A stretch of DNA of 45,210 nt, taken from Actinomycetota bacterium. GTDB lineage: Bacteria > Actinomycetota > Acidimicrobiia > Acidimicrobiales > Ilumatobacteraceae. The translations under genes were made by a program, and so were the position numbers. Location of the stretch: NCBI GenBank assembly GCA_027730505.1, contig JAQCGT010000010.1, forward strand, positions 1 to 45,210. Reading direction: 5' to 3'. The number at the start of each line of letters is the position of its first letter. Position 1 is the first letter of the stretch. The notes beneath the pieces are model-generated. The model was not told where the DNA came from. It was given only the letters and a program-made list of their open reading frames with translations, and did no database searches. Positions 1 to 45,210 of the stretch are shown one piece after another.

Positions 1-457
1 AGGTGGTGACATCGAAGTAGACGGATCCCCCGGACAGATATGCATGCCCGTTGTCGAGCACGGTCTGGATAAGTCGGCGAATATCCGGAATTGCCGACGA
101 TGCACGTGGAGACGAGGCGACCGGAAGCGCATTGAGTGCCGCCATGTCCGCCTCGAATCGTGCTTCCTCCCCGCCTGCAAGGTCGAGGTAGTGCACGCCG
201 AGCTCCCTCGCCTTGGCGAACAGGGGGTCGTCAACGTCTGTCACATTCCGGACGCATCGGACCGAGTGGCCGCGATCGATCAGGCGCCTGATCAATACGT
301 CGTAGGCGAGGAACGTGGCCGCATGTCCCAAGTGAGTGGCGTCGTAGGGAGTGATGCCGCACACATACATCAACACCTCCGGGCCCGGCGCGAAGTCCAC
401 GACATCGCGCTGGGCCGTGTCGTAGAGCCTCATCGGTGCTGAAGACGCAGAGTTCAC
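1..457 (-). CDS. mshC: MshC, cysteine:GlcN-Ins ligase (partial, C-terminus beyond window)
   Basis: ATP-dependent ligase that joins cysteine to glucosaminyl-inositol in mycothiol synthesis; cytosolic, related to class I cysteinyl-tRNA synthetase. About 152 N-terminal residues are present and the gene runs off the left edge. Visible: the zinc-ligand cysteine and HIGH-type signature in CGITPYDATHLGHA (about residues 33-46), then RNVTDVDDPLF (about 70-80). The reading GITPYDATHLGH is typical of MshC, whereas CysS usually has GPTVYDxxHIGH. I chose the GTG at 457 because it overlaps the npdG stop as GTGA; an in-frame ATG at 433 is the alternative. It is downstream of npdG in one transcript. A cysteinyl-tRNA synthetase is the only realistic alternative, and mshD 6.6 kb away supports the mycothiol reading. 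Confidence 0.85.
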   Translation of the reverse strand, partial: MNSASSAPMRLYDTAQRDVVDFAPGPEVLMYVCGITPYDATHLGHAATFLAYDVLIRRLIDRGHSVRCVRNVTDVDDPLFAKARELGVHYLDLAGGEEARFEADMAALNALPVASSPRASSAIPDIRRLIQTVLDNGHAYLSGGSVYFDVTT

Positions 458-1149
458 TGTTGGGAGCCGTCTCCACGGAGGCGATCGCCCGCCGTTGACT
501 TGATGCCCGTCAGCTTTGGCGCCACTCGCGTTTTGTACCGAACGTTGAGTTGCAAGAGCACGGCGGTGAACGCCTCGATCGCCGTTGCGTTGGAGAGCTC
601 GCCGGCGTCAAGCGGTCGGCAGCCCGGAATTGCCGAGACGATTTCGGCGACCGTGTTGACGGAGGGTTGGTCGTCACCACAGATCAGCACGTCGGAATCG
701 ATTGGATGACCAATCAGGCCGAGTTCCTTAGCGGGCAGGTGATGGAAGGCGGCAACGACGCGACATTCGGGAACGGCAGCTTGAACGTGAGCCGCGACGC
801 TTCCACGCGGAGGTACCAGTGGCTGAAACTCGGGACCGACCTTCACCAGTGCGTTGGCCATCGACACGAGAATCTTCGACCGCATGGCCCGAGCATGCTC
901 TTGGGCAGTAGTAGCGGCTGAGTCCCACGGGGTGGCGATGACGACGAGATCGCAGTCGGCTGCGGCTTCGTTGTCGCCATAGCCGAGCGAGGATGCGATC
1001 TCGGGGTACGACTCGACGTAACGGTCCCTGGCCTCCATGGCGCGGTATTTAGACCGTGAGCCGATCACTGTCTCATAACCGACGCTGGCCAGGCGGGCTG
1101 CCAACGCGCTCCCGGCCGGACCGCTGCCGCCAATGATGCCGATTCGCAT
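454..1149 (-). CDS. npdG: NADPH-dependent F420 reductase
   Basis: Transfers hydride between NADPH and coenzyme F420, supplying or reoxidising F420H2 for F420-dependent enzymes; cytosolic. 231 residues from the chosen ATG. The N-terminus MRIGIIGGSGPAG is the Rossmann dinucleotide fold of this family, followed by SRSKYRA, where the family binds the NADP 2'-phosphate. Length fits the family (about 210-240). An ATG 24 bases upstream (1173) is in frame, but the family begins directly at the Rossmann strand and a weak -10-like GATGAT sits 6 nt before 1149. First gene of a two-gene unit with mshC (GTGA overlap). Two luciferase-like F420-type oxidoreductases in the window are plausible clients. Confidence 0.85.
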   Translation of the reverse strand: MRIGIIGGSGPAGSALAARLASVGYETVIGSRSKYRAMEARDRYVESYPEIASSLGYGDNEAAADCDLVVIATPWDSAATTAQEHARAMRSKILVSMANALVKVGPEFQPLVPPRGSVAAHVQAAVPECRVVAAFHHLPAKELGLIGHPIDSDVLICGDDQPSVNTVAEIVSAIPGCRPLDAGELSNATAIEAFTAVLLQLNVRYKTRVAPKLTGIKSTAGDRLRGDGSQQ

Positions 1150-1155
1150 GGGGGG

Positions 1156-1161
1156 ATCATC
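1156..1161 (-). promoter_or_regulatory. weak candidate -10 for npdG
   Basis: GATGAT on the minus strand, 6 nt before the ATG at 1149, with no Shine-Dalgarno between. It matches only the A2, T3, A5 and T6 positions of TATAAT, so it is weaker than the other -10 elements listed. Confidence 0.3.
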
Positions 1162-1192
1162 GCACATCGCCAATCGCTGGGCACGAGACGGC

Positions 1193-1198
1193 TACCGT
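1193..1198 (+). promoter_or_regulatory. -10 element, leaderless start of fabI
   Basis: TACCGT with 7 nt before the ATG at 1206. Transcription would start at or one base before the start codon; there is no Shine-Dalgarno. Confidence 0.5.
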
Positions 1199-1205
1199 CG
1201 ATCTC

Positions 1206-1973
1206 ATGGGAATCCTTGCTGGCAAACGAATTGTTATCACCGGCGTGCTAACCGATGCCTCCCTCGCCTTCGCCGTCGCCCGCATCGCTCGTGCGGAGGG
1301 CGCCGAGATCGTGTTGACCGGGGCAGGACGTGGATTGTCATTGACGAGACGAACCGCTCGCAAGCTCGGGGACGCCATCGACGTATTGGAGCTCGATGTC
1401 ACCGTCCCTGAACAGGTGGACGCTGCTCGTGAGGCTGTACGCGAACGTTGGGGACGAGTGGACGGCGTGTTGCATGCCATCGGATTCGCTCCGCCATCGT
1501 GTCTCGGTGACGACTTCTTTGCAGCGCCGTGGGATGACGTCGCCACTGCCATGCATGTCTCCACCTACTCCCTCAAGGTGCTTGCCGATGCCTTCGTTCC
1601 TTTGATGCATGACGGAGGCTCGATCGTCGGGCTCGATTTCGACAATCAGCAGGCCTGGCCTGCATACAACTGGATGGGTGTTGCAAAGTCCGCGCTTCAG
1701 AGCCTCTCTCGCTATCTCGCCCGAGAGTTGGGCCCCCGTGGTATCCGGTGCAACCTGGTCGCTGCGGGGCCGGTGAAGACCATGGCGGCGAAGTCGATTC
1801 CCGGTTTCGCCCTGTTCGAAGACACCTGGGATGGCCGAGCACCGCTCGGCTGGAACGTCGAGGATCCGGAGCCGGTCGCCAAAGCATGCGTGGCGCTGTT
1901 GTCGGATTGGTTCCCGTCAACGACCGGTGAGATCGTTCACGTGGACGGCGGCTATCACGCTGTAGGCGCTTGA
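1206..1973 (+). CDS. fabI: InhA-type enoyl-ACP reductase (NADH)
   Basis: Last step of fatty-acid elongation: reduces trans-2-enoyl-ACP with NADH in the cytosolic FAS-II cycle. 255 residues, the usual length. Seen: N-terminal nucleotide-binding segment GKRIVITGVLTDASLAFAVA (2-24 region, GxxxxxSxA type), LELDV near 61-65, HAIGF near 90-94, and the catalytic Y154-x6-K161 pair in AYNWMGVAKSAL. The sequence resembles mycobacterial InhA throughout (SIVGLDFD, NLVAAGPVKT, LLSDWFPSTTGEI). It stands alone, divergent from npdG and convergent with the aldo/keto reductase, three bases away. The start fits a leaderless promoter. Confidence 0.93.
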   Translation: MGILAGKRIVITGVLTDASLAFAVARIARAEGAEIVLTGAGRGLSLTRRTARKLGDAIDVLELDVTVPEQVDAAREAVRERWGRVDGVLHAIGFAPPSCLGDDFFAAPWDDVATAMHVSTYSLKVLADAFVPLMHDGGSIVGLDFDNQQAWPAYNWMGVAKSALQSLSRYLARELGPRGIRCNLVAAGPVKTMAAKSIPGFALFEDTWDGRAPLGWNVEDPEPVAKACVALLSDWFPSTTGEIVHVDGGYHAVGA

Positions 1974-1976
1974 GCA

Positions 1977-2960
1977 CTATCCGATCGTTCGAACGATCTC
2001 TGCGGCCACGTCAGGTGTGAGCGAACCAATCACCTCGAGAGCAGCGAAGTTCTCCCGCACCTGAGCTGGTCGGCTTGCTCCGGTGATTACAGATGAGACC
2101 ATCGGGTTAAGCGAGCACCAGGCGATGGCCAACTGAGCCATGGAACAACCGAGCCGATCCGCAATCGGGCGAAGACGCTCGATACGTGCAATCGCCTTGT
2201 CGTCGCTCATGCGATCACGCAACCACTCGTAGCCAGCGAGAGCTCCACGGGAATCTTCGGGGATCCCATCGCGGTACTTCCCGGTCAGTAGCCCTGAGGC
2301 GAGCGGGCTCCAGATGGTGTTGCCGTAGGAGGTCTCAGCGTGGAGGCGCGCGTACTCGACCTCGACTCGCCGACGCTCGATGAGGTTGTACTGCGACTGC
2401 TCTGTCACGGGCGCATGGAGATGATGTCGCTCGGCCAAGTCGATCGCGCGCCGGATCTCCTCAGCAGACCACTCGCTGGTGCCCCAGTACAGGGCCTTAC
2501 CGGCCGCAATCATGTCGCTCATGGCCCACACCGTCTCAAGGATGGGTGTATCCGGATCCGGACGATGGCAGTAGACGACGTCCACGAAGTCGAGTTGGAG
2601 ACGTTCCAAGGAGCCATCGATCGCTTGCATCAGATACTTACGATTCAGGGTGTTTCGCATGTTCGGATCAGCGCCGTGAATCCCCCAGAACAGCTTGGTC
2701 GTGATCACGTAGGACCAGCGGGGCCATCCGAGGTCACGGAGCGCTCGCCCCATGATCGACTCGCTTCGGCCGCCGGCGTATGCCTCCGCGTTGTCGAAGA
2801 AGTTGCAACCTGCATCATGGGCAGCCTGCATGCACTCGAGCGCCGGGTCGTCGGCCATCTGGGTGTCGAACGTGACCCAGGACCCGAAAGAAAGCACACT
2901 GACCTTCAGTCCACTGGGGCCAAGTCGCCGGTATTCCATGTTGTCTGCAGGGATTGCCAT
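1977..2960 (-). CDS. aldo/keto reductase, voltage-gated K+ channel beta-subunit-like
   Basis: NADPH-dependent carbonyl reductase of the AKR superfamily, TIM barrel, 327 residues, substrate not predictable. Catalytic tetrad visible: D56 and Y61 in FFDNAEAY, K89 in VITTKLFW, H132 in VVYCHRPD. The C-terminal [13 protein letters not shown] region is the cofactor-binding end typical of AKR6/Kv-beta-like proteins. It begins 10 bases after the hisF stop, so it is probably the last gene of the his operon, although nothing in it suggests a role in histidine synthesis. An in-frame ATG at 2939 is a possible alternative start. Confidence 0.85.
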
Positions 2961-2970
2961 GACGAGGAAC

Positions 2971-3747
2971 CTACCGGTTGGCAGGTGGTGGTGATGGACG
3001 CACCGTGATCCCGTGCTCGCCCATCAGTTGCTTCGCCTCGGCGACCGAGTGCTCACCGAAGTGGAAGATTGACGCAGCGAGCACCGCGTCGACGCCACCG
3101 TCGACAACGCCATCGACGAGGTGCGAGAGCGACCCGACACCACCTGACGCGATTAAGGGGACCGTGATCGAGTCGGCCACGATTCGGTTGAGTTCGTTGT
3201 CGAAGCCAAGGCGCGTTCCGTCCCGGTCCATCGACGTGAGCAGGACCTCCCCCGCGCCGAGCCGAGTGGCCTCCACGGCCCACTTCACCGCGTCGGCTCC
3301 CGTCGGTGTTCGACCGCCGTGGAGGTACACCTCCCAACCAGAGCCAGATCGACGGGCGTCGATGGCACAGACGACACATTGCGATCCGAATTCGGCCGCA
3401 ATTTCGCTGATGAGAGCCGGCCGCTCGAAGGCAGCGGTATTCACACTGACCTTGTCAGCACCAGCCCTCAACATGGCACGAGCGTCGGTCAGTGATCGAA
3501 TGCCCCCACCTACCGTAAATGGAATGAACACGGTGCTCGCCACCGCGTGAACCATGTCGATGGTCGTGGCGCGTTGGTCGCTTGAGGCAGTGATGTCGAG
3601 GAAGACCAACTCATCAGCGCCTTCTGCGTCATAACGCTGAGCAAGCTCAATCGGATCGCCGGCATCGCGCAGCCCGACGAAGTTGACCCCCTTCACCACT
3701 CGACCACCGTCGACGTCGAGACAAGGAATCACACGAATCGCCCTCAT
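2971..3747 (-). CDS. hisF: imidazole glycerol phosphate synthase, cyclase subunit HisF
   Basis: Uses ammonia delivered by HisH to convert PRFAR to imidazole glycerol phosphate and AICAR; cytosolic HisF-HisH complex. 258 residues, normal length. (beta/alpha)8 barrel with the two catalytic aspartates visible: [19 protein letters not shown] at the N-terminus (D11) and CAIDAR in the middle; phosphate-binding GGGIRS and ASGGVGS loops are present. It overlaps hisA by ATGA (3744-3747), implying translational coupling. Confidence 0.96.
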
Positions 3748-4472
3748 TGCGATGCGCCCTCGATCACCGCAAGAGCCTCTGCAACCGTCAGGCGCCCCTC
3801 GTACACAGCTCGGCCGGTGATGATTCCGCCGAGACCTGCAATCGACGCCAGATCTCGGACATCGTCCAGTGACGACACACCACCGCTTGCAATCACCGGG
3901 ATCGGTGTTGACCTCACGGCGTCGGCGAGGCCTGAGACATCAGGGCCGTCGAGCATGCCGTCTCTAGAGATATCGGTGATCACGAAAGCCGAAGCTGCCG
4001 GAAACATGCCGAGTGCCTCAGCGACGCGCAGGTCGGAGGTCTCGAGCCAACCATCGGTAGCAACTTGGCCGTTGCGATGGTCGAGGCCGACTGCGACCGG
4101 AACCACGCCTGCGACCTCGGCGACTAGTCCTGGTGTCCGAACCGCCGCGGACCCCATGACCACCCTCGAGACACCTGCCTGAGCGTGTGCTTGGGCATCT
4201 TTCACAGTTCTCACACCGCCGCCGGTTTGGACACGCGCTCGACCATCGACAGCGGACACGATCCCTGCGATCACCTTTCGGTTCACTGGACCATCACCGC
4301 GGGCAGCGTCAAGGTCAACGATGTGAATCCAACGAGCACCGTCATCGGCAAATGCTTGTGCCACCGCGTTCGGATCTTCGCCGTACACGGTTTCGCGCCG
4401 ATAGTCCCCCTGACTCAAACGGACAACCTTTCCTCCTCGGAGGTCTATGGCAGGGAATAGCTCGGGGGTCAC
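3744..4472 (-). CDS. hisA: ProFAR isomerase HisA (possibly bifunctional PriA-like)
   Basis: Isomerises ProFAR to PRFAR in histidine synthesis. 242 residues, GTG start overlapping the hisH stop as GTGA. Catalytic aspartates lie in [19 protein letters not shown] and in [12 protein letters not shown]; phosphate loops are QTGGGVRT and IASGGVSS. In many actinobacteria one enzyme (PriA) also does the TrpF reaction. The N-terminal motif here is the plain HisA form, but GW in the mid-chain loop occurs in both, so bifunctionality cannot be decided without seeing whether the genome has a separate trpF. Confidence 0.94.
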
Positions 4473-5101
4473 GCCTGCTCACCCCTGACGGAGAGAACCC
4501 AACGCTCAAGGAGTGCCAGACCGGCCACTGACGACTTCTCGGGATGGAACTGTGTGGCGAGAATGTTCTCGCGCCGACACGCAGCGACGACATCGCCGCC
4601 GTAATCGACGGTTGCTGCGATGATTTCGGACTCCACTGGGACAGCGGCCAACGAATGAACAAAATACATCCACTGATCAGCCGAGGAATCGCTCCCGATC
4701 ACAAGATCAGGACGAGTAATCGCAAGCCGGTTCCACTGCATCTGCGGACGCTTCACGGAATGGGGCAGCCAACGCACCGTGCCTGCGAACACACCGAGAC
4801 CAGGGGCTCCTGGGCTCTCGTCGGAGGACTCGAAGAGCATCTGCATCCCTACACAGATCCCCAGAAACGGACGTCCGGAGGCGATGGCTCGGTTGATCGG
4901 GCCCTCGAGGTTGTGACTGCGAATGGCCTCCATACACGCCCCGAAGTTCCCGACACCGGGGAGCACCACAGCATCGGTGGACGCGATGACCTGAGGATCG
5001 GCCGTCAGCACAGCATCGGCTCCCACGCAGAGCAGCGCTTTGTGGGCTGAGTGCAGATTGCCGATCCCGTAATCGATGACAGCGACGCTCGGGCGCCTCA
5101 C
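4469..5101 (-). CDS. hisH: imidazole glycerol phosphate synthase, glutaminase subunit HisH
   Basis: Class I glutamine amidotransferase that hydrolyses glutamine and channels ammonia to HisF. 210 residues. Catalytic triad visible: nucleophile C83 in LGICVGMQ, and H186 and E188 in QFHPEKSS. The N-terminal VIDYGIGNLHS is typical for HisH. GTG start, overlapping the hisB stop (GTGA). It is in the order hisC-B-H-A-F seen in other actinobacteria. Confidence 0.96.
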   Translation of the reverse strand: MRRPSVAVIDYGIGNLHSAHKALLCVGADAVLTADPQVIASTDAVVLPGVGNFGACMEAIRSHNLEGPINRAIASGRPFLGICVGMQMLFESSDESPGAPGLGVFAGTVRWLPHSVKRPQMQWNRLAITRPDLVIGSDSSADQWMYFVHSLAAVPVESEIIAATVDYGGDVVAACRRENILATQFHPEKSSVAGLALLERWVLSVRGEQA

Positions 5102-5706
5102 AGCACACCTTTGGTTGAGGGCACTCCCCTACCCTCGACTCGAACGGCATCACGAAGCGATCTGGCGAGACCCTTGAAGGCGGCCTCGATGATGTGATGA
5201 ACGTTTCGTCCCCGGACGAGTTCCACATGGAGTGTCATCGAAGCCGCAGTTGCGAGCGAGGTGATCGCATGCTCGGCCAACTGCGGATCGAATGGTGGCG
5301 TGCCGAGCGGCAACACCTCCGGCATCGGAACGTGCCATTCGACGTGAGGCCTCCCAGAGAGGTCGAGGGCGATGTCGACGAGCGCCTCGTCGAGCGGAAA
5401 GCGGCCGCTCGCAAAGCGTCTGATCCCAGCCTTGTCGCCAAGCGCCGTCTTCAGTGCTTCACCGATGGCAAGCGAAGTGTCCTCCACGGTGTGATGCGAA
5501 TCAACGTGCAGATCCCCTGTGGTCTCGACCCGAAGGTCGAACCCACCGTGGCGTCCGAGTTGATCGAGCATGTGATCGAAGAACGGCAGACCCGTCGAGA
5601 TATCGCAGCGACCAGTGCCGTCCAGTGACAACTCGACGAACACCTTGGTCTCCGCCGTGGACCGCTCGCAACGCCCAACTCTGCCAGAGAGTTCCATCTC
5701 ACTCAT
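5098..5706 (-). CDS. hisB: imidazoleglycerol-phosphate dehydratase HisB
   Basis: Mn-dependent dehydration of imidazole glycerol phosphate to imidazole acetol phosphate. 202 residues, monofunctional (no N-terminal HAD phosphatase domain). The two metal-binding signatures are present, HHTVED in the first half and HHIIEA in the second, as are FFDHMLDQLGRHG and the C-terminal STKGVL. It overlaps the hisC stop by eight bases (ATGAGTGA). Confidence 0.96.
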   Translation of the reverse strand: MSEMELSGRVGRCERSTAETKVFVELSLDGTGRCDISTGLPFFDHMLDQLGRHGGFDLRVETTGDLHVDSHHTVEDTSLAIGEALKTALGDKAGIRRFASGRFPLDEALVDIALDLSGRPHVEWHVPMPEVLPLGTPPFDPQLAEHAITSLATAASMTLHVELVRGRNVHHIIEAAFKGLARSLRDAVRVEGRGVPSTKGVL

Positions 5707-6757
5707 TTACGATCTCCTTCAAGGCATTGAGGAACACATCATTCTCGGCAGACGTTCCGATCGTCACTCGAAGCCAACCCGAGAGACCCGGCCAACCTGA
5801 GCAGTCCCGCACGAGTACCTGCCTGTCGACCAGTGCGGACCACACGGCTGAGGCGTCGCGGCCACCGGATGAGAACAGGAGAAAATTCGCGTCACTGGGA
5901 ACGACCTCGAGCCCGAGTTCGGCAATCTGCAGACCAACCCGCTCGCGTTCGTCGACGATGGCGGCAACGCGGTGTGCCATTTCGTCCACATATTCGAGCG
6001 CGAGAATGCCAGCAAGTTGAGTGACCGCATCGAGGTGATACGGCAAGACGGTCCTCCAGAGACTGTCGACCACAGCTCTCGGCCCGACGAGATAGCCCAG
6101 CCGAGCTGCGGCCATACTCCACGTCTTTGAGAATGTGCGAGTCACCACAACCGGTCGGTTGTCTGCTACCTCGTCGAGGGCGCTCCAGCGGCCAAATTCG
6201 GCGTAGGCCTCATCAACGACCAGAAGGCAATCGCACGATGCGCAGATGATGTCGATCATCTCCTTGGGTTCGCTACGTCCCGTCGGATTGTTCGGTGACG
6301 TCAAGAACACGATCGAAGGCTGCGCGTCTGCGAGAAACTCAGCGACCCGTGTCGGATCCAGAGCGAAGTCAGGCCCACGCTCAAACGTGACGACATCGGC
6401 TCCAACGACTCTGGAGATCTGAGCGTGCATCTGGTATCCGGGTTCGAAGCAGGCCACACGACGGCCATGGCCGGCATACGCCAGGAGCACCGTCTGGAGA
6501 ACCTCGTTTGAGCCGTTGGCCACGAAGATCTGATCGGGTGAAACCTCATGACGACCAGCTATCGCTTGACGCAGTTGGTCGGCCATGCGGTCGGGATAGC
6601 GATTCCAGGCAACTCCGGCGACCCGTTTGGAAAGTTCCTCGACAAACCCGGGAGGAGGAGGTAGCGGTGACTCGTTGGTATTGAGGCGCACTGAGACGTC
6701 GACCTGCGGCGAGTGGTAGCCGGACAGGAACGACAAGTCGTCGCGAACCGTGATCAC
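5699..6757 (-). CDS. hisC: histidinol-phosphate aminotransferase HisC
   Basis: PLP-dependent transamination of imidazole acetol phosphate with glutamate. 352 residues from the chosen GTG. PLP lysine K211 lies in TRTFSKTWSM; also visible are LNTNESP, SPNNPTG and VVDEAYAEFG. The frame stays open to 7078, but that extension is low-complexity and runs back through the divergent small gene. The GTG at 6757 (MITVRDDL...) gives the family N-terminus and lies 7 nt after a TAGCCT -10, so I prefer it over the ATGs at 6820/6823. First gene of the hisC-B-H-A-F-AKR unit; hisG, hisD, hisI and hisE are not in the window. Confidence 0.93.
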   Translation of the reverse strand: MITVRDDLSFLSGYHSPQVDVSVRLNTNESPLPPPPGFVEELSKRVAGVAWNRYPDRMADQLRQAIAGRHEVSPDQIFVANGSNEVLQTVLLAYAGHGRRVACFEPGYQMHAQISRVVGADVVTFERGPDFALDPTRVAEFLADAQPSIVFLTSPNNPTGRSEPKEMIDIICASCDCLLVVDEAYAEFGRWSALDEVADNRPVVVTRTFSKTWSMAAARLGYLVGPRAVVDSLWRTVLPYHLDAVTQLAGILALEYVDEMAHRVAAIVDERERVGLQIAELGLEVVPSDANFLLFSSGGRDASAVWSALVDRQVLVRDCSGWPGLSGWLRVTIGTSAENDVFLNALKEIVNE

Positions 6758-6764
6758 GTCGTGG

Positions 6765-6770
6765 AGGCTA
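6765..6770 (-). promoter_or_regulatory. -10 element, leaderless start of the his operon
   Basis: TAGCCT on the minus strand, 7 nt before the hisC GTG at 6757. The same hexamer precedes the DUF3499 and LysM genes. Confidence 0.5.
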
Positions 6771-6809
6771 CCGAGCAACCTCGGTGGGGCAGGAACTACA
6801 CCCAGGGCG

Positions 6810-6815
6810 TAGGTT
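6810..6815 (+). promoter_or_regulatory. -10 element, leaderless start of the 66-residue gene
   Basis: TAGGTT, 6 nt before the ATG at 6822. It lies back to back with the hisC promoter, 40 bases apart. Confidence 0.5.
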
Positions 6816-6821
6816 CTCATC

Positions 6822-7022
6822 ATGTCCTCGCTGTCCAGTCTCAGCGCCGAGGTGGCGGCTCTCACCGAGTTGCTCTCGCGTTCACGCGATCGACTGGTGT
6901 CGCTGACTGAGCCGCTCAACGCCTCCGAGCACGAGGACGTCCTCGCCTCGCTGTACGAGGCGGAACGTCTTCTGCGCGCCTCAGAACGGGCGCTGTTGCG
7001 CGCCGGCAGGTCGATCGGTTGA
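6822..7022 (+). CDS. small helical protein of unknown function, 66 residues
   Basis: I do not recognise a family. It is 66 residues, rich in Leu, Ala, Glu and Arg, with heptad-like spacing (AEVAALTELLSRSRDRLVSL and LYEAERLLRASERALLRAG), so it probably forms two amphipathic helices or a short coiled coil. No cysteine, signal peptide or membrane segment. Support for being real: a TAGGTT -10 exactly 6 nt before the ATG, codon use like its neighbours, and a position divergent from hisC once hisC is started at 6757. The stop lies 39 bases before the mshD -10-to-start region. Confidence 0.6.
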   Translation: MSSLSSLSAEVAALTELLSRSRDRLVSLTEPLNASEHEDVLASLYEAERLLRASERALLRAGRSIG

Positions 7023-7051
7023 GCACCGCCGGAGGCGGTGCCGACCCTCGC

Positions 7052-7057
7052 TACCCT
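7052..7057 (+). promoter_or_regulatory. -10 element, leaderless start of mshD
   Basis: TACCCT, 6 nt before the GTG at 7064. A 7-bp GC hairpin (7024-7040) lies just upstream. Confidence 0.5.
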
Positions 7058-7063
7058 GCCGAC

Positions 7064-7984
7064 GTGGGCCAAGTGCACAGAATCGACCCTGCAGACGCAG
7101 GCGCCATGTCAGAGCTCACTCGCTACGTCGAACTCGTCGAAGCGGAGCACGGTCACCCACTCCTGTCAGACAGCATTCGCTTGGTTATCGCCGATCCGGA
7201 CCGCGGTGATGCCCTACGCGCCGTCATCATCCGGCACGGTGACCAGATTCAGGGCTGCGCATTGAGCGGTCCGGCGAATGGAGGTCGAGTTGTCGAGGTC
7301 GTCGTCCCCCATGACCATGGTGGAGATGCGGAGGTCGACGTTGTCGCGACGCTGTTGGGCGCCATCTCCGATGCCGACCGTGCGGGAACACCGATCATCT
7401 GGTGGTGTCGCGGCCACGAGCCTTGGGCCGATGAGGTTGCGGCGCGAGCCGGCCTCATCGAGCACCGACGGTTGTTGCAGATGCGCCTCCCCCTCGATGC
7501 AGATGTGGTGAGCCGCCTTCGTCAGTTCGCATACGCAACCCGTCCGTTTCGGCCGGGTGTCGACGACACGTCCTGGTTGGAACTCAACAATCGATGCTTC
7601 GCCGATCATCCGGAGCAGGGTGATTGGACCGCAGATGACCTACGACGCCGACTGGCGGCCCTCTGGTTCGATGCAGCCGGATTCCTCATGTATCCGGTGG
7701 AAGGTTCGCCGATTGCCTTCTGTTGGACAAAGGTGCATCCGGCTGACGCGCACGATCCGGCGCTCGGCGAGATCTACGTCATCGGAGTTGACCCAGACCA
7801 TGTGGGACAGGGGCATGGCCGAGCGCTGACGAGTGCTGGCCTCGTAAGCCTTGCTGATCGCGGGCTTCGGGTCGGCATGTTGTACGTGGATGCTGCGAAT
7901 TCAGCTGCGGTTCGCCTCTACAAGTCGCTCGGTATGGCCGTTCACCATCAGGACCGGGCCTTCATCGTTCCAACACGCCCCTAA
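7064..7984 (+). CDS. mshD: mycothiol acetyltransferase MshD
   Basis: Last step of mycothiol synthesis: acetylates Cys-GlcN-Ins with acetyl-CoA. 306 residues, matching the tandem-GNAT MshD family (about 300-315). The N-terminal GNAT half is degenerate; the C-terminal half has the strong signatures TRPFRPGVDDTSWLELNNR, FAFCW-like FCWTKVHP, GEIYVIGVDPDHVGQGHGRAL (acetyl-CoA pyrophosphate loop) and LYVDAANSAAVRLYKSLGM. The frame is open to a TTG at 7019 that overlaps the preceding stop, but the GTG at 7064 sits at the exact leaderless distance from TACCCT and gives the family length. It heads a unit with rlmN and an ABC ATPase. Confidence 0.9.
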   Translation: MGQVHRIDPADAGAMSELTRYVELVEAEHGHPLLSDSIRLVIADPDRGDALRAVIIRHGDQIQGCALSGPANGGRVVEVVVPHDHGGDAEVDVVATLLGAISDADRAGTPIIWWCRGHEPWADEVAARAGLIEHRRLLQMRLPLDADVVSRLRQFAYATRPFRPGVDDTSWLELNNRCFADHPEQGDWTADDLRRRLAALWFDAAGFLMYPVEGSPIAFCWTKVHPADAHDPALGEIYVIGVDPDHVGQGHGRALTSAGLVSLADRGLRVGMLYVDAANSAAVRLYKSLGMAVHHQDRAFIVPTRP

Positions 7985-7991
7985 CATCGCC

Positions 7992-9050
7992 ATGGTGTTG
8001 ACGCGTTTCGATCGCGAGCGAGAGGCATTGGGGGAACTCTTCGCTGACCTTCCCCGATATCGCAGCGACCAGATCTGGCGTGCCATCTACTACGAGGGCG
8101 ATGACCCGATGCAGTGGACAGCCCTCTCACTGCAGTTGCGCGAGCGAGTCGCCGAGGTGCTGCCGACCGCCTTGACACCCGTGCACACGTCGATCAGCGA
8201 TGACGGTGACACCCAGAAGATGCTCTGGGAGCTCGCCGATGGTTCACGTATCGAGTCGGTGCTGATGCTCTATCCGGATCGTGCAACGGTCTGTATCTCC
8301 ACTCAGGCAGGTTGCGCGATGGCCTGTAGTTTCTGCGCCACTGGTCAGGCAGGATTCACTCGGCACCTCAGCGTCGGCGAGATCGTCGAGCAAGTCGCAA
8401 GAGCTCGGCAGGCTGCGATTTCGAGGGGTAGACGGCTTTCGAACATCGTCGTCATGGGCATGGGAGAGCCGCTCGCCAATGAGCGCGCACTCTGGCCCTC
8501 CGTCGAACGGGTTCATCGAGAGTACGAACTGAGCGCACGCCACATCACCGTGTCGACCGTCGGACTCGTCGCCGGCATCGATCGACTGGCTGATCGGCCC
8601 TTACCCGTGAACCTCGCTGTCTCGCTGCACGCTGCTGATGACGAGCTGAGGAACCAATTGGTCCCGATCAATCGTCGCCATCCCATTGACGATCTCATAG
8701 CGTCGTGCAGCCGCTACCTCGAGAAACGGCGGCGGCGCATCAGCTTTGAATGGGCCATGATCGACGGCGTCAATGACCGCGACTCAGACGCTGAGAAACT
8801 CGCTTCGCTGTGCCATCGCCTCAGCCCGTCGGCACATGTGAACCTCATCCCGCTCAATCCCACCCCCGGCTACCCGGTCCGAGGAAGTGACCGCAAGACG
8901 ATTGCGCGTTTCTGTGACACGTTGGAACGCCACGGCGTCAACGTGACCGTCCGACGAAACCGGGGGGACGAGATCGATGCCGCCTGTGGGCAGCTGGCCG
9001 CTGGACAACCCGTCCGTCTGGGACGACGCCCGAGCGGCGGTGGATCATGA
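7992..9050 (+). CDS. rlmN: 23S rRNA (A2503-C2)/tRNA (A37-C2) methyltransferase RlmN
   Basis: Radical-SAM enzyme that methylates C2 of A2503 in 23S rRNA and A37 in some tRNAs. 352 residues. Seen: CxxxCxxC cluster motif C108-AMA-C112-SF-C115, the upstream conserved C101 (TVCISTQAGC), MGMGEPLAN, the SAM-binding SLHAADD region, and the methyl-carrying cysteine near 332 in DAACGQL. Both mechanistic cysteines are intact. It starts 7 bases after the mshD stop; ATG 7992 and GTG 7995 are adjacent candidates. The stop overlaps the next gene as ATGA. Confidence 0.94.
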   Translation: MVLTRFDREREALGELFADLPRYRSDQIWRAIYYEGDDPMQWTALSLQLRERVAEVLPTALTPVHTSISDDGDTQKMLWELADGSRIESVLMLYPDRATVCISTQAGCAMACSFCATGQAGFTRHLSVGEIVEQVARARQAAISRGRRLSNIVVMGMGEPLANERALWPSVERVHREYELSARHITVSTVGLVAGIDRLADRPLPVNLAVSLHAADDELRNQLVPINRRHPIDDLIASCSRYLEKRRRRISFEWAMIDGVNDRDSDAEKLASLCHRLSPSAHVNLIPLNPTPGYPVRGSDRKTIARFCDTLERHGVNVTVRRNRGDEIDAACGQLAAGQPVRLGRRPSGGGS

Positions 9051-9838
9051 CGGACATCGTCGCCCGACTCAATGACGTCACCTTCGTCCGCGACGACCGG
9101 AGCATTCTCGAACCTCTCAATCTCTGCATCAACCACGGCGAGCGCTGGCTGATCCTCGGGGCCAACGGCAGTGGAAAGTCGACGGTGGTTCGAATGCTGG
9201 CGTTGACCGAACATCCTTCATCGGGTTCGGTCGAGGTGCTCGGAGGGCGGCTGGGACGAGTCGACGTGAGGACGCTGCGCCGTCACATTGGATACTCAGC
9301 TCCAGGTCTCGCGAATCGGCTACGCCCCGACATCGCCGCAGTGGACGTCGTGGTAACCGCACTCAATGCCGCCCTCGAACCTTGGTGGCATAGGTACTCC
9401 GAGGCAGACTACGACGAGGCGAGAAGGCACCTTTCGGGTCTGGGTGTCGGCGCCCGCGCCACGGACTCCTTCGGATCGCTGTCATCTGGCGAGCGGCAAC
9501 GAGTACTTCTTGCACGGACCCTGATGACAGGAGCCGATCTCATTCTGCTTGACGAGCCGTTCACCGGGCTCGACCTCGGGGCTCGCGAGGACTTGATCAC
9601 CGCGTTGGACACATTGATGGCTGACGAGTCCTTTCCAGCTGTCGTACTCGTAACGCATCATCTCGAGGAAGTCCCGAGTGGCATCACCCATCTCCTCGGC
9701 CTCCGACAGGGTCGGAGCGTGTACTCAGGTCCGAGCGGTCAAGGAATAACGAGCAACGTTGTGAGCGAGATCTTCGACATGACACTCACGATCCACCGTG
9801 GGAGCGATGGACGCTTCAGCGCTCGGGTTCAGCGCTGA
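9047..9838 (+). CDS. ABC-type ATPase subunit, partner unknown
   Basis: 263-residue nucleotide-binding protein. Walker A GANGSGKST (38-46), signature LSSGERQ, Walker B LILLDEP, and the H-loop in VLVTHHLEEVP are all intact. It resembles single-domain importers' ATPases of the ModF/YlmA-like type, but no permease or binding protein gene is near, so substrate and direction are unknown. It overlaps rlmN by four bases and is the third gene of the mshD unit. Its 3' end overlaps the convergent SRPBCC gene by 23 bases. Confidence 0.85.
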   Translation: MTDIVARLNDVTFVRDDRSILEPLNLCINHGERWLILGANGSGKSTVVRMLALTEHPSSGSVEVLGGRLGRVDVRTLRRHIGYSAPGLANRLRPDIAAVDVVVTALNAALEPWWHRYSEADYDEARRHLSGLGVGARATDSFGSLSSGERQRVLLARTLMTGADLILLDEPFTGLDLGAREDLITALDTLMADESFPAVVLVTHHLEEVPSGITHLLGLRQGRSVYSGPSGQGITSNVVSEIFDMTLTIHRGSDGRFSARVQR

Positions 9839-10256
9839 GAATTGACTCAAGCCGTCGCGCGGCGGCAGACACCTCGGCCTTGACGAGCGATTCGAACGGT
9901 CCGAGGGGCACACGTCCGTCGTAGTCGAGTTCAACTGAGATGAGACTCTCATCCGAGTTCGGCTCAACAGCGAGTCTCAACTCCCAATTCGCATGCCGAC
10001 GGCCATCGAGTTCTGATCGGCTGAAGCGGATTGATTGAGACGACTCAGCGTCCAATCGAACCATGCGGAGACGCTTGGATCTCCTAAGGGGACCGAGGTC
10101 AGCGCGGAGTTCCACCAGCCATGCGTCGGGCCCATCTCGAACGACATCGCCGATGATCGAAACCCAGCGCCCATACCCGGCGAGGTCTCGTAGAGCGCCG
10201 ATCGCAACGTCTGGGGCAGCCGTGATTCGTTCGGTGGTTGAGAGGGCGAAGGCCAT
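9816..10256 (-). CDS. SRPBCC/polyketide-cyclase-like protein
   Basis: 146 residues with the pattern of a START/SRPBCC helix-grip protein: STTERITAAPDVAIGALRDLAGYGRWVSII at the N-terminus, the middle strands of a ligand-cavity sheet, and a long C-terminal helix (VKAEVSAAARRLESIL). These proteins bind small hydrophobic ligands or act as cyclases; the ligand is not predictable. It starts one base after the DUF3499 stop and is surely cotranscribed with it. Its end overlaps the ABC ATPase gene. Confidence 0.7.
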   Translation of the reverse strand: MAFALSTTERITAAPDVAIGALRDLAGYGRWVSIIGDVVRDGPDAWLVELRADLGPLRRSKRLRMVRLDAESSQSIRFSRSELDGRRHANWELRLAVEPNSDESLISVELDYDGRVPLGPFESLVKAEVSAAARRLESILSAEPER

Positions 10257-10257
10257 G

Positions 10258-10677
10258 TCACTGCCTCATCGGAGTTCCACGGAAGGCACGTTCGAGAAGG
10301 GGGGGCAGCGACTCACCTGGTTCTGGCTCGCCATCGAATCTTGTCTCCGCGGAACACTCAGCAGCGGGCTCATCCGACGTGACGAATTCAAGTTGCTCGC
10401 CACTTCTGGCCTTGGATGGTCTCGCCGGGGATCGACGCTTCGGAGTCCCAACCTGTGGCCCGGCGGCAAAGAGCTTCGGCACGGGTTCGCGCTCATCATC
10501 GATCGACCAACCCCTCGGAAGTCGAAGGGAATCAGCGTGTGTGACACATAAACCCGACACTGCATCGGAAGACTCGGCACCAATCGGAGCGAGCCAAACG
10601 ATGAGGCGATCATGCAAGATGCGATATTCGACGGCCGCAGGCTCTGAGCAGCCAGGACGATCGCAACGCGCAGACAC
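10258..10677 (-). CDS. DUF3499 family small zinc-binding protein
   Basis: 139 residues. The first 60 match the actinobacterial DUF3499 pattern: CDRPGCSEPAAVEYRI, WLAPI, LCVTHADSLRLPRGW. C5, C10, C44 and H47 could form one zinc site. The remainder is a polar, probably disordered tail. Function unknown in the family. The GTG start is placed exactly 6 nt after a TAGCCT -10, which lies just downstream of the tRNA-Val gene; the promoter's -35 region therefore falls inside the tRNA. First of two genes with the SRPBCC protein. Confidence 0.75.
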   Translation of the reverse strand: MSARCDRPGCSEPAAVEYRILHDRLIVWLAPIGAESSDAVSGLCVTHADSLRLPRGWSIDDEREPVPKLFAAGPQVGTPKRRSPARPSKARSGEQLEFVTSDEPAAECSAETRFDGEPEPGESLPPLLERAFRGTPMRQ

Positions 10678-10683
10678 GCTGCG

Positions 10684-10689
10684 AGGCTA
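10684..10689 (-). promoter_or_regulatory. -10 element, leaderless start of DUF3499 gene
   Basis: TAGCCT on the minus strand, 6 nt before the GTG at 10677 and 7 bases past the tRNA-Val 3' end. Confidence 0.5.
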
Positions 10690-10695
10690 ACGCAG

Positions 10696-10768
10696 TGGGC
10701 GATACGGGCCTCGATCCCATGACCTCCACGGTGTGAACGTGGCGCTCTTCCAACTGAGCTAATCGCCC
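10696..10768 (-). tRNA. tRNA-Val (CAC anticodon)
   Basis: 73-nt cloverleaf: acceptor GGGCGAT/ATCGCCC, D-arm GCTC/GAGC, anticodon stem CCACG/CGTGG with loop TTCACAC (anticodon CAC), 5-nt variable loop, T-stem ATGGG/CCCGT with loop ATCGAGG, discriminator A. CCA is not encoded. The T-loop begins with A rather than T at position 54, which is unusual but tolerated. A TAGCGT hexamer (minus strand, 10781-10786) is a plausible -10. Confidence 0.95.
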
Positions 10769-10780
10769 TCAGGAATCGGC

Positions 10781-10786
10781 ACGCTA
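10781..10786 (-). promoter_or_regulatory. candidate -10 for tRNA-Val
   Basis: TAGCGT on the minus strand, 12 nt before the first tRNA base, giving a 5' leader of about six nucleotides. Confidence 0.4.
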
Positions 10787-10817
10787 TCAGCCGCGTAGCA
10801 GCACGACACTGCTGCGC

Positions 10818-11240
10818 TCACCGTCCAAGTCGGAGACAGACAACGCGTGGTTCGATAGCCCAAGTCGACGCGTCTGGCGCCACCGCAACCAGATCTCCGG
10901 CCGCGTTGGCAGCTTCGAGACACCACCGTGAAGCGAGCGCAAGCGACTCATCTTCACCCGGCCACGTCGGATCGCTGTCGATCGTGAGTGAGCCCACGGT
11001 CTCCACTCTTGCTGCAATCAGTCCGGATCGGTCCTCGCCCGCCAGCGAGAGTGCCTCCTCGCAGGTCAATACTTCAATACCGCTGATTCGACCGTCCCAC
11101 CCTTGTGTTGGGAGAACCATGCAGTCACCGACGACTAGATCCAGAAGGGTCACCGTACGGTCTCGGGTTGATCCAAGCGCCGCTGCCCCAACGATGAGTA
11201 CGACTAGCCCAAGTGATGCGAAAAGGCCTCGGCGAGTCAC
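10818..11240 (-). CDS. membrane-anchored four-cysteine extracytoplasmic protein (septum-formation-like)
   Basis: 140 residues. Basic N-terminus and one membrane segment (about 6-24), then an exported domain with cysteines at 40, 60, 107 and 135, likely two disulphides. The pattern VGDC...VLTC...WC...VVCL recalls actinobacterial septum-formation/LppU-like domains, but the match is weak. Its cysteine layout and end (RVVCLRLGR) echo the exported domain of the J-domain protein directly upstream (GRVCLKQQ). GTG start overlapping that gene's stop as GTGA. Function unknown. Confidence 0.6.
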   Translation of the reverse strand: MTRRGLFASLGLVVLIVGAAALGSTRDRTVTLLDLVVGDCMVLPTQGWDGRISGIEVLTCEEALSLAGEDRSGLIAARVETVGSLTIDSDPTWPGEDESLALASRWCLEAANAAGDLVAVAPDASTWAIEPRVVCLRLGR

Positions 11241-11806
11241 TGCTGCTTCAGACAGACGCGTCCAAGTCCAAGGCGATCGAGATAACCGATGGCACCGTCA
11301 GAGCAGACCGAATCGGTGGGGACCAGATTCTCGACGACGAGGTCACTCTCCGTTCCAGTGCACGAAACCTCCCGGGCGAAGCCAGTGGCATCGACTTCCA
11401 CGCACGAACCGGCCTGGATGACCCCATCGGGCCCCATCTCCCGACTCGAAGGTGCCAACGCTGCGCTGACGAGTACTGCGGTACTGCCGACCCCTGCCAG
11501 GACCACAACGAATCTCCACGGAAATCGAGCAGGGACAACCTGTGCGATCGTTGGCCGCGCCGACCTGACGACCGGAGATGTCGATGATTCTGACCGGCGG
11601 CCCCGGTCGTAGTCCGCTCGCCGTGTGGGATCTGAGAGCACCCGATAGGCCTCGTTGAGCTCAGCCATACCATCACTTGACTTCGCTCCCGATCGGTCTG
11701 GGTGCAGATGGCGCGCAAGTTCCCGATACCTGTTTCGGATCTCGGAGTCCGATGCGCCCGGAGCAAGGCCGAGTACCCGGTAGTGATCGCCGTGAGAAGA
11801 GGACAT
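11237..11806 (-). CDS. membrane J-domain protein with exported four-cysteine domain
   Basis: 189 residues. N-terminal J-domain (about 7-68) with intact HPD at 35-37 in ARHLHPDRSG and the closing DYDRG helix, so it can in principle stimulate a DnaK-type chaperone in the cytosol. No Gly/Phe or zinc-finger domain, so it is not DnaJ proper. A membrane segment follows (about 97-118), then an exported domain with cysteines 135, 149, 168 and 185. It starts immediately after the dehydrogenase stop codon and overlaps the next gene by GTGA. Confidence 0.75.
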   Translation of the reverse strand: MSSSHGDHYRVLGLAPGASDSEIRNRYRELARHLHPDRSGAKSSDGMAELNEAYRVLSDPTRRADYDRGRRSESSTSPVVRSARPTIAQVVPARFPWRFVVVLAGVGSTAVLVSAALAPSSREMGPDGVIQAGSCVEVDATGFAREVSCTGTESDLVVENLVPTDSVCSDGAIGYLDRLGLGRVCLKQQ

Positions 11807-12712
11807 TCAGTATCCGACGAGGTGATCCACTACGCCTATCGGCGGCTGGCCGGCCGCAATCCTTCGAACATTTTCGGTGATTCGTTCGGAGAGCAGCGGA
11901 ACTGCCATCTCAGGCGTGTTCCCTACATGAGGAGTGACGATGCAATTTGGCATTGCCCAGAGCGGATGCTCATCCGGCAAGGGCTCCGGATCGGTGACGT
12001 CAAGCGCAGCGCCGCCGATTGAACCGGTGGCGAGCGCGTTCACGAGGTCATCGGTCACGATGTGTCGGCCTCTCGCAACGTTCACCACCCACGCATGAGG
12101 CTCCATCAGGCCGAATTCATTCGCGCTCATGAGCCCCACGGTCTCCGGTGTCAGAGCGAGAGCGAGAACGACGAGGTCCGCTCCTGGGAGTGCGTGGTGC
12201 AACTGGTCGGTTCCGAGCACTTCGGCAACCCCGTCCATCGGCTCGATTCGCCGCCGAACCACGGTGATCCGGCATCGAAAGGGCTTCAGGAGGCTGACCA
12301 GTGATTCGGTGATTCCTCCACCACCGACGATGGTGACACGAGCACCGATGAGATTCCGCCCAACCGGCCGTGACCACGTGCCTACCCGCGCATACGCGGC
12401 GAGGTGTCGCATGCCTGCGAGAGAGAGTCCGAGAGCGTGCTCGGCGACGGGTTCGGCGTACACACCCTTACCGCACGTCCAGATTCGATCACTGTCGACC
12501 AGGTGAATGAAGTTCTCGACGCCAGCGAAGGGCAACTGCACCCACCTGATGTTGGGGCACTCGTCGAGAAGACGAGACAGCGCGTCGACATCTCGTGGGT
12601 CGCCCCACACAAGACCGTCTGCCAATGACGCCTCCACAATGGTGGCACCGCCCGCAACCGCAGCGTCAGCCATCCAAGCCGGCGCACGTTCTGGAGCAAC
12701 GACGATGCGCAT
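11807..12712 (-). CDS. D-isomer-specific 2-hydroxyacid dehydrogenase
   Basis: NAD(P)-dependent reductase/dehydrogenase of 2-oxo/2-hydroxy acids, 301 residues. Visible: catalytic R214 (NVARG), E243 (DPEP) and H262 (TPHVGNT), and a glycine-rich cofactor loop TIVGGGGITESLVSLL near 127-142 that replaces the usual GxGxxG spacing. Substrate not predictable. First gene of a unit with the J-domain and four-cysteine proteins; functional relation unclear. Leaderless TATCGT promoter. Confidence 0.82.
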   Translation of the reverse strand: MRIVVAPERAPAWMADAAVAGGATIVEASLADGLVWGDPRDVDALSRLLDECPNIRWVQLPFAGVENFIHLVDSDRIWTCGKGVYAEPVAEHALGLSLAGMRHLAAYARVGTWSRPVGRNLIGARVTIVGGGGITESLVSLLKPFRCRITVVRRRIEPMDGVAEVLGTDQLHHALPGADLVVLALALTPETVGLMSANEFGLMEPHAWVVNVARGRHIVTDDLVNALATGSIGGAALDVTDPEPLPDEHPLWAMPNCIVTPHVGNTPEMAVPLLSERITENVRRIAAGQPPIGVVDHLVGY

Positions 12713-12718
12713 GCGGAA

Positions 12719-12724
12719 ACGATA
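12719..12724 (-). promoter_or_regulatory. -10 element, leaderless start of 2-hydroxyacid dehydrogenase
   Basis: TATCGT on the minus strand, 6 nt before the ATG at 12712. Confidence 0.5.
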
Positions 12725-12754
12725 CCGAAGGCCGGTTGTAGGCCAGTCACCGAC

Positions 12755-14188
12755 CTATTCGGCGATGTTGAGCATGACGTGCTTGAGGCGGGTGTAGTCC
12801 TCGAGCGAATATGCAGAGAGATCTTTCCCGTGACCTGAGTGTTTGAACCCTCCATGAGGCATCTCCGCCACCAATGGAATGTGAGTGTTCACCCAGACAC
12901 ATCCGAAGTCGAGGTCGCGAGCGAAGCGCATTGCCCTGCCGACATCACGTGTCCACACACTTGAGGCGAGGCCGTACTCGACGCCGTTCGCACTCTCCAG
13001 CGCTGTTGCGTCATCGGCGAACGCCTGCACCGTGATCACAGGCCCAAAGATCTCCCGTTGACTCATCTCGTCATCGTGGCGCAGGTCAGCGACAACGGTG
13101 GGTTGGATGAAGTAGCCCGCGTCGCCAAGACGCTCACCGCCGGCTACCAGGCGGGTGTGTTCCGGCCGCCGATCCAAGAAGCCACGGACATGCTCGAATT
13201 GGTTCGCATTATTCACGGGCCCAAGGAGGATGTCGTCGCGCTCGGGTGTGCCGATACCCGTCGCGGCAGCGGCTTCGCCGAGCGCGTCAACGAATTCTGC
13301 ATAGACCGACACGTGAGCCAGGACCCTGGTTGCGGCCGTGCAGTCTTGTCCTGCGTTGAAGTACCCGGCGGTGGCGATGCCTTCAACTGCGGCTTCGATG
13401 TCGGCATCGCCAAAGACCAAGACGGGGGCCTTGCCACCGAGTTCGAGGTGCACGCGCTTCAGGTCTCCAGAGGCTGCCGCAGCGACTTCCATACCCGCCC
13501 TGACGGAACCGGTGACCGACACCATCGCTGGGGTGCGATGGTTGACCATCGCGCGACCGGTGTCCCGGTCACCGCAGATCACGTTCAGTACACCAGCAGG
13601 CAGAATCTCGGCGGCGATCTCGGCCAACATCGTCGTGGTCACCGGCGTGGTGTCACTCGGCTTCAACACCACCGTGTTGCCTGCGGCGAGGGCAGGAGCA
13701 AGTTTCCAGACCGCCATCATCATCGGATAATTCCAGGGAGCCACCTGCGCGCAGACGCCTATCGGTTCGCGCCTGATCATCGACGTCATGTCGGCCATGT
13801 ACTCGCCAGCGCTCTTGCCCTCGAGGAGACGCGCTGCGCCCGCAAAGAAGCGAAGCTGGTCGACCATCGGGCCGATCTCTTCGTCCCGATGGACTGAGTA
13901 CGGCTTTCCGCAATTGCGTGATTCAGCAGCCATCAGTCTGTCGCCGGCCGCCTCGACGGCGTCAGCAAATCGGAGAAGGAGCAGTGAACGCTCGGAAGGG
14001 GTCGTGCGCCGCCACGAGGCGAACGCCTTCTCGGCGGCATTCATTGCGTCGTCGACGTCGGCTGGGCCCGAGCACGCTGCTTCGGCGTATGCCTCACCGG
14101 AGCACGGGTCGATGACGTTGGTCCACACGTCACTGCGTGCCGGACGCCACTCACCATCGATGAAGTTCATGATTCGCTCGTTCGTCAT
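12755..14188 (-). CDS. aldehyde dehydrogenase, gamma-aminobutyraldehyde dehydrogenase-like
   Basis: NAD(P)-dependent oxidation of an aldehyde to the acid, 477 residues, full length. Catalytic C283 (GQDCTA), E249 (LELGGKAP) and the APWNYP asparagine are present. The C-terminal stretch VNTHIPLVAEMPHGGFKHSG is the pattern of gamma-aminobutyraldehyde dehydrogenases (PatD/ABALDH) of putrescine breakdown. No amine transaminase or oxidase is adjacent, so the substrate is inferred. It lies 34 bases downstream of the Lrp regulator on the same strand and is probably cotranscribed. AGGA 8 nt before the ATG is a fair Shine-Dalgarno. Confidence 0.85.
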   Translation of the reverse strand: MTNERIMNFIDGEWRPARSDVWTNVIDPCSGEAYAEAACSGPADVDDAMNAAEKAFASWRRTTPSERSLLLLRFADAVEAAGDRLMAAESRNCGKPYSVHRDEEIGPMVDQLRFFAGAARLLEGKSAGEYMADMTSMIRREPIGVCAQVAPWNYPMMMAVWKLAPALAAGNTVVLKPSDTTPVTTTMLAEIAAEILPAGVLNVICGDRDTGRAMVNHRTPAMVSVTGSVRAGMEVAAAASGDLKRVHLELGGKAPVLVFGDADIEAAVEGIATAGYFNAGQDCTAATRVLAHVSVYAEFVDALGEAAAATGIGTPERDDILLGPVNNANQFEHVRGFLDRRPEHTRLVAGGERLGDAGYFIQPTVVADLRHDDEMSQREIFGPVITVQAFADDATALESANGVEYGLASSVWTRDVGRAMRFARDLDFGCVWVNTHIPLVAEMPHGGFKHSGHGKDLSAYSLEDYTRLKHVMLNIAE

Positions 14189-14222
14189 GACGCGTTCCTA
14201 TCAGAACCAAAGAGCTCCGTGA

Positions 14223-14669
14223 TCACGAGACCACGACCCTGAGAATGAACTTGCTCTCCGTCCGTGCCACTGCCACGTCTGAACGAATCCATCGCACGAT
14301 CGCGTCGAGCCCTTCGGCCCCTGCACAGTCCACGAGAACCGAATAGTCCGAAGGTCCTGTGACATAGGCGGCGAAGGCGACCTCGGTCCGGGTTCGTAAC
14401 CGATCCTCGAACTCCTCGGCATCAGCACCGGCGACGAGACCGACTTCGACAAGAGCACGCACGTCCCGACCAAGCGTCGCCGGATCAACGTCGGCGCGAT
14501 AGCCAGTAATCACTCCGTGGCGCTCCATTCGGCGAACGCGATCAGCTGCCGACGAAGGTGCAAGATGTATCTGCTCCGCCAACCTCGTCCACGAGATACG
14601 CCCATCGGTGGCCAGAATTCCGAGTATTCGACGGTCAATATCATCAACTTCCGACAGATCGTGTGCCAT
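14223..14669 (-). CDS. Lrp/AsnC-family transcriptional regulator
   Basis: 148 residues. N-terminal winged helix-turn-helix (about 10-60: DIDRRILGILATDGRISWTRLAEQIHLAPSSAADRVRRME) and a C-terminal RAM/AsnC ligand domain (ALVEVGLVAG..., YVTGPSDYSVLVDC). These regulators usually sense amino acids. It is divergent from alanine dehydrogenase, the classic arrangement for an AldR-type activator/repressor, and upstream of an aldehyde dehydrogenase. I prefer the ATG at 14669 (leaderless distance from CATAAT) over the ATG at 14687, which would lie within the promoter. Confidence 0.88.
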   Translation of the reverse strand: MAHDLSEVDDIDRRILGILATDGRISWTRLAEQIHLAPSSAADRVRRMERHGVITGYRADVDPATLGRDVRALVEVGLVAGADAEEFEDRLRTRTEVAFAAYVTGPSDYSVLVDCAGAEGLDAIVRWIRSDVAVARTESKFILRVVVS

Positions 14670-14675
14670 CTGGCG

Positions 14676-14681
14676 ATTATG
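14676..14681 (-). promoter_or_regulatory. -10 element, leaderless start of Lrp gene
   Basis: CATAAT on the minus strand (5 of 6 consensus), 6 nt before the ATG at 14669. The 50-base gap to ald (14670-14719) must also hold the ald promoter and any Lrp site; I see no clear palindrome there. Confidence 0.5.
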
Positions 14682-14719
14682 ACGCACACAAACCTCACAT
14701 CAAAGGTTGTGCCGTTGCG

Positions 14720-15820
14720 ATGATGCCCGACATGACGAACACGCTCTCCCTCACCCGAATCGGCGTTCCAGCGGAGGTGAAGGCCGACGAGAGGCGCATC
14801 GCCTTGACTCCTGATGGAGCAGGCGAACTCGTCGCACGAGGAGCGTCGGTCGTAATTCAAACCGGGGCCGGACTCGGTGCTGGCTTCAACGACGATGAAT
14901 ACCGTGCTGCAGGCGCAACGATCGGTTCGGTCGACGAGGCGTGGGCCGCCGATCTCGTCCTGAAGGTAAAAGAGCCCAAGGAAGACGAATTTGCTCAACT
15001 CCGTGCGGATTTGACGCTCTTCACCTACTTGCACCTCGCTGCGTATCCAGCCGTTGCTCAGGCACTGATGGAGGCCGGAACGACCGCGTTCGCGTACGAG
15101 ACCGTGACCGATGCCGATGGAGGGCTTCCCCTGCTGGCACCGATGAGCACCATTGCCGGAGCACTCGCCGCACAGATGGGTGTGCACCACCTCAGCGCCC
15201 ACCTCGGAGGCGCAGGAATCCTTGCCGGCGGGGCACCGGGAGTCCCTCCCGCACGTGCCGTCGTCATCGGTGCAGGAAATGTGGGTTGGACCGCTGCTCG
15301 CAACCTCCTCGGGCTCGGCGCCGAGGTCGTCGTAATCGATCGAGATCTCAGTCGCTTGGCGTGGGTTGACCAACACGCCACGGGTAGGTGCACAACTGTG
15401 GCAGCGACGCGACCGGCGATCGCGCGTGCCGTCGCCAACGCCGATCTCGTCATCGGAGCGGTCCTCGTAGCCGGCGATCGCGCGCCTGTCGTCGTCGACG
15501 AGGACATGGTGCGCTCGATGCGTCCAGCATCGGTCATCGTCGACGTCGCCGTGGATCAGGGCGGCTGCATCGCGACCACCAGCGAAACCACCCATCGAGA
15601 ACCGACACGAGTGGTTCATGGCGTCGTGCACTATGCGGTCGGCAACATGCCCGGCGCAGTTCCGAGGACCTCGACGCTCGCACTGACCAACGCGACACTC
15701 CCGCGGATCGTGGAGTTGGCGTCTAAGGGCGCACAAGCCGCCGACTCCCCGCTCTTGCTGGGTGGCCTCAACGTGCAGGGCGGATCGATCGTGAATCCCA
15801 CAGTGGCCGCTGCGCTCTAG
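14720..15820 (+). CDS. ald: L-alanine dehydrogenase
   Basis: NAD-dependent interconversion of alanine and pyruvate plus ammonia. 366 residues from ATG 14720 (ATGs at 14723 and 14732 are alternatives; family length about 370). Seen: GVPAEVKADERRIALTPDGA at the N-terminus (substrate arginine), LKVKEP (lysine), YLHLAA (catalytic histidine), VVIGAGNVG nucleotide loop, VIVDVAVDQGGC (catalytic aspartate) and NMPGAVPRTSTLALTNATLP. All are diagnostic for Ald rather than transhydrogenase PntA. Divergent from the Lrp regulator. Confidence 0.95.
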   Translation: MMPDMTNTLSLTRIGVPAEVKADERRIALTPDGAGELVARGASVVIQTGAGLGAGFNDDEYRAAGATIGSVDEAWAADLVLKVKEPKEDEFAQLRADLTLFTYLHLAAYPAVAQALMEAGTTAFAYETVTDADGGLPLLAPMSTIAGALAAQMGVHHLSAHLGGAGILAGGAPGVPPARAVVIGAGNVGWTAARNLLGLGAEVVVIDRDLSRLAWVDQHATGRCTTVAATRPAIARAVANADLVIGAVLVAGDRAPVVVDEDMVRSMRPASVIVDVAVDQGGCIATTSETTHREPTRVVHGVVHYAVGNMPGAVPRTSTLALTNATLPRIVELASKGAQAADSPLLLGGLNVQGGSIVNPTVAAAL

Positions 15821-15846
15821 GTTCTGTGCGACGCCAGCATTCGATC

Positions 15847-15852
15847 TAGGGT
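15847..15852 (+). promoter_or_regulatory. -10 element, leaderless start of F420-type oxidoreductase
   Basis: TAGGGT, 6 nt before the ATG at 15859. Confidence 0.5.
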
Positions 15853-15858
15853 CCGTTG

Positions 15859-16896
15859 ATGCGACTTCGCCTTGGATACAGCGTCGGCTACTGGTCATCG
15901 GGTCCACCCGAGGGTGCATTGGAGGCAATTCTCACCGCCGAGCGACTGGGCTTCGATTCGGTCTGGTCAGCAGAGGCCTATGGTTCCGACGCGCTGACGC
16001 CGCTCGCTTGGTGGGGGTCTGCGACATCGTCGATTCGACTCGGTACGGGCATCGTCCAGATCTCGGCACGTACGCCTGCCGCCACGGCAATGGCTGCGAT
16101 GACAATGGATCACCTCTCAGGAGGTCGCTTCATTCTCGGGCTCGGAGTCTCGGGTCCCCAGGTCGTTGAAGGGTGGTACGGACAGCCTTATCGACGGCCA
16201 CTCGAGCGAACCCGTGAGTACATCCAGATCGTTCGGTCGATCGTCGCTCGAGAGTCACCCGTCGAGCATCGCGGCAATCAATACCGCCTTCCGTACGACG
16301 GTCCGGACGCCTCAGGTCTCGGCAAACCACTCCGGGCGACAGTGCATCCCCATCGAACCAACATCCCGATCTTTCTCGGAGCCGAAGGACCCAAGAACGT
16401 CGCACTCGCCGCAGAGATCGCAGATGGTTGGTTGCCGCTGTTTTTCTCGCCCTCGGAGAACGACTTCTATCAGTCCTGCCTCGACGAGGGTTTCGCCGCC
16501 AGCGGAGAATCTGCGAAGTCCGCCCGGTTTGAAGTTGCTGCCCCGGTCCCGGTCATTCCCGGCGATGATGTGGAGGCGTGTGCCGATCTCATCCGACCGA
16601 TGTTGGCTCTCTACGCCGGGGGCATGGGAGCACGTGGAGCGAACTTCCACTTCGACGTGTTTGCGCGGATGGGTTACGAAGACGTGGCCCTGAAGGTCCA
16701 GAACCTCTATCTCGAGGGAAAGAAGGCTGAAGCAGCGGCTTCGATCCCGATCGAGATGGTCGAGGACGTTGCCCTCGTCGGTCCTGCGGGCAAGATCCGT
16801 GAAGAGCTGGCAAAGTGGGAGGACACGTGCCTGACCACGATTCTTCTATCTGGTCCTTCCGCACTCCTGCCGGTGATTGCAGACATTCTGAGCTGA
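15859..16896 (+). CDS. luciferase-like (LLM class) F420-dependent oxidoreductase
   Basis: 345-residue TIM-barrel flavin/F420 oxidoreductase of the luciferase-like monooxygenase superfamily. Seen: LGYSVGYW, AERLGFDSVWSAEAYG, TSSIRLGTGIVQISARTPAATAMAA, LSGGRFILGLGVSGPQVVEGWYG and ADGWLPLFFSP, patterns typical of actinobacterial F420-dependent members. Substrate unknown. ATG 15859 is favoured over TTG 15856 by the leaderless promoter. It is closely similar in motif order to the second copy at the right end. npdG in the window can supply reduced F420. Confidence 0.85.
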   Translation: MRLRLGYSVGYWSSGPPEGALEAILTAERLGFDSVWSAEAYGSDALTPLAWWGSATSSIRLGTGIVQISARTPAATAMAAMTMDHLSGGRFILGLGVSGPQVVEGWYGQPYRRPLERTREYIQIVRSIVARESPVEHRGNQYRLPYDGPDASGLGKPLRATVHPHRTNIPIFLGAEGPKNVALAAEIADGWLPLFFSPSENDFYQSCLDEGFAASGESAKSARFEVAAPVPVIPGDDVEACADLIRPMLALYAGGMGARGANFHFDVFARMGYEDVALKVQNLYLEGKKAEAAASIPIEMVEDVALVGPAGKIREELAKWEDTCLTTILLSGPSALLPVIADILS

Positions 16897-16900
16897 TCGA

Positions 16901-17128
16901 TCAGTCGCAGCAGCTGTCCCTCCACCCACAACCGGTACACCGATAATGGGCGTGCTCTGGGGCGAGGTCGGCGCCGCACAGGGGGCACTCGGGAAATGTA
17001 CCGAGCGGCGACCGACAGGATTCGTTTGAGCCGTCGACGTCAAATGTCACCTGACGAGCCTTCCACACCCACGCGTGCTCTGCGGGGAATTCGATGGGAC
17101 ATTCGGTCGAACCACCCAACCGCGTCAC
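16901..17128 (-). CDS. small C4 zinc-ribbon protein
   Basis: 75 residues from the chosen GTG. The C-terminal zinc ribbon is clear: C48-PL-C51 and C64-TG-C67 in PECPLCGADL...YRCTGCGWRD. The N-terminal part (PIEFPAEHAWVW) is not recognised. The frame stays open to a TTG at 17212 that would run into the divergent MFS gene. GTG 17128 has GGAG 8 nt upstream and a TAGGTT -10 (minus strand, 17148-17153) giving a short leader. It may be a nucleic-acid or metal-binding adaptor; function unknown. Confidence 0.6.
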   Translation of the reverse strand: MTRLGGSTECPIEFPAEHAWVWKARQVTFDVDGSNESCRSPLGTFPECPLCGADLAPEHAHYRCTGCGWRDSCCD

Positions 17129-17147
17129 AGCGGCGACTCCGTGATAC

Positions 17148-17153
17148 AACCTA
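17148..17153 (-). promoter_or_regulatory. candidate -10 for the zinc-ribbon gene
   Basis: TAGGTT on the minus strand, followed 20 nt later by GTG 17128, with GGAG at 17137-17140 as Shine-Dalgarno. Confidence 0.4.
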
Positions 17154-17193
17154 CGACGGACCTCGGGTCCCGTGATCTCATGAGCGCCCCCCA

Positions 17194-18498
17194 GTGAATA
17201 GCCAGCAGCCAACGGCCGACGGTCCGGCGCGTCGCAAGCCTGGTACGGCTCGGTCGGCGCTACAGCATCGTCACTTCCGGCTTTTGTTCATCGGCGCTGC
17301 GCTTTCCAACGTCGGCACATGGATGCAGAATTTCGTTCTTCCGGCATACCTCGACGTAAGAACGGGATCGGCCGCGTTGGTTGGGCTCCTCGTTTTTGCC
17401 CAGCTAGGACCGCAGCTGTTCGGCTCCGTCCCGGCGGGCGTGCTCGCCGATCGGGTGAACCGAAGGAATCTGGTCCTCGGCATGCAGTTCGCCATGATGA
17501 CGATGTCCGTCCTTCTGGCCGTTCTCGCTGGGTCTCATGCTCCGTTGTGGACCATCTTCGCCGTGCAACTCACAATCGGCGTAGCGAACACCACGCAGGC
17601 CCCGGCCTTCAGCGCAAGTCTGCCGATGCTCGTACCACGAGAAGACCTCCCCGGGGCGGTGAGTCTGACCTCTGCGATGATCAACGGAAGCCGCATCGCG
17701 GGACCTGCCTTGGCAGCGCTGCTGGGTGCAGTCGGACTCGAACTCTGGCACCTCTTCTACGTGAATGCGGCAACCTACATGTTCTTGATGATCCCGCTCT
17801 ACCGCTTGGGATTGCCACGCGTGATCAGCGAGAACACGGCGCGTGGATGGCGCGCCTTGACCACAGGTGTTCGGATTGCTCGTCGACGTGGCGTCCTCGG
17901 ACGTGTGCTGATCTCGATGTCGGCGTTCTCAATGCTCAGCCTTCCGTATATCGGGCTCTTCCCATCGGTTGCACGTCTCAACCTCGGTATCGCCGCTGAC
18001 GGATCTGCATACAAGATTCTCTATGTGATCTGGGGCTCAGGAGCCTTCGCCGGAGCGTTGTCGGTCGGAACGATCTTCTCTTCGTCAGATCGGCATCGAA
18101 TGATCAGGACCGGCTATCTGCTCTTCGCATTGGCTCTCGCTCTCTTCGCAGTTGTATCGAATTACGGGGCAGCTCTCGCCGTCTCGTTCGCCCTCGGCTT
18201 CGTGTACTTCCAGATTGCCACCACCATGTCAACCGAACTCCAGCACAATCTGCGCGAGGGCGAACGCGCCTCGGTGATGCCACTGTGGTTCATGGCCTTC
18301 GGTGGAAGTATTCCGATTGGCAATCTGATCTTCGGACCCCTCATGGATGCCCTCGGAGCAAGATGGACACTCCTGATCGGTGCGACCGCTGCAGCCATCA
18401 ACGCCAGATGGTGCGACCTGTCTCGACTCCGTCCAACCGAATTCCTCGACGAATCCGAGCATGGAACCACGCAGACGGGTCCATCACGACTGCACTAA
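17194..18498 (+). CDS. MFS transporter, EntS/MFS_3-like exporter
   Basis: 434 residues with about 12 hydrophobic membrane segments, inner membrane. The start of the transporter body, SALQHRHFRLLFIGAALSNVGTWMQNFVLPAY, and the loop GVLADRVNRRNLVLGMQ (the MFS motif-A loop between helices 2 and 3) are those of the MFS_3/enterobactin-exporter group. Likely proton-driven efflux of a small organic molecule; substrate unknown. GTG start, no Shine-Dalgarno and no clear -10; it is divergent from the zinc-ribbon gene. The stop is three bases from the convergent murF stop. Confidence 0.85.
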   Translation: MNSQQPTADGPARRKPGTARSALQHRHFRLLFIGAALSNVGTWMQNFVLPAYLDVRTGSAALVGLLVFAQLGPQLFGSVPAGVLADRVNRRNLVLGMQFAMMTMSVLLAVLAGSHAPLWTIFAVQLTIGVANTTQAPAFSASLPMLVPREDLPGAVSLTSAMINGSRIAGPALAALLGAVGLELWHLFYVNAATYMFLMIPLYRLGLPRVISENTARGWRALTTGVRIARRRGVLGRVLISMSAFSMLSLPYIGLFPSVARLNLGIAADGSAYKILYVIWGSGAFAGALSVGTIFSSSDRHRMIRTGYLLFALALALFAVVSNYGAALAVSFALGFVYFQIATTMSTELQHNLREGERASVMPLWFMAFGGSIPIGNLIFGPLMDALGARWTLLIGATAAAINARWCDLSRLRPTEFLDESEHGTTQTGPSRLH

Positions 18499-18501
18499 CC
18501 G

Positions 18502-19812
18502 TCAGGTGCCGAGGAGTTCTCGAACTATTCGTTCAAGTCCCGCAGAGCGGCTCGCCTTAACGAGAACTCCCACCGCCTCAGCGCCGAATCCAAAGCGGGA
18601 CACAACCTCGTCGATCGGATTGTCCACTGGGTCGGGGCCGTAGAGGCCAGTGGCAACCGGAATCACCACAACGTCGAGTTCCGATGCAATCGCCGCCACA
18701 CGGCGGTGGGCTGCCTCAGGTTCAGCCACTTCCGCCATCGGTCCGAGTATCGCCACATGGCGAGCGGCTGTCATTCCAGCGAGCGCCCTGAGTGCGGCCT
18801 CCATTGAGGTCGGATTGGCGTTGTAGGTGTCGTCAACAACAAACGATCCTTCGGACGTGCGGTGGACCGTCATTCGCTGGTCGGAGATTCGCGCTACGGC
18901 CAGGCGAGCCAAGGCAGAGTCGATTGATCCGTCGACCACACCTGCCACCGTCAGAGCGGCGAGCGCGTTGTCGACCATGTGCGCTCCTGGAATCCCAAGC
19001 CTGAACGGGGCAACGCCCCAGGGTGTCCGCACGACGCCGGATGCGCACATGATGTCATCGAACACCACGTCGGACGCGCGCACATCGCTGTCTCCAGAAA
19101 AGCCCACAACCGATGCATCAGTGCGATGACGCATCGCCCACACCATTGGGTCGGATGCATTGAGTACCGCCGTTCCCGAGGGGGACAACGCCTCAACCAA
19201 CTCTCCCTTGGCGCGAGCGACGCCCTCCAACCCGCCAAGGCGTTCCGTGTGGGCCTCCCCCACCCTGGTCACCACACCGATGTCCGGCGCCGCAATACCG
19301 CAGAGCCGGGTGATCTCCCCGAACCCGCGCATGCCCATCTCCAAGATCAGCGTTCGAGTATCCGCAGGTGCGTTGACGATCGTGTACGGCAGTCCCTGGT
19401 CGTTGTTGAAACTACGAGGGTTCGACCACGTTCGATCGGCACCGAGCACTGCGGCTGTCAGATCCTTCACCGAGGTCTTGCCGACAGATCCGGTGACCGC
19501 GACAACGGTTGCATCAGCGAGTCGTTCTGCCCGCATCGCGGTCGCGAGGCGACCAAGAGCGGCGAGGGTGTCTGGAACCACCACCTGGGTTTCCGGCCCC
19601 TCCGGTGAGTGCCGATCGACGAGCGCCGCCTTGGCACCTCGCGAACGAGCGTCCGCAAGAAAGACGTGACCGTCGCGCTCGGCCACCAGGGCGACGAAAA
19701 GGCTTCCAGATCGCAGGTCTCGCGAGTCGAAATCGAGTCCTGACAGCACGACATCAGGTCCGATCAGCACTCCATTGGTCATCCCCGCCACGTCGGATGC
19801 CCTGAACTCCAC
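18502..19812 (-). CDS. murF: UDP-MurNAc-tripeptide:D-Ala-D-Ala ligase MurF
   Basis: Adds D-Ala-D-Ala to UDP-MurNAc-tripeptide, the last cytosolic step of the peptidoglycan precursor. 436 residues from GTG 19812. Seen: N-terminal MurF domain (LDFDSRDLRSGSLFVAL), ATP loop AVTGSVGKTSVKD, ILEMGMRGFGEI, HMVDNALAALTVA and VDDTYNANPTSMEAAL. The frame is open to 19911, but that extension would cross into ddl, and GTG 19812 starts the family N-terminus (MEFRASDVAGMTNG). It is divergent from ddl, which makes its substrate. No other mur gene is in the window. Confidence 0.95.
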   Translation of the reverse strand: MEFRASDVAGMTNGVLIGPDVVLSGLDFDSRDLRSGSLFVALVAERDGHVFLADARSRGAKAALVDRHSPEGPETQVVVPDTLAALGRLATAMRAERLADATVVAVTGSVGKTSVKDLTAAVLGADRTWSNPRSFNNDQGLPYTIVNAPADTRTLILEMGMRGFGEITRLCGIAAPDIGVVTRVGEAHTERLGGLEGVARAKGELVEALSPSGTAVLNASDPMVWAMRHRTDASVVGFSGDSDVRASDVVFDDIMCASGVVRTPWGVAPFRLGIPGAHMVDNALAALTVAGVVDGSIDSALARLAVARISDQRMTVHRTSEGSFVVDDTYNANPTSMEAALRALAGMTAARHVAILGPMAEVAEPEAAHRRVAAIASELDVVVIPVATGLYGPDPVDNPIDEVVSRFGFGAEAVGVLVKASRSAGLERIVRELLGT

Positions 19813-19820
19813 GAGCGTCG

Positions 19821-19826
19821 ACAGTA
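19821..19826 (-). promoter_or_regulatory. -10 element for murF (overlaps ddl -10)
   Basis: TACTGT on the minus strand, 8 nt before GTG 19812. It shares bases 19825-19826 with the plus-strand ddl -10, so the two promoters cannot be melted independently. Confidence 0.45.
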
Positions 19827-19830
19827 CCGT
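19825..19830 (+). promoter_or_regulatory. -10 element, leaderless start of ddl
   Basis: TACCGT, 7 nt before GTG 19838; same hexamer and spacing as fabI. Confidence 0.5.
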
Positions 19831-19837
19831 GGTCTGC

Positions 19838-20911
19838 GTGCCTCCTCCGGTCATCAACCTTGTGGTGGTGTTCGGCGGTCGGTCCGCAGAGCATGACGTT
19901 TCGAGGACCACCGCCGCACACGTACTCCGGGCGGTGTCACCTGAGCGCTACTCGGTCACGGCCATCGGTATCGACACCCACGGCGAATGGTTCCAAATCA
20001 GTCCCGATTCGCTCGATCAGGCTCGTAGTGGTGCCGTTGAGCAGGTCGATGTGGTGGGTATCCCCATTGGTGTCGGCGATCTCATGCCCGCTGGCCATGT
20101 TGGCGATGGACCGGTCGTCGCACTGCCGCTTCTGCATGGCCCGCTCGGCGAGGACGGCACCATCCAAGGACTCTTCGAGATGGCGAACGTCGCCTATGTC
20201 GGCTCAGGCGTGCTTGGCTCGGCACTCGCAATGGACAAGGCGATGGCGAAACTCGTCTGTGCGGCTGTGGGAATTCCCCAGGCCCGCCACGTGGTTCTTC
20301 ACGCTCACGACCACGAGGCGAACGAGGTCGAAGATCTCTGCGAACTCCTCGGACTCCCGGCCTTCGTCAAGCCGGCCAACATGGGCTCGTCGATCGGGGT
20401 GAGCAGGGTCGGGAGTGTTGCTGAACTTCGAGCGGCCATTGACGTGGCGTTCACCTACGACCGGATCGTGGTCGTCGAGGAGGCGATCGCGGGTCGCGAG
20501 ATCGAGGTGGCTGTGCTCGGCAATCGTGCCCCAGTGGCCTTCGAGCCCGGAGAGGTGGTGCCGGCCGACACCTTCTACTCCTACGCCGATAAGTACCTTG
20601 ACGGTGCGTCGACAGTTCTCATCCCGGCTGAACTCGACCACGACGTTGCGCAGCAGGCAAAGGACATGGCGATAGCGGCCTTCTTGACCCTGCGTTGCAG
20701 CGGCCTCGCCCGATGCGACTTCTTCTACGATGCGGGTGGACGCGGCCTTATGTTGAACGAGATCAACACGATGCCGGGATTCACCCCGATATCTATGTAT
20801 CCGAAGATGGTCCTGGCCGGTGGTATCGGCTACCCGGAACTGATCGATCGGCTGGTCGATCTTGCGCTTGAGGAACACGAATCGAAGCGACGTCGCATTG
20901 ATCACCCATGA
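19838..20911 (+). CDS. ddl: D-alanine--D-alanine ligase
   Basis: ATP-grasp ligase making D-Ala-D-Ala for MurF. 357 residues, normal length. Seen: VVVFGGRSAEHDVSR at the N-terminus, MDKAMAKLVCAAVGIP, FVKPANMGSSIGVSRV (ATP/glycine-rich loop), DTFYSYADKYLDG (omega loop, Y-type), ARCDFFYD and LNEINTMPGFTPISMYPKM (magnesium site and serine/methionine). The YSYADKY form indicates a D-Ala-D-Ala rather than D-Ala-D-Lac enzyme. GTG 19838 is chosen by family N-terminus and promoter. The 3' end overlaps the TetR gene by ten bases. Confidence 0.95.
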   Translation: MPPPVINLVVVFGGRSAEHDVSRTTAAHVLRAVSPERYSVTAIGIDTHGEWFQISPDSLDQARSGAVEQVDVVGIPIGVGDLMPAGHVGDGPVVALPLLHGPLGEDGTIQGLFEMANVAYVGSGVLGSALAMDKAMAKLVCAAVGIPQARHVVLHAHDHEANEVEDLCELLGLPAFVKPANMGSSIGVSRVGSVAELRAAIDVAFTYDRIVVVEEAIAGREIEVAVLGNRAPVAFEPGEVVPADTFYSYADKYLDGASTVLIPAELDHDVAQQAKDMAIAAFLTLRCSGLARCDFFYDAGGRGLMLNEINTMPGFTPISMYPKMVLAGGIGYPELIDRLVDLALEEHESKRRRIDHP

Positions 20912-21504
20912 CCCGGTGAGAGCGCCGCACGCAGAAACGATCGAAGTTCTGCTCGCAGCGAGCGCAGCCCGGCAGGCGTTGCCGGCCAGCCGACAGCGTC
21001 GAGAACCGCAGGTTCGGTGCCGACTCCCATGACAGTGGCGTAGATCATCGCTGTGAGTAGACCCGGATCAGCTCGCCGCAGCGATCCCCGCGACATCTCG
21101 GCTTCCAGATAGGCCCGAAAGTCGGCGATCAGCGGCAAGATTCGCGACTGGAGATGGGAGACATGGTCCTCGTCCAGCCGTCCCACTTCCCGGATCAGGC
21201 CGAGCAGGGCCGGCCGACGAACCACTGGTCGGAACACTGCACCGACAACCGCTTCGATTCGGTCCAGGGGATCACTCCCGCCCGCCCGGATGGCGGCGTC
21301 GATCACCGCGATGAGTTCATTCGCAGCATGGTCGAGTACGGCGTCCACCAATTCTGACTTCGAACCGAACCAGTAGAGAATGCTCTGCTTTCGCACCCCG
21401 ACCACGCCAGCGATTTCGTCGAGCGAGACCCCGTCGACGCCGCGCGATCCAAATAGGTCGAGTGAGGCTTCGAGTATCCGCAGGCGGGTCGTCACTGGTG
21501 CCAC
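20902..21504 (-). CDS. TetR-family transcriptional regulator
   Basis: 200 residues. N-terminal TetR helix-turn-helix (about 5-55: LRILEASLDLFGSRGVDGVSLDEIAGVVGVRKQSILYWFGSKSELVDAVL), then an all-helical ligand/dimer domain. The frame is open to 21906, but upstream of 21504 it is antisense to the divergent reductase gene. GTG 21504 is preceded by a TAACAA -10-like hexamer at 7 nt (GTG 21495 is also possible). It is divergent from the reductase/dehydrogenase/LarA-like/acyltransferase operon and most likely represses it and itself through the palindrome between them. The ligand is probably a lipid or acyl-CoA, an inference from the operon content. Confidence 0.88.
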   Translation of the reverse strand: MAPVTTRLRILEASLDLFGSRGVDGVSLDEIAGVVGVRKQSILYWFGSKSELVDAVLDHAANELIAVIDAAIRAGGSDPLDRIEAVVGAVFRPVVRRPALLGLIREVGRLDEDHVSHLQSRILPLIADFRAYLEAEMSRGSLRRADPGLLTAMIYATVMGVGTEPAVLDAVGWPATPAGLRSLRAELRSFLRAALSPGHG

Positions 21505-21510
21505 CGAACT

Positions 21511-21557
21511 CTTGTTAGCAGATGTGTCTACCGAATGGTAGAGACCTGCTAAACAAG
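21511..21557. promoter_or_regulatory. nested palindromic operator/promoter between TetR and reductase operon
   Basis: Outer inverted repeat CTTGTTAGCAG (21511-21521) and CTGCTAAACAAG (21546-21557) encloses an inner imperfect palindrome at 21524-21545 with core TCTACC-GAAT-GGTAGA. The outer arms hold the two -10-like hexamers: TAACAA (minus, 21517-21512) 7 nt before GTG 21504, and TAAACA (plus, 21550-21555) 6 nt before GTG 21562. The inner palindrome is therefore equidistant from both starts and sits where a bound dimer would block both promoters. Binding by the adjacent TetR protein is inference. Confidence 0.65.
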
Positions 21558-21561
21558 TGCC

Positions 21562-23907
21562 GTGATCGCAGAGCAGTTGGCGGGACGACGAGTCGCAATC
21601 ACCGGGGCCACTGGGTTCGTTGGCACCGCGCTCGTCGAACGCCTGTTGCGTGGAGCTCCAGATTGCTCTCTCGTGTTGATCGTGCGCGACGGGCGCCGAA
21701 CCTCCGCAGCAAGGCGCACGGAGCGCGAGATCCTGGCCAATGATGCATTCGACCGACTTCGCTCCGAACTCGCGAATACCGAGGAGGACTTCGAGGCAAT
21801 GTGTCGGCGCCGGATCACGACGATCAGCGGCGACGTCGGCCGAGACGGGCTCGGTCTTGACGAGTCGGGTCGAAACGAGCTCCGGACGGTCGACACGATT
21901 ATCCACTCTGCGGCGACGGTCTCATTCGACAGCCCGCTTGACCAAGCAGTAGAGATCAACCTGCTCGGCCCGTCGCGCATCGCAGCCACCTGCGCTGAAC
22001 TCGGCATCACCCCGCATCTCGTCGCGGTGTCGACGTGCTATGTCGCCGGTAATCGGCGGGGAACGGCGCCCGAAGAACTCGTATCCGAAGGGCCGTTCGA
22101 TATCGGACTTGACTGGCGACGCGAAGTCGAGTCCGCCCGACGACTTCGCGGTGACGCCGAGGCCGACAGCCGCCGGCCAGAGCGCCTTTCAGAATTCCGA
22201 AAGCGTGCACGCTCGGAGTTAGGAGCGGCGGGCGCACCGGCACTCGCCGCGAAGACCGAGCAGATCAGAGAACGGTGGGTCCGAGACCAATTGGTCACGG
22301 CTGGTCGATCGAGGGCAGCGAGTGTCGGATGGCCTGACGCGTACGCCTTCACGAAGGCGCTTGGCGAGCAGGCGCTCGTTGAGTCCAGGGGGGACGTACC
22401 TGTCTCCATCGTGCGTCCATCCATCATCGAGTCGGCGTGGGCAGAGCCCCGTCCTGGTTGGATCCGTGGATTCCGCATGGCCGAGCCCGTCATCATTTCG
22501 TATGCCCGAGGGCTCCTTCGAGAGTTCCCCGGTGTCCCAGAGGGCACGATCGATGTCATCCCCGTCGATCTCGTCGTGGCAGCGATCGTCGCAGTGGCCG
22601 CACAGGGACCGGAGGCGCCATTCATCACTCAGGTTGCATCCGGGGGCGTGAATCCACTGCGGTATCGAACGCTCGTCGATCATGTGAGTTCGTGGTTCAC
22701 CGCAAATCCTCTATATGACAACCATGGACAGCCGATCGTTGTGCCCGAGTGGCGCTTTCCCGGTCGCGGTCGTGTACAGACCCAACTCAGTAGAGCCAAA
22801 GCCGTCGTCACACGCACAGAGGCGCTGCTACAGGCTCTTCCATTGCGAGGAAACCGTGCTGAGTTCTCAGCGACGCTTGAGACCCGTCGAATGGAGATCG
22901 AACGCGCACTCGAATACGTCGAACTGTACGGCCTCTACACGGAGTGCGAGGCGATCTATCAGGTTGACAACCTGCTGACGCTCTGGGATCAGCTCGACCC
23001 TCACGATCGGGAACATTTCTGCTTCGACCCTCGGGTCGTCGACTGGGCGCACTACGTCAACGACATTCACCTACCGTCGATCATCGAGCACGCCCGAGTG
23101 AAGAGCACGCCCGGCCGTACTCGAACCACCGACAGGTCGGAGCGTCTTCGGCGGCAGGTCCTCGACCCTCGGCGCCAAGTCGCAGCGTTCGATCTCGAGA
23201 ACACGCTCATCGCGTCCAACGTCGTCGAGAGCTACTCATGGCTCGCAACCCGTCGACTCGACCCGCGAGAACGGCTTCGGTACACCGTTCGGACTCTCGC
23301 AGAGACTCCCGGATTGCTCCGAATGGACAGGCGGGATCGGACTGACTTCCTGCGCCACTTCTATCGCCGGTACGCGGACGCGCCGATCGATCAGATCGAG
23401 GTCGACGTGGATGCCATGCTCACCGGTCTCATCTTGCGCAAGAGCTTCCCGGAAGGGCTCAGGCGAGTGCGCGAACACCGCGCCGCAGGGCACCGCACGG
23501 TGCTGATCACCGGTGCTCTTGAGTTCAACGTGGCCGGGCTGCGACCATTGTTCGACGAGATTGTCGCAGCGAAGATGTCGATACGTCCTGACGGCACGCT
23601 GAGCGGTGAGATGGAGACCGTGCCCCCCACGGGTGAAGCGCGGGCACAGATTCTCGCTGAGTACTGCGATTCGGAGGGCCTATCACTCTCAGAATGCGTG
23701 GCGTACGCCGATTCGTCATCAGATCTCCCGCTCTTCGAGGCCGTCGGTTTTCCAGTGGCGGTCAACCCTGAAACTCGTTTGGCAACGATCGCTCGTAAGC
23801 GTGGTTGGCTCGTCGAGAACTGGGGTACCGCCCGCGGCTTCGGAAAGCCACTGCTACCGATTGGGCCTGTCTTGTCAGAGGGTGAGCGACGCAGGAGCTT
23901 CCGATGA
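21562..23907 (+). CDS. fatty acyl-CoA reductase-like SDR fused to HAD-IB domain
   Basis: 781 residues, two domains. Residues about 8-400: extended SDR of the fatty acyl-CoA reductase/male-sterility type, with TGATGFVG (14-21) NADPH loop, HSAATVSFD (115-123), VSTCYVAG (156-163) and catalytic Y261-x3-K265 (YAFTK). Such enzymes reduce acyl-CoA or acyl-ACP to aldehyde or alcohol. Residues about 538-760: HAD-IB (SerB-like) domain with motif I FDLENTL (543-549), motif II VLITGA (647-652) and motif IV YADSSSDLPLFEAVG. In motif I the second acid is E546, not the usual Asp of DxDx[TV], and the expected motif III lysine is not evident (GEARAQIL), so phosphatase activity is doubtful. GTG start from the TetR-facing promoter; ATGA overlap with the next gene. 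Confidence 0.82.
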   Translation: MIAEQLAGRRVAITGATGFVGTALVERLLRGAPDCSLVLIVRDGRRTSAARRTEREILANDAFDRLRSELANTEEDFEAMCRRRITTISGDVGRDGLGLDESGRNELRTVDTIIHSAATVSFDSPLDQAVEINLLGPSRIAATCAELGITPHLVAVSTCYVAGNRRGTAPEELVSEGPFDIGLDWRREVESARRLRGDAEADSRRPERLSEFRKRARSELGAAGAPALAAKTEQIRERWVRDQLVTAGRSRAASVGWPDAYAFTKALGEQALVESRGDVPVSIVRPSIIESAWAEPRPGWIRGFRMAEPVIISYARGLLREFPGVPEGTIDVIPVDLVVAAIVAVAAQGPEAPFITQVASGGVNPLRYRTLVDHVSSWFTANPLYDNHGQPIVVPEWRFPGRGRVQTQLSRAKAVVTRTEALLQALPLRGNRAEFSATLETRRMEIERALEYVELYGLYTECEAIYQVDNLLTLWDQLDPHDREHFCFDPRVVDWAHYVNDIHLPSIIEHARVKSTPGRTRTTDRSERLRRQVLDPRRQVAAFDLENTLIASNVVESYSWLATRRLDPRERLRYTVRTLAETPGLLRMDRRDRTDFLRHFYRRYADAPIDQIEVDVDAMLTGLILRKSFPEGLRRVREHRAAGHRTVLITGALEFNVAGLRPLFDEIVAAKMSIRPDGTLSGEMETVPPTGEARAQILAEYCDSEGLSLSECVAYADSSSDLPLFEAVGFPVAVNPETRLATIARKRGWLVENWGTARGFGKPLLPIGPVLSEGERRRSFR

Positions 23908-25088
23908 AGGCATTGCAGATTCGACGCAGTGTCCGTCGTTTTGGGATGGCGCGACTGACCTCGCCCCTGAGCCCATCTGGAGCTGTCCGTGTTGGACCGG
24001 TGGAACTGACAGACGTTTCCGAGCCGGCACGGCCGCCCGGCCCCGGGTGGCATCGGTTCGAGACGTCGCTCGCCGGAATCTGTGGATCTGATCTCTCGCT
24101 CATCGACGGGCATGCGTCGAGCTACTTCGATGATTGGGTGTCCTTTCCATTTGTGCCCGGTCATGAGGTGGTTGGTCGACTCGAAGACGGGCGACGCGTT
24201 GTGCTCGAGCCAGTTCTCGGCCATGCAGCCCGCGGCGCAGTGCCTCCCTGGCCCGATGCGGCGCCCGGAGATGGACACGACTACGCACATCTCGTTACCG
24301 GACCTCTCGAACCGGGGATACAGACAGGTTTCTGCTGTTCCACGGGTGGAGGATGGTCGCCGTGGTTCTGGGCTCACGAGTCGCAATTGCACTTCCTCCC
24401 AGACCACATGCCTGATGAACGAGCCGTGCTCGTGGAACCGATTGCCGGCGCCGTACACGGCGCAGTCATGGCTGCGAACTCGCCGACTGAGCGCCGAAAC
24501 GGCGTGATCGCAGTGCTCGGTGCAGGAACCATGGGACTCGCCTCGATCGCCGCTGTGCGTCAACAGATTCCCGATGGGCTCATCGTGGCCGGAGGGCGCT
24601 ATCCACATCAGCTCACCTTGGCGAAGGAGTTTGGAGCCGACGTCGTCACCGACGGTGGTGGGCTGGCTCGTGCTGTACGACGAGCCACCGGCTCACACCG
24701 AATTGGGGCCGCACTCTCTGGAGGCGCCGATGTCGTCATCGACGCCGTGGGCAGCTCTGAATCGATCAGCGGTGCGATCACCATGGCTCGTCCCGGCGGG
24801 ACGGTGGTGCTTCTCGGTATGCCGGCCGAGGTCTCACTTGACTTGACCGCCCTGTGGCATCGTCAGGTCAATCTCCGCGGCTGCTACACCTACGGAACCG
24901 AACTGGTGAACGGACAGCCCGTGCGCACGTTCGACATCGCCGTTCAACTCGCTGACATGATCGGTGCCGAGCGCCTGTTGAGCGCGACCTATCCACTCGA
25001 ACGCCACGTCGATGCGCTCGCCCATGCGGCTGCCGCGGGTCGACGAGGCGCCGTGAAAATCGCATTTGACCTGAGGGGGGCCAACTAG
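23904..25088 (+). CDS. zinc-type alcohol dehydrogenase (MDR family) lacking the structural-zinc cysteines
   Basis: 394 residues, medium-chain dehydrogenase/reductase. Catalytic-zinc ligands are visible in GICGSDLSL (cysteine) and PGHEVVG (His-Glu), with NAD(P) loop VLGAGTMGL. The lobe that normally has four structural-zinc cysteines reads GHAARGAVPPWPDAAPGDGHDYA, with His/Ala/Pro in place of cysteines, so structural zinc appears lost. Likely oxidises or reduces an alcohol/aldehyde, plausibly the product of the upstream reductase (inference). ATGA overlap with that gene; its TAG stop abuts the next ATG. Confidence 0.82.
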   Translation: MKALQIRRSVRRFGMARLTSPLSPSGAVRVGPVELTDVSEPARPPGPGWHRFETSLAGICGSDLSLIDGHASSYFDDWVSFPFVPGHEVVGRLEDGRRVVLEPVLGHAARGAVPPWPDAAPGDGHDYAHLVTGPLEPGIQTGFCCSTGGGWSPWFWAHESQLHFLPDHMPDERAVLVEPIAGAVHGAVMAANSPTERRNGVIAVLGAGTMGLASIAAVRQQIPDGLIVAGGRYPHQLTLAKEFGADVVTDGGGLARAVRRATGSHRIGAALSGGADVVIDAVGSSESISGAITMARPGGTVVLLGMPAEVSLDLTALWHRQVNLRGCYTYGTELVNGQPVRTFDIAVQLADMIGAERLLSATYPLERHVDALAHAAAAGRRGAVKIAFDLRGAN

Positions 25089-26675
25089 ATGCCACGTCCC
25101 GGATTCGTCCTTGAGGTCGATCGATCGACCCCGCCGATGCTGTTCTGGCATGGGGAACGCTTCAGTCTGGAGCGCTTACCCGCTGATCGGTCTCGCGTCA
25201 TCTATCCGCCGGAGCCTCTTGAAGGCCTCCGCGATGTCGAGGGTGCAATCTCACACGCACTTGAGAACCCGATCGACATGGATCCACTCCGCGCATTGCT
25301 GCGTCCCGGAATGGTCCTGACCATCTGTTTCGACGACGTAAGCCTGTCGCTGCCAAAAATGCGCCGTCCCGACTCGCGCCAACGTGTCATCGAAGCTGTG
25401 CTTGATCTCGCAGCGGAGGCAGGGGTCGACGATGTCCACATCATCGCTGCGCTCGGCCTACATCGGCGCATGCATGACCATGAGTTGCGGCACGTGCTCG
25501 GCGACCGAATCGTCGACGCCTTTGGTCCGATTGGGGCGCTCTACCAGCACGACGCCGAGGATCACGAGAATCTGACCGTGGTGGGCACGACCGATCACGG
25601 AGAGGTGTTGGAGATCAATCGTCGTGTGGCAGAGTCCGACCTCGTTGTCTACGCAAACGTCAACCAAGTGGCGATGGACGGCGGTTGGAAATCGCTTGTC
25701 ACCGGCGTTGCGTCGTATCGGTGTCTCAGCCACCATCACAACCCGGAGTCGCTCCGCAACACCCGAAGCCTGATGGACAGGCATCACTCAGCGCTGCATC
25801 ACTCGATCTGGAGACTCGGCGCCGTGCTCCGCGATCAAGGTCCGCCGGTGTTCCAGGTCGAAACCACCATCAACACCGACGCATTTCCGTCGCCGTTCGA
25901 TTTCCTGTCAAAACGCGAATGGGAGTGGACTGCGCGCGATCGCGCCACGTACCTCGCAACGTCCGCCTCGCTCAATCGCCTTCCCAGACGGGCAGCACGC
26001 AAGATCATGCATTCGATCGAGGCTCCGTACGCCATGACGGGGATCAATGCAGGTTTCACGGAGTCGGTTCATGAACGGACGCTCGCCGATGTGTACCGGC
26101 AACACCTGGTCGAGGTGGAGGGCCAGACCGACATCTTGACGATGGGCATACCGTTCATCAGTCCGTACAACCCCGACTCGATCATGAATCCCATTCTCGT
26201 CATGTGCATGGGTCTCGGGTACATGTTCAACATGTACCGCAACAAACCGTTGGTGCGCGAGGGCGGCGTGGTCATCATGACGCATCCGACGTACCGAGAT
26301 TTCAATCCGGTGCATCACCCGAGTTACATCGACTTCTTCGATGAAGTGCTGACTGACACCACCGACCCAGTGGTCATGTCGGAGAAATGGGAGAAGAAGT
26401 ACGCCGAGGACGAGTGGTATCGCCACCTCTATCGAACCGGTAACGCATACCACGGTGTGCACCCGTTCTATGCCTGGTACTGGGGCGCGCACGGGCAGCA
26501 ATGGGCCGGTCGGGTGATCATCGTAGGTGGCGACCCCTCGACGGTTCGACGGCTCGGATTCACCCCAGCATCGACCATGGCGGACGCCTTTGAACTGGCC
26601 TCTGACGTGGTCGGGCGATCACCGACGATCTCCCACCTCCACGTTCCCTCGGTCCTGGTCGCAGATGTCACCTGA
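25089..26675 (+). CDS. LarA-like (DUF2088) nickel-pincer enzyme homologue
   Basis: 528 residues, longer than lactate racemase LarA (about 425). The LarA N-domain is recognisable: CFDDVSLSLPKM (80-91), ALGLHRRMHDHEL (121-133), LYQHDAEDH (151-159), and GWKSLVTGVASYRCLSHHHN (199-218). K201 and H217 are 16 residues apart, the spacing of the LarA lysine and histidine that hold the nickel-pincer nucleotide (K184/H200). H125 and H154 may be further active-site histidines. The DxTR arginine that binds the lactate carboxylate in LarA is not present (DDVSLS). So cofactor binding looks kept and substrate changed. Cofactor genes larB, larC and larE are not in the window. It starts directly after the dehydrogenase stop; its 3' end overlaps plsC-like gene by 11 bases. 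Confidence 0.78.
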   Translation: MPRPGFVLEVDRSTPPMLFWHGERFSLERLPADRSRVIYPPEPLEGLRDVEGAISHALENPIDMDPLRALLRPGMVLTICFDDVSLSLPKMRRPDSRQRVIEAVLDLAAEAGVDDVHIIAALGLHRRMHDHELRHVLGDRIVDAFGPIGALYQHDAEDHENLTVVGTTDHGEVLEINRRVAESDLVVYANVNQVAMDGGWKSLVTGVASYRCLSHHHNPESLRNTRSLMDRHHSALHHSIWRLGAVLRDQGPPVFQVETTINTDAFPSPFDFLSKREWEWTARDRATYLATSASLNRLPRRAARKIMHSIEAPYAMTGINAGFTESVHERTLADVYRQHLVEVEGQTDILTMGIPFISPYNPDSIMNPILVMCMGLGYMFNMYRNKPLVREGGVVIMTHPTYRDFNPVHHPSYIDFFDEVLTDTTDPVVMSEKWEKKYAEDEWYRHLYRTGNAYHGVHPFYAWYWGAHGQQWAGRVIIVGGDPSTVRRLGFTPASTMADAFELASDVVGRSPTISHLHVPSVLVADVT

Positions 26676-27690
26676 CCCGACGCGCTTCCGGCGTCGTTCG
26701 ACCGAGCGTGCGCAGCGATCACTTGGACAAGCAGAGCAGGTGATCAAGGCAGCCTCCCGTCCCCTGGCGAAGTACGGATTCCCCTGGAGGGCGCCCACCG
26801 TGCCGCGCGGTGTCGAGGTTCCGGAGAAGCCCTCGACGTTGGGGCCCGACTACGACACGGACTGGGCCCGAAGACCTAGCTCAGTGTTGATGCGTGCCGC
26901 CCTCATCGCTGGTCCGATACGCATGCTCACCGTTGCGCTGGCCCGACCAGAAGTTCTCGGCCTCGATCGTCTCACAGACCTGCAACGCGTCGCAGAGCCT
27001 GAGCCCGTCATCTTCGCCCCCGATCACCACAGCCACCTCGACACGATGGTGATGATCAGGGCAATTCCAGCAGTGTGGCGTCGCGATCTTGTCGTGGCAG
27101 CGGCTGCTGACTACTTCTTTGACCGGCGATGGAAGGCTGCCTTCTCAGCCCTTGCGCTCAATGCCATCCCGATCGACCGAGAGGCGACCGGACGACGCTC
27201 CGCCGAGCTGTTTCGGGATCTGCTTGAGGAGGGCCACAGCCTGCTGATCTATCCAGAGGGTGGTCGGTCACCCGACGGGTGGGGCCAGCCATTCAAGGGC
27301 GGCGCCGCCTACCTCGCCTCACGAACAGGAACGCCCATCATCCCGGTTCACATTGAAGGCACCGGTGCCGTGTTCGGTAAGGGCATGCGGCGCCCTCGCC
27401 CTGGTCGAACGCGTGTCGTCTTCGGGCGCCCACTTCGGGCCGGACCTGACGAGTCGACAAGACACCTCAACCAGCGCCTCGAGACCGAGGTGGCGAGACT
27501 GGCGGAGGAGTCGGTCTCTGATTCATGGTCCGCAGCGCGAGCGGCAGCAGCGGGAAGTCTTCCCACGAGGACAGGACCAGCGGTCAGCGGCTGGCGTCGG
27601 TCATGGCTACTCGCCGAACGGCGACGCGCCGAGGTGTCGGGTCGAAGCTCGAGACCACAACGGTCGTGGCCCGATCTCGGGCAGCGTTGA
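26665..27690 (+). CDS. PlsC-type 1-acyl-glycerol-phosphate acyltransferase
   Basis: 341 residues, LPLAT superfamily, membrane-associated. HX4D catalytic motif H121-HSHL-D126, motif II region around NAIPIDR (166-172), motif III YPEGGRS (196-202) and motif IV TPIIPVHIEG. About 115 N-terminal residues, polar then hydrophobic (75-100), precede the catalytic core, longer than plain PlsC. It transfers an acyl chain from CoA/ACP to a hydroxyl, normally of a glycerophosphate. ATG 26665 overlaps the LarA-like gene by 11 bases, marking it as the fourth operon gene. The stop is one base from the convergent LysM gene. Confidence 0.82.
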   Translation: MSPDPTRFRRRSTERAQRSLGQAEQVIKAASRPLAKYGFPWRAPTVPRGVEVPEKPSTLGPDYDTDWARRPSSVLMRAALIAGPIRMLTVALARPEVLGLDRLTDLQRVAEPEPVIFAPDHHSHLDTMVMIRAIPAVWRRDLVVAAAADYFFDRRWKAAFSALALNAIPIDREATGRRSAELFRDLLEEGHSLLIYPEGGRSPDGWGQPFKGGAAYLASRTGTPIIPVHIEGTGAVFGKGMRRPRPGRTRVVFGRPLRAGPDESTRHLNQRLETEVARLAEESVSDSWSAARAAAAGSLPTRTGPAVSGWRRSWLLAERRRAEVSGRSSRPQRSWPDLGQR

Positions 27691-27691
27691 G

Positions 27692-28273
27692 TCAGCAGCC
27701 GCTCGACGGGATCAACAGCGTCCCGCCAAGAAGGAAACTCGAATAGACGGGATTCGTTGCGTTGGCCCGGGCAAGGTCCTCGATGCTGATGCCGTACGAA
27801 TTCGCCACAACGGTCGGGTTGTCGCCCTCCACTACCGTGTGCTCAGACGTGGTACACGTGCCGGAACCATCTGCCGTCTGGGTCACCCGCTGACCAGCGA
27901 TGACGCTTGGCATCATCGCTCCTGGGGGAATGACGATGGTTCCGCCGATCGGGAAACTGTTGTAATCGGGATTCTGGGAGTTCGCCGAATTCAGGTCGCC
28001 GAGCGAGATGCTGTAGAGGTCCGCCAGATACGACGGGTTGTCCCCTGACGTGATCGTGTGCGAGTAATCCTCGTAGATCATTCCCGGAACCGTCGTTGTC
28101 GTGGTCGGAGTAGTCGTCGTGGTCGTCGTGACGAGTTCCTTCACTACGTAGGACGTGGGCTGGATCGGTGCAACCGTGGCGGCGGTTGACGCTTCATCAC
28201 CGGCGCAACCATTGAGAGACAACGCCGTCGTCGCCAAAGCGACGATGGCGAATACGAGTGAACGGCCGCTCAT
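27692..28273 (-). CDS. LysM-domain lipoprotein
   Basis: 193 residues. N-terminal lipoprotein signal (1-22) with lipobox-like LNGC, lipidated C23; a low-complexity threonine-rich linker (49-62), then two LysM modules (about 71-115 and 144-188), each with the DNPxxxAxxYxISxxDLxxAN pattern. It should sit on the outer face of the membrane and bind peptidoglycan. Cysteines 140 and 193 could form a disulphide. A TAGCCT -10 lies 6 nt before the ATG. Confidence 0.85.
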   Translation of the reverse strand: MSGRSLVFAIVALATTALSLNGCAGDEASTAATVAPIQPTSYVVKELVTTTTTTTPTTTTTVPGMIYEDYSHTITSGDNPSYLADLYSISLGDLNSANSQNPDYNSFPIGGTIVIPPGAMMPSVIAGQRVTQTADGSGTCTTSEHTVVEGDNPTVVANSYGISIEDLARANATNPVYSSFLLGGTLLIPSSGC

Positions 28274-28279
28274 GGTGTC

Positions 28280-28285
28280 AGGCTA
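28280..28285 (-). promoter_or_regulatory. -10 element, leaderless start of LysM lipoprotein
   Basis: TAGCCT on the minus strand, 6 nt before the ATG at 28273. Confidence 0.5.
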
Positions 28286-28318
28286 TGCGCTCGCGCCCAC
28301 TCACATCGGTCACCACCA

Positions 28319-29770
28319 TCAGACGAGAGGACGACTCGTCGGATCGACCGGCCTCATGAGCCTCGTCTCGCCCATCAAGAACTCGTCAACGCCCGCCGCC
28401 GCTGCCCGACCCTCGGCGATGGCCCAAACGATGAGGCTCTGACCGCGGCCCATGTCTCCGGCAACGAAGACACCTGGAACATTTGACATGTATTGATCGT
28501 CGCGGGCCACGTTGCCTCGCTCGTCAAGAGCGATACCCAACTGCTCGAGCCACGACCCCTTCTCGGGGCCAACGAATCCGAGCGCCAGGAAGACATAGTC
28601 GGCGGGCAACACCTGATCGGTCCCCTCAACCTTGGTGAATCGGCCGTCGACCATTTCGACCTCGTGGATGGCCAGTCCGGCGACTGCGCCGTTGCCGTCA
28701 TCGATGAAACGCTCGGTGTTCACGCTGTAGATCCGCTCCCCGCCCTCTTCATGCGCTGAGGAGACGCGATAGACCATGGCGTACTGCGGCCATGGGTTGC
28801 CCTCTCCGCGCTCGGCTGGCGGGCGGGGCATGATCTCAAGCTGCGTCACTGACGCTGCCCCCTGTCTCAGCGCTGTGCCCAAGCAATCGGCACCGGTATC
28901 CCCGCCACCGATGATCACCACGTGCCCACCGGCCACGTCTATCGGACTGCGTTCCATGTCGCCCAATTGCACCCTGTTCGCATTGGGCAGATACTCCATC
29001 GCCTGATGGATGTTCTGAAGCTCCCGACCCGGCACCGGGAGATCCCGCCACGACGTTGCCCCGCATGCCAGCACGATCGCATCGTGGGACGCTCGCAACA
29101 CATCGATGTCGATGTTCTCACCCACCACGGCTTCGGTTCGGAATTCGGTACCTTCGGCGCGCATCTGCTCGAGGCGTCGATCGATGTGATGCTTCTCCAT
29201 CTTGAATTCAGGAATTCCATAGCGCAGGAGCCCGCCGATCCTGTCGGCACGCTCGAGAACGACGACGTCGTGACCGGCTCGGGTCAACTGCTGGGCTGCC
29301 GCAAGTCCCGCAGGTCCTGAGCCGACGACCGCAACCCGACGACCAGTTCTGACGCTCGGGATCTGCGGCTGCACCCACCCTTCCGCGAATGCTCGGTCGA
29401 TGATTTCGACCTCAACCTGCTTGATGGCAACTGGGGGTTGATTGATTCCAAGGACGCAGGCGGATTCACATGGTGCGGGACACAGGCGTCCGGTGAATTC
29501 TGGAAAATTGTTGGTGGCATGCAGTCGGTCAATTGCTGCACGCCACTGATCTCGATACACGAGATCGTTCCAGTCAGGGATCAAATTGCCAAGCGGACAA
29601 CCGTTGTTGCAGAACGGAATTCCGCAGTCCATGCAGCGACCGGCCTGAACGGCGACCTTGTCGGTCGGGAAGTCCTGGTAGACCTCCTTCCAATCCTTCA
29701 GCCGAACGGGGACCGGCCGTCGCTCGGGAAGCTCCCGATCCCAACGAAGAAACCCGGATGTCTCACCCAT
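28319..29770 (-). CDS. gltD: glutamate synthase small subunit GltD
   Basis: NADPH-oxidising flavoprotein subunit of glutamate synthase, feeding electrons to GltB. 483 residues. N-terminal iron-sulphur cysteines in [17 protein letters not shown] and [15 protein letters not shown] loop [17 protein letters not shown] loop [11 protein letters not shown], and a C-terminal FAD motif [12 protein letters not shown]. It overlaps the end of gltB by eight bases (ATGGGTGA), so the subunits are translationally coupled. Confidence 0.96.
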
Positions 29771-32700
29771 GCGCTGCCTCCATGACCCTCTTCATCGTCT
29801 CGGCCTCATCGAGGCCCTGGCTTGCTGCCAGGTTCATCACTTCGAGAACGCGGCGGTAGTCGCTGGGCATCACCTTGCGGAAACGACTGATCTCGACGCT
29901 CCAAGATGCAAGGAGTCGGGCAGCGACGGCGGAGCCAGTTTCCTGGGAGTGCCGCTCAACGAGTTCGCGTAGGTACTGCCGGTCTTCGTCGGTCAGGGTC
30001 TCGATGTCAACCATCTCAGAGTTCACCCGGCGATCGAAATCACCGGATCGGTCGTAGACGTACGCAACACCACCGGACATTCCCGCGCCGAAATTTCGGC
30101 CCGTCTCACCGAGCACCACGACAACGCCACCCGTCATGTATTCACAACCGTGATCGCCGATGGCTTCGACAACAGCGACCGCACCAGAATTTCGAACACA
30201 GAATCGTTCACCAACGACGCCTCTGATGAACATCTCGCCACCGGTTGCTCCGTATCCGATGACGTTTCCAGCGATCACTTGCTCTTCGGCAACGAAGGGT
30301 GAGCCAGGCGGTGGAGCGATGATCAACCGCCCGCCCGACAGACCCTTTCCGACGTAGTCATTGGCATCGCCATGAAGGCGCATCGTCACACCAGACGGGA
30401 CGAATGCTCCGAAGCTCTGACCCGCAGAGCCGGTGAAGTCGATGGTGATGGTGTCGTCAGCAAGTCCAGCTCCCCGGTGCCTCCGTGTGATCTCATGACC
30501 GAGCAAGGTGCCCACTGTCCTGTTCACATTTCGGACGGGGACCTCGAAACGAACCGGAGTTCCCGTGTCGATGGCATTCTGCGCCAACTCGATCAGACGA
30601 ACGTCGAGCGCTGACTCCAAACCGTGGTCTTGACCGGTCGTGCAGTGGAGGCTCTGGTCGTAACGATTCTCCCCGACGGCCAAGATCGGAGAGATGTCTA
30701 GATTCGACGCCTTCCAGTGGTCGACAGCAGGCTGAACATCCAGCACCTCGACATGGCCGACCATCTCATCGACTGACCGGAAGCCCAACTGTGCCATGAG
30801 TTCGCGAACCTCCTCGGCGATGAACTCGAAGAAGTTCACGACGAATTCTGGCCGTCCGGTAAAACGCGCTCGAAGGTCCGGATTCTGGGTTGCGATCCCG
30901 ACCGGGCAGGTGTCGAGGTGGCAGACCCTCATCATCACGCAACCGGATACGACGAGAGGGGCGGTTGCAAACCCGAACTCCTCGGCACCGAGGAGCGCTG
31001 CGATCACGACATCGCGACCGGTCTTCATCTGACCGTCAGCCTGAACCACTATGCGATCACGCAGGCCATTGAGGACCAATGTCTGTTGGGTTTCGGCGAG
31101 CCCGAGTTCCCACGGCCCTCCAGCATGTTTGAGCGAGGTCAACGGCGACGCTCCGGTGCCGCCGTCATGGCCGCTGATCAGCACCACGTCAGCTTTGGCC
31201 TTTGACACACCAGCGGCAACCGTGCCGACGCCCATCTCTGCAACCAACTTCACATGGATTCGAGCCGCCGGATTGGCGTTCTTGAGATCGTGGATCAGTT
31301 GCTTCAGATCCTCGATCGAGTAGATGTCGTGGTGCGGCGGGGGGCTGATGAGACCGACGCCCGGTGTGGAGTGCCTCGTCTTGGCAATCCAGGGATACAC
31401 CTTGTGTCCAGGCAACTGACCACCCTCGCCGGGTTTCGCTCCCTGGGCCATCTTGATCTGGATGTCGTCGGCGTTCGTCAGGTACTCCGCCGTCACCCCA
31501 AAGCGACCTGAGGCCACCTGTTTGATAGCGGAGCGACGCTGCGCGTCATAAAGACGGTCCGGATCTTCGCCACCCTCGCCGGTGTTCGACTTTGCCCCTA
31601 TGCGATTCATGGCGATGGCGAGGGTCTCATGGGCTTCCGCCGAGATCGACCCGTACGACATGGCGCCGGTGGAGAATCGCTTCATGATCTCGGCCGCCGG
31701 TTCTACCTCGTCGAGTGGGACCGGCGGACGCGCGGAGTCAAAGCGAAACAGACCTCGCAGCGTGGCAAGACGAGCGGATTGGTCGTCCACCCGGCTCGTG
31801 TACTCCTTGAAGATGTCCCAACGCCCGCTGCGGGTGGCGTGCTGAAGTTTGAACACCGTCTCTGGATTGAAGAGATGGTGTTCACCTTCTCGTCGCCACT
31901 GGTACTCACCGCCGAGTTCGAGGCGTCGATGCGCGCGTTCCTCTGGACGATCGGGGTTTGCGCTTCGATGGCGCTTGGCCACCGACTCGGCGACCTGATC
32001 GATTCCGATGCCTCCAATCCGACTGATCGTGCCGGTGAAATGGCGGTCGATGAGAGTCGAGCCGAGGCCGATGGCCTCGAAGATTTGTGCGCCCGTGTAC
32101 GACGCGACGGTCGAAACGCCCATTTTGGACATGACCTTCAACACACCCTTGCCGCAGGCCTTGATGTAGTTGCGGACCGCAATGTTCGGGTCCATTCCGC
32201 CAAGACCGTGCATTCCCTCGCTGATCAGGTCCTCAATGGACTCGAAGGCGAGGTACGGGTTGACCGCACCAGCGCCGAATCCGATGAGGAGCGCCATGTG
32301 GTGGACTTCTCGGGCGTCACCTGCTTCAACGACGAGGCCCGCCATGGTGCGCTGCCGAGTGCGAACGAGGTGGTGATGGACCGCCGAGGTCAACAGCAGT
32401 GATGGAATCGGCGCCCAGTCCACGTCGGCATTTCGATCGGACAGCACGATGACTCGAGCTCCACGTTCGATCTCTGTGGAGACCTCCTCGAAGATCTCTG
32501 TCAATCTGCGTTCGAGCCCAGCTCCCCCCTCGGTGACGCGGTAGAGCCCGCGCACCTCGTGCGCAGTGAGTTCTGGACGCCCTCCCTCATCACCGGCGTG
32601 GATGATCTTGGCGAGTTCGTCGTTGTCGATGATCGGGAACGGGAGCGCCAGCTGACGGCAACTCCCGGGGCCAGGATCGAGCAGATTGGCCTCTGGTCCG

Positions 32701-34304
32701 ATCGAGGAGGACACAGCAGTCACAACTTCTTCCCGTATGGCATCGAGAGGGGGATTCGTCACCTGCGCAAAGAGTTGTTGGAAGTAGTCGAAGAGAAGTC
32801 GCGGTCGTTCGGACAAGACCGCCAGCGGCGTGTCGGTTCCCATCGAACCAATCGGCTCCAAGCCCTTGCCCGCCATGGGGGCGATGATCACCTTCAGTTC
32901 CTCGTGGGTGTATCCGAACATTTGCTGGCGTCGCAGAACGCTGTCGTGGCTGAAGACACGATGCTCCCGCTCGGGAAGGTCGCTCAGTGAGACCATGCCC
33001 TGTTCGAGCCACTCGGCGTACGGGTGCTCGGCAGCAAGCGACTTCTTGATCTCCTCATCGTCAACGATGCGACCCTCGTTGGTGTCAATGAGGAACATCC
33101 GTCCCGGCTGCAGGCGGCCCTTCGTGACAACCCGCTCTGGCGGAATGTCCAGAACACCAACTTCAGAGGCCATGATCACGAGATCATCGGCCGTCACCCA
33201 GTATCGGCTGGGCCGTAACCCATTTCGATCGAGCACTGCTCCGATGACCCGCCCATCGGTGAAGGTCACGCTGGCTGGCCCGTCCCAGGGTTCCATGATC
33301 GATGCGTGGTAGCGGTAGAAGGCACGCCGATCCGGGTCCATCTCGTCATTGTTCTCCCACGCCTCGGGAATCATCATCAACACGGCGTGGTGAAGCGGCC
33401 GGCCGGCCAGGTGGAGCAGTTCGAGCACTTCGTCGAATCGCGCCGTATCTGAGCCCCCGGGGGTACAGATCGGAAAGGCACGCTCGAGGCCGGGGAGGTT
33501 CTCACTTGCTGCCAGAGCTTCGCGGGCCCTCATCCAATTCTGGTTCCCCTGAACCGTGTTGATCTCACCGTTGTGAGCGACAAATCGATACGGGTGTGCA
33601 AGCGGCCACGACGGGAATGTGTTGGTAGAGAATCGCGAGTGAACAAGCAGGAGCGCACTTTCGGTCCGCTCGTCGACGAGGTCTGGAAAGAATCGTCCGA
33701 GCTGCGGCGTCGTCAACATTCCCTTGTACACAATGGTCCGAGACGACAGCGAGGGGAAGTAACACGCAAGTTCATTGAGCAATTCGTGCTCGGTTCGCTT
33801 GCGTGCGATGAAGGTCAGCCGATCAAGAGCGATATCGCTACGTCGATCGGGTGCCGCCACAACGAGCTGGCGGAAGATTGGCATCGCCTGAAGAGCGGTC
33901 TCACCGAGGCCTGCAGGGTCGGTGGGAAGATCACGCCACGCGATCACCTCAAGTCCCTCCTCGACCATGATCGCCTCGATCCGTGACATCGCCTCAGCCG
34001 CCTGGACGGCGTTGCTCGGCAGGAAGCAGATTCCGGCGGCGTAGCAGCCAGCGGGCGGAAGGACGTCCCCGAGCTCAGATCGCAGGAGACGATCGGGCAT
34101 CTGGATCAGGATCCCGGCACCATCGCCCGTTTCGGGTTCGGCGCCAGTTGCGCCACGATGCTCAAGGTTGGTCAGCGCCGTCAGCCCAGTGGTGACGAGG
34201 TCGTGGGACGCGACACCCTTGAGATGGGCGACGAAGGCGACTCCGCATGAGTCATGTTCGAACCGTGGGTCGTAGAGGCCGCGCTGTTCCGGATAGGTCT
34301 GCAT
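29763..34304 (-). CDS. gltB: glutamate synthase large subunit GltB
   Basis: Converts glutamine plus 2-oxoglutarate to two glutamates. 1,513 residues, the usual size. Domain order: glutamine amidotransferase (nucleophile C20 in HDSCGVAF, exposed by removing a 19-residue propeptide; about 20-420), central domain, FMN/synthase barrel with [13 protein letters not shown] and [14 protein letters not shown], cysteine cluster [17 protein letters not shown] for a 3Fe-4S centre, and a C-terminal GXGXG beta-helix ([31 protein letters not shown]). First gene of the gltB-gltD unit. The upstream gap 34305-34400 holds a possible TAGACT -10 (minus, 34373-34368) with a leader of about 60 nt. Confidence 0.97.
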
Positions 34305-34400
34305 CGTGAGCTTTCCACTTGTCGGGGGACTTGGGTGGTGCTGGGACGACGCTGGCCCAGTTCTATGAGTCTAGGGGCGAGTCACCCCGGTGAACACCAA

Positions 34401-35261
34401 TCAGTCACTGAGGACCGGGGCCCTGTTCTCCAGGTTCGCCTTGATGACCTCTACCTGATTCGGCGTGCCGATGAGTGCCGAGACCTCGCGTCGTTCCGCT
34501 GCGAATTGCTCAGCCGCACCACCGATGAAGGTATCCGAGAGGAGCCGCTTCGCTGCCCGCACCGCATGTGGATTGCGCGCGGCGATCTCTCCGGCCATCG
34601 ACAAGGCATCGCCCAATGGATCATCACTCAGCCGTGTGACGAGTCCCAGGGGATGTCCCTCTGCCGCAGACAGAACACGGGCGGTGTAGGTGAGCTCGCG
34701 CGCGATGTCAGGGCGCACCAGACGATCGAGCGTGAGCGTCCCGGTCATGTCCGGGATGATCCCCCAGTGGACTTCACGCACGGACAGCTGCGTCTCTGGA
34801 TGGGCGATTCGGATGTCAGCGCCGAGGGCTATCTGCAGGCCGCCACCGAGCGCATGGCCGTGAATCGCAGCGATCACGGGCACCTCTATCTCCTGCCAGA
34901 CCCAGCACACTTGCTGGCCGAGATGGGTGAGTCCAGATTCTGTGAGTCTGCCGGGGCTGTCGGACGCCTCAGTCATCCGATCCCCATCCCCCATCATCGA
35001 GGCGAAGCCCGAGAAGTCAAGGCCGGCGCAGAACGATCGGCCGACTCCATGAAGCACGACCGCCCGCACCTCGCGGAGTGACTTCACATGCTCGCCAGCG
35101 GCAGCAATTGCAGCGAACTGTCCACCATCGAGTGCGTTGCGCTTGTCGGGCCGATCAAAGGAGACCAATGCAACGTGGTCCCGGACACCGACTCGAACCC
35201 GCCCGGCATCGTCTACGTGGACCGTCTCGAAACCATCAGGGATCATCATCTCGTGCGACAT
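34401..35261 (-). CDS. enoyl-CoA hydratase/isomerase (crotonase) family protein
   Basis: 286 residues, crotonase fold. Oxyanion-hole segments GRSFCAGLDFSGFASM and HGHALGGGLQIALGADIRIA are present, and VREVHWGIIPDMTGT carries a glutamate at the usual catalytic position plus an aspartate. Probably hydrates or isomerises a CoA thioester in lipid or amino-acid breakdown; the exact reaction is not predictable. Divergent from the nitroreductase; the 85-base gap (35262-35346) shows no strong promoter. Confidence 0.85.
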   Translation of the reverse strand: MSHEMMIPDGFETVHVDDAGRVRVGVRDHVALVSFDRPDKRNALDGGQFAAIAAAGEHVKSLREVRAVVLHGVGRSFCAGLDFSGFASMMGDGDRMTEASDSPGRLTESGLTHLGQQVCWVWQEIEVPVIAAIHGHALGGGLQIALGADIRIAHPETQLSVREVHWGIIPDMTGTLTLDRLVRPDIARELTYTARVLSAAEGHPLGLVTRLSDDPLGDALSMAGEIAARNPHAVRAAKRLLSDTFIGGAAEQFAAERREVSALIGTPNQVEVIKANLENRAPVLSD

Positions 35262-35346
35262 GGCTTCATCGTGTCACACGACTACGGACCGGCCACGATT
35301 GGCGCCGCTTGTGGTCAGTTGCTGCTCTCCGTGAGAAGATGCCCAC

Positions 35347-36009
35347 ATGTCCGACCATCTGAACCTCACAGCCGACGAAGTCCTCACCACCACGCGCAGC
35401 GTGCGCAAGCGGCTCGACTTCGATCGCCCGGTCTCGACCGAGGTCATCATGGAATGCCTCGAGATCGCACTTCAAGCGCCAACCGGCTCCAACCGTCAGG
35501 GTTGGCAGTGGGTCTTCGTGAGCGATGAGGCGAAGAAGCAGGAGCTGCAGCGGATCTACGCCGAGAACTTTGCGATGTATCGCCAACTGCCCCGTCCGGA
35601 GTATGCCGCTGATGATCCACGCTCCAAGGCCGCTCCGAGGGTTGTCGACTCAGCCCAGTATCTCGCCGATCATTTCCATCGTGCCCCGGTGCTGCTCGTT
35701 CCTTGCCTCGAGGGCAAGGCCGACACATCAGGCAGCTCGGGAGCCTTCTGGGGCTCACTGTTGCCAGCCGTCTGGAGCTTTATGCTTGCGCTGCGCGAAC
35801 GAGGTCTCGGTTCGGCGTGGACGACTCTGCACCTCATCAACGGCGGAGAGGAGAAGGCGGCCGATCTGCTCGGGATCCCCTTCGATCGCTACAGCCAGGC
35901 CGGCCTCTTTCCGATCGCTCACACCATCGGCACGGATTTCAAACTTGCATCGCGCCTTCCTGCGAGTGAGGTTTCACATTGGGACACGTGGGGCCAGTCA
36001 CCGTCCTGA
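35347..36009 (+). CDS. nitroreductase-family FMN oxidoreductase
   Basis: 220 residues. N-terminal TTRSVRKRLDFDRPV carries the FMN-phosphate arginines of the family, followed by APTGSNRQGWQWVFV, FMLALRERGLGSAWTT and a C-terminal GTDFKLASRLP in the place of the usual P...R motif. FMN-dependent NAD(P)H oxidoreductase, usually homodimeric; substrate unknown. The ATG is preceded at 6 nt by GAAGAT, a poor -10. Confidence 0.82.
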   Translation: MSDHLNLTADEVLTTTRSVRKRLDFDRPVSTEVIMECLEIALQAPTGSNRQGWQWVFVSDEAKKQELQRIYAENFAMYRQLPRPEYAADDPRSKAAPRVVDSAQYLADHFHRAPVLLVPCLEGKADTSGSSGAFWGSLLPAVWSFMLALRERGLGSAWTTLHLINGGEEKAADLLGIPFDRYSQAGLFPIAHTIGTDFKLASRLPASEVSHWDTWGQSPS

Positions 36010-36051
36010 ACCTCCAACACCTCGAACCTGAGCAGGTGGCCAGCCTGTTCG

Positions 36052-36057
36052 TATAGT
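36052..36057 (+). promoter_or_regulatory. -10 element, leaderless start of aconitase
   Basis: TATAGT (5 of 6 consensus), 6 nt before the ATG at 36064. It is the best -10 match in the window. Confidence 0.6.
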
Positions 36058-36063
36058 GGGTTC

Positions 36064-38328
36064 ATGCCCGTGAGTGCCAGCACCCCCATCGAACTTGTCC
36101 GTCGCGTCTACTCGTCACTTCCTGAGCGGGTTGCGCTCGGTCGGGAGCGACTCGGACGTCCGTTGACGCTGGCTGAGAAGATTCTGATCAACCATCTCGT
36201 CGACCCGGCCCGCCAAGAGATGGTTCGTGGCTCCTCGTACGCCGACTTCAACCCCGATCGGGTCGCAATGCAGGATGCAACGGCGCAGATGGCGCTGTTG
36301 CAGTTCATGACCGCTGGTCTCGATGAGGCTGCCGTACCGTCGACAGTCCATTGCGATCACCTCATTCAGGCCAAGATCGGTGCTCGAATCGATCTCGATG
36401 TTGCCGTCGACACCAATCGGGAGGTCTACGAATTTCTCCGCACCGTATCGGCGCGCTATGGCATCGGCTTCTGGGGCCCCGGTTCGGGCATTATCCATCA
36501 GGTTGTGCTCGAGAACTACGCGTTCCCGGGCGGAATGATGATCGGAACCGACTCCCACACCCCGAACGCCGGGGGACTCGGGATGGTGGCCATCGGTGTA
36601 GGCGGCGCTGACGCTGTCGACGTGATGACCGGTTTCCCCTGGAACGTCCGATGGCCAAAAGTCATTGGTGTCCGTCTCACTGGCGCGCTGAACGGCTGGT
36701 CGTCACCAAAGGATGTCATCCTTGAGGTTGCGCGCAGACTGACGGTCGAAGGCGGCACCGGCGCCATCGTCGAATATCACGGTCCGGGTGCCGACAGCAT
36801 CTCGGCCACGGGCAAGGCGACCATCTGCAACATGGGCGCAGAGATCGGGGCCACGACCTCAGTCTTCGGGTACGACATGAACATGTCGGCGTATCTCCGC
36901 GCGACGGGTCGCTCCGAGATCGCTGATGCAGCGGACGGCGTAGCGGGTGATCTCCGCGCAGATGACGGCGCCTTGTATGACGAAGTGATCGAGATTGACC
37001 TGTCTGACTTGCGCCCCATGATCAACGGGCCACACAGCCCCGATCGCGCCCATAGGGTTGGCGCCGAGGTCGGATCGGCAGCGGCAGCCAACGAATGGCC
37101 GTTGGAGGTCTCGGCGGCGCTCATCGGCTCGTGCACCAATTCGTCGTACGAAGACCTCACCCGGGCCGCATCGATTGCTCGTCAAGCGGCGGCAGCGGGA
37201 ATTCGTTGCGTTACCGAGTTGCTGATCACGCCGGGTTCAGAGCAGACCAGGGCGACGATCGAGCGAGATGGCATCCTCGCCGACCTCGAAGCCGTCGGCG
37301 CCACGGTGCTCGCCAACGCGTGCGGTCCCTGTATCGGACAGTGGAGTCGACCAGATTCCGCCACAGGCGTTCCGAACACGATCGTCAACTCGTTCAACCG
37401 TAATTTTCCGAAGCGGAACGATGGGAGCGCCAACACGCTCTCCTTCGTGACGTCCCCGGACACCGTCATGGCTATCGCCCTCTCGGGCCGCCTCGACTTT
37501 GATCCCGTCACCGATGCATTGACTGCGCCTGATGGATCGCAAGTTCGCCTTGATCCGCCAGTTGGTGAGGTGCTGCCCTCACAGGGCTATGACCCAGGGG
37601 TCGACACCTTCACCGCTCCCCCTGACGACCGTCGGTCCGTCGCAGTACGTGTTGACCCGTCGAGTGATCGCTTGCAGCTGCTCGAACCATTCGCGGCGTG
37701 GGACGGCAACGACTACCTCGGTTTGCCCGTACTCATGAAAGCGCAGGGAAAGTGCACCACTGACCACATCTCGGCGGCGGGACCATGGCTGAAGTACCGC
37801 GGACACCTAGAGAACATCTCAGGCAATCTGTTCGCCGGTGCGGTCAACGCCTACGACGGTGTTGTCGGTATCGGCCTCGACATCACCGATGGCGAACGCC
37901 GTACATATCCCGAAATCGCTCGTCGCTATCACGAAGCGGGCATCAGATGGGTGGCAATTGGCGACCGCAACTATGGCGAGGGCTCATCCAGAGAGCACGC
38001 AGCGATGGAACCCCGGTTCCGCAACGGAGTCGTTGTCATTGCTCGGTCCTTCGCCCGTATCCACGAGACCAACCTCAAGAAGCAGGGCATGCTGCCACTC
38101 ACCTTCTCCAGCCCAGACACGTACGAGGAGATCGGTGAGCACGATCGGATCGATGTACTCGACCTCCCGCCGGTTCCCGGCGAGCCGGTTCGGTGTCGCA
38201 TCGTTCGGCCCGACGGATCGCTAGTTGATTTCGAATGCTCCCACACCTTCAGCGAGGAGCAGGTCGAGTGGTTCCGTGCGGGCTCGGCGCTCAACATCGT
38301 TCGACGCAAGGTGGCTGCCGGCGAGTGA
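36064..38328 (+). CDS. acn: aconitate hydratase, mitochondrial type
   Basis: Citrate-isocitrate isomerisation in the TCA cycle via a 4Fe-4S cluster. 754 residues, the size and sequence type of mitochondrial aconitase rather than AcnA/IRP1 (about 900). Cluster cysteines C357 (GSCTNSS), C420 and C423 (ACGPCIG); also TDSHTPNAGGLG, SFNRNFPKRND and the swivelling C-terminal domain with GRNYGEGSSREHAA-type GDRNYGEGSSREH. Own leaderless promoter. Its 3' end overlaps the convergent PAP2 gene by 38 bases. Citrate synthase lies 3.4 kb downstream. Confidence 0.95.
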   Translation: MPVSASTPIELVRRVYSSLPERVALGRERLGRPLTLAEKILINHLVDPARQEMVRGSSYADFNPDRVAMQDATAQMALLQFMTAGLDEAAVPSTVHCDHLIQAKIGARIDLDVAVDTNREVYEFLRTVSARYGIGFWGPGSGIIHQVVLENYAFPGGMMIGTDSHTPNAGGLGMVAIGVGGADAVDVMTGFPWNVRWPKVIGVRLTGALNGWSSPKDVILEVARRLTVEGGTGAIVEYHGPGADSISATGKATICNMGAEIGATTSVFGYDMNMSAYLRATGRSEIADAADGVAGDLRADDGALYDEVIEIDLSDLRPMINGPHSPDRAHRVGAEVGSAAAANEWPLEVSAALIGSCTNSSYEDLTRAASIARQAAAAGIRCVTELLITPGSEQTRATIERDGILADLEAVGATVLANACGPCIGQWSRPDSATGVPNTIVNSFNRNFPKRNDGSANTLSFVTSPDTVMAIALSGRLDFDPVTDALTAPDGSQVRLDPPVGEVLPSQGYDPGVDTFTAPPDDRRSVAVRVDPSSDRLQLLEPFAAWDGNDYLGLPVLMKAQGKCTTDHISAAGPWLKYRGHLENISGNLFAGAVNAYDGVVGIGLDITDGERRTYPEIARRYHEAGIRWVAIGDRNYGEGSSREHAAMEPRFRNGVVVIARSFARIHETNLKKQGMLPLTFSSPDTYEEIGEHDRIDVLDLPPVPGEPVRCRIVRPDGSLVDFECSHTFSEEQVEWFRAGSALNIVRRKVAAGE

Positions 38329-39088
38329 TCACGGCGCCGGCCATTGCTGCCGTAATTCGCACGATGGCGTAGATCACCGCAGCACACGCAGCATCCAGCC
38401 ACCAATGGTTTGCGGTTCCGATAATTGATGCGAGCATCAAGATTGGGTGATTGAGTGCGAGGTGGCGAAGGCGTGATGTCGACAGTCTGATGACCCAGAC
38501 CGAGGCGACGACGGCCCACGCGAAGTGAAGCGACGGCATGGCAGCGACCTGATTTGCTGCTCCGTCGAGCGCGCTCTCTGGATAGATCTTCGGTCCGAAG
38601 TCCGTGAGCGTGTCAACGAAGCCCGGCATCATTCGGGGCGGCGCAAGCGGAAACACGATGTGGACGAACAGCCCCGTCAACGTCACGGCGATCAATTCGT
38701 TGCGCAGGACCGAATAGTGGCCTCGATGCCGCCAGTACACCCAAACGAGCAGGGCCACTGCGACGGGAAAGTGCATCCAGACGTAGTACTGGTTCATGAG
38801 ATGAACCAGAACTGGTCGGCCGAGGATCCATCGTTGGATGTCGGCTTCAATCGCCAGACCTAGTCGGATCTCGATCTCGACAACGTTTCGCGCATTTCCG
38901 AAGGCGTCCACGAGTGTCGAACTGCTCAACGTGCGCACCCAGCGATAGCCAGTCATCATCGAAGCGACGATCACCAACTCCACGAACACCGGCCCGAATG
39001 CCGAAATTCGATCTTTCGATTTCACTGGAACAATGTCGCTAAGGGGTGCGCGATCAATGTCACGTCGGACATCCATGCTCATCTGCAT
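38291..39088 (-). CDS. PAP2-superfamily membrane protein (inositolphosphotransferase/Aur1-like)
   Basis: 265 residues, about six membrane segments. PAP2 signatures: PPRMMPGFVDTL (150-161), MPSLHFAWAV (184-193) and H228-WWL-D232, which together form the acid-phosphatase-type active site on the outer face. The N-terminal block GNARNVVEIEIRLGLAIE followed by YYVWMHFPVAVALLVW is typical of the PAP2_3 group, which includes phosphatidylinositol-type head-group transferases. A lipid phosphatase or phosphotransferase role is inferred. Start codon uncertain (ATGs at 39088, 39082, 39076). It is 70 bases downstream of the candidate sRNA terminator on the same strand. Confidence 0.8.
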   Translation of the reverse strand: MQMSMDVRRDIDRAPLSDIVPVKSKDRISAFGPVFVELVIVASMMTGYRWVRTLSSSTLVDAFGNARNVVEIEIRLGLAIEADIQRWILGRPVLVHLMNQYYVWMHFPVAVALLVWVYWRHRGHYSVLRNELIAVTLTGLFVHIVFPLAPPRMMPGFVDTLTDFGPKIYPESALDGAANQVAAMPSLHFAWAVVASVWVIRLSTSRLRHLALNHPILMLASIIGTANHWWLDAACAAVIYAIVRITAAMAGAVITRRQPPCVERC

Positions 39089-39157
39089 CGGACGCTACGC
39101 GCAGCTACCAGCTGCGAGACACGACAGACGTCAGCACAGTCATCACGATCGAGGTCG

Positions 39158-39196
39158 AAAAACGGGAGACGCCCCGATGGGGGATCGGGGCATCTC
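39158..39196 (-). terminator. intrinsic terminator of the candidate sRNA
   Basis: 13-bp GC-rich hairpin (arms 39184-39196 and 39166-39178, loop CCCCC) followed on the minus strand by CCG and five T (39162-39158). It is the only convincing hairpin plus T-run I found in the window. Confidence 0.65.
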
Positions 39197-39252
39197 AACC
39201 TGGGATTCAAGATCCCACGAGCGGAACATGGGGGGTGTGCCGCTACGTCTTG
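39158..39252 (-). ncRNA. candidate small RNA with C-rich loops (6C-like), about 95 nt
   Basis: Minus-strand element in a 237-base gap without a convincing gene. In order: hairpin 1 with AGCGG/CCGCT and ACA/TGT stems closing a loop of six C (39211-39247 region); hairpin 2 TGGGAT/ATCCCA (39201-39217); hairpin 3, a 13-bp stem (39166-39178 with 39184-39196, one G-U pair) closing a loop of five C, followed by a T-run (39162-39158). A TACTTT -10 (39264-39259) would start the RNA near 39252. C-loop hairpins recall the actinobacterial 6C RNA, but the second C-run has only five C, so the family link is tentative. It could instead be a leader/attenuator of the PAP2 gene. Confidence 0.55.
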
Positions 39253-39258
39253 CTTGTG

Positions 39259-39264
39259 AAAGTA
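39259..39264 (-). promoter_or_regulatory. candidate -10 for the small RNA
   Basis: TACTTT on the minus strand, abutting the 20-bp palindrome at 39264-39283, so a bound regulator would touch it. Confidence 0.4.
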
Positions 39265-39283
39265 TGCACGTGTCCTCGTGCAT
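39264..39283. promoter_or_regulatory. palindromic operator candidate (LysR-type site)
   Basis: ATGCACG-tgtcct-CGTGCAT: perfect 7-bp arms around a 6-bp spacer. It lies between the LysR gene start and the divergent sRNA promoter, the usual place for a LysR-type autoregulatory site. It could also fold as an RNA hairpin. Confidence 0.5.
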
Positions 39284-39311
39284 CTCGCAAGTAGAACGTG
39301 GTGATATGGGC

Positions 39312-39317
39312 TATCTT
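39312..39317 (+). promoter_or_regulatory. -10 element, near-leaderless start of LysR gene
   Basis: TATCTT, 8 nt before the ATG at 39326, leaving at most one or two untranslated bases. Confidence 0.4.
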
Positions 39318-39325
39318 TTTTAGAG

Positions 39326-40237
39326 ATGGATCTCCGGCAACTGACCACCCTCATCGCGATAGCTGACCACGGGAGTTTCAGCGCCGCCGCCCGCTCTCTT
39401 TACACGGTGCAATCCAACGTCTCCGGCCATGTCGCCCGACTGGAGCGAGAACTTGGCGTAGTCCTGGTCGATAGAGCGAATGGTCGGATGACCGAACACG
39501 GCGATCGCGTCCTTGAGCGGGCGCGCAGAATTATGCACGAACTCGAAGACATCGTGTCCGACATCAGGAGTCGAGAACACGACATCGCCGGCGATGTTCG
39601 CATCGGGGTCATCGGCACAGTCGCTCGATGGGTCATGCCGCCGCTGCTCGCTTCAGTGGCAGCCCGGCATCCCAGCGTGCACACCATCGTGAGCGAGGGA
39701 AGTTCCTCTGCTCTCGTCCCGAACGTCGCCAGCGGATTGCTGAACGGAGCCATCGTGCATCTGCCGGTTGATGAACCCGACATGACGGTCGTCCCGTTTT
39801 TCGATGAAGAGCTTCTCCTGATGGCACCGCTCGATCATGAGCTGGCCAACGAACAACGCATCGCCATCAGTGATCTCCATCGTCGACCGTTGCTCCTCCC
39901 ACCTGGAGGAGCGGCACTCCGGCGAATTCTTGATCGGAGTGCCGCCGAGAATGGCATCACCCTTATCCCCCAGACCGAGGTCGACGGGGTGAGACTGCTG
40001 GCTTCGCTTGCTCGGGATGGTCACGGCGCCGCGATCGTTCCAGCAACGGCTCTGCGCGCCGAGACATCCAGTGATGTCGTCATGATCCCCGTCGATGGAC
40101 TGCCCCGCCGTCGTGTTGCCTGGGTGAGAAGGCGTCGTCCGAACCCGACACCCGCCACCGAGGCCGTATTCGATTGCCTGCAATTAACTGTTGCCGACAA
40201 CCTTCAGCATCAGATAGGCCTACATCCTCCGGTCTGA
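39326..40237 (+). CDS. LysR-family transcriptional regulator
   Basis: 303 residues. N-terminal winged helix-turn-helix (1-60: MDLRQLTTLIAIADHGSFSAAARSLYTVQSNVSGHVARLE), linker helix, then a two-lobed effector domain from about 90 (DVRIGVIGTVARWVMPPLLA). The effector is unknown. Upstream lie a perfect 7-bp-arm palindrome and the divergent sRNA candidate; downstream, 54 bases away, is the acyl-CoA carboxylase gene with its own -10. Either could be a target. Confidence 0.9.
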   Translation: MDLRQLTTLIAIADHGSFSAAARSLYTVQSNVSGHVARLERELGVVLVDRANGRMTEHGDRVLERARRIMHELEDIVSDIRSREHDIAGDVRIGVIGTVARWVMPPLLASVAARHPSVHTIVSEGSSSALVPNVASGLLNGAIVHLPVDEPDMTVVPFFDEELLLMAPLDHELANEQRIAISDLHRRPLLLPPGGAALRRILDRSAAENGITLIPQTEVDGVRLLASLARDGHGAAIVPATALRAETSSDVVMIPVDGLPRRRVAWVRRRRPNPTPATEAVFDCLQLTVADNLQHQIGLHPPV

Positions 40238-40278
40238 TCGCCCGTTCTGGGCTACCGGTCGTTGAACCGCTCAACATC

Positions 40279-40284
40279 TAATGT
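40279..40284 (+). promoter_or_regulatory. -10 element, leaderless start of carboxylase beta gene
   Basis: TAATGT, 7 nt before the GTG at 40292. Confidence 0.5.
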
Positions 40285-40291
40285 CTGGCGG

Positions 40292-41641
40292 GTGACCATC
40301 GAGAGCGTCAAATTTGACGCAAGGATTCCTGGAGCGGCTTCCGCTCGATTCCGCACCATTGGCTCACGTCGAGTCGTCTGCGTCGAGTTCGATAGCTCCG
40401 CGCCCGCTCCTCCGCTGACATCTGAAATGACGACCGTCATGACCGACGGTTGCCGCATGGCTCTCGAAGAGCGGGTACCGCTGCTGCTCATCATCAACAG
40501 TGCTGGCGCAGACATCGCAGAGGGTGTGGCACCTCTGGACGGCTGGGGTCGAGCAGCGAGAATTCTCACCCGATGCTCTGGTCGCGTGCCGACCTTTGCC
40601 ATCGTCGATGGGCCTGCGGTGTCGGGGCCCGCCCTACTCCTCGGACTTGTCGACCACGTGATCATGACCTCGCGCGCCTATGCGTTCGTCAACGGGCCGG
40701 TGATGGTCGAGCAGTTCACCGGTATTGCAATCAGCAAGGACGAACTCGGCAGTGCCGAGACCATGGAACGCACAGCCGGACTCGCCACATGTGTGGTGGA
40801 CGACCGGGATCAGGGACTCCACGTGGTCACAGACATCTTGGACCATCTTCCTGATCACAGCGACCTTCCCGCTCCCACCGAGGTCGCGCATGATCCCGTT
40901 TGGAGGTCCACCCCGGAGGCCGGTGAGGCCATTCCAGAGACAGCTACCGGCAGCTACGACGTTCGCACAGTCATCGAGGCGATCGTCGATGACGGGGACT
41001 ATCTAGAGATACGAAGCCGTTGGGCCACCAACGTTGTCACTGCATACGCGCGGCTCGGTGGACGATCGATCGGAATCGTCGCCAATCAGCCGTTGGCCCT
41101 CGCCGGCACACTCGACATTCCCGCTTCACAGAAGGCAGCACGTTTCGTGAATTGCTGCGACGCCTTCGGGCTGCCGATTCTGACGCTCGTCGACACACCG
41201 GGCTTCTACCCCGGCAAGGATCTCGAGTGGCGCGGCATGATCCGTCACGGAGCGCAACTCGTGTACGCCTACGGCCAGGCGACCGTCCCGAGAGTGTGCG
41301 TGATCCTGCGCAAGAGTTACGGCGGTGCCTACATCGTCATGGACTCCAAGGAGATGGGTAACGACATCTGCCTGGCATGGCCTTGGGCCGAACTTGCGGT
41401 GATGGGTGCCGGTCAGGCATCGGCAATTCTGCGACGGGGCGCGTCAGACATCGACCGGGCGGACTTCGAGGCCGACTACGCCGAGCGGCTTCTCAACCCC
41501 TACGTGGCCGCTGAGCGTGGCTACGTCGACGATGTGATCGATCCGGCTGACACCCGTCGGGTCGTTGCAGGAGCGTTCGCGATGCTCGCCGACAAACGCG
41601 ATCGACGCCCAGGTCGTCGACACGGCAATTCGCCCCTCTGA
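40292..41641 (+). CDS. acyl-CoA carboxylase carboxyltransferase (beta) subunit, short form
   Basis: 449 residues, versus about 510-530 for typical PccB/AccD. The C-terminal half is well conserved: DGDYLEIRSRWATNVVTAYARLGG, NQPLALAGTLDIPASQKAARFV, LVDTPGFYPGKDLEWRG, YGGAYIVMDSKEMG and AVMGAGQASAILRR, which form the biotin/acyl-CoA sites. The N-terminal half is divergent and lacks the usual opening ERIxxLLDxGSF block. The frame extends to 40262, but GTG 40292 fits the promoter. No biotin carboxylase/carrier gene is in the window, so its partner and acyl substrate are unknown. A decarboxylase role is possible. Confidence 0.82.
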   Translation: MTIESVKFDARIPGAASARFRTIGSRRVVCVEFDSSAPAPPLTSEMTTVMTDGCRMALEERVPLLLIINSAGADIAEGVAPLDGWGRAARILTRCSGRVPTFAIVDGPAVSGPALLLGLVDHVIMTSRAYAFVNGPVMVEQFTGIAISKDELGSAETMERTAGLATCVVDDRDQGLHVVTDILDHLPDHSDLPAPTEVAHDPVWRSTPEAGEAIPETATGSYDVRTVIEAIVDDGDYLEIRSRWATNVVTAYARLGGRSIGIVANQPLALAGTLDIPASQKAARFVNCCDAFGLPILTLVDTPGFYPGKDLEWRGMIRHGAQLVYAYGQATVPRVCVILRKSYGGAYIVMDSKEMGNDICLAWPWAELAVMGAGQASAILRRGASDIDRADFEADYAERLLNPYVAAERGYVDDVIDPADTRRVVAGAFAMLADKRDRRPGRRHGNSPL

Positions 41642-41689
41642 TCGCACAGATCACCGCATCACCGTTGGTCGCCTGAAGGGGCGAACCGA

Positions 41690-41695
41690 TACATT
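41690..41695 (+). promoter_or_regulatory. candidate -10 for citrate synthase gene
   Basis: TACATT, giving a leader of about 31 nt that carries GGAGGA (41722-41727), the strongest Shine-Dalgarno in the window, 5 nt before GTG 41733. Confidence 0.4.
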
Positions 41696-41732
41696 GGGAT
41701 CGGCCCGTGATCGAATGAACCGGAGGACCTTC

Positions 41733-43004
41733 GTGCCCGAAACCATCACCATCACCGACGACCGAACCGGACAGACGGTCACGGTCCCGATCGAGGGCGG
41801 TGTGTTCCCCGCATCAGCGATTCGCTCACTCGATCCCTCGCTGTTCGTCTATGACCCTGCCTACATGCAGACGGCTTCGTGCAAGTCTGCGATCACCTAT
41901 CTGGACGGTGACAACGGAATCCTTCGCTACCGCGGTTACCCGATCGAGCAACTAGCCGAGAAGTCGTCGTTCCTCGAGGTTGCCTACCTGCTTCTGCATG
42001 GCGAACTCCCATCCGCCGAGCAGTTGTCGAATTGGCGGCACGAGGTGACCCATCACACCTTCATTCACGAGAACATGCGCAAGCGGTTCGTCGACGGCTT
42101 CCACTACGACGCTCATCCGATGGGGATGTTCGTGTCAGCAGTCGCTGCACTCGGAACCTTCTATGACGGCGCCAAGGACATCGACGACCCCGAGAGTCGC
42201 TACAAGCAGGTGCTTCGCATGATTGCGAAGACCCCGACGATTGCAGCGATGTGCTACCGGTTCTCGGTTGGGCTGCCGTTCAACTATCCGGACAACGATC
42301 TTTCCTTCCCCGCGAACTTCTTGTCGATGATGTGGAAGGTCGGCAACCACTACGAGGTCGATCCTGTTCTCGAGCGGGCGATGGACATTCTGTTCATCCT
42401 TCATGCCGACCACGAGCAGAACTGTGGTACGACCGCAATGCGGGTGGTTGGCTCGTCCAACGCCGACCCTTACTCGTCCGCCGCAGCTGCAGCAAGCGCC
42501 CTGTACGGCCCGTTGCACGGTGGCGCCAATGAGGCGGTTGTTCGCATGCTGGCCGACATCGGCGAGGCTGCAAACGTTCCGGCCTTCATCGACGACGTCA
42601 AGGCGGGCAAGGGCCGTTTGATGGGCTTCGGCCACCGGGTCTACAAGAACTACGACCCGAGGGCGACGATCATCAAGAAGACGGCGTACGACGTGTTCGA
42701 GGTAACCGGCAAGAACCCTCTCCTCGACATCGCATTGAAACTCGAAGAGGTTGCTCTGCAGGACCCGTACTTCGTCGACCGGAAGCTCTACCCGAACGTC
42801 GACTTCTATTCGGGCTTGATCTACCAGGCGATGGGATTCCCAGTCGACATGTTCACCGTGTTGTTCGCGATACCGCGGACCGTCGGATGGCTCGCCCACT
42901 GGCAGGAGCTACTCGCTGACAAGGACCAGAAGATTTCGCGGCCGCGGCAGTGGTACGTCGGCCCCGACGCTCGCGACTACGTCGGTATCGACTCGCGTAG
43001 CTGA
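41733..43004 (+). CDS. gltA: citrate synthase
   Basis: Condenses oxaloacetate and acetyl-CoA. 423 residues, hexameric GltA type. Catalytic and binding residues visible in ILHADHEQNCGTTAMR, GPLHGGANEAV, MGFGHRVYKNYDPRA and FYSGLIYQAMGFP (aspartate/phenylalanine region). The frame is open to 41565 inside the preceding gene, but GTG 41733 has GGAGGA 5 nt upstream and gives the family N-terminus (MPETITITDDRTGQ). The acyl-CoA dehydrogenase follows after two bases, so they are cotranscribed. Confidence 0.96.
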   Translation: MPETITITDDRTGQTVTVPIEGGVFPASAIRSLDPSLFVYDPAYMQTASCKSAITYLDGDNGILRYRGYPIEQLAEKSSFLEVAYLLLHGELPSAEQLSNWRHEVTHHTFIHENMRKRFVDGFHYDAHPMGMFVSAVAALGTFYDGAKDIDDPESRYKQVLRMIAKTPTIAAMCYRFSVGLPFNYPDNDLSFPANFLSMMWKVGNHYEVDPVLERAMDILFILHADHEQNCGTTAMRVVGSSNADPYSSAAAAASALYGPLHGGANEAVVRMLADIGEAANVPAFIDDVKAGKGRLMGFGHRVYKNYDPRATIIKKTAYDVFEVTGKNPLLDIALKLEEVALQDPYFVDRKLYPNVDFYSGLIYQAMGFPVDMFTVLFAIPRTVGWLAHWQELLADKDQKISRPRQWYVGPDARDYVGIDSRS

Positions 43005-43006
43005 AC

Positions 43007-44113
43007 ATGGATTTCTCGTGGACCGCTGAGCAGGAGGCGCTGCGCTCCGAGGCAAAACAAGTAGCCCTGGATGCCGTCGCCCGCTTCGGTCGCTCAAATG
43101 ACTCGTGGATCAACGGCTTCTCCAAGGAGTTCGCAAAGGAGTTGGGCGAACGGGGTTGGATCGGTCTGACGTGGCCGGTTGAGTTCGGTGGGGGCGGTCG
43201 ACCGGCGATCGATCGGCTGATCATTGGTGAAGAACTCATCGCGGCCGGCGCGCCCATCGCCGCGATGTGGTTCGCCGATCGCCAGATGGGTCCCACACTC
43301 ATGACCTATGGTCGGCCCGATCAACAGGCGGAGTTCCTCCCCGACATGCTGCGTGGGGAATCGACCTGGTGTATCGGCATGTCAGAACCCAATGCGGGAA
43401 GCGACCTTGCATCACTCAGCACGACTGCTCGTCGCGAGGGCGATGACTTCATCATCAATGGACAGAAGATCTGGACCAGTTTCGGTGCGATCGCCGACTA
43501 CTGCTACCTGATCTGTCGGACTTCGAATGACGGTCCCCCGCACACCGGAATCAGCGAGATCATCGTCCCCATGTCAACACCTGGCATCGAGGTTCGAACC
43601 ATCAAGGACATGACTACAAACCGGCACTTTGCCGAGGTCTTCTACACCGACGTCCGCGTTCCGGCTGAAAACCTCGTCGGGGTTGAAGGCAATGCCTTCA
43701 AGCAAACAATGCGGCAACTCGAGCATGAACGAGGCGGTGTCGACCGTCTCGTCTCGAATCAGGCGCTCTACCATCTTGCGCTTGCGCAAGCAGACCTCTC
43801 TGACCCAATCGTTCGCCAACGGGTCGCACGCATCGAAACCGGCTATCGAATCGGCCGGATTCTGGTGACTCGCGAGGTACTGCACCAAGCGCCGTCCGGC
43901 TTCTCCGCCGCCACCAAGTGCTTCTGCACAGAACACGAGGTCGAGGTCGCCGACTTCGTGTCCCACGTGCTCGGCGCAGACGCGATGCTGTGGGACGACG
44001 TGACCAAGGGACTCGCCTATGCCCCCGGTTACACGATCATGGGGGGCACGTCGAATGTCATGCGCAACATCCTTGGCGAGCGAGTACTCGGGCTGCCCCG
44101 CGAGCCTCGCTGA
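43007..44113 (+). CDS. acyl-CoA dehydrogenase family protein lacking the canonical catalytic glutamate
   Basis: 368 residues, FAD flavoprotein of the FadE type. Seen: N-terminal helical domain, WCIGMSEPNAGSDLASLST (flavin/substrate strand), ING-QKIWTS, and the C-terminal GTSNVMRNILGERVLGLPRE. At the place of the usual E-G-T glutamate it has G346-G347-T348. In mycobacteria similar glutamate-less chains pair with a second FadE subunit that brings the base, or use a glutamate from another helix; no partner gene is adjacent. Substrate unknown. It starts two bases after gltA and ends three bases before the convergent oxidoreductase. Confidence 0.85.
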   Translation: MDFSWTAEQEALRSEAKQVALDAVARFGRSNDSWINGFSKEFAKELGERGWIGLTWPVEFGGGGRPAIDRLIIGEELIAAGAPIAAMWFADRQMGPTLMTYGRPDQQAEFLPDMLRGESTWCIGMSEPNAGSDLASLSTTARREGDDFIINGQKIWTSFGAIADYCYLICRTSNDGPPHTGISEIIVPMSTPGIEVRTIKDMTTNRHFAEVFYTDVRVPAENLVGVEGNAFKQTMRQLEHERGGVDRLVSNQALYHLALAQADLSDPIVRQRVARIETGYRIGRILVTREVLHQAPSGFSAATKCFCTEHEVEVADFVSHVLGADAMLWDDVTKGLAYAPGYTIMGGTSNVMRNILGERVLGLPREPR

Positions 44114-44116
44114 CAC

Positions 44117-45163
44117 TCACCCCATAATGTCGCGCAGAGCGGCAACCGTTGCCACCGGGTCACCACCGACCGGCGTGACCGACAAGTGGGTGACACCGGC
44201 TTCCCGATAGGCGGCCAGGCGTTCCTTGATCTCTCCTGCCGGCCCGACGAGGTTGGTCCGCTCGAGCATTTCAGACGGAACAGCGGCCGCTGCACCATCT
44301 TTGTCGCCGGAGAGATAGCGGTCCTGGATTTCGATTGCCTCGTCCACGTACCCGTACTTGCGGCAGATCGTGTTGTAGAAGTTCTTGTCTCGAGCGCCCA
44401 TACCCCCGACGTAGAGCGCCACATTCGGCCTTGCCATGTCGAGGATCTGCTGCCGTCGCTCGCCCACGAACTCGTCGCCGATCGCAACCATGCCGCCGGC
44501 CGAGATCTGCAGCCTCCCAAGCGATGCGTCACGCTTGGCAGAGCCAGCCTTGAGCTCATCACCCCACACGTTGTGGAACTTCTCGGGGTCAAAAAAGATC
44601 GGAAGCCAACCGTCGGCGTACTGAGCCGTGGCTGTCACGGACAGACCCATGAGCGAAGCCCAGAAGATCGGGATGTCGGTACGGACCGGATGGTTGATCA
44701 GTTTGAGGGCCTTGCCGAGGCCAGTCCCCTCCCCTTCGGGGAGCGGCACCTGCACCGTTGCCCCGTCGTACACCACCGGTTCGCGGCGCCAGACCATTCG
44801 ACAGACGTTGATGTAGTCACGGATCCGAGCCATCGGCTTGTCATAGGGCACCCCGTGAAACCCTTCGATCACCTGAGGTCCTGACGCACCGAGTCCGAGG
44901 ACGAAACGCCCACCACTCACATAGTCAAGACCGGCGGCGGTCTGAGCCACGCACGTAGCCGTTCGCGAATACACATTGATGATTCCCGTACCGATCTGGA
45001 TCGTCGAGGTTCGCGCGGCCAAGAAGCCCAACTGGCTGATCGCGTCGAAGCTGTAGGCCTCGGGCACCCACACCAGATCGAGGCCGGCGGCCTCTAGATC
45101 TTGCACACGCTGAACATCTGCGTGGAAGTCGCCGGAATAGCTGATCATCATCGAGAGCTTCAC
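44117..45163 (-). CDS. luciferase-like (LLM class) F420-dependent oxidoreductase
   Basis: 348 residues from GTG 45163, second member of this family in the window. Motifs parallel the first: AAGLDLVWVPEAYSFDA, TSTIQIGTGIINVYSRT, VSGGRFVLGLGASGPQVIEGFHG, ADGWLPIFFDPE and ALYVGGMGARDKNFYN. Likely an F420-dependent dehydrogenase or reductase; substrate unknown. A GTG at 45172 is in frame but overlaps the -10 itself, so the transcript cannot include it; GTG 45163 is 7 nt after TAGCGT. Confidence 0.85.
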   Translation of the reverse strand: MKLSMMISYSGDFHADVQRVQDLEAAGLDLVWVPEAYSFDAISQLGFLAARTSTIQIGTGIINVYSRTATCVAQTAAGLDYVSGGRFVLGLGASGPQVIEGFHGVPYDKPMARIRDYINVCRMVWRREPVVYDGATVQVPLPEGEGTGLGKALKLINHPVRTDIPIFWASLMGLSVTATAQYADGWLPIFFDPEKFHNVWGDELKAGSAKRDASLGRLQISAGGMVAIGDEFVGERRQQILDMARPNVALYVGGMGARDKNFYNTICRKYGYVDEAIEIQDRYLSGDKDGAAAAVPSEMLERTNLVGPAGEIKERLAAYREAGVTHLSVTPVGGDPVATVAALRDIMG

Positions 45164-45170
45164 ACTCGAC

Positions 45171-45176
45171 ACGCTA
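45171..45176 (-). promoter_or_regulatory. -10 element, leaderless start of second F420-type oxidoreductase
   Basis: TAGCGT on the minus strand, 7 nt before GTG 45163. The last 34 bases of the window show no gene. Confidence 0.5.
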
Positions 45177-45210
45177 GAGCCATCGAGGAGGCGCCTCCCA
45201 GTCAGAGACA

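Follow-up and report, generated by a model that had tools for sequence, protein, structure and literature searches.

Here, we describe a small RNA gene with cytosine-run hairpin loops in a window of 45,210 nucleotides from the Ilumatobacteraceae (the whole stretch of DNA that was analysed, contig JAQCGT010000010.1). Its structure, promoter and terminator are conserved among relatives, it keeps a fixed place beside the gene of a LysR-type regulator, and runs of five guanines (G5) mark the ribosome-binding sites of ABC-transporter substrate-binding protein (SBP) genes in the same bacterial family. We propose, at a probability of roughly 0.6, that it is a trans-acting sRNA set by the LysR-type regulator, whose anti-Shine-Dalgarno loops of C5 to C6 pair with SBP ribosome sites and lower nutrient uptake. 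We file it as a new family of a known kind, the C-loop anti-Shine-Dalgarno sRNAs, for which deep homology with the 6C RNA is possible. Its relatives are largely known from environmental genomes, and among the open-access papers listed by our literature searches none dealt with an sRNA of this class; with its likely regulator and a class of target sites open to testing, the RNA would offer a first riboregulatory circuit for study in these bacteria.

The held-out covariance model R1 places the RNA gene at 39157-39256 on the minus strand (about 97 nt), with a predicted transcript from about 39255 to 39158; in most relatives the predicted length is about 125 nt. An earlier note on this DNA, which gave no strand, had claimed three consecutive hairpins, two of them with C-run loops of six and five C, followed by a T-run, and this arrangement is confirmed on the minus strand. 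The 5' hairpin (39217-39248) carries a C6 loop (CCCCCC, 39230-39235) and shows two-sided changes in relatives at 12 of its 12 helix pairs, the middle hairpin (39202-39216) folds as a small stem and is devoid of a C-run in the window, and GGTTGAGA together with the terminator hairpin occupies 39166-39201, with a C5 loop (CCCCC, 39179-39183), a stem at 39196-39166 of 13 pairs, 8 of them G-C by sequence inspection, and the T-run TTTTT at 39158-39162. The minus strand of 39150-39270 folds at -46.2 kcal/mol vs -31.5 ± 3.1 for shuffles (z -4.7), none of 200 shuffles folding as well, and the plus strand gives z -2.5. Terminator scans of the whole window return a number of sites no higher than in shuffles; the terminator of the RNA is the top site by stem length and G-C pairs, in keeping with the claim that it is the only clear intrinsic terminator in the window. 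The gap is also gene-free as claimed, the RNA lying between the starts of a PAP2 phosphatase gene (39088, minus strand) and the LysR gene (39326, plus strand).

Conservation of the stems in relatives, which the earlier note had proposed as a check, is borne out: among 72 distinct sequences 34 of 41 pairs have two-sided changes and 93.4% of cells pair, and the covariation score is 0.459 vs 0.143 when shuffled and 0.04-0.074 with slid partners, in an alignment that was fitted to the model and so favours structure. RNAalifold on an unfitted MAFFT alignment of 26 sequences gives two-sided changes at 20 of 27 pairs, and the terminator helix has them at 9 of 16 pairs with 6 invariant. The stems vary in sequence and length, the C-runs are kept, and GGTTGAGA is present in 75 of the 77 RNAs. 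In most relatives there are three hairpins, and all three carry a loop that resembles UCCCCCA; the C-loops are exactly C5 in 149 of 204 cases, preceded by U in 162 and followed by A in 182. Three loops of at least four C (two flanking bases counted) appear in the minimum-energy folds of 50 of the 77 RNAs, the last C-loop being absent in 15 folds and the middle one in 12 (L097 and the 11 from the window's own genus). None of the 77 RNAs has fewer than two C-loops, a sign that the RNA works through its loops.

How widely does this RNA occur? When 15 other genomes of the genus were searched by BLAST with the region, 11 gave long matches (74-98% identity), G001, G008 and G009 gave short ones only and G010 gave none; three of the last four genomes are 69-86% complete, and G001 is 95% complete. 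A protein search with the LysR-type regulator named 80 loci, nearly all with the same RNA upstream, mostly with three C-run hairpins. R1, built on alignment A1 (26 of 38 diverse sequences, the window's genus excluded), has a sole match in the window up to E 10, at 65.8 bits and E 2.2e-15, and it detects the RNA next to the LysR gene at 77 of the 80 named loci (E is below 1e-9 for 76 of them and 4e-4 for L035), missing L105, L109 and L110. A linker filter kept 75 of 78 sequences, and the three that failed its regular expression (L077, L086, L087) were all recovered by the model. The L035 sequence (3825-3929), with a C11 run and a disrupted terminator hairpin, is a decayed copy or an assembly error and is not part of alignment A3. 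In a class-wide draw of 148 genomes the RNA is present in 11 of 11 listed genomes of the window's family, with one copy in the window's own genome. Outside the family, the displayed R1 matches (which do not include L131, L444, L445, L449 and L452) are ordinary terminators of up to 34.2 bits (L124), except for L125 (1501-1624), a distant relative with three C-run loops at a LysR/HAD locus. L110, missed by R1, has hairpins with loops of C7 and C9 at this LysR/HAD locus too; both are more distant relatives, with C6 to C9 loops, that R1 finds scarcely or not at all.

The promoter of the RNA, TTGCGA-N18-CATACT at 39261-39290 on the minus strand, is called by conservation, with the start site placed from it. 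The RNA had been credited with its own promoter, and although the match to consensus in the window is 8 of 12 and under the scanner threshold, the element is conserved: fitted as TTG-N3, a spacer of 16-18 nt and a -10, it reads CATACT in 62 of the 77 loci (window included) with a fittable promoter. At several loci (L043, L045, L046, L048, L049, L053, L056, L058) the terminator hairpin is kept and is followed by ATATA, not a T-run, and the -10 differs; termination may work differently there.

Between the two divergent genes lies a palindrome, GATA-N5-TATC (39303-39315), whose conservation across loci makes it a candidate LysR operator. The RNA adjoins the LysR gene in 77 of 80 loci, which were picked by this LysR, and GATA-N5-YATC stands between them in 76 of 78 (window included). 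Both the palindrome and the RNA -35 could be called in 75 loci, and in 68 of these they lie 19 bp apart, measured from the palindrome centre; the -35 of the remaining 7 was probably miscalled. At this distance the palindrome sits near -55 of the RNA, that is, about 55 bp upstream of the presumed start, and it overlaps the likely -10 of the LysR gene. The latter (39326-40237, plus strand; Pfam HTH_1, PF00126, and LysR_substrate, PF03466) has a leaderless-like start, TANNNT lying at most 18 nt before the LysR start in 74 of 81. The simplest reading of the position of the palindrome is that the LysR-type protein would regulate both itself and the divergent RNA.

The earlier note had likened the RNA to 6C, an RNA with two hairpins that carry at least six C in the loop. 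The window RNA has one loop of C6 and one of C5, relatives typically have C5 loops on three hairpins, and membership was rejected on the score of the 6C model, RF01066. The covariance search of the window that had been proposed was negative, with no match at E≤10; the model likewise gives none in the own genome at E≤0.001, none in L118-L120 at the gathering score, and in the 148 class genomes 0 matches over the cut-off and two weak ones of about 36 bits (L111, L112). At a lax threshold the relative L044 scores 22.9 bits (cut-off 47) and L125 has no match, and neither the window RNA nor three further relatives score above threshold with any family of Rfam 15.

We consider it rather unlikely that the Rfam model is simply too narrow and that the RNA is a distant member of the 6C family, known as B11 in mycobacteria, although the two resemble each other in several respects. 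Both have C-run loops and an Actinomycetota host, and in the window RNA, as in 6C, the last C-loop hairpin is the intrinsic terminator. According to PMC12395582, B11 likewise folds into three stem-loops, the second and third of them with C-rich loops, and in Mycobacterium marinum the C-loop of the B11/6C terminator pairs with guanine tracks by ribosome sites; complementary sites of that kind are the predicted targets here (see below). L044 aligns to RF01066 in register over the middle and terminator hairpins; its best Rfam match, however, is the alphaproteobacterial ar14 (28.0 bits), and the weak score therefore says only that the loops are C-rich. R1 in turn, applied to the 19 loci of RF01066 matches in the phylum, scores 13-28 bits at 15 of them, which is no better than its scores on ordinary terminators, and the two matches near 36 bits lie in other genomes of the class. 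Synteny through a HAD-domain neighbour, present in many loci of both RNAs and, as an informal criterion, a short HAD gene beside RF01066 matches in 12 of 18 genomes, looked convincing and was rejected, since domain make-up and orientation differ: a HAD-PlsC fusion of about 480 aa is found downstream here, whereas the three 6C loci read have a HAD protein of about 270 aa, divergent and upstream, and the window itself has the PAP2 gene instead. With the failed 6C model, mostly C5 loops, usually three C hairpins and other neighbours, the RNA described here is best treated as distinct. Two loci deserve mention in their own right. L112 (1501-1574; RF01066 36 bits), with two C6 hairpins in another genome of the class, is possibly a true 6C RNA, and L140 (1480-1600), a weak 6C match outside the class with apparently three C-run hairpins, is a possible link between the two- and three-hairpin forms.

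Which mRNAs might the loops address? The exact 9-mer TTGGGGGAA, as TTGGGGGAA-N2-12-ATG, gives 66 raw matches in 38 family genomes vs 57 in 38 outgroup genomes, for not all of which R1-negative status is established; at spacing 13-23 there are 36 raw matches and with the reversed pattern 10, compared with the 66 at ribosome-site spacing; overlapping matches and a small number that fall within the RNA gene are part of all these raw counts. An ORF of 120 aa or longer starts at 25 of the 56 family loci read and at 18 of the 54 read from the outgroup. The 57 outgroup matches mean that the exact test is not family-specific, and the 9-mer was ruled out as a family-specific target pattern. The real genes behind the family sites are often ABC substrate-binding lipoproteins, and the idea of SBP targets arose from inspecting these matches. 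One small genome, G017, has 11 raw TTGGGGGAA-N2-12-ATG matches (L193, L223-L230), of which one is an overlap and another lies within the RNA gene; at spacing 13-23 it has none. Several of the 11 precede SDR, CoA-transferase and SBP lipoprotein genes, as named from translations.

With starts assigned by a rule based on signal peptides and blind to G-runs, G5 falls within -21..-4 of 32 of the 63 LivK-like genes (PF13458) read in the family and of 13 of the 67 read in the outgroup (Fisher p 2e-4), the figures being 17 of 43 vs 12 of 58 when one gene per N-terminal cluster is taken (p 0.047); loci are related, which makes the p values optimistic, and two of the 63 test genes (L366, L398) were also among the 9-mer matches. 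In 30 of the 32 family genes the site reads GGGGGA, the complement of UCCCCC. PF00496 genes, compared within the family only and with no outgroup control, have G5 in 13 of 28 genes read. At intervals shifted upstream or downstream of -21..-4, 0 to 3 of the same SBP genes per interval show G5. Of 553 called genes of two family genomes, 10 have G5 (with a different start rule and a 16-nt window), as does 1 of 39 genes picked for exported- or membrane-like products regardless of kind, an unfiltered control with some membrane proteins and at least two SBP genes with GGGG (L181). In the own genome a G5 site precedes 3 of the 4 SBP genes read (L315, L394 and L468; not L402), of 7 matched. For PF13458 we took, per group, the 30 loci returned and 40 taken down the match list, with one own-genome row moved up in the family list (L402, negative) and three outgroup rows skipped (late domain start or contig edge). 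For PF13458 the rule yielded no start at 7 of 70 loci in the family, in two of which (L326, L327) G5 is visible by eye, and at 3 of 70 in the outgroup; for PF00496 it yielded none at 2 of 30.

Outgroup SBP genes, too, stand above the general level (13 of 67) in the absence of a recognised RNA, so that a preference in translation could explain part of the signal; here the R1 search covered the 22 outgroup genomes of the PF13458 comparison, and "without RNA" means no recognised copy, a diverged one being possible. Taken to its end, this would make GGGGGA a mere translation preference of SBP genes and leave the C-loops to serve a protein, as a C-rich RNA binder or decoy. Duplex energies agree with such an account in that they do not single out the targets (ranks 22, 25, 5 and 191 among 228 own genes), and the authors of the B11 study also consider a protein-linked core function (PMC12395582). 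On the other hand, the loops, with their motif UCCCCCA, complement these sites, and fewer PF13458 genes have an AGGAG site in the family (4 of 63) than in the outgroup (16 of 67, p 0.007). We regard this explanation as unlikely, and prefer pairing of the loops with SBP ribosome sites.

The genome had been thought to rely on leaderless mRNAs, such that the RNA would need other targets. As a trend, the first part is supported: TANNNT lies 16-4 nt before 19.7% of 228 called own-genome starts vs 1-2% further upstream, consistent with many leaderless mRNAs. The consequence need not follow, as 27.6% of starts have a Shine-Dalgarno-like 4-mer at -20..-4 (9-12% upstream) and a subclass of G5 ribosome sites marks SBP genes. 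Starts of the own genome show no general enrichment of G5 (0.9% at -20..-4 vs 0.9-1.3% upstream); for the genome G027 the figures are 2.5% vs 0.9-1.5%.

From these data a mechanism can be outlined. The LysR-type regulator would bind the palindrome between both genes and set transcription of the RNA, which would present anti-Shine-Dalgarno C5-C6 loops on two hairpins, and on three in most relatives. The loop core UCCCCC may pair with the GGGGGA of ribosome-binding sites on SBP mRNAs, and perhaps some catabolic genes would be targeted as well. Pairing would block translation and nutrient uptake would be lowered; judged from sequence, the RNA probably turns uptake down.

The closest parallels to this proposal come from Alphaproteobacteria. 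NfeR1 of Sinorhizobium has three hairpins with the same anti-Shine-Dalgarno loop, is activated by the LysR-type LsrB and silences periplasmic ABC components (PMC10746234), and AbcR1/2 adjoin lsrB and target livK and other binding-protein mRNAs (PMC8844928). NfeR1/alpha-r14 (RF02344, ar14) is alike in its repeated C-rich anti-Shine-Dalgarno-type loops, varying stems, sigma70-type promoter and LysR-type gene, and its targets include periplasmic ABC-transporter components, like the SBP targets predicted here (PMC10746234, PMC8844928). AbcR1/AbcR2 (alpha-r15) with LsrB/VtlR share with our system an sRNA adjoining a LysR gene, which there controls AbcR1, and have ABC substrate-binding proteins such as livK as targets, again like those predicted here (PMC8844928). 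However, NfeR1 is alphaproteobacterial and its loop, CCUCCUCCC, is present in 0 of 77 RNAs here, which have UCCCCCA-like loops. The ar14 model scores 28.0 bits in L044 and 26.3 in L125 against a cut-off of 58.8 and has no match in the window; three hairpins with the same loop, an ar14 trait, correspond here to the 50 of 77 RNAs with three C-run loops, the window RNA itself having two, and the anti-Shine-Dalgarno role is predicted. AbcR differs in sequence and structure and binds Hfq, and no Rfam family matches the window RNA. The likeness to LsrB-AbcR/NfeR1 apparently arose separately, with no shared ancestry indicated.

How could an anti-Shine-Dalgarno sRNA pick its targets? As a general rule GGGGG can still pair with CCUCC of 16S rRNA through one G-U pair, and it matches the UCCCCCA loops of the RNA perfectly; a one-letter change from GGAGG to GGGGG would thus keep translation and add control. 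We tentatively suggest, as an idea that falls somewhat short of even odds, that Ilumatobacteraceae mark uptake mRNAs by this change and that the RNA acts as a single switch for ABC uptake, one that evolved independently of LsrB-AbcR/NfeR1 in Alphaproteobacteria. If true, two phyla would have reached the same design of a LysR-type regulator, an anti-Shine-Dalgarno sRNA and uptake genes, which also suggests how such sRNAs select targets without blocking every ribosome site.

Finally, the gene after the RNA changes between relatives. In the window it is the PAP2 phosphatase gene (38291-39088, minus strand; Pfam PAP2_3, PF14378), downstream of the terminator and not part of the system. Across 77 loci (window included) it is a HAD-domain gene on the same strand in 48, a HAD-PlsC fusion where read, a convergent gene in 18, and another gene on the same strand in 2 (the window's PAP2 included); 5 loci have none found and 4 are too short to tell. 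That the RNA acts in cis on the gene behind it (PAP2 in particular), as a leader or attenuator, is highly improbable and we reject it: despite the HAD-domain gene next on the same strand in 48 of 77 loci, the downstream gene differs between relatives (it is convergent in 18, and in the window it is PAP2), the RNA ends in a strong terminator, and the C-loops are its conserved parts. The free-standing C-loop sRNA candidate of the earlier note is in this way upheld by conserved promoter, terminator and changing downstream gene. Among the 18 convergent downstream genes, 12 end like aconitase. In the window, aconitase, PAP2, the RNA, LysR, a carboxyltransferase-like gene and citrate synthase are clustered (36064-38328, 38291-39088 and 39326-43004), the genes other than PAP2 and LysR being named from reading translations. 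Given these neighbouring TCA-type genes, and the RNA convergent with an aconitase-like end in 12 of 77 loci, the LysR-type protein beside the C-loop RNA might sense a TCA metabolite, for which CcpC of Bacillus is a LysR-type precedent.
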